Assembly (NCBI GenBank): GCA_947497945.1
Contig: CANMIP010000034.1
Span: 1-59,973, forward strand
DNA: 59,973 bases
DNA from: an uncultured Tropicimonas sp.
GTDB taxonomy: Bacteria > Pseudomonadota > Alphaproteobacteria > Rhodobacterales > Rhodobacteraceae
Direction: 5' to 3'
The notes under the pieces were generated by a model. The model had not been told where the DNA came from. It ran no database searches and worked only from the letters and a program-made list of their open reading frames with translations. Numbering within the stretch: position 1 is the stretch's first letter; every line of letters starts with the position of its first letter. Shown in pieces: positions 1 through 59,973 of this stretch. Made by a program: the position numbers and the translations under genes.

Positions 1-177
1 AACCATCATCAAGATGGAACCAAGGCCGGTCATGCACTAACAATCAAACCGGACCAGTCAGATCAGGCTCCTCAATGGCGCCAGGGCACGTCGCCGTAGT
101 TCAAGGGAAACGCGGCCCATTGGCCGCGACCTCAACGCACGATTGACAGATCCCAATCACAGGCGTTGCCTGCACCT

Positions 178-873
178 ATGAAACAAGCAGTCATTCTTGC
201 AGCCCTGATGCTGGCGACAGCCGTTCAAGCCCAGGAACAGGTCCCAGGGGATGAGCCTATCCGCGCGGTTGTTCGCGTGGTCGATGGTGACACGCTCGAA
301 GTTGACGGCGAGATGTTCCGCATAAACGGGATCGACGCGCCCGAGGCGGGCCAGAAATGCAACAAGGCGAACGGCAAGACGTGGCCCTGCGGCAAGGATG
401 CCGTCGAGGCGATGGCTATGCTTGTCGAAAAAAAAAAAAAGCGGTTGAGTGCGAGACCATCGAGAAGGACCACCATGGCCGCTGGATTGGCTCTTGCTAT
501 GCCGATGGTGTTGATGTTGGCCGGGAGCTGGTTCGCACGCGCTACGCATGGGCTTTCCTGCGCTTCTCCGATGTCTATGAGGCCGACCAGACAGCGGCCA
601 TGGAGGCGGGCCTCGGGGATCTGGCAGGCCGAGACACAAACCCCTTGGGACTTCCGTTCAGGGAGATGGGACAGAGCCGTTTCCGAGGTGCCAGAGGAGG
701 CCCCGGAGGGTTGCCCGATCAAGGGGAGTATCTCGCAGAACGGCAAAATCTATCACCCACCCTGGTCGCCTTGGTACGGGCGCACGAAGTTCAACGAGGC
801 CAAAGGGGAACGCTGGTTCTGTGACGAGGGCGCAGCGGTCAAAGCAGGGTGGCGGGCGCCGTATTGGTGGTAA
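178..873 (+). pseudogene. Secreted thermonuclease-like (SNase) protein, broken by two compensating frameshifts
   Basis: The reading starts at ATG 178 with a signal peptide (MKQAVILAALMLATAVQAQ) and continues with SNase-fold motifs: VVRVVDGDTLEV and INGIDAPEAGQ in the first frame. At a run of 13 A (428-440) the coherent protein moves to another frame (ECETIEKDHHGRWIGSC...ELVRTRYAWAF). After a G4 run at about 612-615 it returns to the first frame (GIWQAETQTPWDF and a Cys-containing tail ending KAGWRAPYWW). One A too few and one G too many would explain both shifts. The family is a calcium-dependent nuclease/excalibur-like secreted protein of about 230 aa. The gene is either a true pseudogene, a slippage-controlled gene or a sequencing artefact. 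The identity of the family is fairly secure; its functional state is not. Confidence 0.75.
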
Positions 874-883
874 TGGAACAGCT

Positions 884-1279
884 ATGTTTTCGAAACTCCT
901 GCCCGTTCTGATCGTATGCCTATTCCCGCAGTTTGCGTCCGCTGGCGTCGATGTCCCGCCCGAGTTTCTATCGGGGCGTTACCGGCTTCTAATGGAGGAA
1001 GATGGTAGCGCCAGCCTCGACCTCCTTTGGATCACCATTGAAGGTGACCAGCTCCGTATCGAAAGCTGCGTGAGCGGACAGGGTGTTCTTGCGCGCGCCG
1101 AAGGCCCCGAACGGCTCGTCTATCAACGCGGCTCCTTTGGGGATCGCACCATTGGATGCGAGGTCTTTGTTAATATGGGCAACTACCCGATCCTTGTCTG
1201 TTGGGACAGCAACGACGCCCGATTGGCTGCCTTTCCCGAGGCCGACAAATTCGGAGCGCGCCCGGATTGCTTCCCATAG
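884..1279 (+). CDS. Secreted hypothetical protein, 131 aa
   Basis: I do not recognise the family. The ATG at 884 is chosen because it opens a clear Sec signal peptide (MFSKLLPVLIVCLFPQFASA) followed by a mature domain of about 110 residues with four Cys (SCVSG, GCEVF, LVCWD, PDCFP), which may form two disulfides in the periplasm. It starts 11 bases after the end of the broken nuclease and could be cotranscribed with it. No catalytic motif is visible. Its position between the nuclease relic and the tRNA suggests accessory DNA. Confidence 0.6.
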   Translation: MFSKLLPVLIVCLFPQFASAGVDVPPEFLSGRYRLLMEEDGSASLDLLWITIEGDQLRIESCVSGQGVLARAEGPERLVYQRGSFGDRTIGCEVFVNMGNYPILVCWDSNDARLAAFPEADKFGARPDCFP

Positions 1280-1655
1280 CCCGGACGCAGAAGCCGAACT
1301 CCCAGCCAAGCGACTCGGCCAATGTCGCAGGCGTTTCTTCGCCATCGAATAGCTCCGTGAGTTGAATGGTGGTGTGTTCTAGTGTCCGAGGCATGCCTGC
1401 AAGAAAACGAGCCAGTACACAAAACGTCAATAGCCTGACCGCCGAACCAGCGTTGCTTGAAATCCTGGGAGAATCTGTACTCCGCAAAGAAGCAGCGGAA
1501 GGATTCCAATCTGTCTCAGCCGTCCTGAAGACCTACACAGCCGAGTAGGGACGAAATCAGCGCCTACCGAAGCACAAAGAGTGGACAATAGGGTGGATGC
1601 AATCCGCCATCTGAACCACAACTCGTTGTTATTGCTATGCGGTTTTGGTGCGTCA
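1280..1655. other. Gap without a recognisable gene, abutting the tRNA 3' end
   Basis: About 375 bases with only short, mutually overlapping open frames of poor coding character. It lies directly at the 3' (CCA) end of the tRNA, where integrated elements normally attach. I see no integrase and could not identify a repeat of the tRNA 3' end within the window. Confidence 0.5.
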
Positions 1656-1731
1656 TGGTGCTCCTGGAGGGACTCGAACCCCCAACCTAACCGTTATGAG
1701 CGGTCAGCTCTAACCATTGAGCTACAGGAGC
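1656..1731 (-). tRNA. tRNA with CAT anticodon (Ile2 or elongator Met)
   Basis: The minus strand folds as a full cloverleaf of 76 nt with encoded CCA. The acceptor arm is GCTCCTG paired with CAGGAGC, the D-arm begins TAGCTCAATGGTTAGAGC, the anticodon stem is GACCG/CGGTT with loop CTCATAA, and the T-arm is GGGGG-TTCGAGT-CCCTC. The anticodon at loop positions 3-5 is CAT. The arm sequence around it reminds me of the lysidine-modified isoleucine tRNA more than of initiator Met (the acceptor 1-72 pair is G-C, unlike an initiator), but Ile2 and elongator Met cannot be separated with certainty by eye. Confidence 0.93.
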
Positions 1732-1740
1732 ACGCGCCTT

Positions 1741-2113
1741 GTATGAAGTCACGCGCGAGATCATACAAGACCCCACACACGAGATCTGTGCCGGGATAGT
1801 GTGGGGTATTTCCGGGGACGTTTGCGACGGTTTCAGGGGCGACCTCGCCCCGCGAACTGTCCTGATGGTCGGAATGTGGCCGGCGGGGCAGGGAGACCGA
1901 ACGCGTTCGCCCGGGCTGCGGCGAGGCTGACCGCCGGACAACCCGCTTGCGCAAGACCCGTTCTGGTGCTGCCGTCAGGGGCACAGCAGCAGCAAGGCGA
2001 CATAGAGCGCCCGACCGATAACAGCCCGTCCTCGGCCGATCTGGCGCTGCTTCCCTTTCGTCGCCCCCTGCGGTAAAGCGCAGGGAAATTCCACTTGCCG
2101 GGGGCGCTTGCAG
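1741..2113. other. Leader/intergenic DNA upstream of purM
   Basis: No gene is supported here. Close to purM there is a small hairpin, CCCTGCG and CGCAGGG around a six-base loop (about 2067-2086), without a T tract. It may be a structure in the purM 5' untranslated region. I see no known riboswitch. Confidence 0.4.
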
Positions 2114-3160
2114 ATGAGCGAGAAAAAGAACGGGCTGACCTATGCCCAGGCGGGCGTCGATATCGATGCGGGAAATGCGCTGGTCGAGCGAATCAAGCCG
2201 GCGGCGAAATCGACCGATCGGGCCGGCGTCATGGCCGGGCTCGGCGGCTTCGGCGGGCTTTTCGACCTGAAGGCGGCCGGTTTCGACGACCCGGTGCTGG
2301 TGGCCGCGACCGACGGGGTCGGAACCAAGCTCAAGATCGCCATCGATACCGGATTTGTCTCCGGCGTGGGCATCGATCTCGTGGCGATGTGCGTCAACGA
2401 CCTTGTCTGCCAGGGCGCGGAACCGCTCTTCTTTCTCGACTATTTCGCCTGCGGGGCGCTGGACGTGGAGCGGGCGGCGCAGGTGGTCGAGGGCATCGCC
2501 GAGGGCTGCCGGCAATCGGGCTCGGCGCTGATCGGCGGCGAGACGGCCGAGATGCCGGGCATGTATGCGAAAGAGGATTTCGATCTCGCGGGCTTTTCCG
2601 TAGGCGCGATGGAGCGGGGCTCGGCGCTGCCTGCCGGCGTGGCCGAGGGCGACCTGCTGCTTGGGCTGGGTTCGGCGGGTGTGCATTCCAACGGCTATTC
2701 GCTGGTGCGCAAGATCGTGGAGGTCCAGGGGCTGGACTGGGACGCGCCGTCGCCCTTCTGCGAGGGGCCGCTGGGCGAGGCGCTGCTGGCGCCGACGCGG
2801 ATCTATGTGAAACAGGCCCTGGCCGCGATCCGCGCCGGTGGCGTGCATGGGTTCGCCCATATCACAGGTGGCGGGCTGACCGAGAACCTGCCGCGTGTCC
2901 TGCCAGAAGGGCTGGGCTGCGCGGTCGATCTCTCGGCGTGGAAATTGCCGCCCGTTTTCAAATGGTTGGCGAAGGCTGGCGGGCTGGAAATCGCAGAGAT
3001 GCTCAAGACATTCAACTCCGGCATCGGCATGGTGCTTGTGGTTGCCCCGGAGCGCGCCGAGGCGGTGGCCGCGCTGCTGGAAGAGCAGGGCGAGCAGGTC
3101 TTCCGCATCGGCGAGGTCGTGGCGGGCGAGGGTGTCGCCTATCGCGGAGAGCTTGCGTGA
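2114..3160 (+). CDS. purM: Phosphoribosylformylglycinamidine cyclo-ligase
   Basis: The product is the 348-aa PurM, which closes the imidazole ring of FGAM to AIR with ATP in cytosolic de novo purine synthesis. Family motifs are visible: AGVDIDAGN near residue 13, the nucleotide/substrate loop DGVGTKL at 67-73, [19 protein letters not shown] around 95-115, [12 protein letters not shown] around 137-150, and [12 protein letters not shown] near 250. The ATG at 2114 is preferred over an upstream TTG because it gives the usual N-terminus. The stop overlaps the GTG start of purN by four bases, so the two are translationally coupled. Confidence 0.97.
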
Positions 3161-3750
3161 AACGGGTCGCGATCCTGATCTCGGGAGGCGGGTCCAACAT
3201 GGTCGCGCTGCTCGACAGCATGGAGGCGGCCGGCCACCCGGCGACGCCCTGTCTCGTGGCCTCGAACGATCCGAATGCGGGCGGGCTGGCCAAGGCGGCT
3301 GCGCGCGGCGTTGCCACAGCGGCGCTCGATCACAAACCCTTCGGCAAGGACCGGCCGGCCTTCGAGGCCGAGCTGAGCAGGATCATCAACGACCATGGCG
3401 CCGACATGATCTGCCTGGCCGGGTTCATGCGGGTGCTCACCGCCGGTTTCGTGACCCCCTGGTCGGGGCGGATGATCAATATCCACCCCTCGCTCCTGCC
3501 GAAATATCGCGGGCTGCACACGCATGCGCGCGCGCTTCAGGCTGGCGATGCCGAACATGGCTGCACGGTGCACGAGGTGACACCGGAGCTGGATGACGGT
3601 CCGATCCTCGGCCAGGCGCGTATCCCGGTTGAGCCGGGCGACACGCCCGAAAGCCTCGCCGCGCGGGTGCTGGTGATGGAACATCGGCTCTATCCGGCCG
3701 TTCTGCGGCGATATGCAGCCGGGGACAGGACCCCCGTAACACTTCCGTGA
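3157..3750 (+). CDS. purN: Phosphoribosylglycinamide formyltransferase
   Basis: The 197-aa protein transfers a formyl group from 10-formyl-THF to GAR in purine synthesis. It starts at GTG inside GTGA overlapping the purM stop. The [11 protein letters not shown] loop is at residues 9-19, the catalytic Asn and His are in [14 protein letters not shown] (N108, H110), and the conserved Asp is in PELDDGPIL (about 147). The length is normal for the family. purMN forms a two-gene operon; a hairpin lies 35 bases downstream. Confidence 0.97.
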
Positions 3751-3784
3751 CGCTTCCCAAGCCCGGCAAGAGCGTCTAAGACAA

Positions 3785-3810
3785 CCAGAACGGGCAGAAA
3801 GCCGTTCTGG
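3785..3810 (+). terminator. Perfect 9-bp hairpin after purN
   Basis: CCAGAACGG (3785-3793) pairs with CCGTTCTGG (3802-3810) around an eight-base loop, between purN and rnd. There is no good T tract, so it is a weak terminator or an RNA 3'-end stabiliser rather than a classical terminator. Confidence 0.45.
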
Positions 3811-3833
3811 TATAACAAGATAGAGTTACGGGC

Positions 3834-4991
3834 ATGCGCATATTGAAGACGACAGAGGAACTCGCTGCGTTTTGCGCGCAGGCGGCAGAGGGGCCCTATG
3901 TCACGCTCGACACGGAGTTCCTCCGCGAGCGGACCTATTACTCCAAGCTCTGCCTGGTGCAGATGGCGCTGCCCGGCGATGGCGAGGCGGTGCTGATCGA
4001 TCCGATCGAGGGCGGCGACGCGCTCTCGCTGGAGCCGCTCTACGAGCTCTACCGCAACACCGATGTGGTCAAGGTCTTCCACGCCGCGCGGCAGGATCTC
4101 GAGATATTCTTCCACGAGGGCGATGTCTTCCCCGAACCGCTCTTCGACACCCAGGTCGCTGCCATGGTCTGCGGGTTTGGCGAGCAGGTGGGCTACGAGA
4201 CGCTGGTGCGCAAGATCGCGCATGGCACGGTCGACAAGAGCTCGCGTTTCACCGACTGGTCGCGCCGGCCGCTTTCGGAGGCACAACAGACCTACGCGCT
4301 GGCCGATGTGACCCATCTGCGCGTGGTCTATGAATTCCTTGCCGCTGAACTTGAAAAAAGCGGCAGAACCCATTGGGTAACCGAAGAACTTTCGGTACTG
4401 ACCGATCCGGGCACCTATCAGGTCGATCCCGAGAATGCCTGGAAACGGGTCAAGACCCGGACCAATTCCGGCAAGTTCCTCGCCATCGTGCGCGAGCTGG
4501 CCCGGTTCCGCGAAACCCATGCGCGGACCCGCAACATCCCGCGCAACCGGGTCTACAAGGATGACGCGCTTCTGGAGCTGGCCTCGACCAAGCCGCGCAG
4601 CCTGCAGGATCTCGGCAAGTCCCGGATGCTGCTGCGCGATGCCCGCAAGGGGACGATTGCCGACGGCATCCTTGCCGCGATCGAAGCCGGTCTGGCCGTG
4701 CCCTCCGAAGCCTATCCCAAGCCCGATACCAGCCGCGACAAGCTGCAGGTCAACCCGGCGCTGGCAGACCTGTTGCGGGTCCTGCTCAAGGCACGGTCCG
4801 AGACCGCCTCCGTGGCGCAGAAGCTGATCGCGACCTCGGCCGAACTGGACCTGATCGCGGCCGGGCGGCGCGACGTTGCGGCGCTGAAGGGCTGGCGCGC
4901 CGAGGTGTTCGGCGATGATGCGCTGCGGCTCTGCGCGGGCGAAATCGCCCTTGCCGCGCGTGGCACCAGCGTCGAGGCCATCGAACTCTAG
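3834..4991 (+). CDS. rnd: Ribonuclease D
   Basis: This is a 385-aa 3'-5' exoribonuclease that trims tRNA precursors and other structured RNAs. The DEDD-type exonuclease domain shows TLDTEF (D26, E28), the second Asp in FHAARQDLEIF (about 88), and the terminal pair in TYALADVTHL (Y154, D158). An HRDC helicase-and-RNaseD C-terminal domain follows from about residue 200 (KFLAIVRELARFRE... and the KSRMLLRDA region). It is monocistronic as far as can be seen and convergent with the lipoprotein gene downstream. Confidence 0.95.
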   Translation: MRILKTTEELAAFCAQAAEGPYVTLDTEFLRERTYYSKLCLVQMALPGDGEAVLIDPIEGGDALSLEPLYELYRNTDVVKVFHAARQDLEIFFHEGDVFPEPLFDTQVAAMVCGFGEQVGYETLVRKIAHGTVDKSSRFTDWSRRPLSEAQQTYALADVTHLRVVYEFLAAELEKSGRTHWVTEELSVLTDPGTYQVDPENAWKRVKTRTNSGKFLAIVRELARFRETHARTRNIPRNRVYKDDALLELASTKPRSLQDLGKSRMLLRDARKGTIADGILAAIEAGLAVPSEAYPKPDTSRDKLQVNPALADLLRVLLKARSETASVAQKLIATSAELDLIAAGRRDVAALKGWRAEVFGDDALRLCAGEIALAARGTSVEAIEL

Positions 4992-5214
4992 CTCCGTTTT
5001 CGCGGCTACCCGGTGCACGCTCCGGACGTCAAGTCCGGCCCGCGCGCGCCGGCATCTGCGTGGTGCGCGACAGTGCAAGGATCCCGTCGGGCCAAGCGCC
5101 CGAACGGATGTCGTCCATTTCGGTGGGATTCACCCGGCCGCACCGCCAACTGAAACGGGACGTTCGGCAGCGCCTCAGGGCGCAACTGCCGGCGTGCGGC
5201 AGAGGCAACCGGCC

Positions 5215-5694
5215 TTAGCGGCTGGAGGTCCGCTGGTTGTTCTGCCCGATAACGCGGATCTGGCGCACCCCGCCAAGCGACTGGTCGGAGATAAAGGCGC
5301 CGGCGGTCAGCTCGCGCGAGGCGGTGTTTACGACATTGGTCTGCTGTCTCGGCGGCACGACCCGGAATTCAAGCTGGATCACGCCATCCTTGGAGGCGAT
5401 CTTGCCGGCCTCGGATTTGTAGGTCGAGACCAGGTCGGCGGCCCAGTAGCCCTGGCGTGGCGGCAGACCGACGGCCGTTACAACCGCGCCGCCGGGGACT
5501 TGGTCGACCTGCATTTCAACGACCTGGGACACCAGCGGGCGCGGGTCCACGTCGCTGGGATAGCCCTTGTTCGGAGCGAGGGTCGGGGTGTCGCTGCTGT
5601 TGGAGAACCAGCCCCAATTGCCGGGGTTGTAGCGGGATTGGCATCCTGCCAACACAAGCACGGCCACAAGGCCCGCAACAATCTGCACTTTCAT
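5215..5694 (-). CDS. Conserved lipoprotein, 159 aa
   Basis: The chosen ATG at 5694 opens a lipoprotein signal ending in the lipobox LVLAGC, with the acylated Cys at residue 18. An upstream extension of the frame is Arg/Pro-rich and lacks a signal, so it was excluded. The mature part is polar, with one conserved-looking segment GLPPRQGYWAADLVS, and ends NQRTSSR. The function is unknown. It is likely anchored in the outer or inner membrane. It is divergent from sufE and convergent with rnd. Confidence 0.75.
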   Translation of the reverse strand: MKVQIVAGLVAVLVLAGCQSRYNPGNWGWFSNSSDTPTLAPNKGYPSDVDPRPLVSQVVEMQVDQVPGGAVVTAVGLPPRQGYWAADLVSTYKSEAGKIASKDGVIQLEFRVVPPRQQTNVVNTASRELTAGAFISDQSLGGVRQIRVIGQNNQRTSSR

Positions 5695-5842
5695 CTCTCG
5701 CCCTCGTTGCCTCGTCGCCCGCTGTTCCGGCCTCCGGCTTATCGAAAAGCGCGGGGCTTGAAAAGCCTGCGCGGGCGGGTAGATGGGATGGACGAGCTGC
5801 CGCGAGCGTCCTAGAGAGGGCGCGTCAGTCAAGGAGGGCCGC

Positions 5843-6271
5843 ATGGCGCAGGAATCTTTCGAGGATATCGTCGACACATTCGAATTCCTGGACGATTGGG
5901 AAGAGCGCTATCGCCACGTGATCGACCTGGGCAAGGCGATGGAGACTCTGGCCGAAAGCCTGCGGGTTCCGGCGACGAAGGTCGAGGGCTGCGCGAGCCA
6001 GGTCTGGCTGGTGCCGGAGATCGAGGGGCAGGGCGCCGATGCCGTCTTCCGCTTTCGCGGCGACAGCGATGCGATGATCGTCCGCGGGTTGATCGCCATC
6101 CTGCAGGCGCTCTATTCGGGGCTGACCGCGCGCGCCGCGCTGGAGATCGATGCGCCGGCGGAGCTTGCCCGGCTTGGTCTCAACGATCACCTTTCTTCGC
6201 AGCGTTCCAACGGGTTGCGCGCCATGGTTCAGAGAATTCGGGAGCTGTGCGAGCGCAGCGTCGCCGCGTGA
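5843..6271 (+). CDS. sufE: Cysteine desulfuration protein SufE
   Basis: The 142-aa protein accepts persulfide sulfur from the SufS cysteine desulfurase and passes it to SufB during Fe-S cluster assembly in the cytosol. The sulfur-accepting Cys is C50 in KVEGCASQVWL, the same place as in known SufE proteins. The tail GLNDHLSSQRSNGLRAMVQRI is family-typical. The start at 5843 follows GGAGGGCC. The stop overlaps the GTG start of the next gene (GTGA). Confidence 0.95.
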   Translation: MAQESFEDIVDTFEFLDDWEERYRHVIDLGKAMETLAESLRVPATKVEGCASQVWLVPEIEGQGADAVFRFRGDSDAMIVRGLIAILQALYSGLTARAALEIDAPAELARLGLNDHLSSQRSNGLRAMVQRIRELCERSVAA

Positions 6272-6735
6272 CGGCCGCCGCTGCGCGCCTGCGCGCGGCA
6301 AGAGTGGAGGCGGTCGAGGCCGATGCGATCAGCCGTCTCATCAGCACGACCCTGTTTCGGTCCAATGCTGCGGACTATCCCATGAATGTGCTCGAACGCA
6401 TCGCCGAGGCGCATGCGCCGAGCCATATGCTGGAATACCTGGCGGATCGCGACGTTCTCGTCGCAGAAACCGAGGCGGGCGAGATCGTGGGCACGGTGGC
6501 GGCCGATGCGGAATGGGTGAAGTCCTTCTTCGTCCATCCCGACTGGCAGGGGGCTGGCATCGGACAGGCGCTCCTGGACAGTATTCTGGAGCAGATGCGG
6601 GCGAGAGATTGTGCAACGGCCTGGCTGCAGGCGTCGCTCACGGCGGTCGGCTTCTATCGCGCCGCAGGCTTCACGACGATGCAGGAGATCATCGATGGGG
6701 GCGACCACAGGACGGTGATGAAGAAAGACCTGTAA
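6268..6735 (+). CDS. GNAT family N-acetyltransferase
   Basis: A 155-aa acetyltransferase starting at GTG 6268, translationally coupled to sufE. The acetyl-CoA binding motif is VKSFFVHPDWQGAGIGQALL (about 88-107) and the C-terminal strand is FYRAAGFTTMQE. The substrate cannot be told. The coupling to sufE may only reflect compact gene packing. A hairpin (6765-6781) separates it from the convergent DUF1638 gene. Confidence 0.88.
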   Translation: MTAAAARLRAARVEAVEADAISRLISTTLFRSNAADYPMNVLERIAEAHAPSHMLEYLADRDVLVAETEAGEIVGTVAADAEWVKSFFVHPDWQGAGIGQALLDSILEQMRARDCATAWLQASLTAVGFYRAAGFTTMQEIIDGGDHRTVMKKDL

Positions 6736-6764
6736 CGACCTGAAATGAATTTCTAACCCTGCCT

Positions 6765-6781
6765 GCGCCGCGAAGCGGCGC
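6765..6781. terminator. GC-rich hairpin between convergent genes
   Basis: GCGCCGC and GCGGCGC form a perfect 7-bp stem with a GAA loop between the GNAT gene (+) and the DUF1638 gene (-). No T tract follows on either strand, so intrinsic termination is uncertain. Confidence 0.35.
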
Positions 6782-6841
6782 CACCGCCGTTCGGACCCCG
6801 TCCGACGGCACGCCCCGCCCGGGACGCAGCCATGATCCGGG

Positions 6842-7489
6842 CTATCTCCCGACGGCCTCCGACAGCACGACCGCGAGGTCGCCATAGCCGGTCTTCCGCC
6901 GCTCATAGGCCAGTCCCAGCCGGCTGGCGCATTCCTGCGCCTTGGCATCGAGCGCCGGGTCCTCGGTCTGCGCCTGGTAAACCAGCTTTCGGTAATGGGC
7001 GAAATAGCTGTGGATAAGCTCGGGGTAGCGGTCCAGCCCCAACGGCTTCCAGACAAAAGCGTCGAACTGGCGGACCAGAAAATCGGTCAGATAGAACGTG
7101 TCGATCTCGCCTTCCGCGCGTTTCGCAAAGAGCTCATTGCCCTCGAAAAAGGAGTAGCAATGCGGCCCGGCAATCATCTCGACCCCGTGGCGCGCGCAGG
7201 CTTCTTGCAGCAGGCCGCCCGTGCCGCAATCGGCATACGCCACGAAGATCGTCTCGTACTGCGTTGATTTTTCTTCGATCAGCGCTTCGACCGCCGGCGT
7301 GATCCTGTCAGGGTGATTGTGAAGGATCGCCGGCAGGCAGGTCAGGTCGACATGGTCCCATCCATTTGCGGCCTTCACGGCCAGGATCTCCCGCGCAATC
7401 GCGCCACAGCCGATCACAAGCAACCGCGCCGTGCCGGCCGCCTCCAGCGTCAGGCCGTCTTCTGTCAGGTCGCTGTCGGAAAGGCTCAT
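6842..7489 (-). CDS. DUF1638 domain protein of the methyl-transfer cluster
   Basis: A 215-aa cytosolic protein of the DUF1638 family. It begins after AGAGGAACA with ATG 7489 and overlaps the stop of the upstream small membrane protein by ATGA. Visible features are ARLLVIGCGAIAREIL (Rossmann-like start), TCLPAILHNHPDRI, and VAYADCGTGGLL with a conserved Cys. It lies next to the corrinoid protein and homocysteine methyltransferase, the usual context of this family in roseobacters. I infer an accessory role in cobalamin-dependent methyl transfer, perhaps to an alternative methyl donor. The biochemical function is not known to me. Confidence 0.85.
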   Translation of the reverse strand: MSLSDSDLTEDGLTLEAAGTARLLVIGCGAIAREILAVKAANGWDHVDLTCLPAILHNHPDRITPAVEALIEEKSTQYETIFVAYADCGTGGLLQEACARHGVEMIAGPHCYSFFEGNELFAKRAEGEIDTFYLTDFLVRQFDAFVWKPLGLDRYPELIHSYFAHYRKLVYQAQTEDPALDAKAQECASRLGLAYERRKTGYGDLAVVLSEAVGR

Positions 7490-7671
7490 TGTTCCTCTTT
7501 TTCCGCGTCAATCCAGCGCTGCGCCCGGTACAGCCGCAGCGCGACCAGCGCCATGATGGCGATGCCGATCCAGGGCGCCAGATGGGTCCAGGCCATGGAC
7601 GCAACGCCGATGGTGACGCCGGCGATCAGGATCACGGCAACCAGTAGAATCGTGTATGTTTTCGGGGGCAT
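7486..7671 (-). CDS. Small two-helix membrane protein, 61 aa
   Basis: The protein has two hydrophobic segments (about residues 6-28 and 30-46) and a charged tail ending DAEKEEQ. An AGGAG site precedes ATG 7671. Its end overlaps the DUF1638 start (ATGA), so the two are coupled. No family is recognised. Its place between the corrinoid protein and DUF1638 suggests that it belongs to the same transcription unit. Confidence 0.75.
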   Translation of the reverse strand: MPPKTYTILLVAVILIAGVTIGVASMAWTHLAPWIGIAIMALVALRLYRAQRWIDAEKEEQ

Positions 7672-7718
7672 GGAATCTTCTCCTCACCCCCGAAAGATAG
7701 GCACGCGAAGGGTGGATG

Positions 7719-8423
7719 TCAGCCCGCAGCCATCTGATTGTGCTTGCGTGCGACGAATTCCTTCGCCGTTTCGACCGCGACAGCCGCATCCCGACAATAG
7801 GCATCCGCGCCGATTGCCTTGCCGAATTCCTCGTTCAGCGGCGCACCGCCAACCAGCACGATGTAATCGTCGCGCAGGCCCTTCTCGGAGAGCGTGTCGA
7901 TCACGACCTTCATATAGGGCATGGTCGTGGTCAGCAGCGCGGACATGCCAAGAATATCCGGCGCCTCGTTTTCCAGCGCCTCAAGATAGCCCTCGACCGC
8001 GTTGTTGATCCCGAGATCGATCACTTCGAACCCGGCGCCTTCCATCATCATGGCGACGAGGTTCTTGCCAATATCGTGGATATCGCCCTTCACGGTGCCG
8101 ATCACCATCTTGCCCATGCGCGGCGCGCCGGTCTCGACCAGAAGCGGCTTGAGAATGAACATCCCGCCCTTCATCGCGTTGGCCGCCAGCAGCACCTCGG
8201 GGACAAAGAGGATCCCGTCGCGGAAATCATTGCCGACGATGGTCATGCCGGAGACAAGCGCCTCGGTCAGCACCTGGTAGGGCTGCCAGCCGCGTTCCAG
8301 CAGGATATTCACGCCTTCCTCGATCTCTTCCTTGAGACCGTCATAGAGGTCGTCATGCATCTGCTGGACGAGTTCGTCGGTTTCCAGTTCGGAAAGGATG
8401 ATGTCGTCTTCTTCGTCGGACAT
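7719..8423 (-). CDS. Corrinoid (B12-binding) protein, methionine synthase part
   Basis: The 234-aa protein has an N-terminal helical cap (about 15-95, with GNDFRDGILFVPEVLLAA) and a Rossmann B12-binding domain. The base-off cobalamin motif D-x-H-x-x-G is present as DIHDIG (D114, H116, G119), followed by SALLTTTM and GGAPLNEEF. It would shuttle a methyl group on cobalamin between methyl-THF and homocysteine. In roseobacters MetH is split into separate chains, and the homocysteine-binding chain is encoded nearby at 9822-10835. The methyl-THF-binding chain is not in this window. AGGAG precedes the start. Confidence 0.92.
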   Translation of the reverse strand: MSDEEDDIILSELETDELVQQMHDDLYDGLKEEIEEGVNILLERGWQPYQVLTEALVSGMTIVGNDFRDGILFVPEVLLAANAMKGGMFILKPLLVETGAPRMGKMVIGTVKGDIHDIGKNLVAMMMEGAGFEVIDLGINNAVEGYLEALENEAPDILGMSALLTTTMPYMKVVIDTLSEKGLRDDYIVLVGGAPLNEEFGKAIGADAYCRDAAVAVETAKEFVARKHNQMAAG

Positions 8424-8573
8424 GTCGGGACTCCTGGCAGAGCGGCGATCTGTCGCCGTGGGGGCTTTGGTTCACGTTTCCATGCAGGCGGGGGGCGGGA
8501 CGCGACCGATTGCGACATAGTTGTTCCGCAACCGACCTGCACTGCACATTCGCAGCCGCTTTCCTTGCATGAT

Positions 8574-8588
8574 GTTCTCATTTTGTTC
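8574..8588 (+). promoter_or_regulatory. LexA (SOS) box, GTTC-N7-GTTC
   Basis: GTTC at 8574-8577 and GTTC at 8585-8588 are separated by exactly seven bases (TCATTTT). This is the alphaproteobacterial LexA consensus. It ends 12 bases before the ATG of the radical SAM gene, a position where bound LexA would block transcription. Confidence 0.8.
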
Positions 8589-8600
8589 TAGTTTGGCGGC

Positions 8601-9692
8601 ATGAGCCAGTCGAACCCGACCCATCTTCCGCAGGGACGCCGCCGTGGCCGTGCCGCGCTTTCCAACCGTCCGGGACGGTTCGAACCGCATGGGCGCGAGG
8701 CGCAATGCGATGGCTGGCCGGGAGACGAGGAGCCCTTGCCGCCGCTGCGCACCGAACTCACGGAGGAAATCCCGCGCAAGATCCTGACCCGCAACAGCTC
8801 TCCCGATATCGGCTTCGACCGTTCGGTGAACCCCTACAGGGGCTGCGAGCATGGCTGCATCTACTGTTTCGCGCGTCCAACGCATAGCTATCTGGGCCTC
8901 TCGCCGGGGCTCGATTTCGAAACCCGGCTCACGCTGAAACCCACCGCGCCGGAGCTGCTGCGGCGCGAGATCAGCCGCAAGCGCTACACGCCCGCGCCGA
9001 TCGCCTTCGGCACCAACACCGATGTCTACCAACCCGTTGAGCGCGACCACCGAATTGCCCGCGGCTGTTTCGAGGTGCTGAGCGCGTTCCGCCACCCGCT
9101 GATGGTGACCACCAAGGGCAGCCTGATCGAGCGCGATACCGACATTCTCGGCGAGATGGGCCGGGCCGGGCTTTCCCGCGCCTCGATCTCCCTTACCACG
9201 CTGGACCGCGATCTCGCGCGCTCGCTGGAGCCGCGCGTGCCGTCGCCCGCGCGGCGTCTCAAGACCATCGAAACGCTTGCCCGCGCCGGCATCCCGACCA
9301 TGGTCTCCATCGCGCCGCTCATCCCCGGCCTGACCGATCACGAGATCGAGCCGATCCTGCAGGCGGCCAGTGAAGCCGGGGCAAGCTCGGCGATGATGAT
9401 CCTGCTGCGCCTGCCGCTCGAGGTGGCCGAGCTCTTCAGGGAATGGCTTGAAGAGGCCCGCCCGCTGCGTGCCGCGCGCGTGCTGGCCCGCATCCGCGAG
9501 ACCCATGGCGGATCGGACTACGATTCCGCCTGGAAGACCCGCATGACGGGGCAGGGGACCTATGCAGCACTTCTCCACCAAAGGTTTCGTCTTTCCCTCA
9601 AACGTTTCGGTCTGACAGCCGAGCCTGCGCCGCTGCGGACGGATCTCTTCCGCGTCCCGCCTGCGCCGGGCGACCAGCTGTCCCTGTTCTGA
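8601..9692 (+). CDS. PA0069-family radical SAM protein (SplB-related)
   Basis: The 363-aa enzyme has the radical SAM cluster motif C-x3-C-x2-C in GCEHGCIYCF (C82, C86, C89), followed by FGTNTDVYQPVER, MVTTKGSLIERD and SIAPLIPGLTD, all typical of the PA0069/SplB-like subfamily. The actual reaction of this subfamily is not established; relation to spore photoproduct lyase makes DNA repair or nucleic-acid modification plausible. A LexA box directly upstream supports a DNA-damage role. It is divergent from the corrinoid gene and convergent with the homocysteine methyltransferase. Confidence 0.92.
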   Translation: MSQSNPTHLPQGRRRGRAALSNRPGRFEPHGREAQCDGWPGDEEPLPPLRTELTEEIPRKILTRNSSPDIGFDRSVNPYRGCEHGCIYCFARPTHSYLGLSPGLDFETRLTLKPTAPELLRREISRKRYTPAPIAFGTNTDVYQPVERDHRIARGCFEVLSAFRHPLMVTTKGSLIERDTDILGEMGRAGLSRASISLTTLDRDLARSLEPRVPSPARRLKTIETLARAGIPTMVSIAPLIPGLTDHEIEPILQAASEAGASSAMMILLRLPLEVAELFREWLEEARPLRAARVLARIRETHGGSDYDSAWKTRMTGQGTYAALLHQRFRLSLKRFGLTAEPAPLRTDLFRVPPAPGDQLSLF

Positions 9693-9725
9693 ATATGCTC
9701 AGCCCCCGGGGGCGGTAAGCTGTCT

Positions 9726-9803
9726 TTAGATGCCGAGCCGGTCGGCGACCTGCCAATGGTTCCGGATCTGGTCGAGCAACTCGGCCAGGACTTGCTTGCG
9801 CAT
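9726..9803 (-). CDS. Candidate 25-aa micropeptide downstream of the homocysteine methyltransferase
   Basis: ATG 9803 is preceded by AGGAGGTGA, a complete Shine-Dalgarno, with the ideal spacing of eight bases from AGGAGG. The frame reads MRKQVLAELLDQ then IRNHWQVADRLGI and stops at TAA 9726. It begins 18 bases after the methyltransferase stop on the same strand. The peptide would form a short amphipathic helix. No homologue is known to me. The strong initiation signal is the only evidence. Confidence 0.5.
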   Translation of the reverse strand: MRKQVLAELLDQIRNHWQVADRLGI

Positions 9804-9821
9804 CGGGGTCACCTCCTGAGA

Positions 9822-10835
9822 TCAGCCGCGCCGACGCCGGCGCGTGATGCGCCCCTCGGGGGCATCGCCATCGGTGCCGTCGCTGGCCGAGGAGAAGCCG
9901 CCAAGCGTCTCGGTGATTGATTCCAGGCTGGGGCGCTGGCCCGGCGGCGTCGTTTCCAGCGCCGCGCGCATCGCCTTGAGATGCTCGGCCGTCGTGCCGC
10001 AGCAGCCGCCGATGATCTTCGCGCCGGCGTCCCGGGCGAGGACGGCGTATTTCGCCATCACCTCGGGCGTGCCGTCATAGTGGATATGGCCGTCCTCGTA
10101 TTTCGGGATCCCGGCATTGCCCTTGGCCACAACTGGAATATCCGGCCCCAGGGCGGTGAAACCCAGCACCGTGCGCAGCAGGTCCGAGGAACCGACGCCG
10201 CAATTGGCGCCGAAGGCCAACGGCCGGTGCGCAAGCCCGGAGACCAGCGAGACCATGTCGGCCGAGGTCAGGCCCATCATCGTCCGTCCCGCCGTGTCGA
10301 AGGACATCGTGCCGACCCAGGGCATCCCGGCGAGCCGCGCGGCTTCCGCGGCGGCCTTGTATTCCTCCGGCGCCGAGATCGTCTCGACCCAGAGCACATC
10401 CGCGCCGCCTTCCTTCAGTCCCTCGGCCTGCTCATGGAACATTTCCACGGCCAGCTCATGGGTCAGCGGACCCATCGGCGCCATGATCTCGCCGGTCGGA
10501 CCCATCGAGGCGGCCACGACAACCGGCCGGCCCGCCGCATCGGCCACTTCGCGGCCAAGCTCGGCGCCGAGCCGGTTCAACTCGCGCACACGGCCCTGCG
10601 CGTCATGCAGCTTGAGACGGGAGGCGTTGCCGCCGAAGGTGTTGGTCAGGAAGATGTCCGAGCCGGCATCGACCGGCCCCTGGTAGAGCGCCCGGATCCG
10701 ATCCGGGTGATCGGCATTCCACAGCTCCGGTGCGTCGCCCGATTGCAGGCCCATGTTGAACAGCGTCGTCCCGGTCGCGCCATCGGCCATGAGCCAGTCG
10801 CGGGTCGAGAGGAGGCGGGAAAGGGCATCGGTCAT
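9822..10835 (-). CDS. Homocysteine S-methyltransferase chain (betaine/cobalamin-dependent type)
   Basis: The 337-aa zinc enzyme of the Pfam S-methyl_trans family methylates homocysteine to methionine. The zinc ligands are C212 (FGANCGVG) and C278-C279 (IIGGCCGTT). The N-terminus shows LMADGATGTTLF and LTNTFGGNASRL. It has no B12 domain, and the corrinoid protein encoded 1.4 kb away is the likely partner, giving a split methionine synthase as in related roseobacters. The start at 10835 is preferred (MTDALSRLL); 10844 is possible. The C-terminus is basic (ITRRRRRG). Confidence 0.9.
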   Translation of the reverse strand: MTDALSRLLSTRDWLMADGATGTTLFNMGLQSGDAPELWNADHPDRIRALYQGPVDAGSDIFLTNTFGGNASRLKLHDAQGRVRELNRLGAELGREVADAAGRPVVVAASMGPTGEIMAPMGPLTHELAVEMFHEQAEGLKEGGADVLWVETISAPEEYKAAAEAARLAGMPWVGTMSFDTAGRTMMGLTSADMVSLVSGLAHRPLAFGANCGVGSSDLLRTVLGFTALGPDIPVVAKGNAGIPKYEDGHIHYDGTPEVMAKYAVLARDAGAKIIGGCCGTTAEHLKAMRAALETTPPGQRPSLESITETLGGFSSASDGTDGDAPEGRITRRRRRG

Positions 10836-10940
10836 GTCAATCATCCATCGCGGATTAGGGGAGCGGATGACGGCTCTTCTCACGAACCGCGCCTTTAGGC
10901 AAATCGAATGATGTCATGATCTTCATGAGCCGGAACGCAA

Positions 10941-10962
10941 GACGCGCCCCGCGGGGCGCGTC
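10941..10962 (-). terminator. 22-bp palindrome, terminator of the ATPase zeta gene
   Basis: GACGCGCCCCG and CGGGGCGCGTC form a perfect inverted repeat 28 bases past the stop of the zeta gene on the minus strand, followed there by TTGCGTT. A strong stem with a poor T tract. Confidence 0.6.
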
Positions 10963-10989
10963 ACGTTTCGCAGTTCCGGAGGCCGGTTT

Positions 10990-11319
10990 TCAGAGCACCG
11001 AGCGGATCTCGCCCTTGGCAGCCCGCTCGCGCGCATCGGCAAGAAACTCCGCCATCCGCTCGCGCACACGCTCCTCGGGACGGGCGTCACCAAGGTCTTC
11101 CATCAGCTTGGCAACGACGGATTCCTCGCCACCTTCCTCAAGGTCGACCCGGATGATGTCCTTGGCGTAGCGCACCGCCTGTTCGGCCGTCTTGCCCAGC
11201 AATGCGGCCGCCCAGAAGGCGATATGCTTGTTGCGCGAGGCCTGGGCGAGAAACTCCATCTCGGCATCATGAACAAATTTCGCCTCATAGGCGGCTTCGC
11301 GATCGTCAAAGGTGGTCAT
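10990..11319 (-). CDS. F1-ATPase inhibitor zeta subunit (DUF1476)
   Basis: The 109-aa protein starts MTTFDDREAAYEAKFVHDAE and contains WAAALLGKTAEQAVRYAKDII, closely matching the zeta subunit described in Paracoccus denitrificans. There it inhibits ATP hydrolysis by the F1FO-ATP synthase through its N-terminal region. It is all-helical and cytosolic. It is monocistronic, with a terminator palindrome downstream. Confidence 0.9.
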   Translation of the reverse strand: MTTFDDREAAYEAKFVHDAEMEFLAQASRNKHIAFWAAALLGKTAEQAVRYAKDIIRVDLEEGGEESVVAKLMEDLGDARPEERVRERMAEFLADARERAAKGEIRSVL

Positions 11320-11410
11320 CTGAACGGTTTCCCTCCCGCAATTCCGTTATGACTCCAATGTATGTCTTCGCCGGGAGCTTGCCTAGGGCACAGGCATGCG
11401 ACCCAAGGGC

Positions 11411-12583
11411 CTAGCCGCGCCCGAAAAGCTGCGCCAACCGTGCGATATCGGCCATCTTTTCGACTTGCGGCCGCTCGCCGGCAAAGATCATCCTGCGCGC
11501 TTCCTCCAGCGCGCCGTCTATGTCGCCGCCCAGCAACTGCCCGGTGAGCTGGTCGAGCCAGCCGACCTGCTGCTCTTCCGGCAGGGCCGATTCCACGGCC
11601 TTGACCAGAAGACCGGTCACCTCTTCCTCCCAGCTCTGTTCGCCGGAATGCGGCGCCTCGGCAGGGGCGGGCGCCGGACCCGGCGCTCCCACGGCCTCCA
11701 TCACGCGTTCCCGCATGTCGGCATCGGTGCCGGCGGCCGCGGCGCCGGCGAGCAGCGGCTCGACCGGGCTGTCGATCTCCATCGGGGCCTCGACCGGCAT
11801 GAGCTGCTCCCGCACCACGGTCTGGACCTCGGCCAGCGGACGCCCGGTCGCCGCGGTGGAGAGCTCCAGCACGACCATCTCCGCGCCCTCGGCCTGTACG
11901 AAGAGCAGGTCGGGGTCGACCCCGAGCGCTTCGAGGATGATGGCCTGGCGCACCGGCGTCATGATCTCCGATTGCGGCGTGCCGGGGGGCGGCAGGCTGT
12001 CTGCCTCGACCGGATGCGGCATGCCGGCATCGGTGCCGCGCCATTCGGCTTCGGCAATATCGCCCTCGGCGCTGACCGACTCTGCCCTGCGCGTCACGCG
12101 CCCGCCCTGGTAGACATGGAAAGCGAAATGCGCGCCCGGATGGCGGCTGCCGGAATAGCGGAAGTAGAACAGCTCATCCCCGGCCAGCTCGGCGCTGAGC
12201 CGTTCCGCGAACAGGGAGGTTTCGCCGTCGCCTTCGAGGAACTCGACCAGCGTGAGGTCGGCCACGCCAAGCGGCGACGAGATCCGCACCGGACCGGGCG
12301 CGCCAGAGCTTTCGGTCAACACGACCCGGGTCAGGGGCGTTGGTCCCACCGTTCCGGCGGGCTGGATCCGCATTTCGGTTGTCGCACCCGCGGCCCGCGC
12401 GGCCTGTCGCGATTTGCCAGCGCCAAGCAGCCGTTTGAGCAGGCCTTGCTTCGGCGCCTCTGTCGGGGCGGGCGTGGGGGAAGGCGTCGAAGCGCCGGAG
12501 GCCGCCCGCCCGACCGCTTCTGCAACCTCCGCCGGCGAGCGGGCCGACAGGGCGAAATCGATCAGGGCGAAATCCTCGGTCAT
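11411..12583 (-). CDS. Hypothetical protein, 390 aa, Ala/Pro-rich
   Basis: I do not recognise a named family. The ATG at 12583 follows AGAGGAGA; a longer frame upstream overlaps purC antisense and is rejected. The N-terminus (MTEDFALIDFALSARSP) is followed by a Pro/Thr linker (about 33-45), a globular region around 75-260 containing FYFRYSGSRHPGAHFAFHVY and an SseB-like segment (RQAIILEALGVDPDLLFVQ), and a helical C-terminus from about 310. It appears cytosolic. It is divergent from purC. Confidence 0.7.
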   Translation of the reverse strand: MTEDFALIDFALSARSPAEVAEAVGRAASGASTPSPTPAPTEAPKQGLLKRLLGAGKSRQAARAAGATTEMRIQPAGTVGPTPLTRVVLTESSGAPGPVRISSPLGVADLTLVEFLEGDGETSLFAERLSAELAGDELFYFRYSGSRHPGAHFAFHVYQGGRVTRRAESVSAEGDIAEAEWRGTDAGMPHPVEADSLPPPGTPQSEIMTPVRQAIILEALGVDPDLLFVQAEGAEMVVLELSTAATGRPLAEVQTVVREQLMPVEAPMEIDSPVEPLLAGAAAAGTDADMRERVMEAVGAPGPAPAPAEAPHSGEQSWEEEVTGLLVKAVESALPEEQQVGWLDQLTGQLLGGDIDGALEEARRMIFAGERPQVEKMADIARLAQLFGRG

Positions 12584-12775
12584 CTGGGTCGTCTCCTCTG
12601 GGCGGCATCCTGCGCGCACGCGTCCAAAGGTCTGACAGCAACGCGGGAGTGTCAACCGAGAGCGCGGGCCCGATGGCCGCTTTCGCGCCCCGCTTGCGAC
12701 ATTCCCCCCCATGCCGTATAGCGCAGGACAAAACAGGCCCGGGAGATCCCCGAAAACGGCCGCAGAAAGGACCTC

Positions 12776-13540
12776 ATGGCACGTCGCAAAAAGATTTACG
12801 AAGGCAAGGCCAAGATTCTCTACGAAGGCCCGGAGCCGGGCACGATCGTGCAGTATTTCAAGGACGACGCCACCGCTTTCAACGCCGAGAAGAAGGACGT
12901 CATCGAGGGCAAGGGGGTGCTGAACAACCGCCTGTCCGAGTACTTCATGAACGGGCTGAACAATATCGGCGTGCCGACCCACTTCATCAAGCGCCTCAAC
13001 ATGCGCGAGCAACTCGTTCGTGCCGTTGAGATAATTCCGCTTGAAGTCGTCGTGCGCAACGTCGCCGCCGGGTCAATCTCGAAGCGCCTGGGCATCGAGG
13101 AAGGCACGGCGCTGCCGCGTCCGATCGTCGAGATGTACTACAAGGATGACGCGCTCGGGGACCCGCTGGTCACCGAAGAGCATATCATCGCCTTCGGCTG
13201 GGCTTCCCAGCAAGACATGGATGACATGGTGGCGCTGGCGCTGCGGGTGAACGATTTCATCTCCGGCATCATGATGGGCGTCGGCATCAAGCTGGTGGAT
13301 TTCAAGATCGAGATCGGGCGAATCTATGATGGCGATTTCATGCGCCTCATCGTGGCCGACGAGATCTCTCCCGATTCCTGCCGGCTCTGGGACAGCAAGA
13401 CCGGCGAGAAGCTGGACAAGGATGTGTTCCGCCGCGACCTGGGCAACCTGGCCGACGCCTATACCGAGGTGGCCAAGCGCCTTGGCGTGCTGCCGAACAA
13501 CAATAGCGCCCCGCTGGGCAAGCCCACATTGATCAATTGA
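12776..13540 (+). CDS. purC: SAICAR synthetase
   Basis: The 254-aa enzyme joins CAIR and aspartate with ATP in purine synthesis. The ATP loop region [13 protein letters not shown] is at 5-17. [26 protein letters not shown] and [16 protein letters not shown] are family signatures. It starts the second purine block (purC, purS, ADH, purQ), with purS following after 59 bases. Confidence 0.97.
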
Positions 13541-13599
13541 AAGCCCGTGCTCCTCGAGGGAGGGGCGCGGCGTACCAAGCGAGCGAAGGACGAGCAGAG

Positions 13600-13839
13600 A
13601 TGAAGGCCAAGGTGACCGTGATGCTGAAAACCGGCGTTCTGGACCCGCAGGGCGAGGCGGTGAAATCCGCGCTCGGCTCGCTCGGGTTTGACGGCGTCGA
13701 TGCGGTTCGGCAGGGCAAGGTGATCGAACTGGACCTGGCCGAGGCGGATGCGGCCACGGCCGAGGCGGCGGTGACGGAGATGTGCGAGAAACTGCTCGCG
13801 AACACGGTCATCGAGAGCTATTCCATCGAGCTGGCCTGA
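13600..13839 (+). CDS. purS: FGAM synthase subunit PurS
   Basis: The 79-aa PurS is the small structural subunit linking PurL and PurQ in the three-part FGAM synthase of alphaproteobacteria. It begins MKAKVTVMLKTGVLDPQGEAV and has SLGFDGVDAVRQGKVIEL. ATG 13600 is preferred to an upstream start because it matches the conserved N-terminus. TGATG overlaps the next gene. Confidence 0.95.
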   Translation: MKAKVTVMLKTGVLDPQGEAVKSALGSLGFDGVDAVRQGKVIELDLAEADAATAEAAVTEMCEKLLANTVIESYSIELA

Positions 13840-14879
13840 TGCGGGCCGCCCTGCTGACAGGCTATCGCGCGCCGCTGGAGATCGGCACGCGGCCCGACCC
13901 CACGCCGCCCGTCGGGGGCGTGGTGCTGAAGGTGCTGGCCTGTGGCATCTGTCGCTCGGACTGGCATGTCTGGACCGGGGCGGACCCTGTCGCGCTGCCG
14001 CAGATCCCGGGCCATGAGTATTGCGGCGAGGTCGTCGCCGTGGGGCAGGGCGTGGCGCAATGGAAGCTCGGGGACCGGGTCATTGCGCCCTTCATCCTCG
14101 CCTGTGGCCATTGCGAGGCCTGTTCCTCCGGGCGCCAGACGATCTGCCCGGACCAGGCGCTGCCCGGCTTCACGCAGGACGGCGCCTATGCCGAGCTGGT
14201 TGCCGTGCCGCATGCAGATACCAACCTGACGACGCTGCCGCCCTGGATGGAGCCGTCGCTGGCGGCCGCGATGGGCTGCCGGGTCACGACATCCTGGCAT
14301 GCGCTGACGGGCCGGGCCCGGTTGGCGCCGGGCGAGTGGCTGGCCGTCTTCGGAACCGGCGGGATCGGGTTGTCGACCGTGCTGCTGGGCAAGGCGCTCG
14401 GCGCGAAGGTTATCGCCGTGGACGTGGTGCAGGAAAAGCTGGACTATGCCATGTCGCTGGGCGCCGTGGCTTGCGTGAATGCCGCCACCACCGACGCGGC
14501 CGCAGCGGTGCGCGAGATCACCGGCGGCGGCGCGGATGTCGCCATCGAGGCGCTCGGAGTTGAAGAAACCACCGTAAGCGCTCTGAAATCTCTCGGAAAA
14601 ATGGGTCGCATGGTGCAGGTCGGAATGCCCGCCGGCGAGCATGTGACCATGAAGCTGCCGATGGATGCCGTCTATTCCGGCCAATTGGCCGTCTTCGGCA
14701 CGCGCGGCATGCCCGCCTGGCGCTACCCGAGCCTTCTGAGCCTGCTGGAGGCGACCGAGCTCGACCTCTCGCCGCTTGTCTCCCGCCGCGTCCGGCTCTC
14801 GGACGCTTCCGCCGAACTGGCCGCCTATGACGGGCCGACCCCGCCGGGCGTCGCCGTCATCACCGATTTCCTGAGCTGA
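13839..14879 (+). CDS. Zinc-dependent alcohol dehydrogenase (MDR family)
   Basis: The 346-aa NAD(P)-dependent dehydrogenase has catalytic zinc ligands in [10 protein letters not shown] (C35) and PGHEYCGEV (H59, E60), and structural zinc ligands C89, C92, C95 and C103. The Rossmann motif is FGTGGIGLS around 170. The substrate is unknown. It starts inside the stop of purS (TGATG) and is followed 11 bases later by purQ, so it sits within the purine operon, an odd place for an MDR enzyme. Confidence 0.92.
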
Positions 14880-14890
14880 GGAGCCCCAAG

Positions 14891-15559
14891 ATGCGCGCAG
14901 CCGTCGTCACCTTCCCCGGATCCAATTGCGACCGTGACCTTGCCGTGGCCTTCGAGGCGGCCGGGTTCCAGGTCCACCGCGTCTGGCATCGCGACAGCGC
15001 GCTGCCCGAGGGGCTGGACGTGATCGGCCTTCCCGGCGGTTTCTCCTTCGGCGACTACCTGCGTTGCGGCGCGATCGCCGCCAATGCGCCGATCTGCCGG
15101 GAGGTGAAGGCCTTCGCGGAGCGGGGGGGACATGTGCTGGGGATCTGCAACGGCTTCCAGATCCTGCTGGAAACGGGGCTGCTTCCGGGCGCACTGATGC
15201 GCAATGCAAACCTGCATTTTGTCTGCAAACCCGTGGACTTACGGATCGAAAGTGAAGCGTCTCCCTATACGGCCAGCTATGGACGTGGGACCGAGATCAC
15301 CATCCCGATCGCGCATCATGACGGCAATTACCAGGCCGATGCGGAGACGATCGCCCGGCTGGACGGCGAGGGGCGCGTCGCCTTCCGCTATACCGACAAT
15401 CCGAACGGGTCGGCCGGCGATATCGCGGGCGTGCTGTCTGCGAACCATCGGGTCCTGGGGATGATGCCGCATCCCGAGCGCGCCATAGACGATCTGCATG
15501 GCGGAACTGACGGCAAGGCGCTGTTCACCGGTCTGGCGGAGATGCTGGTCTCCGCCTGA
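14891..15559 (+). CDS. purQ: FGAM synthase glutaminase subunit PurQ
   Basis: The 222-aa class I glutamine amidotransferase provides ammonia to PurL. The start [16 protein letters not shown] is diagnostic. The nucleophile is C86 in [13 protein letters not shown], and the catalytic His/Glu lie in MMPHPERA near 193-196. purL is not in the window. A hairpin follows at 15601-15643. Confidence 0.97.
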
Positions 15560-15600
15560 AGCCAGGCGGCGTCGATCCAGTCGCCAATCTTGGCTCTGGA

Positions 15601-15643
15601 CGCTGACGGGCAGGGACCAGGGCCGTTGCCCACCCTGTCAGCG
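15601..15643. terminator. Long imperfect hairpin between convergent purQ and ketoacyl synthase genes
   Basis: CGCTGAC-GGG at 15601 pairs with the region ending GTCAGCG at 15643: ten pairs, two mismatches, then three more pairs. It sits between convergent genes and may end transcription from both, although no T tract is present. Confidence 0.4.
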
Positions 15644-15839
15644 CCACCCCGTCCCGGCGGGCCGGCGCTTTGCATCCCGCGTGCAAACGCTTGAAATCCT
15701 TCGGATCTGGCCGGGATCACGCATAGAGCACGAATGTTGCTGCGCCATCCCGCGGGCGGGCGCTGCCACGGCGTCGGGTCCGCGCGCTGTGTCCGCAGCA
15801 ACAGGCCGCCCTTGCCCGCCAGGCCGTTCCGGGTCGGCC

Positions 15840-17048
15840 TCAGGCCCGCCGCAGCGCCAGCACCGCGTTCAGCCCGCCAAAGGCGAAAGCATTGGAGAGG
15901 ACCACGTCGACATCCGCGTCCCGCGCGACATTCGGAACCACGTCCAGCGCGCATTCCGGGTCCGGCTCCTCGTAGCCAATGGTCGGCGCGATGACGCCTT
16001 CCTTCAGCGCCATGGTGCAGGCCAGCAACTCGACCGCCCCGGTGCCGCCGATCAGGTGGCCATGCATCGACTTGGTCGAGGAGATCATCAGGTCATTGGC
16101 GTGATGGCCAAGCGCATCGGCGACGGCGGCGCATTCGGTCTTGTCATTCGCGGCGGTCCCGGTGCCATGGGCGTTGATATAGCCCACCTCTTCGGGGTTG
16201 ATCCGCGCATCCTGCATCGCCAGCGTCATCGTCCGCGCCGCGTTCTGCTTCGACGGCATGACGATATCGGCCGCGTCCGAGGTCATGGCAAAGCCGATCA
16301 CCTCGGCGATGATCTCGGCCCCGCGGGCTTTGGCGTGCTCGTATTCCTCGAAGACGAAGATCGCCGCGCCCTCGCCCTGGACCATGCCGTTGCGATTGGC
16401 CGAAAACGGCCGGCAGGCATCTTTCGACATCACCCGCAGCCCTTCCCAGGCCTTCACGCCGCCAAAACACAGCATCGACTCGGAGCCGCCGGTGATCATC
16501 ACCTCGGCCATGCCGGAGCGGATGAACTGGAAGGCCTGTCCCATCGCGTGGTTGGAGGAGGCGCAGGCCGTGGCGACGGTAAAGGTCGGCCCCTTGAGGT
16601 TGAACTCCATCGACACATGAGAGGCGGCGGCGTTGTTCATCAGCTTCGGCACGACGAAGGGATGAACGCGATTCTTCCCGGCCTCGTAGACGGTGCGGTA
16701 ATTCTCGTCGAGCGTGTTCATGCCGCCGCCGGAATTGCCGAGCACCACGCCGGACCGCGCCGCGAGATCGCCGACAAAGCTCAGCCCCGACTGCGCGATC
16801 GCTTCGCGGGCCGACAGCAGCGTGAATTGCGTGAACCGGTCATACAGCACGATCTGCTGGCGGTTGAACTCCGCATCCGGGTCATAGCCCTTGACCTGCC
16901 CGCCGATCTGGATCGCCAGCCGGTCGACATCGCGGATCTCCAGCGGACCGATCCCGCAATGGCCTTCGCGCATCGCTTCCAGCGTGTCAGGAACATTCAT
17001 GCCTAGGGCGTTGACCGTACCCTGGCCGGTAATCACGACACGTTTCAC
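15840..17048 (-). CDS. Beta-ketoacyl-ACP synthase (KAS II/FabF-like)
   Basis: The 402-aa condensing enzyme has the Cys-His-His triad in ATACASSNHAMG, NAHGTGTAANDKTE and TKSMHGHLIGGTGAVE. It would elongate an acyl chain on the ACP encoded just upstream, whose stop it overlaps (ATGA). With lpxD in the same operon, a role in making the lipid A hydroxyacyl chains or another envelope lipid is a reasonable inference. It is probably not the housekeeping FabF, which usually sits with fabD-fabG-acpP. Confidence 0.9.
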   Translation of the reverse strand: MKRVVITGQGTVNALGMNVPDTLEAMREGHCGIGPLEIRDVDRLAIQIGGQVKGYDPDAEFNRQQIVLYDRFTQFTLLSAREAIAQSGLSFVGDLAARSGVVLGNSGGGMNTLDENYRTVYEAGKNRVHPFVVPKLMNNAAASHVSMEFNLKGPTFTVATACASSNHAMGQAFQFIRSGMAEVMITGGSESMLCFGGVKAWEGLRVMSKDACRPFSANRNGMVQGEGAAIFVFEEYEHAKARGAEIIAEVIGFAMTSDAADIVMPSKQNAARTMTLAMQDARINPEEVGYINAHGTGTAANDKTECAAVADALGHHANDLMISSTKSMHGHLIGGTGAVELLACTMALKEGVIAPTIGYEEPDPECALDVVPNVARDADVDVVLSNAFAFGGLNAVLALRRA

Positions 17049-17314
17049 GAGTTGGACTGCTCTGCGATGAGGCTTTCAACGGCGGCAATTATGGCCGAGA
17101 TCGAGGAGACGTCGAAATCGCTCTTTTCGGGTTCGTTGGCGTTGAAGGGCACGGAGATGTCGAAGGCTTCCTCGATCGCGAAGATGCTCTCCACGAGACC
17201 GAGGCTGTCGATCCCGAGATCCTCGAGCGACGCTTCGTCCTTCACGTCCGACGGTTCCAGGACCGCCTGCTCCGCAATGATCGCGATCACCTTGTCCTTG
17301 ACGCTCTCGGCCAT
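17045..17314 (-). CDS. Dedicated acyl carrier protein
   Basis: The 89-aa ACP has the phosphopantetheine site Ser in DLGIDSLGLVE, followed by an acidic helix and FDISVPFNANEPEK. The start MAESVKDKV at 17314 is chosen for the normal ACP length. It lies between lpxD (34 bases upstream) and the ketoacyl synthase (4-base overlap), so it is likely a specialised ACP for lipid A acylation. Confidence 0.92.
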   Translation of the reverse strand: MAESVKDKVIAIIAEQAVLEPSDVKDEASLEDLGIDSLGLVESIFAIEEAFDISVPFNANEPEKSDFDVSSISAIIAAVESLIAEQSNS

Positions 17315-17348
17315 CTCCCGGCTCCCCTGCTCAGTTCGTGACAGCCAT

Positions 17349-18440
17349 TTAGTCCTTGCTGGCAATGTTGGAAAGCGTCTTTCGCAACTCCGCGACGTCG
17401 CGAACCAGTTTCGGAAGCCTCCGCAGCGCCTTGTAACTCTCGACCTGGGTGGAGATCTTCGTCGCCGGGTAGCCCATCATCACCCGGCCCGAGGGCACGT
17501 TGGACAAAACCTTCGTGCCGGCGGAAACCACCACATCGGAGCCGACGGTGATATTGTCCGCCAGCCCGGACTGGCCGGCCATGACCACGCGGTCGCCGAC
17601 CTTCGTGGAGCCGGCGGCGCCTGACAGCCCGCAGAAAAGGCAGTTCTTTCCGGTTACGACGTTGTGGCCGATCATCACCATGTTGTCGATCTTCGTGCCA
17701 TCGCCGATCCTGGTTGCCCGGATCGTCCCGGCATCGATGGTGGCGTTGGAGCCGATTTCGACATCGTCACCGATTTCCACCCCGCCCAGCGAATGGATCT
17801 TCACCCATTGATGGCCGGTATTCTCCACCTCGTCGCGCAGCTCCGCCCGCGCTTCCTCCATCCCGGAGGCCTGGGGAGACACATAGGAGAACCCGTCGCC
17901 GCCGATGGCCGCGCCGGACTGGCAGGTGAAGCGCGCGCCGATCCGGACATTGCGCCCGATCCGCACGCCGGCATGGATCAGCGCCTCCGGCCCGATCTCG
18001 CAATCGGCTCCGATGGACACATGCGAGCCGATCCGTGCATCCCGGGCAATACGCGTTCCCCGTCCGATGGTGACGAATGGTCCGATCGCGGCCCCCTCGG
18101 CGATCTCGGCGCTCTCGTCGATGATCGCCGTCGAATGCACCCCCTGCGCGATCTCGGGCCCGGAATCCAGCAGCCGCGTCAGGCCTGACAGTGCATAGCG
18201 CGGACGGTCGACCAGTATAGCAGCGTCCAGCCCCATCCCTTCCCAGTCGGCATCGGCCCAAAGGATCGCCGCGCGCGCTGTGCCCTGCTCAAGCGCCTCC
18301 GCATAGGCGGGTGCCATAGCGATGGCGAGCGCGTCGGGGCCCGCCGAGGCGGGTTCGGCGGCGCTGTTCACCGTCAGCCCGGCATTGCCGACGGCCCGGG
18401 CGCCGAGAGCTTCGGCGATGGTCTGGATGGAATAAGACAT
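17349..18440 (-). CDS. lpxD: UDP-3-O-(3-hydroxyacyl)glucosamine N-acyltransferase
   Basis: The 363-aa enzyme N-acylates UDP-3-O-acylglucosamine in lipid A synthesis. An N-terminal uridine-binding domain (about 1-100) precedes a left-handed beta-helix with many hexapeptide repeats (from IAEGAAIGPFVTIGRGTRI to about 320). The catalytic His is in NMVMIGHNVV. The C-terminal helix (YKALRRLPKLVRDV) is typical. ATG 18440 gives MSYSIQTIAEAL. It is the first gene of an lpxD-ACP-KAS operon; the usual lpxA/fabZ/bamA neighbours are absent. Confidence 0.95.
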   Translation of the reverse strand: MSYSIQTIAEALGARAVGNAGLTVNSAAEPASAGPDALAIAMAPAYAEALEQGTARAAILWADADWEGMGLDAAILVDRPRYALSGLTRLLDSGPEIAQGVHSTAIIDESAEIAEGAAIGPFVTIGRGTRIARDARIGSHVSIGADCEIGPEALIHAGVRIGRNVRIGARFTCQSGAAIGGDGFSYVSPQASGMEEARAELRDEVENTGHQWVKIHSLGGVEIGDDVEIGSNATIDAGTIRATRIGDGTKIDNMVMIGHNVVTGKNCLFCGLSGAAGSTKVGDRVVMAGQSGLADNITVGSDVVVSAGTKVLSNVPSGRVMMGYPATKISTQVESYKALRRLPKLVRDVAELRKTLSNIASKD

Positions 18441-18874
18441 GGATTGGTCCCGACTGTTGGGTCTGGCCTGCAGGTGTAATCCAAGCCCCCGCCCGGCCGC
18501 AACAGGACAAAATCCGCCCTGCGCCTGGATCGAAAATCGGGGCCTCTGTGGTGCCAGCAAAACCGGCAGCTTGCGCCGACCAGGTCGTGCCGAAAAGGCT
18601 GGCCCGATCTGAGAAGCATTTCCGGAGATCTTGCCCCCAATCCCTCGAAATATCACATGAAAACGAAGGTTTCGAAAACCCTGGCCGCATCCTCTTTCGT
18701 CAAATATCCCCGCCGGAGGCACGATCCGAAGGATCGCTTCGGCCCACGCGGTCAGCTCCCTCGGAGGGGGCATTCCGGCAAAACGGGAAAATGTGGTGCT
18801 GTTTCAGCCTGCCCAAACCGGAACCGGAGGCCTAGGCAGTCTACGCGCCGGGCCTCCAACCTGGATGGGTCGGA
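18441..18874. other. Gap between lpxD and ilvN, nothing recognised
   Basis: About 430 bases of moderately GC-rich DNA with no convincing gene, RNA or terminator. It holds the lpxD promoter region on its left side and the 3' side of ilvN on its right. Confidence 0.4.
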
Positions 18875-19438
18875 TCAATCCGCGCCGCGAGTCAGGGCGG
18901 CGACGCCGGTCCGGGCAATTTCCACCAGACCCAGAGGGCGCATCAGGTCGGCAAAGGCGTCGATCTTTTCCGGCGCGCCGGCGATGGAGAAGACGAAGCT
19001 TTCAAGCGTCGAATCCACGGCGTTGGCGCGGAAGATGTCGGCCAGGCGCAGCGCCTCGACCCGCTTATCGCCCGTGCCGGCAACCTTGAGCAGTGCCAGC
19101 TCGCGTTCGACGGAAGGACCCTCGATGGTCAGGTCATGGACTTCGTGCACCGGCACCATGCGACCGAGCTGGGCCTTGATCTGTTCGATCACCTGCGGCG
19201 TGCCGGTTGTCACGACGGTGATGCGCGAGCGGTGACCGGTATGGTCGACCTCGGCAACGGTCAGGCTTTCGATATTGTAGCCCCGGCCGGAGAAAAGGCC
19301 GATCACGCGGGCAAGAACGCCAGCCTCGTTGTCCACCACCACGGCCAGCGTGTGGGTCTCGATGACCTCTGCATTGGGGTTGCGCAGATCATAGGCCGAA
19401 TGCTTCGACGAGCCTTTCTTGATCTTCAATGCGGACAT
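18875..19438 (-). CDS. ilvN: Acetolactate synthase small (regulatory) subunit
   Basis: The 187-aa protein has an ACT domain at about 23-95 (ETHTLAVVVDNEAGVLARV, FSGRGYNIESLTV) and the C-terminal ALS_ss_C domain (VERELALLKVAGTG, GLVEIARTGVAALTRG). It binds valine and activates the IlvB/IlvI catalytic subunit. ATG 19438 gives MSALKIKKGSSKH. The catalytic subunit is not upstream on this strand, so the usual ilvB-ilvN pair appears to be separated here. Confidence 0.95.
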   Translation of the reverse strand: MSALKIKKGSSKHSAYDLRNPNAEVIETHTLAVVVDNEAGVLARVIGLFSGRGYNIESLTVAEVDHTGHRSRITVVTTGTPQVIEQIKAQLGRMVPVHEVHDLTIEGPSVERELALLKVAGTGDKRVEALRLADIFRANAVDSTLESFVFSIAGAPEKIDAFADLMRPLGLVEIARTGVAALTRGAD

Positions 19439-19739
19439 GGGCTTTCCCTCGGTTCTTGCGCGTGATTTCACGAATGCGTCGCCTTGCATACAACGCGGTT
19501 GAAGACTGGGAAAGGTCAATTCCGCCGCAGTCTGGCACTTCCGCCGGTCGCCCGGGCGTGTCGGCGGGATATGCGCGCCCGAATGCGCCCGACGGGCGCC
19601 CGGCCCAACCGTTTCCCGACTGTCTTCGACAGGAGGGAAACCGGCGGGAGCGCCGCCGCCGACCCGGCGCGAAGGGGTTTGTTATTCCGGGAATTGAATG
19701 TAAGAATGCGTCGGTGGAAAAAGCGAGGGAGGACGGGCG

Positions 19740-20663
19740 ATGGATCTGACGCGGCGCAGAATGATGCAGGGCGCGCTGGCAGGGGCAGGGGGGCTGGCCC
19801 TGGGCGGCGTTCCGCGATGGGCGCATGCTTCGCTGGAGCTGGGAGCGATGCGGATCGACACGCTGAGCGACGGACATCTTGTCCTGCCGCCCGAGTTCAT
19901 CTTCGGCCCGATGCCGCAGGACGCGCTCGGCCCGGTGCTGGAGGCGCGCGGCATCACGCCCGGCGCACCGCTGACGCCGGAATGCAATGTCACGCTCCTG
20001 CGCAGCGGTGACAACACCATCCTCTTCGATACCGGCGCCGGCCCTTCCTTCCAGGAGAGCGCGGGCCAGATCGGCGATGCGCTCGACGCGCTGGAACTCG
20101 CGCCGGAAGATGTAACGCATGTGGTCTTCACCCATGCCCATCCGGATCATCTCTGGGGCATTCTCGACGATTTCGACGAGCCTTTCTTCTACGAAGCCCA
20201 ACACATGATCGGCAAGGCGGAGTGGGAATACTGGACCGACCCGAAGACGGTCGACACCATCCAGCCGGAGCGGACAACCATGGCGGTGGGGGCGCAACGT
20301 CGGCTCATGGCGATGGAGGATGCGATGCTCTTCTTCGACGATGGCGAGGAGATCCTGCCCGGCGTGGCCGCTGTTTCGACGCCGGGCCACACGCCCGGCC
20401 ACATGTCCTTCGAGATCCGCGACGGCAGCGAGAGCGTGATGGTCATCGGCGACGCGATCGGCAATCACCATGTCGCCTTTGCGCGTCCGGACTGGCATTC
20501 CGGCTCCGATCAGGACCGAGACCTGGGCGCCGCGACGCGCGTTGCGTTGATGGACCGGATGGCCGCCGAGCAGATGCGGCTGATCGGGTTCCATCTGCCG
20601 GGCGGCGGGATGGGACGTGCGGAGAAGGCGGAGGATGGGTATAGATTCGTTCAGGAGAGCTGA
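19740..20663 (+). CDS. Twin-arginine-exported MBL-fold metallohydrolase
   Basis: The 307-aa protein begins with a Tat signal (LTRRRMMQGALAGAGGLALGG, processed near AHA). The metallo-beta-lactamase motif is HAHPDHLWG around 128-136; other metal ligands are TPGHTPGH, GDAIGNH and the final GFHLPGGG. It should be a periplasmic zinc hydrolase of unknown substrate, of the AHL-lactonase/MBL group. The SD is GGGAGGACGGGCG-like upstream. It begins a forward run of four genes to 22591. Confidence 0.88.
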   Translation: MDLTRRRMMQGALAGAGGLALGGVPRWAHASLELGAMRIDTLSDGHLVLPPEFIFGPMPQDALGPVLEARGITPGAPLTPECNVTLLRSGDNTILFDTGAGPSFQESAGQIGDALDALELAPEDVTHVVFTHAHPDHLWGILDDFDEPFFYEAQHMIGKAEWEYWTDPKTVDTIQPERTTMAVGAQRRLMAMEDAMLFFDDGEEILPGVAAVSTPGHTPGHMSFEIRDGSESVMVIGDAIGNHHVAFARPDWHSGSDQDRDLGAATRVALMDRMAAEQMRLIGFHLPGGGMGRAEKAEDGYRFVQES

Positions 20664-20678
20664 ACGAGGAGGCCCGCG

Positions 20679-21227
20679 ATGGCTGCCACACCCCCTGTCT
20701 GTGATTTCGGCTGGAAGGCCGTGGATTTTACCCTTCCCGCCACCGACGGTCAGCGCCATGCGCTGGCCGACCTGCGGGGGCCGAACGGCCTGCTGCTGAT
20801 GTTCATCTGCAACCACTGCCCCTATGTGCTGCGCGCCATGGACCGGATCGTGCGCGACGCGCGCGAATTGCAGGCTTTCGGGATCGGCGTGGCGGCGATC
20901 TGTTCCAACGATGCCGCCGCTTATCCCGCGGATTCCTTCGCGAACATGGTGAAGAAGTCCGGGGAATGGGGATTGCCCTTCCCCTATCTGCATGACGCCG
21001 ACCAATCCGTCGCCCGTACCTATGACGCTGCCTGCACACCGGATTTCTTCGGTTTCAACGCGGCGGGGGAGCTGCAATATCGCGGGCGTCTTGACGCAGC
21101 GCGCGCAGGTGCCGCGGCGCCGGACTTGCGGCGCGATCTCTTCGAGGCCATGAAACGCGTGTCCGAAACGGGCCGCGGCCCTGAAGAGCAGGTTCCCTCC
21201 ATGGGCTGCTCCATCAAGTGGAAATAG
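20679..21227 (+). CDS. Thioredoxin-fold AhpC/TSA-like protein
   Basis: The 182-aa protein has FTLPATDGQRHALADLRG and FICNHCPYVLRAMDRI. The Cys pair C-x2-C (NHC preceded by IC) is in the thioredoxin active-site position. It ends VPSMGCSIKWK, a hallmark of this family. It has no signal peptide, so a cytosolic thiol oxidoreductase or peroxidase-like role is likely. It lies 15 bases after the MBL gene, which suggests cotranscription. Confidence 0.88.
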   Translation: MAATPPVCDFGWKAVDFTLPATDGQRHALADLRGPNGLLLMFICNHCPYVLRAMDRIVRDARELQAFGIGVAAICSNDAAAYPADSFANMVKKSGEWGLPFPYLHDADQSVARTYDAACTPDFFGFNAAGELQYRGRLDAARAGAAAPDLRRDLFEAMKRVSETGRGPEEQVPSMGCSIKWK

Positions 21228-21230
21228 CGC

Positions 21231-21899
21231 ATGAATATCGTCTTCGACCTCGACGGCACGCTGATCGACAGCGCGCCGGATATCCAGGCTGTCGCTGAAG
21301 TGATCCTTGGCAAGCTGGGCAAGCCGCCGCTGACACTTGAGGAGACGCGGGATTTCATCGGGGAAGGGGCGAAGATCCTGGTCAGCCGGATGATGGCGGC
21401 GCGCGGGATCGAGGACACACCGCAGAGCCATGCGCGGATCTATGGCGATTTCGTTGCCGAGTATGAGTTCGCCGTGGAGCGGGCGGTGTTTTATCCCGGC
21501 GTGATCGACGCGCTGGCGCGGCTCAAGGCGTCGGGGCACAAGCTGGGCCTGTGCACCAACAAGCCGGAACTGCCGGCGCGCGCGGTGCTCAAACACATGA
21601 AGCTGGAGCCGGTCTTCGACGCCTTCGTCGCTGGCGGCATGCTGGAGAGCCGCAAGCCGGACCCGGAGATGGCGCTGAAATGCGTGGAGGATCTTGGCGG
21701 CGGGCCGACACTCTACGTGGGCGACAGCGGCACCGATTCCGAGACGGCGGCCAATGCAAACCTGCCCTTCGCGCTTTACACCGAGGGCTATCGAAAATCC
21801 CCGGTCTTCGAGATCCCGCATCGTTGGGCCTTCGACCATTTCGACCTTCTGGCAGAAATTGTCACCGAGGCGCAGACCGAGCAGACGGCGGCGCAATGA
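21231..21899 (+). CDS. gph: Phosphoglycolate phosphatase (HAD)
   Basis: A 222-aa HAD phosphatase with motif I DLDGTLIDS (D7, D9), motif II CTNKP, motif III Lys in ESRKPDPEM and motif IV GDSGTDSETA. It removes phosphate from 2-phosphoglycolate formed by DNA repair or Rubisco oxygenation. It follows the thiol protein after three bases and overlaps the next HAD gene (ATGA at 21896). Confidence 0.88.
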   Translation: MNIVFDLDGTLIDSAPDIQAVAEVILGKLGKPPLTLEETRDFIGEGAKILVSRMMAARGIEDTPQSHARIYGDFVAEYEFAVERAVFYPGVIDALARLKASGHKLGLCTNKPELPARAVLKHMKLEPVFDAFVAGGMLESRKPDPEMALKCVEDLGGGPTLYVGDSGTDSETAANANLPFALYTEGYRKSPVFEIPHRWAFDHFDLLAEIVTEAQTEQTAAQ

Positions 21900-22591
21900 A
21901 CCTCAAGGCACTGATCTTCGATGTCGACGGGACGCTGGCGGAGACCGAGGACCTGCATCGCCGCTCCTTCAACGCGGCCTTTGCCGAGCTGGGCCTTTCC
22001 TGGCATTGGGACCGCGAGGTCAATCGCGGCTTGCTTGCGGTGTCGGGCGGGCTCGAACGGATGAGTTTTTTCCAGGAGCGGCTGCCGGCAGAAGCGAGGC
22101 TGCCGGAGGAGCGTTTGGAAGCGGTGCAAACGGTCAAGCGGCGGGTCTATGGCGAGATGCTTGCGGACGGCGCGCTCGACCTGCGGCCGGGTGTGCGCGA
22201 CCTGCTGGAAACGGCGAAGGCGGAGGGGCTGCGCTGTGCGGTGGTGACCGCGGCGAGTTCGGCCAGTTTCGAGGCGCTGGCGCAGGGATGCCTCTGGGCG
22301 TCGACGGACGAGATCTTCGAATCCGTGATCACCGGCGATGACGTCACGCGCAAGAAGCCGGACCCGCAGGGCTATCTTCTGGTGTTGGAGCGGCTCGGCC
22401 TCGCGGTCGAAGATGTCCTTGTCTTCGAGGACAGTCCGGTCGGCCATGCGGCGGCTCGGGCGGCCGGTATGCGAGTCGTCGTGACCCCTTCCGAAGATGG
22501 TGCGGACGATGCGGATTTTGGCCAGTCTCTGGTGCTGCCATCGCTGGAGCGCGAGTATTGGGAAGCGTTCGGCTTCACGCGCGCGGAGTAG
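21896..22591 (+). CDS. HAD hydrolase of the CbbY/beta-phosphoglucomutase type
   Basis: The 231-aa protein has IFDVDGTLAETEDLHRRSFN (D9, D11), VTAASSAS, the Lys in RKKPDPQGY and EDSPVGHAAARAAG. It fits the CbbY-like sugar-phosphate phosphatases (for example xylulose-1,5-bisphosphate), but no Calvin-cycle gene is present here, so the substrate is left open. It is coupled to gph by ATGA and ended by a good bidirectional terminator. Confidence 0.88.
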   Translation: MNLKALIFDVDGTLAETEDLHRRSFNAAFAELGLSWHWDREVNRGLLAVSGGLERMSFFQERLPAEARLPEERLEAVQTVKRRVYGEMLADGALDLRPGVRDLLETAKAEGLRCAVVTAASSASFEALAQGCLWASTDEIFESVITGDDVTRKKPDPQGYLLVLERLGLAVEDVLVFEDSPVGHAAARAAGMRVVVTPSEDGADDADFGQSLVLPSLEREYWEAFGFTRAE

Positions 22592-22675
22592 CGCTTGGAG
22601 ACGCTGTTGCGCCGGCAGCGGATCGAGAGACAGAGCGCCCCGGGGCGTTTTCATGTCGATATCAGACACAAGAAA

Positions 22676-22703
22676 AACGCCGTGGCTGGCGCGGCGTTCT
22701 TTT
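22676..22703. terminator. Bidirectional intrinsic terminator
   Basis: AACGCCG (22676-22682) pairs with CGGCGTT (22692-22698). CTTTT follows on the plus strand and TTTTTC on the minus strand. It serves the HAD gene (+) and the secreted small protein gene (-). Confidence 0.8.
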
Positions 22704-22763
22704 CGGCCGCCGATCCGACACTGTCGGCCAGAGCGGCAGATGCTATCCGATTGCTCGGCGACG

Positions 22764-23099
22764 TCAGAACTTCGAGCCGACCGGATGCTTCCTCAGGATC
22801 GTCTTGAGGGTTTTGATCTTGTGTTCGGAATCCCCGACACCCCATTCATCCCGACAAACACGCTGGCCGATCGAATGCGCCTGCTCCCAGGTGTAGCCAT
22901 AGGTGATCAGGTCTTCGACGAAAACCGCGTTTGGGCGGTCCCAGGCCACGGTGTTTTTGAGGGCGCCGCGGTAGCAGCTGATATTGATCGTACCTTTGGG
23001 TGAAGATTCGGGATGCGACGGGGCGCCGAAGGCAATTGTTGCCGTGGTAAGCGGCACGGCAAGGCCGGCGACAAGAGAGCAAATAATGGTCTTTTTCAT
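22764..23099 (-). CDS. Secreted hypothetical protein, 111 aa
   Basis: The Sec signal peptide is MKKTIICSLVAGLAVPLTTATIAFG. The mature part has INISCYRGALKNTVAWDRPNAV and QRVCRDEWG, with two Cys that could form a disulfide. The Pro/Ser region after the signal is flexible. No known function. ATG 23099 is chosen because it begins the signal peptide. Confidence 0.7.
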   Translation of the reverse strand: MKKTIICSLVAGLAVPLTTATIAFGAPSHPESSPKGTINISCYRGALKNTVAWDRPNAVFVEDLITYGYTWEQAHSIGQRVCRDEWGVGDSEHKIKTLKTILRKHPVGSKF

Positions 23100-23497
23100 G
23101 GATTTCGTCCTTCCAGTTTGCAACGAGCAGTCCACACGACATCGGGATGCCGCCCCCAAGGACCTGCACGAAAATCCTAAAAATGTTGTGGCGATCTTAG
23201 CTTTTGCTCCGGATAAGTGAAGGAACCCATTTGGAAACGAACTATTTCTAACTCGTTTTTATGCCTTTGTGGCGGGTTTGTCCTTTTGCGGCTTGCCCGA
23301 TTCCCGCAGGATATTGGCGCGTCGGCCGCGGTACTCCGCGCTTTTTGCACAATATCTTCGGTGTCATCAGCTTCGTGGTGGTCCATTTTGTGTATCTGTC
23401 ATGGATTTCCGCGTTCGGAGCGTCGCTTGCGCTTGCCAGAAACCGCAAGCCCGGTCAGCATGGGGACAATGAGAACACGAGCAGCGGAGCCGCATTC
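23100..23497. other. Gap before phoH with a possible broken small gene on the minus strand
   Basis: No intact gene is convincing. On the minus strand, ATG 23386 reads MDHHEADDTEDIVQK; if one base is added to the A5 run at 23342-23346 (complement) the frame continues SAEYRGRRANILRESGKP and stops at 23259, giving a basic protein of about 42 aa. This is suggestive only. Confidence 0.3.
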
Positions 23498-24514
23498 TTG
23501 GGAATCAGTAGCCTGACCAACCCGACCGGAACCGAAGAGATAGCCGAAACCTCCCTGGAATTTGCCGATAACCGGCTCCTTGTGGAGCTGTGTGGCGAGT
23601 TCGACCGGAATCTTTCCCAGATCGAGCACCAGCTCGGCCTGCAGATCATCCGGCGGGGCAATCACCTCGCCCTGATCGGCGACGGGGAGGCGCGCGGGCG
23701 GGGCGCGGTGCTGCTGCAGGAGCTGTATGAGCGGCTGGAGACGGGGCGCTCGCTGGAGCCGGGCGACATTGACGGCGCGATCCGGCTCGGAACCCTTGAA
23801 GACGAGGCCGCCCCGCGGGCCGGCGACCAGATGGAGATGTTCCAGGGCGGGCATGTCGAGATCAAGACCCGCAAGAAGATCGTCGAGCCGCGCACGGCCG
23901 CACAGAAGGCCTATGTGCGCAGCCTGATGAGCAACGAGCTCTGCTTCGGCATCGGCCCGGCAGGCACCGGCAAGACCTATCTCGCGGTGGCCGTCGCGGT
24001 GAATCTCTTCATTGGCGGCCATGTCGACCGGATCATTCTCTGCCGTCCGGCTGTCGAGGCGGGCGAGCGGCTCGGCTTCCTGCCCGGCACGCAGGAGGAG
24101 AAGGTCGACCCCTATATGCAGCCGCTTTACGATGCGCTGAACGATTTCCTGCCTGGCAAGCAGGTGAACAAGCTCAAGGAAGAGAAGAAGATCGAGATCG
24201 CGCCGCTGGCCTTCATGCGCGGCCGGACGCTGGCCAACGCGGCCGTGGTGCTGGACGAGGCGCAGAACGCAACGACAATGCAGATGAAGATGTTCCTGAC
24301 CCGTCTGGGGGAGGGATCGCGGATGGTGGTCACCGGCGACCGTACGCAGGTCGACCTGCCGCGCGGGGTGACCTCCGGGCTGGCCGAGGCGGAGAAACTG
24401 CTCAAGGGCGTGGACGGGATCGGCTTCAACTATTTCACCTCGAAAGACGTTGTGCGGCACCCGTTGGTTGCGAAGATCATCGAGGCCTATGACACGGATT
24501 ATGCCCAGAGCTGA
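23498..24514 (+). CDS. phoH: PhoH-family ATPase
   Basis: The 338-aa P-loop protein has an N-terminal KH-like region (about 15-100), Walker A GPAGTGKTY and Walker B AVVLDEAQN, with CRPAVEAGERLGFLPG and GDRTQVDLP. PhoH proteins are RNA-linked ATPases working with the YbeY nuclease. No ATG lies in a suitable place; TTG 23498 is chosen because GGAG sits eight bases upstream and the length becomes normal. The usual partner ybeY does not follow; a GNAT gene does. Confidence 0.9.
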   Translation: MGISSLTNPTGTEEIAETSLEFADNRLLVELCGEFDRNLSQIEHQLGLQIIRRGNHLALIGDGEARGRGAVLLQELYERLETGRSLEPGDIDGAIRLGTLEDEAAPRAGDQMEMFQGGHVEIKTRKKIVEPRTAAQKAYVRSLMSNELCFGIGPAGTGKTYLAVAVAVNLFIGGHVDRIILCRPAVEAGERLGFLPGTQEEKVDPYMQPLYDALNDFLPGKQVNKLKEEKKIEIAPLAFMRGRTLANAAVVLDEAQNATTMQMKMFLTRLGEGSRMVVTGDRTQVDLPRGVTSGLAEAEKLLKGVDGIGFNYFTSKDVVRHPLVAKIIEAYDTDYAQS

Positions 24515-24550
24515 GGGCAGCCGACGGGTCGGCGCGCGCCGCAGGCCGGC

Positions 24551-25000
24551 ATGACCCGCATTGCGCCCGAAATCCGCGCCTATCGGCCGGACGACAACAC
24601 GGCGCTGACCGAGATCTGGCACGAGGCCTCCCGTATCGCGCATGGGTTTCTTGGCAAGGAGACGCTCCTTGCGCACAGGAAGCTGGTTTCCGAGACCTAC
24701 CTGCCGGGGGCCGAGACCTGGGTTGCCTGCGTGGACACTGTCCCGGTGGGGTTTCTCGGTTTGCTGGAGGATTTCATCGGCGGGCTTTTCATCTCCCCGG
24801 AATGGCAGGGGCAGGGCATCGGACAGGCACTGGTCCTTCATGGGCTTTCGCTGAGATCCTGTCTGCGTCTCGATGTCTATGCCGCCAACGAGGCCGCTCT
24901 GCGCTTCTACCTGCGTATGGGGTTTCGGGAGACGGAGCGCCGTCCGCGGGACAAGGAAGGCCTGCCATTCGAAGAGATTTCCCTGATCCTTGCGCGGTGA
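24551..25000 (+). CDS. GNAT family N-acetyltransferase
   Basis: The 149-aa enzyme has the acetyl-CoA motif GLFISPEWQGQGIGQALV (about 78-95) and the C-terminal VYAANEAALRFYLRMGFRETER, which matches the PhnO/YjaB-like small acetyltransferases. It begins 36 bases after phoH and may be cotranscribed. The substrate is unknown. Confidence 0.88.
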   Translation: MTRIAPEIRAYRPDDNTALTEIWHEASRIAHGFLGKETLLAHRKLVSETYLPGAETWVACVDTVPVGFLGLLEDFIGGLFISPEWQGQGIGQALVLHGLSLRSCLRLDVYAANEAALRFYLRMGFRETERRPRDKEGLPFEEISLILAR

Positions 25001-25068
25001 TCGCATTTTCAGTCTTTCGACCGGAAGCAGCCCATCAGCCAGGCAGATAGCGGTTATGCGCTGAATGC

Positions 25069-25115
25069 AGATGATAATCGTTCTCAAAGTCATTGATTCT
25101 TGCGAATGAGTTGCA
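25069..25115 (+). promoter_or_regulatory. Fur/Mur-like operator pair upstream of the metal transporter
   Basis: The 17 bases from 25069 agree at 14 positions with part of the classical Fur box (AATGATAATCATTATC type). A second imperfect palindrome, TGCGAATGAGTTGCA (25101-25115), resembles alphaproteobacterial Fur/Mur sites with TGC...GCA ends. Both lie 75-120 bases upstream of the solute-binding gene. Manganese-dependent repression by Mur is the likely regulation. Confidence 0.55.
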
Positions 25116-25189
25116 TATACCAATGCGTAACAGGCCGGGCGAAATCCGCCCGGCTGCCGGATTGGCGGCGCGTATTGGAGACTTCACGA

Positions 25190-26158
25190 ATGCGGATGAA
25201 GCGGCGGGAGATCTTGGTGATGGGGGCGGGCGCGGCTGCCGCGCTGGCGCTTCCGGGCCCGGCACGCGCCGGGGCGAGGCTGAAAATCGTCGCCACGACG
25301 GGCATGATCGCCGATGCGGCGTCCCGGATCGGCGGCGATGCGGTTGATGTGCGTGGCCTGATGGGGCCGGGCGTCGATCCGCATTCCTATCGCCAGACCC
25401 GGACCGATATCGTCGCCATGACCAAGGCCGATCTCGTGCTCTGGCACGGGCTCTATCTGGAAGCGCAGATGGAAGATTTCTTCCACAAGCTGGCGCGCAA
25501 GGGGCATGTCGTGGCCGTGGGCGACGCGCTGCCGCGCGAGCTGTTGCTGGGCCACGCCGATTACGAGGACAAGTTCGATCCGCATGTCTGGATGGTGCCC
25601 GAGATCTGGGCGCAGGTGATCCCGGTGATCCGGGACGCGCTGAGCGCGGCACTGCCGGAGGGCGCTGCCGATTTTGCCGCCAATGCCGAGGCCTTCACGC
25701 AAGAAGTGACCCGGGTAGGGACCTATGCGGGCGCGGTGCTGGCGACGGTGCCCGAGCAGAGCCGGGTGCTGGTTACCGCGCATGACGCCTTCAACTATTT
25801 CGGGCGCGCCTACGGGTTCGAGGTGCTGGGTATCCAGGGGATCTCGACCGAATCCGAAGCCGGGCTGAACCGGATCGGCGAGCTGGTCGAGCTGCTGGTG
25901 ACGCGCGATGTCGGCGCGGTGTTCGTCGAGAGCTCGGTCTCGGATCGCAATATCCGGGCGTTGGTCGAGGGCGCCGCGGCGCGCGGCCATGAGGTTGTCA
26001 TCGGCGGCGAGCTGTTTTCCGACGCGATGGGCGAGACCGGGAGCTATGAGGGCAGCTATCTCGGCATGATCGATCACAACATGACCACCATCGCACGGGC
26101 GCTTGGCGGGGAGGCCCCGGAGCGGGGCATGGAGGGCCGGCTTGCCGCCGGCGCCTGA
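25190..26158 (+). CDS. sitA: Mn/Zn ABC transporter substrate-binding protein
   Basis: The 322-aa cluster A-I metal-binding protein has a signal peptide (MKRREILVMGAGAAAALALPGPARA). Metal ligands match the family: His in GVDPHSYRQ, His in FDPHVWM, Glu in STESEAGL and Asp in MIDHNM. GGAG precedes ATG 25190. No His-rich loop typical of ZnuA is present, and two permeases follow, so a manganese-preferring SitA/MntA type is more likely than a zinc type. Confidence 0.88.
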   Translation: MRMKRREILVMGAGAAAALALPGPARAGARLKIVATTGMIADAASRIGGDAVDVRGLMGPGVDPHSYRQTRTDIVAMTKADLVLWHGLYLEAQMEDFFHKLARKGHVVAVGDALPRELLLGHADYEDKFDPHVWMVPEIWAQVIPVIRDALSAALPEGAADFAANAEAFTQEVTRVGTYAGAVLATVPEQSRVLVTAHDAFNYFGRAYGFEVLGIQGISTESEAGLNRIGELVELLVTRDVGAVFVESSVSDRNIRALVEGAAARGHEVVIGGELFSDAMGETGSYEGSYLGMIDHNMTTIARALGGEAPERGMEGRLAAGA

Positions 26159-26171
26159 GGAGAGACACGGG

Positions 26172-26981
26172 ATGACACATCTGGAACTTGCGGCCGATCA
26201 CGGGCATCGCGTTGCAAAGGAACGGCTGGACGCGAGCCCGCTGGCGATCCGCGGGCTGACCGTCTCCTATGGCGAGAAACCGGCGGTCTTCTCGGTCGAT
26301 GCGACCATCGAGGACGGCTCGATGACCGCGATCATCGGCCCGAACGGCGCTGGCAAATCGACCCTGCTCAAGGCCGCGCTCGGCGTGATCAAGCCGCTCT
26401 CGGGAACGGTCACGGTCCATGGCAAGCCGTTGGAAAGCGCGCGCGGGCGCATCGCCTATGTGCCGCAGCGCGCCTCCATCGACTGGGATTTCCCGGCCCG
26501 GGTGATCGATGTCGTGCTGATGGGGCTCTATCGCGAGCTGGGCATGATCGCCCGCGTGACCGGCGCGCATCGGCGCAAGGCGCTTGACTGCCTGGAGCGG
26601 GTCGGCATGGGCGATTTCGCCCATCGCCAGATCGGACAGCTCTCGGGCGGCCAGCAGCAGCGTGTCTTCCTCGCCCGCGCGCTGGCGCAGGATGCCGATC
26701 TCTACCTGCTCGACGAGCCCTTCGCGGGCGTGGACGCGGCGACCGAGAAAGCGATCATCGACGTGCTCAAGGCGCTCAAGGCGCAGGGGCGGACGGTTGT
26801 CGCGGTGCATCACGACCTCGCCACCATTACCGACTATTTCGACCATGTCTTCCTGATCAATGTGCGCAAGGTGGCCGAGGGCCCCGTGGCCACGACCTTC
26901 ACCGCCGAGACGCTGCAAAAGGCCTATGGCGGACGGTTGGCCACGGCGCAGATCGAGGATCTGGAGCTGGGCGCGGGCTGA
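26172..26981 (+). CDS. sitB: Mn/Zn ABC transporter ATPase
   Basis: The 269-aa ATP-binding subunit has Walker A GPNGAGKST, the signature LSGGQQQRV, Walker B LYLLDEPFAGVD and the switch His in VAVHHDLATI. YVPQRASIDWDFP is characteristic of metal-type ABC ATPases. It lies 13 bases after sitA and just before the first permease. Confidence 0.92.
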   Translation: MTHLELAADHGHRVAKERLDASPLAIRGLTVSYGEKPAVFSVDATIEDGSMTAIIGPNGAGKSTLLKAALGVIKPLSGTVTVHGKPLESARGRIAYVPQRASIDWDFPARVIDVVLMGLYRELGMIARVTGAHRRKALDCLERVGMGDFAHRQIGQLSGGQQQRVFLARALAQDADLYLLDEPFAGVDAATEKAIIDVLKALKAQGRTVVAVHHDLATITDYFDHVFLINVRKVAEGPVATTFTAETLQKAYGGRLATAQIEDLELGAG

Positions 26982-26984
26982 CCC

Positions 26985-28190
26985 ATGTTGTTTGACGCGC
27001 TCACGCTCCAGCTTGGCTATAACGCCACGCTGGTGGCTCTCGGCTCGGCCCTGCTGGGGATTTCGGCCGGGGTCACCGGCACATTCCTGTTCCTGCGCAA
27101 GCGGGCGTTGGTCGCGGATGCCATCAGCCACGCCACGCTGCCCGGAGTCGGGCTGGCCTTCATCGTCATGGTCTCGCTGGGCGGGGACGGGCGCAATCTC
27201 GCCGGGTTGATGCTCGGCTCCGCTGTCTCGGCATGGGCGGGGTTGCTCGCCGTGCAAGCGATCACGCGGCGCACCCGGCTGGCAGAAGATGCTGCGATCG
27301 GCGCCGTGCTCTCGGTCTTCTTCGGCGCGGGCGTGGTGCTGCTGACGGTGATCCAGAACATGTCCTCCGGGCGCCAGGCGGGGCTGGACGGGCTGTTGCT
27401 TGGCTCGACCGCCGGCATGCTTTTCCAGGACGCGATGATCATCGCTGGCGGCGGCGCGATCACGCTCGCTCTGGTGTTGCTGCTGCGCCGGGCGATGACA
27501 GTGGTGGCGTTCGACGCGGAATATGCCCGCTCCATCGGCATCAACACGGACCGGATCGACATGCTGACCATGTTGCTGGTGATGGCGGTGACGGTGGTCG
27601 GGCTGAAGATCGTCGGGCTGATCCTGATTGTTGCGCTGCTGATCATCCCGCCGGTGACAGCGCGGTTCTGGACCGAGCGCAGCGAGCTGGTCGCCGCCTA
27701 TGCCGGCGCGATTGGCGGCGTCTCGGGCTATGTTGGCGCAGCGATCTCGGCCTCGGCGCCGTCGCTGCCCACCGGCCCGATCATCGTGCTGACCTGTTTC
27801 GCGCTCTTCATTGTCTCGCTCTTCTTCGCGCCTGAACGCGGCGTACTTGCCGCTTATCTGCGGCACCGGCGCTTCCAGCGACGTGTGCATATCCGGCAAG
27901 GGCTGCTGGCGCTGGCGCAGGACCTGCCGGTCTATGAGCCGCTGACGATCCGGCTGCTGGCCAGCGAAGGCCTCGCGCGGCGCGACGGCGTTCCGACGGA
28001 GGCGGGCAGGGCGCGCGCGGCCAAGGCCCTGCGCGACGAGCATCGCTGGCACGTGGTCCATTCCCTGCCGGATTACGAAGCGGTTTCAAGCCTCTATGAC
28101 GGGTTGCGCGACATAGAGACGGTGCTGACCGCAGACCAGATCGCCGAGATCGACACCCATATTGGCGGGCCGAAAGGAGTACCGGCATGA
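26985..28190 (+). CDS. sitC: Metal ABC transporter permease with C-terminal winged-helix-like extension
   Basis: The 401-aa inner-membrane permease has about eight to nine membrane helices up to residue 285, including FLFLRKRALVADAISHATLPG. A cytosolic extension of about 115 residues follows (from RRFQRRVHIRQG), including LTIRLLASEGLARRDGVPTEAG, which looks like a winged helix. Such extensions occur in some SitC/MntB-type permeases. It ends four bases inside the second permease. Confidence 0.9.
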   Translation: MLFDALTLQLGYNATLVALGSALLGISAGVTGTFLFLRKRALVADAISHATLPGVGLAFIVMVSLGGDGRNLAGLMLGSAVSAWAGLLAVQAITRRTRLAEDAAIGAVLSVFFGAGVVLLTVIQNMSSGRQAGLDGLLLGSTAGMLFQDAMIIAGGGAITLALVLLLRRAMTVVAFDAEYARSIGINTDRIDMLTMLLVMAVTVVGLKIVGLILIVALLIIPPVTARFWTERSELVAAYAGAIGGVSGYVGAAISASAPSLPTGPIIVLTCFALFIVSLFFAPERGVLAAYLRHRRFQRRVHIRQGLLALAQDLPVYEPLTIRLLASEGLARRDGVPTEAGRARAAKALRDEHRWHVVHSLPDYEAVSSLYDGLRDIETVLTADQIAEIDTHIGGPKGVPA

Positions 28191-29116
28191 GCGGAGAAGA
28201 GTTCGTCCCGCTGAGCCTCGTGCCGATCCTGATCGGCACTTTCACGGCGATTGCCTGCGCTCTGCCCGGCAATTTCCTCGTGCTGCGTAAACAGGCGCTG
28301 ATCGGCGACGCGATCAGCCATGTCGTGCTGCCGGGCATCGTCGTTGCGTTCCTCGTAACCGGGACCCTGGGGACCTGGCCGATGATGATCGGTGCGGGGC
28401 TGGCGGCGATTGTCGCGGTGATCCTGATCGAGGCGATCCGCCGGCTCGGCCGGATCGAGACCGGCGCGGCGATGGGCGTGGTCTTCACCTCGATGTTCGC
28501 CGCGGGTGTGCTGCTGCTGGAACGCTCCGACACCTCGACCGTCCATCTCGATGTCGAACATGCGCTGATGGGGAACCTGGAATCGCTGATCTGGCTCGAT
28601 GCCGATGGCTGGGCTTCGCTGCTCGACCCTGTGGCACTGGAAGGACTGCCACCGGAACTCTCACGGATCTTCCTGACAATGCTGGGCGTTGCCGCCTTCC
28701 TCTGGCTGTTCTGGCGCCCGCTCAAGATCTCGACCTTCGACGAGAGCTTCGCCGAGGGGCTGGGCATCCGCACCGGCGCGCTCGGCATGGCGCTGGTCAT
28801 CGTCTCGGCCATCGCCGCGGTGGCGGCCTTCGATGCGGTCGGTTCGATCATCGTCATCGCCATGTTCATCTGCCCGCCGGCGGCTGCCCGGTTGATGACC
28901 GACCGGCTGGAGGCACAGATTGCCTGGTCGGTCGGGTTTGCCACGCTCTCGGCGGTTCTGGGCTATGTGCTTGCAGGCTACGGGCCGCTCTGGCTTGGCG
29001 GCGACAATGCGGTCTCCGCAGCCGGGATGATTGCAACGCTCTCCGGTTGCATCCTGGCGCTGGCGGTGCTGTTCGGGCCAAAGCGCTCGCGGATCGGCGC
29101 GCCCACGGAAGGGTAA
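28187..29116 (+). CDS. sitD: Second Mn/Zn ABC transporter permease
   Basis: The 309-aa permease of the ABC-3 family has FLVLRKQALIGDAISHVVLPG and STFDESFAEGLGIRTG. The ATGA overlap couples it to sitC. Two different permeases in one operon define the SitABCD arrangement, in which they form a heterodimer. Confidence 0.9.
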   Translation: MSGEEFVPLSLVPILIGTFTAIACALPGNFLVLRKQALIGDAISHVVLPGIVVAFLVTGTLGTWPMMIGAGLAAIVAVILIEAIRRLGRIETGAAMGVVFTSMFAAGVLLLERSDTSTVHLDVEHALMGNLESLIWLDADGWASLLDPVALEGLPPELSRIFLTMLGVAAFLWLFWRPLKISTFDESFAEGLGIRTGALGMALVIVSAIAAVAAFDAVGSIIVIAMFICPPAAARLMTDRLEAQIAWSVGFATLSAVLGYVLAGYGPLWLGGDNAVSAAGMIATLSGCILALAVLFGPKRSRIGAPTEG

Positions 29117-29279
29117 CGCGGCGACCGAGGCCGCATCCAGCGCTTCCCGGGCCCCGGTGGCAGCATCCGCAGCGGAAGATGAGGCGCGAACTGGCCAAGA
29201 TCGGCGCGGTTGTTTCTTTCCGGGAAATGCCGCGCCATGTCAGCCCGGCGACAGAATGTCGTGCAAGCCGGGACCGGCG

Positions 29280-30080
29280 CTAGCCCCAATCCCCGCCGAG
29301 ATCTTCTCGTGTCCGGTCGATCCAGTGATCCCGCAGCCAGGAACAGGGCATTGTGTGGCGGAGGACCGATCCGTGATAGCCTTCGACCGCCTCGCTCATC
29401 TTCGGCCGGCCATGGAAACAGACCACGCTGGCCGCCTCCGGCAGGCGGGGCGGCTGAAGATAGTTCATCGGCGGCAGGCGCAGGCAGCCATGTTTGAAAC
29501 TCACGACCTGCTCGGGCGGCAGGTAGGCGAATTGCCCCCGCTCCTGGGCCAGGGTCGAGGTGTAGCGCTGCTCGGATCCGCGCGCCTTCTCGACCTCGCC
29601 GGTCGGATCGGCGGCGAGCGTGTCATAGAGCCAGCCATGCAGCGCCGGATCGTAGCGGAACACCGAGCCGTGCCCGGTCTTCCGACCGCGCCGCGCCTCC
29701 ACCCAATCGGCCCGCATCGCCACCTTGCCGGGCGCGAAATGCAGCAATTCGTCGAGATTTCCGGTGATGACCACGTCGAGGTCGAACCCGAGGAGCGGCC
29801 CCTCCAGGTCCGGGATCAGCCCGGGACGGAACAGGCTGACCTTGCGCATCGCCCCTTGCCGGTTGGCGACAGCCAGCGCGGCGTCCATCTCGTCCAGATA
29901 GGGTTCGCGCGGCAGCTCCAGAAGCTCGATATCCGGGTGCAGCCCCTCCGCATGTTCTGTCATGCAGAAGAAACGGACCTCTCCGCTGAGGTTGCGCCGG
30001 GCGCCGGAATAGAGCCGGTTGACATATTCCGGTCCGAACAGCGTGCCCCATTTGATGCAAATGACATTGGCCATGGCCAT
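29280..30080 (-). CDS. Glycosyltransferase-like protein
   Basis: The 266-aa cytosolic protein begins MAMANVICIKWGTLFGPEYVNRLY and has LGFDLDVVITGNLDEL, a D-x-D motif for nucleotide-sugar and Mn binding, with later FKHGCLR and CFHGRPKM. This is a GT8-like pattern. Its target, such as a surface polysaccharide or LPS, is unknown. AAGGAG lies ahead of ATG 30080. No polysaccharide genes are adjacent. Confidence 0.8.
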   Translation of the reverse strand: MAMANVICIKWGTLFGPEYVNRLYSGARRNLSGEVRFFCMTEHAEGLHPDIELLELPREPYLDEMDAALAVANRQGAMRKVSLFRPGLIPDLEGPLLGFDLDVVITGNLDELLHFAPGKVAMRADWVEARRGRKTGHGSVFRYDPALHGWLYDTLAADPTGEVEKARGSEQRYTSTLAQERGQFAYLPPEQVVSFKHGCLRLPPMNYLQPPRLPEAASVVCFHGRPKMSEAVEGYHGSVLRHTMPCSWLRDHWIDRTREDLGGDWG

Positions 30081-30271
30081 GCGCGTCTCCTTTGCCCCGC
30101 TCTAGCGTGAAGGCGGCCGGCTCGCCAGAGCAGAAAACCGCCACTGGCGCAGAAAACGGTTGCGCTTTGGTTGCAAAATGATTGCCGCGTCGCCATCTGA
30201 TCGGTGAAAGCGAATTGCAATCATTCTGGTGTCGTCGCGCTTTCAGGCCACCAATGCCCGGGGGACCCGAA

Positions 30272-30718
30272 ATGAAAAGCAGCGTCATCTGCCAAACCCG
30301 TCAAGGACAGGACCGGCTCCCGGAATTTGGGCGTGACCGAAAGGAACCGGGAGCGGAGCTGCAGGAGATCTGCCATGCGCTTCTGGAGCTGCGCTCGGAT
30401 CTCGCCGCGGGCGGCGCAGGGAGCCGGCTGTCCGGCGCGCTTGTGCAGATTGCGCAACGGCTGGAGCAAATTGCCGAACGGGTCGACAGCCCGACCTACG
30501 GAGCGTCCCCGGACAGGCCCGACGCGCCGGAGCTGAGCCCGCGCGAGCGCGAGGTGCTGGGCTGGATCGCGCTTGGAAAGAGCAACGCGGTGATCGGTGA
30601 AATCCTCGGCATTTCACGCCACACGGTGGACACGCATAACCGCCGCATCTTCCGCAAGCTCGACACAGCGGACCGGACAACGGCCGCGATCCGTGCCGTG
30701 GAATACGGGCTGGTCTGA
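30272..30718 (+). CDS. LuxR-type HTH transcription regulator
   Basis: A 148-aa protein with a C-terminal GerE/LuxR helix-turn-helix (about 86-148: ELSPREREVLGWIALGKSN, GISRHTVDTHNRRIFRKL). The N-terminal part is a short coiled-coil-like helix (ELQEICHALLELRSDL) with no receiver or autoinducer domain. ATG 30272 is preferred over a TTG at 30182 for its GGGGGA site. Its targets are unknown. Confidence 0.85.
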   Translation: MKSSVICQTRQGQDRLPEFGRDRKEPGAELQEICHALLELRSDLAAGGAGSRLSGALVQIAQRLEQIAERVDSPTYGASPDRPDAPELSPREREVLGWIALGKSNAVIGEILGISRHTVDTHNRRIFRKLDTADRTTAAIRAVEYGLV

Positions 30719-30782
30719 ACGCTCCGGCGCAATGTCCACGCCCCGTCGCGCGGACAGCCAGAACGGATCGGCGGCGTGACGG

Positions 30783-31418
30783 CTAGCGGATGCCTTCGCG
30801 CGTCGTCGCCAGGCGGTAATAGGCCCAGAGCAGGCGCGCCGCGACGCTGCGCCAGGGCGACCAGGCCCCGGCCATCTCGCGCAGGGCTTTTTCGCTCGGG
30901 CGCGCTTCCAGTTCGAACAGGACCCGCGCCGCCTCCTGCAAGGCAAGATCGCCCGGCGCAAAGACATCCGCCCGCCCCAACGAGAACATGGCATAGATCT
31001 CTGCCGTCCAACGCCCGATCCCCGGCACTTGCGTAAGCTCCGCGACCAGGTCCTCCTCCGGTTGCGCGCGCAGGGCGCGGTAATCGATCCGGGCATCGGC
31101 CAACGCCTTGGCGTAGCGGATCTTCTGCCGGCTCAGACCGCAGCTTCGCAGCGCTTCCTCGCTGGCCCAGCCGATCTTGCGCGGCCCGGTCAGGCGCGCT
31201 TCCTTCAGCCGGTTCCAGATCGCGTTGGCCGAGGCGACGGAGACCTGCTGGCTGACGATGGCGGACAGCAATGCTTCGAACCCATCGCTGCGCAGCCGCA
31301 ATGGCAGCGGACCGGTCTCCTCCAGCACGCCTGCAAAACGGGGCTCCCGCAACGCCAGCCAGGCCGCGCCCTCGGCCACGCAGTCCGGACCCCGGATGAT
31401 CCGTCCGACCTCGCACAT
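30783..31418 (-). CDS. DNA-3-methyladenine glycosylase II family protein
   Basis: The 211-aa AlkA-like HhH-GPD glycosylase removes alkylated bases. The helix-hairpin-helix is LTQVPGIGRWTAEIY and the catalytic Asp is in FAPGDLALQ. AIVSQQVSVASANAIW is also typical. ATG 31418 has a GGGAG site; a GTG at 31463 would add 15 residues. No SOS box was seen upstream. Confidence 0.9.
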   Translation of the reverse strand: MCEVGRIIRGPDCVAEGAAWLALREPRFAGVLEETGPLPLRLRSDGFEALLSAIVSQQVSVASANAIWNRLKEARLTGPRKIGWASEEALRSCGLSRQKIRYAKALADARIDYRALRAQPEEDLVAELTQVPGIGRWTAEIYAMFSLGRADVFAPGDLALQEAARVLFELEARPSEKALREMAGAWSPWRSVAARLLWAYYRLATTREGIR

Positions 31419-31597
31419 CGCCGTTTCACTCCCGATACAGGTCTGTTTCAAAGGGTTTTCCACGGGGCGTCCGCCGCAACCGGCCCCAACCGGCGCAGCC
31501 TAGCCTCTGCCCGATGAGGCGCAAAGCCCGAAACTTGCGCAAAAGCGCGGCCCGGCGGCCTTGCCTCGGCTCGCAAAGCCGGGCAAAGCGGAAGCCG

Positions 31598-32821
31598 ATG
31601 GAAGAGACGCCCGCAATATCCCCCGCCTCGCAGGACGCCCGCGCAAAGCGCAACGTGATGATCCTCGTTGCCGCCCAGGCCATCCTCGGCAGCCAGGTCG
31701 CGATGATCTACACTGTCGCCGGGCTCGCCGGCGGCATGCTCGCGCCCAATGCCTGCTTTGCAACATTGCCGATCTCGCTGATCGTGATCGGCACCATGAC
31801 GACCGCCCCCTGGCTCTCCTCCGCCATGCAGATGCTGGGGCGCAAGACCGGCTTCTTCATAGGTGGCTTCGGCGGCGTCATCGGCGCGTCGATCTCCGCC
31901 TATGCGCTCTGGAAGGGCAGTTTCCCGCTCTTCCTGCTCGGCTCCTATTTCACCGGGATCTACGTGTCCGCCCAGGGGTTCTACCGCTTTGCCGCCGCCG
32001 ATACCGCCTCCGAGGCCTTCCGCCCCAAGGCGATCTCCTACGTGCTGGCGGGCGGGCTGATCTCCGCCGTGATCGGGCCGACGCTGGGCACCAGCCTGGC
32101 CGACATGTTCGTCATCCCCTTCCTCGGCACCTATTTCGCCGCCATCGCCATCAACCTTCTCGGCATGGGCCTGTTCTTCTTCCTCGATATCCCGACGCCG
32201 CCCCGGCCCGTCGCGGGAACGCCCACTGGCCGGAGCCGCCGCGAATTGCTCGCGGATCCGAACGTGCTGGTCGCGATCATCGTCGCCATGGTCTCCTATG
32301 CACTGATGAACCTTGTCATGACCTCGACCCCGCTCGCGGTGGTCGGTTGCGGCTTCGAAACCGAGACAGCCGGGTTTGTCGTCACCGCCCATGTCCTCGC
32401 CATGTTCGCCCCCTCCTTCATAACCGGCCACCTGATCGCGCGGTTCGGCGTCAAGGCCATCGTCTCCACCGGCCTGCTGATCCTCGCCGCGGCCGGCGCG
32501 GTTGCCTTGCAGGGCGTGGACCTGGCGAATTTCTTCGTGGCCCTCGTGCTGCTCGGCCTGGGCTGGAATTTCGGCTTCATCGGTGCGACGACCATGCTCG
32601 CACAAGCGCATTCGCCGGAAGAGCGCGGCCGGGTGCAGGGGATGAACGATTTCCTCGTCTTCGGCTGTGTGGCCGTCGCATCGGTGGTGTCAGGCGGGTT
32701 GATGAACTGCTCGGGCGGAGACGCCCAGACCGGCTGGGTTTCGGTCAACCTCGCCATGGTCCCCTTCCTCGCCCTCGCTGGCGGCGCACTGATCTGGTTG
32801 ACCCTTCGTCCCGAAGACTAG
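31598..32821 (+). CDS. MFS transporter
   Basis: The 407-aa inner-membrane protein has about twelve helices. It has an Asn/Ala-rich first helix (NVMILVAAQAILGSQVAMIY), a central loop near 205-220 (PPRPVAGTPTGRSRRELL) and AQAHSPEERGRVQGMNDFLV in the second half. It looks like a drug or metabolite exporter of the YfkF/riboflavin-linked type common in Rhodobacterales. The substrate is unknown. Confidence 0.88.
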   Translation: MEETPAISPASQDARAKRNVMILVAAQAILGSQVAMIYTVAGLAGGMLAPNACFATLPISLIVIGTMTTAPWLSSAMQMLGRKTGFFIGGFGGVIGASISAYALWKGSFPLFLLGSYFTGIYVSAQGFYRFAAADTASEAFRPKAISYVLAGGLISAVIGPTLGTSLADMFVIPFLGTYFAAIAINLLGMGLFFFLDIPTPPRPVAGTPTGRSRRELLADPNVLVAIIVAMVSYALMNLVMTSTPLAVVGCGFETETAGFVVTAHVLAMFAPSFITGHLIARFGVKAIVSTGLLILAAAGAVALQGVDLANFFVALVLLGLGWNFGFIGATTMLAQAHSPEERGRVQGMNDFLVFGCVAVASVVSGGLMNCSGGDAQTGWVSVNLAMVPFLALAGGALIWLTLRPED

Positions 32822-32942
32822 GGCTGGACGGCACGGTCATGCTCTGGTCGCCGGATGCCGGGGGCGCCGCGTCGGCTTGCGGGCCTCTGCGCGCTTGCCA
32901 TTTTCGCCGCATCGGGGCAGGGAGGGGAAAAGGACAGCAGAT

Positions 32943-33731
32943 ATGAAAAAACCGACCTGGGTCATCGACAAGGAGCGCGCGAAACGTGCGGCCGCCGCGC
33001 AGACCGTCTGGCTTTTCGGCCTGCACGCCGTTCGGGACGCGTTGGAGAACCCGGCCCGGCAACGGCTTCGTCTCGTGGTAACGCGCAATGCGGCGGACAG
33101 GCTCTCCGAGGCGATCGCCGCGAGCGGCATGGAGCCCGAGATCACCGATCCGCGCAAGTTCGACGTCCCGCTCGACCCCAGCTCGGTCCACCAGGGCGCG
33201 GCGCTCGAGGTGCACCCGCTCAACTGGGGGTCGCTGGCCGAAATCTGCGAGCCGGGGCAGGGCTCGCCGCGGGTGATCCTGCTCGACCGTGTCACGGACC
33301 CGCATAATGTCGGCGCGATCCTGCGCTCGGCGGAGGTGTTCGGCGCCCGCGCGGTGATCGGCACGCTGCGCCATTCCGCGCCCGAGACCGGTGCGCTGGC
33401 AAAGACGGCCTCCGGCGCGCTGGAGCGACAGCCCTATCTGCGGGTGCGCAACCTTGCCGACAGCATGGAAGAGCTGCGCAAGATGGGCTACGTGCTGCTT
33501 GGCCTCGATGGCGAGGCCGATACCGACCTTGCCGACGCTGCACAGGAGGCGGCCAACCTGCCGCTCGGTCTGGTGCTCGGCGCGGAGGGTCCGGGCCTGC
33601 GCGAACGCAGCCGCAACACCTGTGATCGGCTGGTGCGGATCGACGCGGCGGGCGAATTCGGTTCGCTCAACGTCTCGAATGCCGCGGCAATTGCCCTATA
33701 TGCCACCCGTGGACGTGTCGACGGAGCGTAG
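32943..33731 (+). CDS. rlmB: 23S rRNA 2'-O-ribose methyltransferase RlmB-type (SpoU)
   Basis: The 262-aa SPOUT methyltransferase has an N-terminal substrate-binding domain (VWLFGLHAVRDAL at 22-34) and three knot motifs: NVGAILRSAEVFGA, LVLGAEGPGLRE and SLNVSNAAAIALY. It methylates G2251 (E. coli numbering) with SAM. Some members modify tRNA instead, so the exact target is inferred. Confidence 0.88.
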   Translation: MKKPTWVIDKERAKRAAAAQTVWLFGLHAVRDALENPARQRLRLVVTRNAADRLSEAIAASGMEPEITDPRKFDVPLDPSSVHQGAALEVHPLNWGSLAEICEPGQGSPRVILLDRVTDPHNVGAILRSAEVFGARAVIGTLRHSAPETGALAKTASGALERQPYLRVRNLADSMEELRKMGYVLLGLDGEADTDLADAAQEAANLPLGLVLGAEGPGLRERSRNTCDRLVRIDAAGEFGSLNVSNAAAIALYATRGRVDGA

Positions 33732-33732
33732 G

Positions 33733-34026
33733 ATGCACAAGAACATGAAGGTCGCGACCTGCAACTATTGCGGGACCAGGGCAGCGCTTGTTCTGGGCAA
33801 GGACCGGCATGAGCTTGTCTGTTCGAGCTGCGGCGCCGCCCTCGGGGCTCTGAAGAGCCTCAAGGAAGACAAGGCCGCCCGGAAGCCGGGGCAGCGAGAT
33901 GTCTTCAGGACATCCGGCCCGGCCTCTCCGAAGACGGAAAAGAAGGCGAAGAAGAAGTCGAAGAAGCGCGGCGCCAAGCGGCTCTTCGGCAAGATCCTTG
34001 ACGAGATCGAAGACCTGTTTGACTAG
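33733..34026 (+). CDS. Zinc-ribbon protein with Lys-rich tail, 97 aa
   Basis: Two CxxC knuckles (CNYCG and CSSCG) form a zinc ribbon at about 9-35, followed by a linker, a poly-basic stretch (KKAKKKSKKRGAKR) and an acidic end (LDEIEDLFD). It starts two bases after the rlmB stop and is surely cotranscribed. The charge pattern suggests RNA or ribosome contact. No named family is known to me. Confidence 0.8.
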   Translation: MHKNMKVATCNYCGTRAALVLGKDRHELVCSSCGAALGALKSLKEDKAARKPGQRDVFRTSGPASPKTEKKAKKKSKKRGAKRLFGKILDEIEDLFD

Positions 34027-34060
34027 CGCCCGAAGTGTGTCGTTTCTGAAAGTCAAGTGG

Positions 34061-34078
34061 GCCGGAAAAAAATCCGGC
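34061..34078 (+). terminator. Hairpin after the zinc-ribbon gene
   Basis: GCCGGA and TCCGGC pair around an A6 loop, 35 bases after the stop. A T-rich stretch (ATTTTTATT) comes ten bases later, so it is a weak or imperfect terminator. Confidence 0.45.
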
Positions 34079-34084
34079 ATGTTC

Positions 34085-34226
34085 ACATTTTTATTACACA
34101 CCCTTGGAACTGCGGCAGAAAGACCTACATCTTTATCATGAGTTGTCGTTCTGGAACAACACAACTCGCTGCACTGTCCCTCGTTCCGTACCTGGCGCCC
34201 GGCTATTTTCCGGGCGCCTTTTTCTT
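34085..34226 (+). ncRNA. Candidate small RNA ending in a strong terminator
   Basis: This stretch has no sensible protein frame but holds a 5-bp hairpin (GTTGT/ACAAC near 34143-34160) and ends in a very strong intrinsic terminator. The 5' end is not defined; a promoter is not obvious. No gene on this strand lies close enough to need the terminator except the one ended at 34026. Confidence 0.45.
34194..34226 (+). terminator. Strong intrinsic terminator
   Basis: GGCGCCCGG (34194-34202) and CCGGGCGCC (34210-34218) form a perfect 9-bp stem around CTATTTT, followed by TTTTTCTTT. Confidence 0.88.
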
Positions 34227-34657
34227 TGAAGGTGTCCGCGTACCGTGTAAGTCGGCTCTGCGGACCTTCCGCCCGACACCTCGAAAGACGACAACCTGCG
34301 CCTTTCTACCGTTCGCGGTGTATGAGCGCTTCGCTTGCGCCGTGTCTTCCCCTGTAACGGAAACTGCCATTCGTGGTCACTGCGGCGATTGGCAGTGAAG
34401 AGCCCTTACTTTCAAATGCTGCGGGCAACAGCAGTGACTGCTGAGCCAGCCTTCCGGACCTTCGCCGCAAGCGTGTGACATCCTGATCTGCGATGACCGA
34501 ATTCGACATGAAGAGTGGAAAGGAGAGGTTCGCCGCGGTTTCCACCAATGGAAGCTCGGTGGGCATTGGTCCATTGGACAACCTAGTCGGATTATTTGCT
34601 TGTCCTGAAGTGGCGGATCACTTCAGATCGTATACGCAGAGCCTAACGAAAGCATCA
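34227..34657. other. Gap, left border of the lower-GC segment
   Basis: About 430 bases without a convincing gene. Base composition becomes less GC-rich from here to about 38.8 kb. No integrase or repeat was recognised. Confidence 0.4.
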
Positions 34658-35404
34658 TCAGGAAAAGACAGTCCCGCCGTTAATATCTACGCAGGCTCCG
34701 GTGATGAAGGAGGCTTCTTCGGATGCCAGGAAAGCCACCAGATCCGCGACTTCGTTCGCCGTTCCTTCGCGCTTCATCAAGCTTGCCTCTGCGACCTTTG
34801 CACGGATTTCGGGCTTGGTGAAAATGTTGTGGAAATCGGTATCGATCAGTCCTGGACACACAGCGTTGACCCGAATTTCTGGGCCAAGTTCCTTTGCCAT
34901 ACCGCGAGCCATTGCCATGATGGCGCCCTTTGCAGTTCCGTAGGCGATGGCCCCGTGACCACCTCCGTCGCGACCGGCCTGAGATGCGAGAAGCGTGACT
35001 GATCCGCCATCAGAGATGAACGGAAGTGCTGCTCGGACAAGCAGCATCGCTGAGGTAACATTCACATCAAGGACTGCCCGCCAATGATCAACCGTCATTT
35101 CCGGCAATGTCTTTCGAGCCAGGATCCCGCCGGTATTGGGAATGACGACGTCGATCCTGCCCCATTCAGCAACGGCCCGCTCCGCAAACGCCTGAACGGC
35201 CTCGGGTTGCGTCATGTCCCCACGCATCGCAAAGGCGCGCCCGCCGGTCTCGGTGATTGTCGCGACTGTCCGTTGCGCACCTTCAGAGCTTTCATGGTAG
35301 TTGACCGCCACCGCACAACCCTCGCGTGCGAGTTTCAGGGCGCAGGCCTGTCCGATATCCCGTCCTGCCCCTGTGACTACAGCAACCTTGCCCTTGAGTT
35401 TCAT
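34658..35404 (-). CDS. Short-chain dehydrogenase/reductase
   Basis: The 248-aa NAD(P)-dependent SDR has the cofactor loop VVTGAGRDIGQACALKL, an N-x-G motif changed to NTGGI, the catalytic Ser region LLASQAGRD, and YGTAKGA (Tyr-x3-Lys). It ends ITGACVDINGGTVFS. It resembles FabG-like sugar or polyol dehydrogenases. It is divergent from the RraA-family gene and probably acts in the same catabolic pathway, for example oxidising or reducing a hexonate. Confidence 0.88.
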   Translation of the reverse strand: MKLKGKVAVVTGAGRDIGQACALKLAREGCAVAVNYHESSEGAQRTVATITETGGRAFAMRGDMTQPEAVQAFAERAVAEWGRIDVVIPNTGGILARKTLPEMTVDHWRAVLDVNVTSAMLLVRAALPFISDGGSVTLLASQAGRDGGGHGAIAYGTAKGAIMAMARGMAKELGPEIRVNAVCPGLIDTDFHNIFTKPEIRAKVAEASLMKREGTANEVADLVAFLASEEASFITGACVDINGGTVFS

Positions 35405-35683
35405 CCGTGCCTCCGTGGCTTTGGAACGTTTCAGTTCATAGCCTTGCTCGCGCAAGCATCCCGAAGCGGCCTCCTGGCCCTGCCGGAATGCCCGAAGCAA
35501 ACACCGGTTGGCACGGAAGAACAACCGTTGCTTGGATCATGACTATCGGCTTCGCGGCCTAACGCCGGCAAGATTAACCGTATCCGTGAACCATCGCCCC
35601 GAACGGTCGTGGAATGAACGAAAATAACAAATATTGACAAATAATGATCGATGTCGTAGGCCACAGGGTAGACCCACACAAAG

Positions 35684-36418
35684 ATGGCAAAGGCGGAAAC
35701 TGTGACTGGTTTGGTGGAGGATACCCGAAACAAGCTGATGCAGGTCAGCACGGCAACACTATCGACGGCTATGTTCAAACGCGGATTTCGTAATGTTTTT
35801 CTGCAAGGACTGCACCGATTGAGGCCGGGAGAGAACATGGTCGGTCCGGCCTTTACGCTTCGGTACATTCCGGCCCGGGAGGACCTCGATGTGCTTGCAT
35901 CGTTTGAAGACCGTTCGCATGCTCAGCGCAAGGGGGTCGAAGAATGCCCCCACGGCGCGGTTTTTGTCATAGATTCCCGTGGCGACGCGAGCGCCGCCTC
36001 GGCCGGTTGCATTCTTGCCGCACGACTTCAAGCGCGCGGGTGTCGTGGCATGGTTACTGATGGCGGTTTCCGCGACACTCCCGATATTGCGGCCTTGGAA
36101 ATGCCGACCTTTCACTCACGGCCAAGCGCACCAACCAATCTTATCAAACACCATGCCGTTGCGATTAACGATCCGATCGCCTGTGGAGGTGTTCCGGTTT
36201 TCCCGGGAGACGTCATGGTTGCAGACAATGAAGGCGTCGTTTGTATCCCGAGTCATCTGGTCGACGACGTGGCAAACGAGGCTGCAGAGATGACCAAATT
36301 CGAGGATTTTGTCCTTGAAATGGTGAAGGAGGGCTCGTCGATCTTCGGCCTGTATCCACCAACCGATCCTGAGACGATGAACCTGTTTTCCGAGTGGAAG
36401 CGAGTTCGAGACGCTTGA
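35684..36418 (+). CDS. RraA/HMG-aldolase family protein
   Basis: The 244-aa protein belongs to the RraA-like demethylmenaquinone methyltransferase fold. GVEECPHGAVFVIDSRGD, GMVTDGGFRDTPDIAAL with the conserved Arg-Asp pair, and PGDVMVADNEGVVCIP are family motifs. Members next to sugar-acid dehydratases often act as aldolases or lyases on oxo-acids rather than on RNase E. The start follows no clear SD. A TTGACA at 35634-35639 could be a -35 element. Confidence 0.85.
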   Translation: MAKAETVTGLVEDTRNKLMQVSTATLSTAMFKRGFRNVFLQGLHRLRPGENMVGPAFTLRYIPAREDLDVLASFEDRSHAQRKGVEECPHGAVFVIDSRGDASAASAGCILAARLQARGCRGMVTDGGFRDTPDIAALEMPTFHSRPSAPTNLIKHHAVAINDPIACGGVPVFPGDVMVADNEGVVCIPSHLVDDVANEAAEMTKFEDFVLEMVKEGSSIFGLYPPTDPETMNLFSEWKRVRDA

Positions 36419-36692
36419 TGCTGGTCGGCCGGCCCATCCAGGCGTTTCCGGGCTCGGCATGGCATTCCTTCATCGGCGTGTTGATCTGACGCCAATCGTG
36501 GCTGTCGATAGGCCGATCGCAATCGGGAATGTCTCGCACCCGTAGCGCACCTTGCCTTTGGGCTCCCGAGACCCCCAGGGGGCAAGCCTGGCATGAATTG
36601 ACAGAACGACACCCGATGCATCGCATTCTTCCGCAATCCGAGAAATGCGTTGTTGGGCTTAAACCCAGACGCTCTGGAGAAGTGAGGAAATC

Positions 36693-37919
36693 ATGAAGAT
36701 CACAGATGCAAAAGTGTTTCTTGGTGGCCCCGGGAAGAACTATGTGACGATCAAGATTGTGACCGATCAAGGCGTCTATGGCCTCGGTGACGGAACGCTC
36801 AACAATCGCGAGGCCATGACGGCGGCCTATTTGCGAGACTTCATTGCTCCGAATTTGATCGGACTGGATCCGCGCAACAGCGAGGACATCTGGCAGTTCT
36901 TCTACCGAGGCGCGTATTTCCGAAGGGGCCCCATCGCGATGGCTGCCTTTGGGGCCGTGGACATGGCATTGTGGGACATCAAGGGCAAGTTGGCCAACAT
37001 GCCGCTCTATCAGCTTTTCGGGGGTAAAAGCCGGGAGGGAGCAATCGTCTATGCCCACGCCACCGGCTCTGATCTTGAGGAACTGGTGGATTCGATCTCC
37101 TACTACGTGGACCAAGGCTACAAGGCCGTTCGCGTGCAATGCGGTATTCCCGGCATGCCGAGTGCAAGCTATGCCGTCCCGGAGAAAAAGGGGGACGTCA
37201 AGAACTACATAACGGACTTCAGCGGCATCCGCCCCAAGGTAGAGATCTGGGACACCGACCGCTACATGCGCTATATGCCCGGAGCGTTGGCAGAGATCCG
37301 GTCGCGTTTCGGTCCGGAGTTGAAGATTCTGCATGATGTTCATCACCGGCTACTGCCGCGCGAAGCCGCCGAGTTTGCCAAGGAAGTCGAACCGGTGCGC
37401 CTGTTCTGGCTCGAAGACCCGACCCCGACCGAGGATCAGGACGCCTTGAGGCTCATACGCCAGCATTCAACCGTACCGATCGCCATAGGCGAAGTCTTCA
37501 ACTCGATCTGGGACTGCAACAGGTTGATCGAGAACGAGTTGATCGATTTCATCCGGATAGCGGTGACCTATGCCGGCGGTATCACGCATACAAAGCGTAT
37601 CGTTGATCTTGCTGGACTGCACCACGTGCGCACCGGGTTTCATGGTGCGCCTAGCCATTCACCGCTCTGTATGGCCGCCCAGGCGCATCTGAACGCCTGG
37701 GCTCCAAACTTCGGCATTCAGGAGTATCTGGTGCTTGGCCCCCCCCAATGTGACGCTCTGTTTCCCTCGGAGCATAGGGTAAAGAACGGCTTGTTTTTCG
37801 TCAGTGACGCTCCTGGACTGGGTGTTGATTTCGTTGAAACGGAAGCCGAGAAGTACGACTATAGACCCGGCAGCCACCCGGTCGTTCGCCTCGAAGACGG
37901 CACACTCTGGAACTACTAG
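36693..37919 (+). CDS. Mannonate dehydratase-family enolase superfamily enzyme (ManD/RspA type)
   Basis: The 408-aa protein is full length for ManD. The N-terminal capping domain has VTIKIVTDQGVYGLGDGTLN and PNLIGLDPRNSEDIWQFFYRG. The metal ligands are Asp in LHDVHH, Glu in WLEDPTP and Glu in IGEVFN. The C-terminus is VRLEDGTLWNY. It would dehydrate D-mannonate to 2-keto-3-deoxygluconate, or a related acid sugar; some family members are weak on mannonate. With the SDR it fits hexuronate catabolism. Its TAG stop is part of the target duplication of the adjoining IS. Confidence 0.88.
   Translation: MKITDAKVFLGGPGKNYVTIKIVTDQGVYGLGDGTLNNREAMTAAYLRDFIAPNLIGLDPRNSEDIWQFFYRGAYFRRGPIAMAAFGAVDMALWDIKGKLANMPLYQLFGGKSREGAIVYAHATGSDLEELVDSISYYVDQGYKAVRVQCGIPGMPSASYAVPEKKGDVKNYITDFSGIRPKVEIWDTDRYMRYMPGALAEIRSRFGPELKILHDVHHRLLPREAAEFAKEVEPVRLFWLEDPTPTEDQDALRLIRQHSTVPIAIGEVFNSIWDCNRLIENELIDFIRIAVTYAGGITHTKRIVDLAGLHHVRTGFHGAPSHSPLCMAAQAHLNAWAPNFGIQEYLVLGPPQCDALFPSEHRVKNGLFFVSDAPGLGVDFVETEAEKYDYRPGSHPVVRLEDGTLWNY
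37916..37919. repeat. IS target-site duplication, left copy (CTAG)
   Basis: CTAG at 37916-37919 is repeated at 38756-38759 on the other side of the IS. The left copy contains the stop codon of the dehydratase gene. Confidence 0.85.
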
Positions 37920-38755
37920 GGTCTGTTGACGTTCAGCACAGAAGGATGAGCGTTGAAGCGAGCGCGACGAATGCCGTGAAGCTCTGATCGGTTTTGCAGG
38001 AACGCATCGCGATACCTCTGTTTTCCTTGAGCTTTCCGAAGAAGTTCTCGATCAGGTGACGCCATTTGTAGGTTTCCTTATCGAAATCTGCTGGGAAGCG
38101 GCGGTTGGATTTCGGCGGGATGACCGGTGCAATGGCCCGTTTATCCAGAGCGGATCGCAGCCAATTTGCATCGAAGGCGCGGTCGGCCAGCAGATGGTCG
38201 GCTGTGAGACCCGCTATCAGTTCCGGCACGCCGCGCAGGTCGTGCGCCTGGCCGGACAACAGGCGAAAATCGACAGGGTTTCCGAGCGCATCCGTCAGCG
38301 CTAGGATCTTGGTCGTGATGCCGCCACGTGAGCGCCCTATGGCCTGGCTCTGAGTCCCCCTTTGGCGCCCTGACCGGAGCGGTGGACCTTGACAATGGAC
38401 CCATCAATCATCGCGTATTCGAAGTCGGCCTCCGATGCCAATGCCCTGAACAGGCGGTAGAATGCATCTGCCTTCACCCAACGGCGGAAACGTTTGAAGA
38501 CCGAGTTCCATCTGCCGAATTCGTCCGGAAGCTCCCGCCATTGCGCTCCGGTTCGGACGATCCAGAGCACGGCTTCCACGAACAGACGCGGGTCACGACC
38601 GGTCTGGCCGGGGTCGGTAGGTTTGCCAAGGCAATGGGGTTCGATGATCGCCCATTGGGCATCAGTCAAAACACGACGGGTCAAGGCTGCTCTCCTCTGT
38701 TTGCAACCTTGAATCAGAGCTTACCCGAATTGTGAATCCTGAACGTCAACAGACC
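37920..38755 (-). mobile_element. Complete IS5-family insertion sequence, 836 bp
   Basis: The ends are perfect 17-bp inverted repeats (GGTCTGTTGACGTTCAG at the left). A 4-bp CTAG duplication flanks the element. It encodes one two-frame transposase. The size, ends and QAIGRSRGG protein motif place it in the IS5 family, probably the IS427 group. The perfect ends and duplication suggest a recent insertion. Confidence 0.93.
37933..38684 (-). CDS. IS5-family DDE transposase, made by -1 frameshifting
   Basis: The first frame (38684 down to 38337, 115 aa) begins [17 protein letters not shown] and carries the first catalytic Asp ([11 protein letters not shown]). The second frame (to 37933) carries the second Asp ([11 protein letters not shown]) and the Glu ([14 protein letters not shown]). 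The switch takes place at AAAGGGGG (complement of 38356-38363), after which the product reads [17 protein letters not shown]. All three catalytic residues are present, so the element is probably active. Confidence 0.9.
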
Positions 38756-38759
38756 CTAG
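38756..38759. repeat. IS target-site duplication, right copy (CTAG)
   Basis: This is the right-hand partner of the duplication at 37916-37919. Confidence 0.85.
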
Positions 38760-39326
38760 GCCGGGCCTTTCTTGGCCGGGGAAGGAAGGACCGCTGAGTG
38801 TCGTTAGCGCCGATTGATCTCGCGGACTCTAACGACCGGTTTGTCCGCTGAATTGCCCTTGGTGTGGGTCGCCGCGAGTGTCCGGTCTACGTCCGCATGG
38901 ACCGCAGACGAATGACGACCGCAGGGTATGCTGCACCGCGGGGAATGACCGCGGAGTCGGCAAAGCAGTCGAACGTCGTGGCCCTTGGGAACGGGTGGTT
39001 TGGGCTCCAAGCAGACCTTTGCCGAGACACCAGGTTTACGATGCCAGGACAATCTCTGCCGGTCGCTCCCCGGCCGGCAGACCGTCCAGCCAACGGATGG
39101 AACCATTGAGGGTCTTCGTGGCCGGTCCGCAGAAGGACCTGATGACCTGGTCGTAGCGGGTCTCGAGCGAGTTCACGTTCTGGATGTGACAGCCGTCGGC
39201 AGCGACTCGCGTAGCCGGTTTGCGGGGACCCGCTTTTCCTTTCGGAAATTCACCTCATTGCCGCATTATCCTGCCTGAGCGGGGCGCGCACCGTCTGCTG
39301 TGCCGGACCGGTAGTGCGCCGGGGGC
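38760..39326. other. Gap right of the IS, nothing recognised
   Basis: About 570 bases with short open frames only. Overlapping frames on both strands have no family resemblance. It may be the decayed right part of the acquired segment. Confidence 0.4.
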
Positions 39327-40592
39327 TCAGGCCTGGGCCGGTTCGAGCCGCTCCGAGATTCGCCGCCGCACGAGTTCCACATGCAGCCTTGCGTCATAGG
39401 CCCCGCCCCGGAAGGGCGGCGGCAGGCGCATCTCGGCGATCTGGCGGTCGATCTCGTGGAGCCGTTTGTCCAGCGCCCGCAGCGCGCTGTCCTCCAGCGG
39501 CGCCGACAGGTCCATCTCGATCTCCCGGATCTCGGCATAGTAGCGCCAGACCCGCCGATGCATGGTCCAGCGATAGAGCCCCGGCAGGATCCGGAAGAGC
39601 GGAAATACCAGGAAGACCAGCGGCAACAACACCAGCAGGACGCGCCGGATCTGGGCGGCGATCCAGTAGGGCAGCCAGTCGTGAAAGGCGCTTTGGCCCT
39701 CCACGAGCAGTTTCAACGCGCCGGGGTCGATCGGCATGTCGGCCGCCTCCGCGGTCGGGAACTGCCCCTGGTGGGCAAAGATACTGTTGCCGCCATGGAT
39801 CTCGCGCGCCGCCAGCACGAGACGGTCGACAATGGCCGGATGCAGGTCATCGACCGCAGCCAGCCGCGCCAGCAGGGTCACCATCGGCGTCGGCACTGGC
39901 GGGATCACCGGGACCAGCGAGATCGCTCCGGACGGCACTGTCGCAACGCGGCTGAAGGGCAGGCGCAGCGAGATCGCATCGGCATGCGAGAGCCGCAACA
40001 TCCCGGCGGTCTGCGAGGAGAAAAGCGGCTCGAGATAGCTGGCATTCACAGGGGCGACAAAGATCGCCACGTCCAGCGCGCCCGCAAGCAGCGCTTCGCC
40101 GGCCTCGGCGCCATCGAGATCGGACAGGATGTTGCGCTCGGCGACGCCAAGCGCCTCCAGCATTCCGTCCACCGCGACCCGCGTGCCGGAGCCCGCGCCC
40201 CCGCGCGAAATCCGCAGCCCCTCCCAGAGGCCGGGATTGGCCGGTACGTCGCTGCCTTCGTTGACAAAGACCACGATCGGCTCGACCAGCACCGTGCCGA
40301 GCGCTTCGATCGGGAGGCCCCGCGCCGGGATGCCGCCCTGCAACAACCCGACATCGGCCTCACCCGTGCCCAGCAATCCGAGATTCTCGACAGATCCTGC
40401 GGTTTCGATGATTTCCAACGTGATGCCGTCCCGGGCCAGCACGTCGCGATATTGCTCGGCGATCTGCCAATATCCGCCATCCCGCCCGCCGGCGGCAAAA
40501 CGGATGCGGTCCGGCGGCGGCAGGTCCCGCAGCATGTACGCCGCGACGGCCAGCAGGACCCCGACCGCCAGGATGACATATCTAAGACGCAT
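39327..40592 (-). CDS. TAXI-family TRAP solute-binding-like protein with C-terminal membrane anchor
   Basis: The 421-aa protein has an N-terminal signal or anchor (YVILAVGVLLAVAAYML) and the TAXI domain (IRFAAGGRDGGYWQIAEQYRDVL, ADVGLLQGGIP). One membrane segment lies near 305-335 (RRVLLVLLPLVFLVFPLFRI). The C-terminal tail of about 80 residues is cytosolic and helical. Standard TAXI proteins are soluble periplasmic proteins, so the anchored form may be a sensor or a tethered binding protein. No TRAP permease is adjacent. Confidence 0.85.
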   Translation of the reverse strand: MRLRYVILAVGVLLAVAAYMLRDLPPPDRIRFAAGGRDGGYWQIAEQYRDVLARDGITLEIIETAGSVENLGLLGTGEADVGLLQGGIPARGLPIEALGTVLVEPIVVFVNEGSDVPANPGLWEGLRISRGGAGSGTRVAVDGMLEALGVAERNILSDLDGAEAGEALLAGALDVAIFVAPVNASYLEPLFSSQTAGMLRLSHADAISLRLPFSRVATVPSGAISLVPVIPPVPTPMVTLLARLAAVDDLHPAIVDRLVLAAREIHGGNSIFAHQGQFPTAEAADMPIDPGALKLLVEGQSAFHDWLPYWIAAQIRRVLLVLLPLVFLVFPLFRILPGLYRWTMHRRVWRYYAEIREIEMDLSAPLEDSALRALDKRLHEIDRQIAEMRLPPPFRGGAYDARLHVELVRRRISERLEPAQA

Positions 40593-40702
40593 GCACCCCC
40601 CCGGGATTCGAGCGCAGGGAAAGCCTGCCACAGGGGAGGGCGGCTTTCCAATCGGGCATTTCGCATATTGACGCAAAGACGCGAAAGGCGCATGACCGAT
40701 CC

Positions 40703-40750
40703 ATGAACCGTGAAGCCGCCTCCCGATTTTATTGGTCGCGTTCCAGATAG
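40703..40750 (+). CDS. Leader peptide of an attenuator, 15 codons
   Basis: ATG 40703 reads MNREAASRFYWSRSR and stops at TAG 40748-40750. Phe, Tyr and Trp codons are consecutive (40727-40735). It sits between arm 1 and arm 2 of a four-arm attenuator structure, exactly where control codons are expected. The upstream SD is only partial (AAAGG, 14 bases away). The start is therefore less sure than the RNA structure. Confidence 0.6.
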   Translation: MNREAASRFYWSRSR

Positions 40751-40808
40751 GAGCGGCCGGAGGGATTCACCCAGACCAAAGGCCGCCACGGGCGGCTTTT
40801 TTGTTTTT
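40715..40808 (+). promoter_or_regulatory. Transcription attenuator upstream of the GNAT gene
   Basis: Four arms can be drawn. Arm 1 is GCCGCCTCC (40715-40723). Arm 2 is GGAGCGGC(C) (40750-40758). Arm 3 is GGCCGCC (40781-40787). Arm 4 is GGCGGC (40791-40796) with TTTTTTGTTTTT. Pairing 1:2 and 3:4 gives pause hairpin plus terminator; pairing 2:3 gives the antiterminator. A ribosome stalled on the Phe-Tyr-Trp codons would mask arm 1 and release arm 2, so transcription would continue into the GNAT gene. Confidence 0.65.
40782..40808 (+). terminator. Intrinsic terminator of the attenuator
   Basis: GCCGCC and GGCGGC pair around a three-base loop, followed by TTTTTTGTTTTT. No gene on this strand ends upstream, which argues that the terminator is regulatory. 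Confidence 0.85.
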
Positions 40809-40853
40809 CACTCAGCTTCTCGTGGCGGTCCGCCAATGACAGGAGCTTGAGAC

Positions 40854-41366
40854 ATGCAGATGACAGAAATAGAGGCCGGCGCGCCGATTTCGCGGATCCG
40901 CGCGGCGACCCGGCAGGACGCCCCCCGACTGCTCGAGATGATCGCGGCCCTCTCCGCGCATCACGGCGATCACGCCACGGCCACGCTGCGGACGCTGGAG
41001 CGGGACCTCTTCGGCCCGACCGCCTGTTCGCGCGCCCTGGTGGCCGAGCGGGACGGCGCGCTTGTGGGCTACGCCCTGCTCTGCCCGCATCCGCATCTGC
41101 ATTTCGGCCTGCGTATCATGGATCTGCACCATCTCTTCGTTGAAGCCGCGCATCGCGGCGCCGGGATCGGGCGGCACCTCGTCGCCGCCACGGTGGCCGA
41201 GGCGCGCCGGCAGGAATGCGGCCGCCTGACGGTCTCGACCCAGGCCGACAATATGCGCGCCCAGGCGATCTACGATGCGCTTGGCTTCGAGCGCCAGGGA
41301 GCGGGCGGGCCGCGCTTCCGGCTGGACCTGCCGGCCAATGGCGCGCTGCCGGAGGGCTGGGTCTGA
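40854..41366 (+). CDS. GNAT family N-acetyltransferase under attenuator control
   Basis: The 170-aa enzyme has the acetyl-CoA motif LFVEAAHRGAGIGRHLVAA (about 93-112) and VSTQADNMRAQAIYDALGFERQG, a pattern of amine or amino-acid acetyltransferases. AGGAG lies eight bases ahead of ATG 40854. A leader peptide and attenuator precede it, so its expression likely responds to translation of aromatic (or Ser/Arg) codons. Its substrate is unknown. Confidence 0.88.
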   Translation: MQMTEIEAGAPISRIRAATRQDAPRLLEMIAALSAHHGDHATATLRTLERDLFGPTACSRALVAERDGALVGYALLCPHPHLHFGLRIMDLHHLFVEAAHRGAGIGRHLVAATVAEARRQECGRLTVSTQADNMRAQAIYDALGFERQGAGGPRFRLDLPANGALPEGWV

Positions 41367-41672
41367 ACCCGCTGCCCACGGGACGCAATTGGGCCGGTTG
41401 CAAGGCGGCCCTGGCAGGGCGAAAAGCGACAGGCCCAGGGCAGAGCGCAGCCGCCATAACGGTGCACATGGCCGCCGGTGCGGGCAGCAGGCCTGAGAGG
41501 CGGGGCACCCCTGCATTTTGGAAGCCGTGCCCGCGCCGGGGTTCCGGAGGGGCTCGTCGCGCCGGTGCGCGCAAGCCGCGCCCTGCCGGCCTGCTCGGGA
41601 TCTTGTTGCCCATGACACGCGGCTTCGAGCGTCCGAAAACAACTCTTGTTCAGCATGTTGTCGACAAATGCC
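41367..41672. other. Gap, nothing recognised
   Basis: About 300 bases between convergent genes, without a clear gene or terminator. Confidence 0.4.
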
Positions 41673-44132
41673 TCATCTGGGCACGAGCGTCGTGACCCCG
41701 ACCGCGCCAGCGCGGGCCAGCTCCGGATCCAGCGTCATCGGGATATATTCGCCGCGCCGCCACAGGTCGCCAAGGTCGTCATAATGCCGGCTCAGCGGGT
41801 GGCCCGACTGGCCGGTCGCGGTGATGAAGACCGAGGCATCGGGGTCGGCGAAATCATAGACGCCGCGATAGCCGGCGGCATGGATATTGGCGAAGGGATC
41901 GCGCCCGGTTCCGGCGGTCTGGGCGCGCTGCAGCGTGTTGTCGCCGCCCGAGGTCGACTGGCGGATATTGACGAACCACTTGAGCACCGGCGCCCCGCCC
42001 AACACTTCGTGATCGTGGCGGGCCTCATGCGCGTCGCCCCAGCGCAGGCTCTCGAGCGCCGAACCATAGCGGTCGCCGATCCAGAGCAGCGCCTCGTCCA
42101 GCGCGATGCGGGCGGTGTCTGAACAGGTTTCCAGCATGGTCGATTGCCGGATATCGCACCAGGCGGAGGCGCCGTCGATATCGCGGAAGACACGTTCGAT
42201 GAAGAGCGGTTCGGGATGCAGGAAGGCCTCCGAGAGCTGGCCCAGGTCGTCGACGATGAGCTTCTTCTGAAGTTGCCGCAGCCAGGCGGCATAGATCAGC
42301 GGCTCCGGCAGGTGCTCGTTCATCTCGCCATTCCAGTTCGCGAGCAATTCCAACGCCTTCTGCCGCTGGCGCTCGGGCGTTCCCTCCGGCGCGGCCTCGC
42401 CCGTGTACCACAGGTCGCGCGCGATCAGCGGCAGCAGCGCGCGGGCGGTGAAGGAGACGGTGTCGAGCTGGGCGGCGATGAAGCTCTCGCGGGTATGGAC
42501 CTCGCGCTCCGCCATCAGCTTCTGCCAGCGCTGGATGCGTTGCGTGTCGCCCCACAGGAAGCTGACATGGTCCGGGAAGGGGCGGTCGGTGGTCTTGTTG
42601 TTGGTGTTGCCGACAATGCCGCCCTCGGGGTCGCGCAGCCGCGGATTGCTGTCATAGGGCAGGGTGCCTTGCCAGCGGTTCTGCGCCTGCCAGCCAAGCG
42701 AGGGCAGCCGGCCCTGGCCGACATGGCCGGGATCGCGCGCGGGCAGGGCGCCCATCAGTTGCAGGGCAACGCCGTCGGAATCGGCCAGGATCATGTTGAC
42801 CGCAGGGGCGACATGGCGCGCGCCGGCCTCGATCGCGGTGGAGATGTCCGGCGCCTCCATGAGCCCCAGCATGGCGGCGAAAGAGCTGTCCTCGGCGGAG
42901 AGCGCGGTCCAGGCGAGCGCGGCGACATGGCCCGGGGGGGTAACGCCGTCGAGGCCGAGATGGCTGCCGGGCAGGACCGGGCCGTTCTCGGTCCAGCGCA
43001 GGGTGATTGTGACCGGATCGGCATCCCTGACCTTGATGATCGAGCGCTCCGTGCGGAAGGGCTTCCAGCCGCGCGGGGTGCGATAGGTCTCGGGATTGGC
43101 CGGGTTCAGCTCCTCCATGTAGAGGTCCTGGTCGTCGGCATAGGCGGCGGTCAGCCCCCAGCCGAGCCGCCCGGAGCGCCCCGCCAGCACCACCGGCAGG
43201 CCCGGGATCGTGCCGCCGATCACGCCGCCCGAGCGCAGCTCCATCCGCGCCAGGTACCAGATCGTCGGCGCCGTGAGCCCCAGATGCGGGTCATTGGCGA
43301 CCAGCGCCGCGCCGGCAGCCGAGCGTGCGGGCGTGGCCGCCCAGGCGTTGGAGGCGCCGGACAGGCGCGGCTGGCCCAGCGGGTGCAGCGGATCCGTCGG
43401 CCAGTGCGGCGCGCGGGCGAAGGGGGGGCGCCCGGGGAAGAGGCTGCCATAATCGGGGGCGCCGGCGGTCGCGTCGCCGGGAACATCGGGCATCAGGTCC
43501 TTGAGGCGCTCCGGCGGCAGCACCAGCGCGGCGGAGGCGCGCAGGATCTCGTTCTGCATATGCGGGCTGAGCTGCAGCGCCATCAGCTTGGCGATGGCGA
43601 GGGAATCGGCGGGCTGCCAGGGCGCGATCTCCGGCTGGAAGAGGAAGAATTCCGGCGCCCCGCGCCCGAGCGCCTCCTCGTTGACCTTGCGCAGCCAGGC
43701 ATTCACCCCCGCCGCATAGGCGCGCAGCATCTCCTGGCTGTGCGGGTCCAGATGCTGGACGGAGGCGGTGGCGGTCCGGTAGAGATCGAGCCGGCGCAGG
43801 AACTCGTCGGCCTGCACGGTGCGGCTGCCGAACTGCTCGGACAGGCGCCCTTGCGCCTTGCGGCGCAGCAGCGTCATCTGCCAGAGCCGGTCCTGGGCAT
43901 GGGAGAAGCCGAGCCCGTAGAAGACATCCGCGTCGCTGTCGCCGAAGATATGCGGCACATTGGAATTGTCGCGCACGATCTCGACCGGCGCGCCGAGCCC
44001 GTCGACATTCCAGGTCGTGTCGTAATCGGGCAGCGAACGGCTGGCGAAGAAATAGGCCAGCGTTGCCGTGGCGGCCGCGAGCACGAGCACAGTCGTCAGC
44101 AGCCGCAATGTCCAGCGGAAAACCCGTTCCAT
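41673..44132 (-). CDS. Penicillin acylase-family (Ntn) hydrolase
   Basis: The 819-aa periplasmic protein begins with a signal anchor (LRLLTTVLVLAAATATLAYFF). The alpha-chain part carries VEIVRDNSNVPHIFGDSDADVFYGLGFSHAQDRLWQM. The N-terminal nucleophile Ser of the beta chain is in LSGASNAWA (near 257), where self-cleavage takes place. Family members hydrolyse penicillins, cephalosporins or acyl-homoserine lactones; the real substrate here is not readable. The ATG at 44132 follows GGGGCAGG. Confidence 0.9.
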   Translation of the reverse strand: MERVFRWTLRLLTTVLVLAAATATLAYFFASRSLPDYDTTWNVDGLGAPVEIVRDNSNVPHIFGDSDADVFYGLGFSHAQDRLWQMTLLRRKAQGRLSEQFGSRTVQADEFLRRLDLYRTATASVQHLDPHSQEMLRAYAAGVNAWLRKVNEEALGRGAPEFFLFQPEIAPWQPADSLAIAKLMALQLSPHMQNEILRASAALVLPPERLKDLMPDVPGDATAGAPDYGSLFPGRPPFARAPHWPTDPLHPLGQPRLSGASNAWAATPARSAAGAALVANDPHLGLTAPTIWYLARMELRSGGVIGGTIPGLPVVLAGRSGRLGWGLTAAYADDQDLYMEELNPANPETYRTPRGWKPFRTERSIIKVRDADPVTITLRWTENGPVLPGSHLGLDGVTPPGHVAALAWTALSAEDSSFAAMLGLMEAPDISTAIEAGARHVAPAVNMILADSDGVALQLMGALPARDPGHVGQGRLPSLGWQAQNRWQGTLPYDSNPRLRDPEGGIVGNTNNKTTDRPFPDHVSFLWGDTQRIQRWQKLMAEREVHTRESFIAAQLDTVSFTARALLPLIARDLWYTGEAAPEGTPERQRQKALELLANWNGEMNEHLPEPLIYAAWLRQLQKKLIVDDLGQLSEAFLHPEPLFIERVFRDIDGASAWCDIRQSTMLETCSDTARIALDEALLWIGDRYGSALESLRWGDAHEARHDHEVLGGAPVLKWFVNIRQSTSGGDNTLQRAQTAGTGRDPFANIHAAGYRGVYDFADPDASVFITATGQSGHPLSRHYDDLGDLWRRGEYIPMTLDPELARAGAVGVTTLVPR

Positions 44133-44213
44133 CCTGCCCCTCTCCAATGACCCCGGCGCGAGGCCGGTTAGGTCTGGAGCGAACCTAGTGCAAGGCTGAC
44201 GGAGGGGGAAGAC

Positions 44214-44607
44214 ATGGCGAGGGTTGCATTTCTCGGTCTCTGAGTGATGAGCGCGCCGATGGCAGGGCAGCTGGCGCAGGCCGGTCACGCGGTCACCGGC
44301 CATATCCGGACAACGGCCAGCGCGCAGGCATGGACCGACGCGCATGGCGGCGCGTTCGCAGGGCGCGGCCGGGTCCTGGCAGATGGAGAACCGCCCCGAG
44401 ACCATGCCGGACGATCGGTTCGATTGAGGATTCGCGGTCGACCCAATGCGCAAGGATCTCGGCATCTGCCTGGAGACCGGCGTGGAGATCGGCCCCGCCT
44501 TGCCGGTGACGTCGCCGATCGACGGTTTCTACAAGGATGTGCAGGAAATGGGCGGCGGTCGCTGGGACAGGTCTTCCCTGATCAGGCGACTGCGCGGGCG
44601 CAGATGA
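44214..44607 (+). pseudogene. mmsB: Relic of 3-hydroxyisobutyrate dehydrogenase
   Basis: The N-terminal piece reads MARVAFLGL, a TGA where Gly is expected, then VMSAPMAGQLAQAGHAVT and AWTDAHGGAFA. After about 44361 the frame changes and the C-terminal piece reads GAAGSWQMENRPETMPDDRFD, another TGA, then MRKDLGICLETGVEIG and FYKDVQEMGGGRWD to TGA 44605. About 150 middle residues, including the catalytic Lys region, are gone. This enzyme belongs to valine degradation. An intact copy is presumably elsewhere. Confidence 0.88.
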
Positions 44608-45032
44608 GGGATGCCCGAAACGGGCGCCGTGCCGGCATGCGAGTCGTCAGGGACAAGAATGCGCCGGTGGCGGGGGCGGACCGGCGCAGGCGGGCGCGCA
44701 GACATGGCAACAACGCCATGTAAGTGCTTGCGTCGTGCGGAGAGAGCTTGCGCCGGAACGTAGGCGCGCAATATGTTGATATAAAAAGATTTATGAGAGA
44801 GTGAGAGCGGGCCGCGAGGGGCGGCGACAGCATCTCGCGCAAATTGCGTGATGGGATCCAGTTGCGTGTCCTTGCAAGGGTTGAAAAGGGTCCGTCTCTG
44901 CGCTGCCGGGCACCCGGGGCCTTGCGACCCTCCAACCCGCGGCGGCTCTCGCGCCGTCATGCGTCTTGATGCTGGCCGGTCCTGCATCCATGTCGTATAA
45001 GCAAGGTCAGGTGAGGCGAAAGGGGCAACCCC
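44608..45032. other. Gap before the TelA/XpaC cluster
   Basis: About 425 bases without a gene. An AT-rich tract at about 44770-44805 stands out from the GC-rich surroundings and may contain promoter elements for the following cluster. Confidence 0.4.
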
Positions 45033-45242
45033 ATGCGAATCCTTGTTTCTGTAGCGCTGGCTGTGGCGATCATGGCGGCATTGGTAATTGGTATAACGCT
45101 CGCTGGGCGCGCAGTGTCCGTGTCGGCGGGACAGGCGGTTCGGGAAGGGCCCATGCGCAGTGGGTTCCTGCCGCGCGTCGCCTATATCCTGCTCTGGATC
45201 CTGATCCTCGGCACTGCCAGCGGATTCATCGGAGGCGCCTGA
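45033..45242 (+). CDS. Small two-helix membrane protein, 69 aa
   Basis: It has two hydrophobic segments (residues 3-25, and about 48-67: VAYILLWILILGTASGFIGGA). The TGATG overlap with the XpaC gene couples translation. No family is known to me. It is the first gene of the envelope cluster. Confidence 0.75.
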   Translation: MRILVSVALAVAIMAALVIGITLAGRAVSVSAGQAVREGPMRSGFLPRVAYILLWILILGTASGFIGGA

Positions 45243-46138
45243 TGGCACAGAAATTCGGCGGAAAATACTCGCCCGATGGAACATCCGAGCGCCCCGGAAA
45301 GGCTGCCGGCACATTGGCGTCGCCGCCGGGGAGCCTGCCGGTCCGCGGCAAGGCGCGCGGCAACATGCTCTTCATCGCGCCCTTTCCACTGCTGTTCACG
45401 GCCTTTGGCCAGGACGCCGTCGGCATGGCGGTGGATTTTCTCGCCGCCGCGACGCTGTTCCTGGGCGCCTATACCCTCGCCGAAGGGCTCAAGGCCGAAG
45501 CCGCCTTCGAGGAACGCAAGGTCGCCCGCCGACCCGCGATTCCGCGCAAGATCATCGCCGCCACACTGGCCGGGCTCGGCGTCACCCTCGCGGCCTTCTC
45601 TCCGGAGAGCGGCGGCATGGTGCAGCCGCTGATCTATGGCGTGATCGCCACGATCCTGCATCTCGCCGCCTTCGGGCTCGACCCGCTGACGGACAAGAAT
45701 GTCGAGGGTGTGGACCAGTTCCAGCAGGATCGCGTTGCTCGTGTCATCGACGAGGCCGAGGAGCAGCTCGACAGGATGGGAAGCGCCATCCAGCGCGCCG
45801 GCGACCGCAAGCTCGAACGCCGTGTCGAAGGTTTCCAGGCAACGGCCCGGCAGATGTGCCGCACGGTGGAGGAGGATCCGCGCGACCTCACCGCGGCGCG
45901 CAAGTTCCTCGTCGTCTACCTGCAGGGCGCGGCCGAGGCGACGAGCAAGTTCGCGGATCTCTATGCCCGCAACCGCGATCCGGTGGCGCGCGACAAATAT
46001 GTTGCGCTTCTCGATGATCTGGAGCGCAATTTCTCCGCGAAGACGGAAACGCTGATGGTCTCGGATCGCTCCGCGCTGGATGTCGAGATCGAGGTGCTGC
46101 GCGACAGGTTGCAGCGCGAAGGCGTGAGAATGAATTGA
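45242..46138 (+). CDS. XpaC-like protein (5-bromo-4-chloroindolyl phosphate hydrolysis family)
   Basis: The 298-aa protein has three to four membrane segments between about 40 and 145 and a long coiled-coil cytosolic C-terminus (VARVIDEAEEQLDRMGSAIQRA, ARKFLVVYLQGAAEAT). The family is XpaC, which in Bacillus is coded beside the TelA homologue YaaN, the same pairing as here. The name comes from an old phenotype; a real phosphatase activity is doubtful as no phosphatase motif is visible. Confidence 0.85.
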   Translation: MAQKFGGKYSPDGTSERPGKAAGTLASPPGSLPVRGKARGNMLFIAPFPLLFTAFGQDAVGMAVDFLAAATLFLGAYTLAEGLKAEAAFEERKVARRPAIPRKIIAATLAGLGVTLAAFSPESGGMVQPLIYGVIATILHLAAFGLDPLTDKNVEGVDQFQQDRVARVIDEAEEQLDRMGSAIQRAGDRKLERRVEGFQATARQMCRTVEEDPRDLTAARKFLVVYLQGAAEATSKFADLYARNRDPVARDKYVALLDDLERNFSAKTETLMVSDRSALDVEIEVLRDRLQREGVRMN

Positions 46139-46165
46139 AGACCGCATTTCAGGAAGGAACAGGGA

Positions 46166-47365
46166 ATGTCGCAGGAAATCCGAGCCAAGGCCACAGAGGT
46201 CGAAGCGCAAGTCAAGGAAGTCACCGAGGTGCTTTTGCCCGAACCCGTCCCCGCGGCCAATATCGTGCCGCTTGAGCAGGCCGATGCCGAGCTGGGCACC
46301 GCGATCCGCAAGCGGATGGACGAGATCGACATGGGAGACACGAATTCTATCGTCTCCTTCGGCTCCGCCGCCCAGGCCGAGCTGCAGCAGATCTCCCAGG
46401 CCATGCTGGCCGATGTGAAGAACAAGGATGTGGGCCCGGCAGGCAATTCCCTGCGCGATATCGTCGGCACCATCCGCGGATTCTCGATCGACGAGCTGGA
46501 TCCGAACCGCAAGCGCAGCTGGTGGGAGCGGCTCCTCGGCAAGGCCGAGCCGATCGCCAATTTCATGGCGAAATACGAGGATGTGCAGGGCCAGATCGAC
46601 AAGATCACCGACGACCTGCTCGGCCATGAGCACACGCTGCTCAAGGACATCAAGTCGCTCGACCTGCTCTATGACAAGACGCTGGCCTTCTATGACGAGC
46701 TGGCGCTCTACATCTCCGCCGGCGAGGCCAAGCTGTCGGAACTCGACAACACCGCGATCCCGGCCAAGGAAGCCGAGGTGCAGGCCGCGCCCGAGGGCGA
46801 GCAGGTGATGGAAGCGCAGGAACTGCGCGACCTGCGCGCCGCGCGCGACGACCTGGAACGCCGGGTGCATGACCTCAAGCTGACCCGCCAGGTCACGATG
46901 CAGTCGCTGCCGTCGATCCGGCTGGTGCAGGAAAACGACAAGTCGCTCGTCACCAAGATCAACTCGACCCTGGTCAACACCGTGCCGCTCTGGGAGACCC
47001 AGCTTGCGCAGGCCATCACCATCCAGCGTTCCGCCGAGGCCGCCGCGGCCGTGCGTGGCGCCAATGACCTGACCAACGAGCTACTCACCGCAAATGCCAA
47101 GAACCTGCGCCAGACCAACAAGACGGTCCGCGAGGAGATGGAACGTGGTGTCTTCGATATCGAAGCCGTCAAACAGGCCAATGCGGACCTGATCGCCACA
47201 ATCAACGAGAGCCTCCAGATCGCCGACGAGGGCAAGAAACGCCGCGCCGCCGCCGAAGAGGACCTGGTCAAGATGGAGCACGAGCTGCGCGACACGCTGG
47301 CCTCGGCCAAGGCGCGCGAGACCGGGCTTGGCGATACAGCGGCCACTGCCGTTCCGTCGAACTGA
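46166..47365 (+). CDS. telA: TelA-family toxic anion resistance protein
   Basis: The 399-aa soluble, almost fully helical protein has IVSFGSAAQAELQQISQAML, RSWWERLLGKAEPIANFMAKYEDVQGQIDKI and NDLTNELLTANAKNLRQTN, all typical of TelA. TelA proteins are linked with tellurite, bacteriocin and cell-wall antibiotic tolerance by an unknown mechanism. No ter-type kinase or TerD genes are nearby. It lies 27 bases after XpaC with an AGGAA site. Confidence 0.93.
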   Translation: MSQEIRAKATEVEAQVKEVTEVLLPEPVPAANIVPLEQADAELGTAIRKRMDEIDMGDTNSIVSFGSAAQAELQQISQAMLADVKNKDVGPAGNSLRDIVGTIRGFSIDELDPNRKRSWWERLLGKAEPIANFMAKYEDVQGQIDKITDDLLGHEHTLLKDIKSLDLLYDKTLAFYDELALYISAGEAKLSELDNTAIPAKEAEVQAAPEGEQVMEAQELRDLRAARDDLERRVHDLKLTRQVTMQSLPSIRLVQENDKSLVTKINSTLVNTVPLWETQLAQAITIQRSAEAAAAVRGANDLTNELLTANAKNLRQTNKTVREEMERGVFDIEAVKQANADLIATINESLQIADEGKKRRAAAEEDLVKMEHELRDTLASAKARETGLGDTAATAVPSN

Positions 47366-47368
47366 TCG

Positions 47369-48331
47369 ATGGGGAGCGGTCGAACCAGGCTCCGGGCCGG
47401 TCTGCTGGCGATGTCGCTGGCAGCGCTGGCCGCTTGCGAGCCGACCGCTCCGATCACCTCACCGACGCCGGCCGCGCGGCCGGAGCGGGCCGCGCCCGAG
47501 CCCGCAACCCCGGCGCCAACCACGCGCTCCCAGACTTCCTATGAGTTGGCGCAATATTACAGGCGCGTGCAGGCCGACCTGTTGGCGCAGGGGCTGCTGC
47601 GCACCGATGGCGGCGGGCCGGACACGCCCTTCGCGGCCCATAACCTGGCCAGCAATTTCGTCCGCATCGCGCTTTATGACGAATATGTCTCGCGCGGCGG
47701 CCGGCTCGTGGCCCAGCAGACGGCCTCGCGCCTGCGCCGCTGGGAGATGCCGGTCCGGCTGCAGATTCATTTCGGCCAGACCATCGATCCCGCGCAGCGC
47801 ACCCGCGACAGCAACGCGCTGACCTCTTATGCCCGCCGGCTGCGCAATGCCACCGGCCACGCGATCGCGACGACGCAGGCGAACGGCAATTTCCACGTCC
47901 TCGTCATGCATGAGGATGATCGCCGCGCCTCCGGTCCGCTGCTGCGCCAGCTTGTGCCCGGCATCGACGAGACTGCCATTCGCACCGTCGAGTCGATGTC
48001 GCGCGAGACCTTCTGCCTGGTCTTCGCCTTCTCCCGCGGTGAGAACCCCGCCTATACCCGCGCCGTGGCGGTGATCCGGGGCGAGCATCCGGACCTGCTG
48101 CGGCTCTCCTGCATCCACGAGGAGGTGGCGCAGGGGATGGGGCTGGCCAATGACAGCCCGAAGGCCCGGCCCTCGATCTTCAATGATGACGAGGAATTCG
48201 CGCTGCTGACGACGCATGACGAGTTGCTGCTGCGGATCCTCTACGATCCCCGCCTGCGCGCCGGAATGGACGCGACAGAGGCCCGTCCGACGGTCAACAT
48301 CATCGCCAGCGAGCTGATGGGCGGAAGTTGA
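47369..48331 (+). CDS. DUF2927 lipoprotein
   Basis: The 320-aa protein has a lipobox LAAC (C23), a Pro/Ala-rich tether (24-55), and the DUF2927 domain with FVRIALYDEY, MPVRLQIHFG, CLVFAFSRG and LRLSCIHEEVAQGMGLANDS. The last motif, an Glu-Glu in a helix with His just before, looks like a degenerate metallopeptidase helix. It begins three bases after telA. Its role may be envelope surveillance; this is inference. Confidence 0.88.
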   Translation: MGSGRTRLRAGLLAMSLAALAACEPTAPITSPTPAARPERAAPEPATPAPTTRSQTSYELAQYYRRVQADLLAQGLLRTDGGGPDTPFAAHNLASNFVRIALYDEYVSRGGRLVAQQTASRLRRWEMPVRLQIHFGQTIDPAQRTRDSNALTSYARRLRNATGHAIATTQANGNFHVLVMHEDDRRASGPLLRQLVPGIDETAIRTVESMSRETFCLVFAFSRGENPAYTRAVAVIRGEHPDLLRLSCIHEEVAQGMGLANDSPKARPSIFNDDEEFALLTTHDELLLRILYDPRLRAGMDATEARPTVNIIASELMGGS

Positions 48332-48397
48332 CCGCAAGGCGAGATTGATCCGATTCCTCCTCCGCTGCGTAGAAACGGGTGTAGAACGGAGGACATC

Positions 48398-48568
48398 ATG
48401 AAGACATTGCTCACACTCGCTTTGCTGTTCACGGCATCCGGCGCGTCAGCCGCGGAATATTGCCTGGTCAAACGCAAGGGCGGAGAGGCCACGAGCTGCT
48501 TCAAGACGCTCGGGCAATGCGAATCCAAGGCCGACCGGATGAATGGCTGGAATTGCGAGAAGCGCTAG
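48398..48568 (+). CDS. Small secreted Cys-rich protein, 56 aa
   Basis: An excellent GGAGG site precedes ATG 48398. A signal peptide (MKTLLTLALLFTASGASA) is followed by a 38-residue mature peptide with four Cys (EYCLVK, TSCFKTLGQCE, WNCEKR). The spacing resembles DUF3551-type small secreted proteins. It lies between DUF2927 and the SPFH gene and is likely part of the same cluster. Confidence 0.75.
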   Translation: MKTLLTLALLFTASGASAAEYCLVKRKGGEATSCFKTLGQCESKADRMNGWNCEKR

Positions 48569-48695
48569 GCGCGGCATCGGGCCGGCAAAACGCAAGGCTT
48601 TGCCCTCCGGTCGGGCTGCCGGGCACAGCGCCGCTGGATCAGCGGCGACGCTGCGCCTATAGTCTGCGCAACAGTGTTGTTGCGAGGAACTGATC

Positions 48696-49844
48696 ATGGG
48701 CATTCTGGATTTTCTTTCCGGCCAATTTATCGATGTCATCCATTGGACCGACGACTCGCGCGACACGCTTGTCTGGCGGTTCGAGCGCGAGGGGCACGAG
48801 ATCAAATATGGCGCCAAGCTGACGGTGCGCGAAGGGCAGGCGGCGGTCTTCATCCATGAAGGCCAGATGGCCGATGTGTTTACCCCCGGTCTCTACATGC
48901 TCGAGACCAACAACATGCCGATCATGACCTCGCTCCAGCATTGGGATCACGGCTTTCAGTCGCCCTTCAAGAGCGAGATCTATTTCGTCAACACCAACCG
49001 GTTCACGGACCTCAAATGGGGCACCAAGAACCCGGTCATGCTGCGCGACCCGGAATTCGGTCCGACCCGCATCCGCGCCTTCGGCACCTATTCGGTCAAG
49101 GTCACCGAGCCTGCGCGCTTCATGACCGAGATCGTCGGCACGGATGGCGAGTTCACCACCGACGAGATTACCTTCCAGATCCGCAATATCATCGTGCAGG
49201 AGAGCTCCCGGGTGATGGCGGGCTCCGGGATCCCGGTGCTCGACATGGCGGCCAATACCGGCGACATGGGCAAGCTCATCGCCGCGAAAGTCTCCGAAGT
49301 GCTTGCGGATTACGGCATGATGATGCCGGAATTCTATATTGAGAACATATCGTTGCCGCCCGCAGTTGAAGCGGCGCTCGACAAGCGGACCTCGATGGGC
49401 CTAGCGGGCGATCTTGGCAAGTTCACCCAGTACTCAGCCGCCGAGGCAATGACTGCCGCGGCCCAGAACCCCGCCGGCGGTGGCGGCATGGGCGCCGGGC
49501 TCGGGATGGGGATGGGCATGGCGATGGCCAACCAGATGGCGCAGGCCGGCCCCTGGGGCGCCGCCCCGCAGCAACAACAGCCGCAGCAACAGCTCCACCA
49601 GGCCCCGGCCGCTTCCGCCCCGCCGCCGCCGCCGGTCGAGCATGTCTGGCACATCGCCAGATCCGGCGAGACGACCGGCCCGTTCTCCAAGGCCGATATG
49701 GGCCGCAAGGCCGCAAGCGGCGAGCTGACCCGCGACACCCATGTCTGGACGCCGGGCCAGGACGGCTGGATGACGGCCGGAGATGTGCGGGAACTGGCGC
49801 AGCTTTTCACCATCCTGCCGCCGCCGCCGCCGCCGGGCGTCTGA
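48696..49844 (+). CDS. SPFH/Band-7 protein with C-terminal GYF_2 domain (YdjI-like)
   Basis: The 382-aa protein begins MGILDFLSGQFIDVIHW. The SPFH core (about 35-240) has EGQAAVFIHEGQMADVFTPGLYML and GTYSVKVTEPARFM. A Gly/Met and Gln/Pro linker (about 260-315) leads to a GYF_2 domain (WHIARSGETTGPFSKADMGRKAASGEL). SPFH proteins scaffold membrane microdomains; YdjI of Bacillus subtilis works with zinc-ribbon YdjG and PspA. A YdjG-like gene is at 51926, but no PspA gene is present. Confidence 0.9.
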   Translation: MGILDFLSGQFIDVIHWTDDSRDTLVWRFEREGHEIKYGAKLTVREGQAAVFIHEGQMADVFTPGLYMLETNNMPIMTSLQHWDHGFQSPFKSEIYFVNTNRFTDLKWGTKNPVMLRDPEFGPTRIRAFGTYSVKVTEPARFMTEIVGTDGEFTTDEITFQIRNIIVQESSRVMAGSGIPVLDMAANTGDMGKLIAAKVSEVLADYGMMMPEFYIENISLPPAVEAALDKRTSMGLAGDLGKFTQYSAAEAMTAAAQNPAGGGGMGAGLGMGMGMAMANQMAQAGPWGAAPQQQQPQQQLHQAPAASAPPPPPVEHVWHIARSGETTGPFSKADMGRKAASGELTRDTHVWTPGQDGWMTAGDVRELAQLFTILPPPPPPGV

Positions 49845-49951
49845 CGGCTCAGGGGGGCTGACCCCTTGGGCCAGGCCCGGGAAAGGGTGCGGTCAATGCG
49901 AATCGCGCGCCTGCCGGGCCGGTCATGGCGCCTCCCGGCATCCGCGATTTC

Positions 49952-50926
49952 TCAATCGTAACCGCTGAGCCTTCCTTCCGAGTGAAGCCGCTCAAAGGCT
50001 TGGATTGTCTGCCGGATTCCCTCCTCGGGCGGGATCGAGGGGTAATCCGCGACATGCGCCCGGACAGGGTTGTCGCTGAGATCTGGCGGAATGGGCAGCG
50101 GCGCGCCAGTGGTGCTCACGTGATGATCCGGCAAAAGACCCGACAGGATCCCGAGACCATCTTCAAGGGCCATGCAGCTCCCGTTGAGATCGAACACATG
50201 AGCGCCATCGCCCCCCCGGCAGATTGCGGCGATAAAGGCGGCGGCGGCCTCGCCGGCATAGAGCCAGCTGACCGGGCCGCCAAAGGCGATTTCATAGGGC
50301 GTTCCAATGACGGCCCTGGCCATGCCGACACTGAATCCCGAGGTCATGCCCTGGTCCCGCCCGACGCCATAGACCACGTTGGGACGAAGTCCGACCGATG
50401 GCACCTGCCAGTCGAGCCAGTAGACCTGCGCCGTATATTCATTCGCGAGCTTGTAGGCGCCGTAGAGCGTGGCGATTGTCGGTCCGCCGGGCGGCATGCC
50501 GTGGATCGCGGTGGAGCTGGCATAGGCCAGTCGTTCCAGCCCCCGGCGCCGCGCAACTTCCAGCAGATTGACCGTGCCTTCGACATTCACGCGCGCGCCA
50601 GCCGCGGGATCGGCCTTGCAGAACGGCACCATCAGCCCCGCGAGGTGAATGACGGATCGAACATCGTGCCGGTCGCAGATCGCGTCCAACCGGGCGATAT
50701 CCAGAATGTCCACGCTCTCCCAGGTCAGGGCATTGGCGGCCTCTTCGCCCATCAGCATCGCGGGACGCCGCCGGTCCTCCCGCAGGTCGGCGGCAATGAC
50801 CGGAACGCCGGAGCGCGCGAGGATCGAAACGGTCCAGGAGCCGATGCAACCTGCGGCGCCCGTCACGAGAACCGGCCCGTCCACGGCTTCGGGATCAACA
50901 AGGAACGGGTCCGTCAGAAAGTCCAT
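49952..50926 (-). CDS. NAD-dependent epimerase/dehydratase
   Basis: The 324-aa extended SDR has VLVTGAAGCIGSWTVSIL (GxxGxxG), LAYASSTAIHG (catalytic Ser) and YGAYKLANE (Tyr-x3-Lys). It resembles UDP-glucuronate or UDP-galactose epimerases but has no nucleotide-sugar context. AAGGAG lies before ATG 50926. It is inserted on the opposite strand between the SPFH and zinc-ribbon genes. Confidence 0.9.
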   Translation of the reverse strand: MDFLTDPFLVDPEAVDGPVLVTGAAGCIGSWTVSILARSGVPVIAADLREDRRRPAMLMGEEAANALTWESVDILDIARLDAICDRHDVRSVIHLAGLMVPFCKADPAAGARVNVEGTVNLLEVARRRGLERLAYASSTAIHGMPPGGPTIATLYGAYKLANEYTAQVYWLDWQVPSVGLRPNVVYGVGRDQGMTSGFSVGMARAVIGTPYEIAFGGPVSWLYAGEAAAAFIAAICRGGDGAHVFDLNGSCMALEDGLGILSGLLPDHHVSTTGAPLPIPPDLSDNPVRAHVADYPSIPPEEGIRQTIQAFERLHSEGRLSGYD

Positions 50927-51225
50927 AATCTGCTCCTTATATCGATGATCCGGACAGTCTGGCTTGGAAAGGAGACTGCGTCGAGCTTTTCCGACTCGGG
51001 CGAATCCGGGACGATGATCGGCTCGCTCCCGGATCGAAACGCCGGAACCGGATGTCGGGAATAGCCGCGACCGACATGAACGACGCTCTGTCAAAGCGCT
51101 GTATCTGCAATAAAGTCCACGGAGCCCGATCCCCTGCATGGACATGCAAGAGGACGGGTCCGTGACGTTTCCCCTACGCCTCTTTCGTTGCCCGGAACGG
51201 GTTTCCGGCAAGGGCCGCGCGGGGC

Positions 51226-51714
51226 TCAGTTTTTCAGCTTGGCCAGCGCCGCCTGCAGTTTCGGCTCATATTCCGCCGTATAGCTCCAGACCAGCGCGCG
51301 GATCTTACCATCGCGCAGGATCGCGACCCCGTCGAACTCCGCCGGTGAAACGCCGAGCTTCTCCAGCTTGTTGCCGTAATAGAGGCAGGTGAAACTGGCG
51401 CGGTCGCCGCTCTGCACGAGATCGGCAAACTCCACCCGGCCGCCATCCTTGTGGGTGCCGCTCCACCAGGCCCCGATCTGTTCCTTGCCGACAAGGGCTG
51501 GCGCCTTCATCCGGCTGGAGGCGGGAACGACCGTGAACATCGCGTCCTCGGTCAGCATGGCGGTGGCGGCCTCGATATCGCCCGCCGAGACCGCCGCATA
51601 GGCCGCCTCGACGACAAAGCCCTCCATGCTGTCGGCCGCGCAGGCTTTCGGCACCGCCAGCGCCACCGCAAGGGCAAGCGCCGCGACGATGAAATGCAGT
51701 TTCTTGTGTGGCAT
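51226..51714 (-). CDS. Secreted SnoaL/DUF4440-like protein
   Basis: The 162-aa protein has a signal peptide (LHFIVAALALAVALAVPKACA) and an NTF2-like fold (AAYAAVSAGDIEAATAMLTEDAMFTVV, GKEQIGAWWSGTHKDGG). It may bind a small hydrophobic ligand in the periplasm. It is monocistronic. Confidence 0.85.
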   Translation of the reverse strand: MPHKKLHFIVAALALAVALAVPKACAADSMEGFVVEAAYAAVSAGDIEAATAMLTEDAMFTVVPASSRMKAPALVGKEQIGAWWSGTHKDGGRVEFADLVQSGDRASFTCLYYGNKLEKLGVSPAEFDGVAILRDGKIRALVWSYTAEYEPKLQAALAKLKN

Positions 51715-51925
51715 GGTCTCCTCCCCTTCCTGTCCGCGCCCGAGACCGGCGCCTCCGGTCGGGCGTGCCAAGAGAATACCTTGACCTAACGTCACTTGCC
51801 ATGATCCACGTCATGACCGCCGCCGCCGGGCCGCCCGGGACATCGCAGAGGCTTGACCCTGACGGGTCCACCGGCATAGCTCAGGGCGTTGATTGCAGTG
51901 CCACGCAGGTCGAGGAGGACGCGCA

Positions 51926-53053
51926 ATGTCCGACACTGGTTTTTCCGAAGACGCCGACGCTCGCGTGGCCGAGAAACACCGGTTTCCGTGCCCGGCCTGC
52001 GGCTCGGACCTGCGCTTCTCCGCCGACAAGGGCGACCTGATGTGCGACCATTGCGGGCATGTGGAGCATGTCTCCGCGGTTGGCCGCGACCAATGGGACG
52101 GCGCCCTGCGCGAACTCGACTACGAGGCGGCGCTGCGCAAGCAGGTCCCGGCCGAGGAGATCGTCGAGATCCGCGCCGCCCATTGCGACAGTTGCGGCGC
52201 CGATATCGAGATGAGCCAGGTCCAGCAGGCGAAGGAATGCCCGTTCTGCGCATCGCCCATCGTCACCGACACCGGCAGCCACCGGCAACTCAAGCCGCAG
52301 GCACTGCTGCCGTTCAAGCTCGACGAGAAACGGGCGCATGAAAAGATGTCGGCCTGGCTCGGCCGGCTCTGGTTCGCGCCGAACGGGTTGAAGGAATATG
52401 CCCGGAAGGGGCGGAGGATGACCGGCATCTATGTTCCCTACTGGACCTATGATGCCGACACCCGCAGCCAGTATGCCGGACAGCGCGGCGACGACTATTA
52501 CACGACACGGACACGGGTCGTGAAGGGCGAGACCAGGACCGAACGGGTTCGCAAGACACGCTGGCGCAATGTTTCGGGCCACGTGGCGCGGGATTTCGAC
52601 GATGTGCTGGTGCTGGCCTCCGACAGCCTGCCGCGCGACTATACCGACGCGCTGGAGCCCTGGGACCTGGGCGAGCTTGTGCCCTATGATCCGAGCTATC
52701 TGGCGGGCTATGTGGCCGAGGGCTATTCGGTCGAGCTGAAACCCGGCTTTTCTGTTGCGCGGCAGAAGATGGATGCTGTGATTGCCGCCGATATCCGGCG
52801 CGATATCGGCGGTGACCATCAGCGGATTTCCTCTGTGGATACAGATGTTTCCGATGTGACCTTCAAGCATATCCTGCTGCCGATCTGGATGGCCGCCTAC
52901 AAGTTCCGCAACAAGTCCTACCGCTTCGTGGTCAATGCGCGAACCGGAGAAGTGAAGGGCGAGCGTCCCTGGTCGGCCTGGAAGATCGCATTTGCGGTGG
53001 TGCTGGCGGCGGTGGTGGCCGGTGCGGCGCTGTATCTGAACCAGATGCAGTAG
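51926..53053 (+). CDS. YdjG-like zinc-ribbon membrane protein
   Basis: The 375-aa protein has two zinc ribbons: CPACG and CDHCG (about 22-48), then CDSCGAD and CPFCASP (about 90-116). A long cytosolic middle part follows (TGIYVPYWTYDADTRSQYAGQ), and one C-terminal membrane helix ends the protein (KIAFAVVLAAVVAGAALYL). This type is often misannotated as a primosomal helicase. The layout matches YdjG of B. subtilis, which recruits the SPFH protein YdjI. It has a GAGGAG site at ATG 51926. Confidence 0.85.
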   Translation: MSDTGFSEDADARVAEKHRFPCPACGSDLRFSADKGDLMCDHCGHVEHVSAVGRDQWDGALRELDYEAALRKQVPAEEIVEIRAAHCDSCGADIEMSQVQQAKECPFCASPIVTDTGSHRQLKPQALLPFKLDEKRAHEKMSAWLGRLWFAPNGLKEYARKGRRMTGIYVPYWTYDADTRSQYAGQRGDDYYTTRTRVVKGETRTERVRKTRWRNVSGHVARDFDDVLVLASDSLPRDYTDALEPWDLGELVPYDPSYLAGYVAEGYSVELKPGFSVARQKMDAVIAADIRRDIGGDHQRISSVDTDVSDVTFKHILLPIWMAAYKFRNKSYRFVVNARTGEVKGERPWSAWKIAFAVVLAAVVAGAALYLNQMQ

Positions 53054-53413
53054 CGACGGGGAACTCAGGTCTCCGCGGCGCCGAAACGAGCGCGGAACGG
53101 AGATCTTCTGCACGCGGTCGCTTCCGCCGACGGGCATCTGCCCGGACCGGATTTCCGTCCTTGAAACGGAAAAAGGTCCCGCCATGTGGCTGACGCCTTC
53201 CGCGTGGTGGGACATCGGCGGGGCCCTCCGGAACTCCGGACGCTGCGGAGAAAGTTGGTCGCGATCATAAAGATCGCGGCCATATTTCGTATGCAGGGGG
53301 TCACATCAATCAAGATATGGTCGATATTTCTTTCCGTCAGGTGCGAAGGCGGCAGGAAATAGCCTGCATGCGAACCGGCGCAAGTTCTGCAATGCCGGAG
53401 TTCGCCTGACGAC
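53054..53413. other. Gap, nothing coding recognised
   Basis: Between convergent genes. It contains a hairpin (TTTCCGT with ACGGAAA, about 53152-53171) without a T tract. Confidence 0.4.
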
Positions 53414-54832
53414 CTACTTTTTCATGGGCGGTTTGGAAGCTCCTGGTTCGCCTTGCTGCCATCCAGCGGCCAAGAGCTTGTCGGTCACAGCTTTCGTCTG
53501 ATCCGGGTTCGAGTAAATCCGGCCAAAGACGACGGATGGATTGAAGTCCGGCCAGTTTTCCATGAGTTCGTGCGCATATTTCCGGGCTTTTTCGGCCTCT
53601 CCAAGCCCTTGGTAGGAGGCCGACAGATAGGCATAGTTCGGCGCTGAGATCGGAGAACCGGACAGGCTGGCCGCGATCATCGTGTCGATGGCGTCCTGAT
53701 ACAGTCCAAGGTGAAAACTCGCGGCCCCATATAAGCTTTGGTTTGCGTGACGACCCATATCTGACGTCCGTTGGCGGTCGGGATCTGCGGCTTCGCGAGC
53801 GGCGTCGTATTCGCCCGTCAGCAGCATCTCCAAGGCGTAAAAATCCAGGACGTTTCCCTCCTTTGGAGCAAGGTCGAGAGAGAGCTCGGCGTGTTCTCTT
53901 GCCTCGGCGTCGCGTCCCTCGACAAGGAGCGTCCAGGACAGTGCTGATTGGGACCAGGAGTTTGTCGGCGAGAGCTCGATGGCGCGGTCGACCATTTGGC
54001 GGGACTCGGCCAGGAGGCCGTTCCGATCCGGGCCATCGGGCAAAAGCAGTGCCATCGCGGCAAGACTTTGAGCGGCCCCGGCATATCCGCCGAAATAGGT
54101 GTCATCCTTTCGGATCGCCTGCTCGAACATGGCCAGCGACAGCTCCAACTGCCCGCGTTCGAACATCGGAAAGATCAGGTTCCGCGCATGATCCGAAAGC
54201 GTCACGGCCTGTAGACTGGAGGGCGACCTGGTCATCCTGGCCCGTCGCTCTGCTTCAAGTCTTGGGTCGGCAGTCTCTGGCGCCATGAGTGTTTCGGATG
54301 TGTCCGGCCGCCCGAACGGAGACGTGATGGTCCCGAGCAGGAAACCGCAGCCCAACGCGACGAGAACAGCGCCCACGATGGCTATCGAACCCCGGCTGCG
54401 CCGAAGGTCGGCATCGGCGGCTTTCGGCTCCGCATCAGAGGGCGACGTCTCCAGGGACCTGACCTCAAATCGGGGCGCATAGGCACCGGGATCGACATGA
54501 ATGAAGAGCGGGTCATTCTGGCCTGGACCGGCGTAATACTCCGCCAACCGACGCCTCAGTCGTCCGGCATCGACCCGAACAATGTTGTGGCTGTCGGTAT
54601 CCTGATCGAGCGCCCGATCGTAGAGATCTTCAGCAATGATCTTGGCGAAGATCTTGCGTTCGGGGTCGGCGAGATGCCTGGTCACGATGTAATCGAGCAG
54701 ATCTACCAGCCGGCTTGCCCCCGCAAAAGACTCATCCGACTTGATCCGCTCCAACGCCTCCAGAATCTCTGTTCGCGACGCCAGGACGGCGTGTTGAGTG
54801 TTTGAAACGGAGTGGCTCTCTGCGCCTCCCAT
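53414..54832 (-). CDS. Membrane-anchored winged-helix regulator with TPR domain
   Basis: The 472-aa protein has an N-terminal DNA-binding-like domain (about 20-125: ILEALERIKSDESFAGASRL, HNIVRVDAGRLRRRLAEYY, DPGAYAPRFE). One membrane helix is near 150-172 (IAIVGAVLVALGCGFLLGTI). The periplasmic C-terminus has TPR-like helices (LELSLAMFEQAIRKDDTYFG, AREHAELSLDLAP). This ToxR/CadC-like arrangement senses outside conditions and acts on DNA. It is divergent from the sulfatase locus, which it may control. ATG 54832 follows GAAGG. Confidence 0.85.
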   Translation of the reverse strand: MGGAESHSVSNTQHAVLASRTEILEALERIKSDESFAGASRLVDLLDYIVTRHLADPERKIFAKIIAEDLYDRALDQDTDSHNIVRVDAGRLRRRLAEYYAGPGQNDPLFIHVDPGAYAPRFEVRSLETSPSDAEPKAADADLRRSRGSIAIVGAVLVALGCGFLLGTITSPFGRPDTSETLMAPETADPRLEAERRARMTRSPSSLQAVTLSDHARNLIFPMFERGQLELSLAMFEQAIRKDDTYFGGYAGAAQSLAAMALLLPDGPDRNGLLAESRQMVDRAIELSPTNSWSQSALSWTLLVEGRDAEAREHAELSLDLAPKEGNVLDFYALEMLLTGEYDAAREAADPDRQRTSDMGRHANQSLYGAASFHLGLYQDAIDTMIAASLSGSPISAPNYAYLSASYQGLGEAEKARKYAHELMENWPDFNPSVVFGRIYSNPDQTKAVTDKLLAAGWQQGEPGASKPPMKK

Positions 54833-54938
54833 GTTACCTTCACTACCTGAAAAAGGTATATTTTCAAAGGGTTTCCTCCCCTTTAACACCGTGTGACACT
54901 CACGCCGGAAGCGGGTTGATGCAAACTGATCCCCGGAA

Positions 54939-55190
54939 ATGATCGAACGAACGAGCCGCCAGATGCACATCATGGATGAGCGCTTTCCGGAGCATGCCGT
55001 GTCACTTCGCCAGGGCCGTGGGGTGGACCCGGTGCTGGACGAGATCTGTCGAGACTACGAAACGCTTTCGATCGATTTGCTGGAGGCGGAACGCACCGAG
55101 GGGCGGTTGGACCGCGGCTATCAGATGGAACTGCGCGCCAGCCTCACAGGTCTTCGAGAGGAGATCCTTGCCAGGCTGCGAATGCTCTGA
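54939..55190 (+). CDS. Small hypothetical protein, 83 aa
   Basis: A charged helical protein (VLDEICRDYETLSIDLLEAE, LRASLTGLREEILARLRML). It has no signal or membrane helix. The start is uncertain (54939, 54963 or 54972), as no clear SD is present. It lies before the sulfatase relic. Confidence 0.55.
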   Translation: MIERTSRQMHIMDERFPEHAVSLRQGRGVDPVLDEICRDYETLSIDLLEAERTEGRLDRGYQMELRASLTGLREEILARLRML

Positions 55191-55298
55191 GCGGCATTCA
55201 AGGAATTGCCCAACCGACCAGATGCAGCAACGCCCATTCATGCAGCGGGAGCCGCTGAATGAAGACGCATAACCAAAAAAAGAAAATGGGGAGACATC

Positions 55299-56593
55299 AT
55301 GACTATCAGAACCTCGCTCCTGACGGCCACTTGCGCCGTCATGGTGCTGGCGGCGGGTGAAGTGACCATCGCGGAGGTCCTGAGTGATGCGGGCTACGCG
55401 ACCGCCCATATCTGCATGTGGCATATGGGAGATATCGAGCAGAGTTATGCCATCAACCAGGGCTTCGACTACGCCGAGCATCCGATCCACCAGCAGGCGC
55501 AACTCGCGCTGATGAACACGACTGCGCTGAACGAGGGCCATATTTCCGGCGTGGACATGCGCTTTCGGTCCGGCGAGTTGATGCTGGATGAGACCTTCCG
55601 CATCGATCCCTTCGCGATGGTCTACGGCATCGTTGGCGAAAAGGGCGGCAAGATGCGCGAGGTCGATATGGAACCGGGCCAGAAGTTTTCGCAGGACGAC
55701 TACAATGCGATAGGCCAGCGCTATCAGGACAAGACCATGGAGCAACTGGAGCAAATGGCTGCCGGCGACAAGCCGTTCTTCCTGCAATACTGGCCGCTGA
55801 TCCCGATCAGCTTCACGCGGACCGATATCGAACAGGCCCAGACGCTGAATGGCGGGCCGATCGCCGAATCCATCGTGAATATCGACCGGTATGTCGGTGA
55901 GATCCTGGACCGGGTCGACGAGCTTGGCATTTCTGACAACACCATCGTTTTCATCATGGCGACAACGGACCCTTCATGGAATTCGTCGACCGCAGCGGCC
56001 AGTCGGATCGAATCTAACGTGGTGCCAAGACCGAGCATCTTGAAGGCGGTGTTCGCGTGAATGCCTTTGTCCGCTGGCCGGACCTCATCGAAGCGGGCTC
56101 GCGAGTCAAGGACATCACCCACGTGTGTGACCTGTTCACCACCTTTGCCCGTCTCGGTGAGGCCGAGGCTGGCATCCCGCGTGACCGCATCATCGATGGC
56201 GTTGACCAACTGCCTTTGTGGCTCATGGGCGAAACCTATGGTCGCCGGGATTACGTGTTCGTCTATGAAGGATTCGTGTTGAAGTCGCTGGTAAAGCAGC
56301 AGTTCAAGATGCACCTGCCGCCTCCTGGTGGAAACCCGATCCTTGCGTCGATGTATGATCTCTACAAGAACCCGCGCGAGGACAGGCCTCAGGATTCCAT
56401 CCAGGTCGGCGTCGGCTTCGGCGCCAATTTCAGCCTGATGGCCCAACGCCACCTGGCAATGAAGGAGATGTATCCGGATCAGGCTCCGGGACATGGCGAA
56501 CTCTACGGCGGGATCGAGAATCTTCGCCCGGAGACCAAGGCGCTCGTCGACAATATCATGTTCGCTCAGAGCCTTTCGAAGACGCCGGAGTGA
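55299..56593 (+). pseudogene. Arylsulfatase, decayed (core deletion, frameshift, nonsense)
   Basis: A signal peptide (MTIRTSLLTATCAVMVLAAG) runs straight into EVTIAEVLSDAGYATAHICMWHMGD. About 100 residues carrying the CxPSR formylglycine site are missing, and the catalytic GKWHLGD motif has become CMWHMGD. Near 55958 one base is lost (IVFIMATTDP in place of a DNGP reading). TAA stands for Tyr in DRIYRGG. The C-terminal part (from NAFVRWPDLIEAGSR to 56593) continues in the other frame. It cannot be an active sulfatase. Confidence 0.88.
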
Positions 56594-56670
56594 TTGCCAC
56601 ATTCAAAGCGCTGGCCGGGGGAACCCGGCCAGAAATCCTGTCACCCTGAAGCCTCAAGAGATCGGACACC

Positions 56671-57486
56671 ATGTTTTCATCCGCCGCGCTGCGCCAGAAA
56701 CTCCCTCAACTCGCCGCCCTTTCGCTGGTTGCTGCGACACCAGGTGTTGCGACAGCTGATGCCGTGAGACTCACCTACTCCGAAGAGTGGCAACACGGTC
56801 TGACGGTTTACGGGTATCTACCGTCTTCGCTTTCGGGCACCTCGACCATCGCGGGAACCGGCGTTGATCTCGATCTCGATTTTCAGGACGCCTTCGAGCT
56901 TCTGGATTTCGGCATCTCGGCCCAATACGAAGGCTGGAAGGGGAAGTGGGGCGTCATTGTTGATGCCAATTACGCCGCCCTTGTGTTGGAGCAGTCCATT
57001 GCGCTGCCGGTTGGCGAGGCCGATCTTGACCTGGATGTCAAACAGACCTGGATCGGCGTGCTGGGCGGCTACAGGGTTGCGACCGGCATATATGGCGACA
57101 AGGGCCTTCGGTACTCCGTCGGTCTGCAAGCCGGCCTTCGCTACAACGAGTTGAAGCAGGAAGCCGACCTCTCCACCCCGGGCCCCGGCGTGACACCTGG
57201 CGGAAACGAAACCTGGACAGAAGCCATCCTCGGCGCAAGAGGCACCTGGGAGCTCTCCGATCGATGGTCCGTGGCTGTGGCGGCGGATGCCGGGCTCGGA
57301 GGGGAGAATGTCAACTCCCATTGGCGCGCGTCGGTCGGGTTCGAGTATCAGGCCTGGGAGAGTAGCTCGATCCGCTTCGGATGGCGGCACTACCAGATCG
57401 ACTACGAAAATCAGCGGTCTGACGGAACTATCGGCTACGATATCACCCAGACCGGTCCGCTCCTTGGTGTGACAGTCTCCTTTTGA
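56671..57486 (+). CDS. Outer-membrane beta-barrel protein
   Basis: The 271-aa protein has a signal peptide (ending near GVATA) and alternating beta strands (HGLTVYGYLPSSLSG, WIGVLGGYRVATGIYG, SVGLQAGLRYNEL) ending in Phe (LLGVTVSF), the classic outer-membrane C-terminus. It resembles barrels found beside sulfatases in Rhodobacterales. It might be a porin for sulfated compounds. It is intact, unlike its neighbours. Confidence 0.85.
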   Translation: MFSSAALRQKLPQLAALSLVAATPGVATADAVRLTYSEEWQHGLTVYGYLPSSLSGTSTIAGTGVDLDLDFQDAFELLDFGISAQYEGWKGKWGVIVDANYAALVLEQSIALPVGEADLDLDVKQTWIGVLGGYRVATGIYGDKGLRYSVGLQAGLRYNELKQEADLSTPGPGVTPGGNETWTEAILGARGTWELSDRWSVAVAADAGLGGENVNSHWRASVGFEYQAWESSSIRFGWRHYQIDYENQRSDGTIGYDITQTGPLLGVTVSF

Positions 57487-57558
57487 AACTTCCAAGGACT
57501 AAAGACCAGCCATTCCGGGCGGAGCAGGGTCGCCTCTCGGAACAAAGGGGAAGGGACG

Positions 57559-58296
57559 ATGACAAAGAGTACTCGACTGGCTGGGATTGCGTTGGCCGGG
57601 TTCGTCGGTTTGGCCGCGCAAGCAGAGGAGAACGCCTCCAATCCGCTCGCGGCCGTGAACAATACCGACCTGCGCTACAAATCCTTCGATCTCGACGGGT
57701 CGTCCCGTCAGGACGCCTCCATTGACGGCTCTTACATGATCACCCCTGATCTGAAGCTGAAATATGAGCTGCACTACAACTGGACCGATGGGACCGGTGA
57801 CAGGGAAAGCGATGTCGAAAAAACGAGTGCGAAGCTCATCTATTTCCCGTCACAGTGCGCTTTGAGCGAGACCAGGGGGCTCAAAACCGCGGTCGGGATC
57901 GAGTGGATCCTGGACGCCCGGAATACCGACAAGGGCATCGGCACGGGGTCCGACCAACTTGCGCCGCTGGTTGGCCTGGCCTTCGCCAACAGCAATTCCG
58001 GCCTGTCGCTCATCCCGCTCGTCCAGCACTACGAATCCTGAAATGGCGATGCCGATATCAGCCAGACCGCCATGCGCCTGATCGCCTAGCAGCCATTTGC
58101 CGATGATTACCGGGCGAAACTGGATCTGAAGGTTCCCTATGACTGGACCAACGAGGCATGGCCTGCCACGGCCGAATTGCAGCTTGGCTGCAATGTGAAT
58201 GCGGGTCTGGTGCTCTATACTGATCTCATGGCAGGAATCGGCGACGACAGGCCCTATGACGTGGGCGCAGGCGTTGGCATTCGGTTTATCTACTGA
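57559..58296 (+). pseudogene. Second outer-membrane protein, broken by two stop codons
   Basis: The signal peptide (TRLAGIALAGFVGLAAQA) and barrel-type strands run to TGA 58039. The same frame continues NGDADISQTAMRLIA, TAG 58087, then LDLKVPYDWTNEAWPATAEL and ends GVGIRFIY at TGA 58294. The end in an aromatic residue fits an outer-membrane protein of about 245 aa. Both stops look like single-base changes. Confidence 0.8.
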
Positions 58297-58810
58297 TTGC
58301 CTGATTGCCCGAAACACAGGCTTGGCGATCCGGCTCATGTCGACAGTCCCAAACGGATGAAACCCTCTGGACTGACTCGTCGAGCGAAAGCTGGAAATTC
58401 AACGAATTGCGACCTTCCGGATTATGCCCGTTTCCATCGCAATCGCTCTGCCCTTCGCGGTCTTCCCGGGGTGAAGAAGTGGACGGAAGATCTTCTGAAA
58501 GAATAGCTACCGCACGGACGCAAAGACGATATCGAAGCGTCCGAGTCGAGCCAATATGCGGCCGTTCGCTGCATGAGGGCTGGATGGCGGCAATGGGCTG
58601 GTCGTGAAGGACAAGAGATCTGAGGCCTTCGTCCGAAAAGTTCCAACATCGGACCTTGCCGTGTGAGCCCCGATGGATGCTTATGATGTGACCGTCGCCA
58701 TGTCTCCTATGCGAGCAAGCTGCATGTCAGGATTCGCCCTTGGTGTGCAAGCTTTTGACACCGCTCAATGGGTCTTCAACCGTATCATTCGGAGGTCCGA
58801 GGTCTGGTGG
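58297..58810. other. Gap with fragmentary frames
   Basis: No gene is convincing. Short frames on both strands have no recognisable motif. Confidence 0.35.
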
Positions 58811-59707
58811 TTATGGGCTATGCCGAGATCGGTCCAGTTTTGCGCCCACCTTGGTTCCCACATAGAGCCAGGGACGATAGAGGGTCCTGTAGAGGTCTGG
58901 AACGTCCTCGGTTCCGTTCCTGCGCTTCCTGACGGCATTCATTCCATGACGCATAGCCAGAGTGCGCATCCCTGGAACCCGTTTCTTCGAAGGTTCCATG
59001 GCGATCATCTCTTGCGTACCGGGGTATCTCAGGCTTCGGGTGGACAGATCTGGGGGGCGATCAGGTCATCGATTTCATCAAAGGGACAGGTATGCAGCCG
59101 TGGTTCGAAGAAATTGCAATGAACCCGGAAGATGTTCAGGATCGAAATCAACGTTCCGGGATTGAAGATCGCTCCATGGATGTAGGTTCCGCCCATCCTT
59201 GCTCCTCCTCCCCCAGCCCGTTCGGTCGGACTCTGCCGGATGCGAAGGGCAGACAGGAAGTTGCTCACGAGGTGAAGGGTTGCATTGTAGACCCACGGCG
59301 CCAAATCTTCGCGGAGATCCTGAGGCATGTACTCGGAGCCGAACGGCTGTTTTTCAGGCGCCAGCTGTGGAATCGCGGAAGAAGCGGAAATCCAACCACC
59401 TTATCCAGTTCGACGCTGGCTTGGGCTGATGACCCAATCCAGATGCTCGGGAATATCTGTGACTTGTAGTTCGGCCCTTGGAACGGCTTGTCACCTTGGG
59501 TTTTGGATCTTTTGATCGCTGGTGTGTGCCATTCAGTGAGAACTCCTCAGGGCATTCAAGGAAGCGCTTGCCGCAGGCACCGCAGCACGGGCCATCGAGA
59601 ACACCATTCATGTTTCTCAGGCGTTCAATTTCTTCCTCGAGATGCGTCGGCGATAGTATGGAGAAACCACTGTCGCAGATCTCACCATCAGGGGGGGACC
59701 AAGGCAT
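58811..59707 (-). pseudogene. Degraded coding region, possibly an old transposase
   Basis: On the minus strand, coherent pieces lie in different frames: a Cys-containing N-part (HLEEEIERLRNMNGVLDG, CCGACGKRFLECPEEF), a middle (GTYIHGAIFNPGTLISILNI, VHCNFFEPR) and a C-part (MRTLAMRHGMNAV, DVPDLYRTLYRPWLYVGTK). The middle resembles the end of DDE integrase-type proteins, but the family is not certain. The frames are interrupted several times. Confidence 0.4.
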
Positions 59708-59911
59708 CGGACCATTCGTTGATCTGGCCAGGCATGTGGGTCACTCCGATACCGGAAGGCCGATGAAACGCGTCTATGCGTTGCGCCGGCACCAGCCAAT
59801 GTGCAGGCGCCGGGCCCGTGTTTCTCGACCAGCTTGAGATCTTCTTGCGCAATGTCCTGCCGCCGCTCTGCCCGGTCATTCCGACGAGACCTGCCGTTGG
59901 AGTGCCCCATC

Positions 59912-59973
59912 TGAACTGGTCCACCGTTATATTTAGGAAACGGAGGACAAGAGATGGCGAACAAGCGACACAA
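59912..59973 (+). mobile_element. Left end of an IS3-family element (cut by the window edge)
   Basis: TGAACTGGTCCACC at 59912 looks like an IS3-type terminal repeat beginning TG. It is followed 42 bases later by the start of an orfA. The right end is outside the window. Confidence 0.6.
59954..59973 (+). CDS. IS3-family transposase orfA, first codons only
   Basis: ATG 59954 reads MANKRH, the usual beginning of IS3-family orfA proteins, preceded by GGAGGA. Only six full codons are in the window. Confidence 0.6.

Follow-up and report, generated by a model that had tools for sequence, protein, structure and literature searches.

A tyrosine-centred leader attenuator that probably controls a GNAT acetyltransferase gene in Aliiruegeria and other Alphaproteobacteria

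Introduction

The trp and phe operons of Proteobacteria carry leader attenuators (trpL and pheL), and the classic leader attenuators serve the Trp, Phe, His, Leu, Ile/Val and Thr pathways. Passages of two reports (PMC7298713, PMC10117765) describe the trpL transcript of S. meliloti (rnTrpL) as beginning at the AUG of a 14-codon leader ORF, i.e. as leaderless, and as able to end at the attenuator terminator.

We analysed a stretch of 59,973 nucleotides (the window, by which we mean the whole of it) from what we take to be the genus Aliiruegeria. Sequence comparison and modelling make it highly probable that a GNAT acetyltransferase gene in this window is controlled by a Tyr-centred (Tyr/Phe/Trp) ribosome-mediated transcription attenuator, a variant of the known kind. 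Like trpL and pheL, the GNAT leader combines a short ORF of cognate codons, arms that could pair as 1:2, 2:3 and 3:4, a U tract and the logic of stall-dependent antitermination. Unlike them, it has a near-constant Tyr together with Phe and Trp, its target is a lone GNAT gene and no biosynthetic operon, an extra arm (arm 5) lies near the Shine–Dalgarno (SD) sequence, the ORF is probably leaderless, and no Rfam leader family matches it at cut-off. With rnTrpL, as presented in passages of the same two reports (PMC7298713, PMC10117765), it shares an alphaproteobacterial origin and probably also the transcription start at the AUG, whereas rnTrpL has Trp codons and trpE(G) and the GNAT leader has Tyr-centred codons. 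A search of open-access PMC by titles and abstracts found no literature on this leader.

Results

An earlier note on the window had read the region ahead of the GNAT gene as a four-arm attenuator, with a 15-codon ORF that holds a Phe-Tyr-Trp run and with a T6-G-T5 tract behind the arms. All of these elements occur in the window letters where the note had placed them (Table 1), including GGAGCGGCC at 40750-40758, GGCCGCC at 40781-40787 and GGCGGC at 40791-40796. Arm 1, first put at 40715-40723, seems better conserved at 40733-40744, the choice of RNAalifold on nine sequences, and we place it there. To the original description we add arm 5 (40819-40829) and a promoter spacing that implies a probably leaderless ORF.

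Table 1. Features of the GNAT leader region, in window positions
Feature	Position	Strand	Remarks	Basis
Promoter	40668..40696	+	-35 box TTGACG 40668-40673; -10 region 40691-40696; expected +1 at 40703 (A of the leader AUG)	spacing across loci
Leader ORF MNREAASRFYWSRSR	40703..40750	+	15 codons; stop TAG 40748-40750; probably leaderless	
Putative stall codons TTT TAT TGG	40727..40735	+	Phe-Tyr-Trp	window letters; modelled stalling
Arm 1 TGGTCGCGTTCC	40733..40744	+	partner: arm 2	RNAalifold, 9 genus sequences; 87.8% of cells paired
Arm 2 GGAGCGGCCG	40750..40759	+	partner: arm 1 or arm 3	genus pairing; 2:3 shuffle test, 36 loci
Arm 3 AAAGGCCGCC	40778..40787	+	terminator 5' side; can pair with arms 2 and 5 as well	terminator scan, pairing tests
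Arm 4 GGCGGCTTTT	40791..40800	+	terminator 3' side	terminator scan (10 pairs)
T tract	40797..40808	+	T6-G-T5	window letters
Arm 5 CTCGTGGCGGT	40819..40829	+	partner: arm 3 and terminator loop (40782-40792); potential fold over the SD region	96% of cells paired in genus; 3:5 beats shuffles
Shine–Dalgarno AGGAG	40841..40845	+	of the GNAT gene	window letters
GNAT acetyltransferase gene	40854..41366	+	170 aa	ORF; Pfam match (PF00583)

The hairpin at 40778-40800, with 10 pairs and the T tract, was picked up by the terminator scan, and in the window the 3:4 helix with its U tract has the form of an intrinsic terminator. It is one of seven terminator-like sites on the two strands of 39500-42500, where shuffles lead one to expect 1.5. 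Within the window only a tRNA (1659-1731) attains its Rfam gathering score, and neither a T-box nor any other leader family does so. Between 40600 and 40900 the sole leader family up to E 10 is Phe_leader (RF01859), which stays below its cut-off (15.4 bits versus 55, E 4.7). Elsewhere in the window, two short minus-strand ORFs (37933-38684) look by eye like the halves of a broken IS5-like transposase.

A set of 54 such leaders was curated by hand, partly for aromatic content; Aliiruegeria contributes 10 of them, other Rhodobacterales 40 and Rhizobiales 4. The Aliiruegeria leaders represent nine genomes (with A. lutimaris DSM 25294, L118, whose GNAT is identical, standing for L005) plus A. sabulilitoris. 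At 42 of the 54 loci TTGAC stands 35 or 36 nt upstream of the leader ATG; at L059, L121 and L162 an in-frame ATG 6 nt upstream matches this spacing, and at seven loci TTGAC is absent from the expected distance. The 35-nt class (20 loci, near-duplicates removed) has A at -11 in 90% and T at -7 in 45%, and the 36-nt class (13 loci) has A at -12 in 69% and T at -8 in 69%. Because of this spacing and of the A/T peaks near -11 and -7, we conclude that transcription probably begins at the leader AUG. Such a start would explain a leader ORF that lacks an SD, and largely answers what the earlier note had named as the weak point of its reading, the poor SD of the leader.

Conservation in relatives, the check that the earlier note had called for, is borne out within the genus: each of the nine Aliiruegeria genomes holds one GNAT orthologue (E 1e-25 or better), and each orthologue is preceded by the leader and its hairpin. 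Eight of the nine leaders read RFYW or SFYW; in the ninth, L009, the motif is RWFYRRY, with the same residues differently ordered. When the leader's covariance model was run over 394 family genomes, 24 gave a match at E 0.05 or better, and two of these are Aliiruegeria. Among the 22 other matches, eight precede a GNAT gene (L046, L047, L049, L050, L051, L054, L059 and L061), four stand before trpS with WW leaders (L048, L052, L064 and L066) and one (L056), whose leader has YY, stands before a gene resembling prephenate dehydrogenase; the remaining nine looked like chance or unrelated hairpins (L053, L055, L057, L058, L060, L062, L063, L065 and L067). At L049, which has an FYW leader, the GNAT profile match amounts to 79.5 bits, with no Pfam family at 1e-5. 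A deeper covariance-model scan of the genus returned 25 matches, all ranked below the nine GNAT leaders.

The GNAT profile itself matched 57 of the 394 family genomes at E 1e-22. Reading 330 nt upstream of the best 47 GNAT places (E 5.3e-28 or better, in 46 genomes), we found an intact aromatic leader at 32, a damaged one at a single place (L054) and none in the 330 nt at 14 (L010/L085, L012, L076, L079, L080, L087, L089, L091, L092, L096, L097, L100, L109 and L113). The damaged leader (L054, 1501-1623) has lost its stop, and its ORF runs through the hairpin; it is perhaps a decaying copy. One genome, G401, holds two GNAT copies (L079 and L102), one with the leader and one without.

An initial scan of named genomes turned up no relative; among the named loci the leader is present at 13 of 14, the exception being a distant Pseudomonas match. 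GNAT matches occurred in 69 plasmid records, and three of the four plasmid copies examined have the leader, the Methylobacterium copy L163 having none. Four Rhizobiales copies (L123, L125, L161 and L164) have YFW or WYF leaders; one of the four is the S. meliloti Ak57 copy on pSymB, whose leader reads MIKNAPISSVYFWLFR. The GNAT has few matches beyond the family: at E 1e-27 it occurs in 7 of 385 class-level genomes, of which three in fact belong to the family, and a search by promoter spacing (see below) found no leader at the other four class-level loci (L193-L196). In a 72-row GNAT tree (without L102), in which many deep forks are weak, the orthologues lacking a leader are spread over several clades; scattered loss of the leader would be the simplest reading. 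The system is more widespread than the earlier note saw.

The aromatic leader described in the earlier note is thus kept, and its composition can be refined. Tyr is nearly constant (53 of the 54 curated leaders, L110 being the only one without it) and mostly adjoins another aromatic residue; Phe occurs in 48 and Trp in 28. The order of the aromatic residues varies from leader to leader (FYW, WYF, YFW, WFY, YF, YY). The leader keeps a composition, not a nucleotide sequence or an arrest sequence. When 44 leaders (ten near-duplicates dropped) were compared with the coding sequence of the GNATs that they precede, Tyr was enriched 4.3-fold (p 1e-17), Trp 3.7-fold and Phe 2.3-fold. Ser, Thr and Asn were likewise enriched, by 2.3 to 2.5 fold, and Cys showed no enrichment (1.25-fold, p 0.42). 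The choice of Tyr codons also differs, with a TAT:TAC ratio of 49:11 in the leaders versus 64:84 in the GNAT genes.

Applied to the loci collected up to that point, a rule blind to composition (TTGAC, 35 or 36 nt, ATG, ORF of 8-25 codons) returned 58 ORFs. Of these, 45 overlap curated leaders, 44 of them with Tyr; the other 13 include two with Tyr, and five of the 13 belong to trpS or tyrA-like genes. Spacing by itself recovered the leader ORFs of three gene types among the loci examined, and the rule could be run on whole genomes. In L172-L192, from the deeper scan of the genus, it yielded the trpS leader of L172 and one other ORF, which is unremarkable.

The same codons might serve another purpose, with the leader sensing hypomodified tRNA rather than amino-acid supply. 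The tRNAs of the ms2i6A37 set read UNN codons, the modification is linked to iron-sulphur status, and trp and phe attenuators respond to it. All codons for Phe, Tyr and Trp start with U, and Ser is enriched in the leaders as well, with 34 of 54 Ser codons being UCN. However, the GNAT genes show the same UCN share (135 of 224), two members of the set are not favoured (Cys, with the ratio given above, and UUR Leu, which accounts for 5 of 641 codons), and the most enriched residue is Tyr. On composition, we give this reading a slim chance.

The freedom of order bears on a further alternative, an arrest leader of the erm or cat type induced by an antibiotic or other ligand, where a drug-bound nascent peptide would stall the ribosome and the GNAT would be a resistance enzyme. 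Resistance enzymes do exist among GNATs, aminoglycoside and streptothricin acetyltransferase models match this GNAT weakly (far below cut-off), and the S. meliloti Ak57 copy has a class A beta-lactamase in its vicinity. But arrest peptides require a fixed sequence, and in these leaders the aromatic order and the neighbouring residues change freely through all the variants listed above while the composition is kept. The chance that the leader works in this manner is therefore very slim.

In the genus alignment, 88% of cells are paired for 1:2, 94% for 3:4, 94% for 2:3 and 96% for 3:5, and mutually exclusive 1:2, 2:3 and 3:4 pairings are possible. RNAalifold draws 1:2 and 3:5 on this alignment, preferring 3:5 over 3:4. 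Covariation within the genus was slight for 1:2, 2:3, 3:4 and 3:5, on most measures no better than in shuffles; because it is too weak to prove the helices, we used per-locus shuffle tests across genera. The 36 test loci are the 54 minus ten without a terminator-like hairpin by our rule and minus eight near-duplicates. Across these loci, which still include two Aliiruegeria and three Sulfitobacter and are not independent where related, and against shuffles that preserved base composition only, the combined Fisher p was 3e-18 for 2:3, 1e-6 for 1:2 and 5e-8 for 3:5, with 20, 8 and 9 single loci, respectively, reaching p 0.05.

The stretch before the GNAT gene also tends to cover its SD (mean over 44 loci 0.64 versus 0.50 shuffled, Fisher 9e-9), and single loci reach p 0.05 in 9 and 0.2 in 27 of the 44; in the window alone the effect has no significance (p 0.12 to 0.16). 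By our rule the hairpin is missing at 10 of the 54 loci, and nine loci with a hairpin (L082, L086, L088, L098, L103, L105, L108, L110 and L162) have no T run after it. These nine keep the leader and the arms, and control there may be translational.

We modelled the effect of a ribosome on the leader at the 36 loci. Before arm 4 is present, P(2:3) averaged 0.71 for a ribosome at the first Tyr, 0.26 for ribosome-free RNA and 0.06 for a ribosome at the stop. Stalling raised P(2:3) by more than 0.1 over the stop position at 34 of 36 loci and over the ribosome-free state at 30, and the reverse occurred at none. When the ribosome was slid along the leader, P(2:3) was highest, at 0.68-0.69, over the codons 5 to 7 places ahead of the stop; the peak is broad, with values of 0.59 for codon 4 and 0.60 for codon 8. 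Codons 5-7 contain 69 of the 102 aromatic residues, and the Phe-Tyr-Trp codons of the window lie just there, 5 to 7 codons ahead of the leader stop, where the model favours the antiterminator most. Shuffling arm 2 lowered the stalled P(2:3) to 0.35.

At equilibrium with arm 4 present, the mean P(3:4) was 0.86 stalled, 0.85 with no ribosome and 0.90 at the stop, and in most loci the stalled state does not favour the antiterminator. Because the terminator dominates at equilibrium even when the ribosome is stalled, switching must be kinetic, i.e. won by timing.

The comparison shows conservation, composition, promoter spacing and the potential for pairing. Across genera, nucleotides and codon order differ, but the ORF, the aromatic codons in it and the alternative pairings persist, which lends support to the attenuator reading of the earlier note. 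There is hardly any chance that the hairpin is the plain terminator of a short transcript, with a chance ORF and a GNAT gene that has its own promoter: the leader is indeed absent at 14 of 47 orthologue places, but composition, spacing, the position of the aromatic codons and the alternative pairing are preserved beyond nucleotide identity.

Discussion

The attenuator that we propose would work as follows. Transcription would start at the AUG of the leaderless 15-codon ORF, as the promoter spacing suggests. When Tyr-tRNA (in the genus also Phe- and Trp-tRNA) is charged, the ribosome would reach the stop and mask arm 2, the 3:4 terminator would form and the GNAT gene would be off. When charged aromatic tRNA is scarce, the ribosome would stall at Phe-Tyr-Trp and mask arm 1, arms 2 and 3 would pair before arm 4 exists, and polymerase would enter the GNAT gene. 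In the read-through RNA, arm 5 could capture arm 3, keeping the GNAT SD free; in transcripts that leak through although 3:4 has formed, it could fold over the SD and act as a second lock. The stalling, the antitermination and the second lock are our inferences.

The GNAT would then be an enzyme produced during a shortage of aromatic amino acids, chiefly of Tyr, and it is very probably switched on when Tyr, Phe and Trp run short in many marine and soil bacteria. A Tyr-centred attenuator on an enzyme outside biosynthetic operons is unusual. Arm 5 suggests that attenuators are able to gate the translation of their read-through product as well. If true, a switch that combines transcription and translation through arms 1 to 5 and the SD would represent a new design for an attenuator. 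As the leader points to what an orphan GNAT responds to, the function of the enzyme becomes testable.

Related leaders stand before other genes. The trpS leaders of the same family (L048, L052, L064, L066 and L172) resemble the GNAT leader in promoter spacing and in the layout of leader and hairpin, and differ from it in their WW codons and in their target, a tRNA ligase; the identity of the trpS genes is given by TIGR00233, above cut-off. The last of these, L172, comes from an Aliiruegeria genome. The gene behind the YY leader of L056 (683-1620; leader MIRMRPFATVYYAPSP) is prephenate-dehydrogenase-like, with PF02153 above cut-off and NCBIfam models below theirs. In the 29 loci of a tyrA search (L132-L160), which extend no further than 1.5 kb past the match, no Tyr leader turned up by the spacing rule, whose one hit, in L147, is without Tyr.

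The enzyme itself appears, by profile comparison, to be SSAT/thialysine-like. Its nearest solved relatives by a 12-row profile are SSAT2 and thialysine acetyltransferases (2bei and 12jc; also 2fe7, a probable N-acetyltransferase), and these matches are distant (E 1e-15 to 2e-18; 1.9e-18 for SSAT2). None of 25 listed NCBIfam models reaches its cut-off for the GNAT, a defence-family library holds no match to it, and a cursory look at gene neighbourhoods revealed no partner gene common to all.

As to what the enzyme does under aromatic shortage, one tentative and rather doubtful idea is that it is an inducible protective enzyme whose leader senses damage: a compound that depletes charged Tyr-, Phe- and Trp-tRNA would induce the acetyltransferase that inactivates this very compound. 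Candidates would be a blocker of the shikimate pathway, an inhibitor of an aromatic tRNA ligase or an aromatic amino-acid analogue. The patchy spread of the GNAT (57 of 394 family genomes), in differing gene settings, is consistent with such a role.

Two observations concern the gene downstream of the GNAT. In A. lutimaris (L118, 6309-7358) it is an ORF on the opposite strand that by eye looks like queA, a gene of tRNA queuosine, which concerns tRNA-Tyr too. In the window, the corresponding position is occupied by a penicillin-acylase-like ORF instead.
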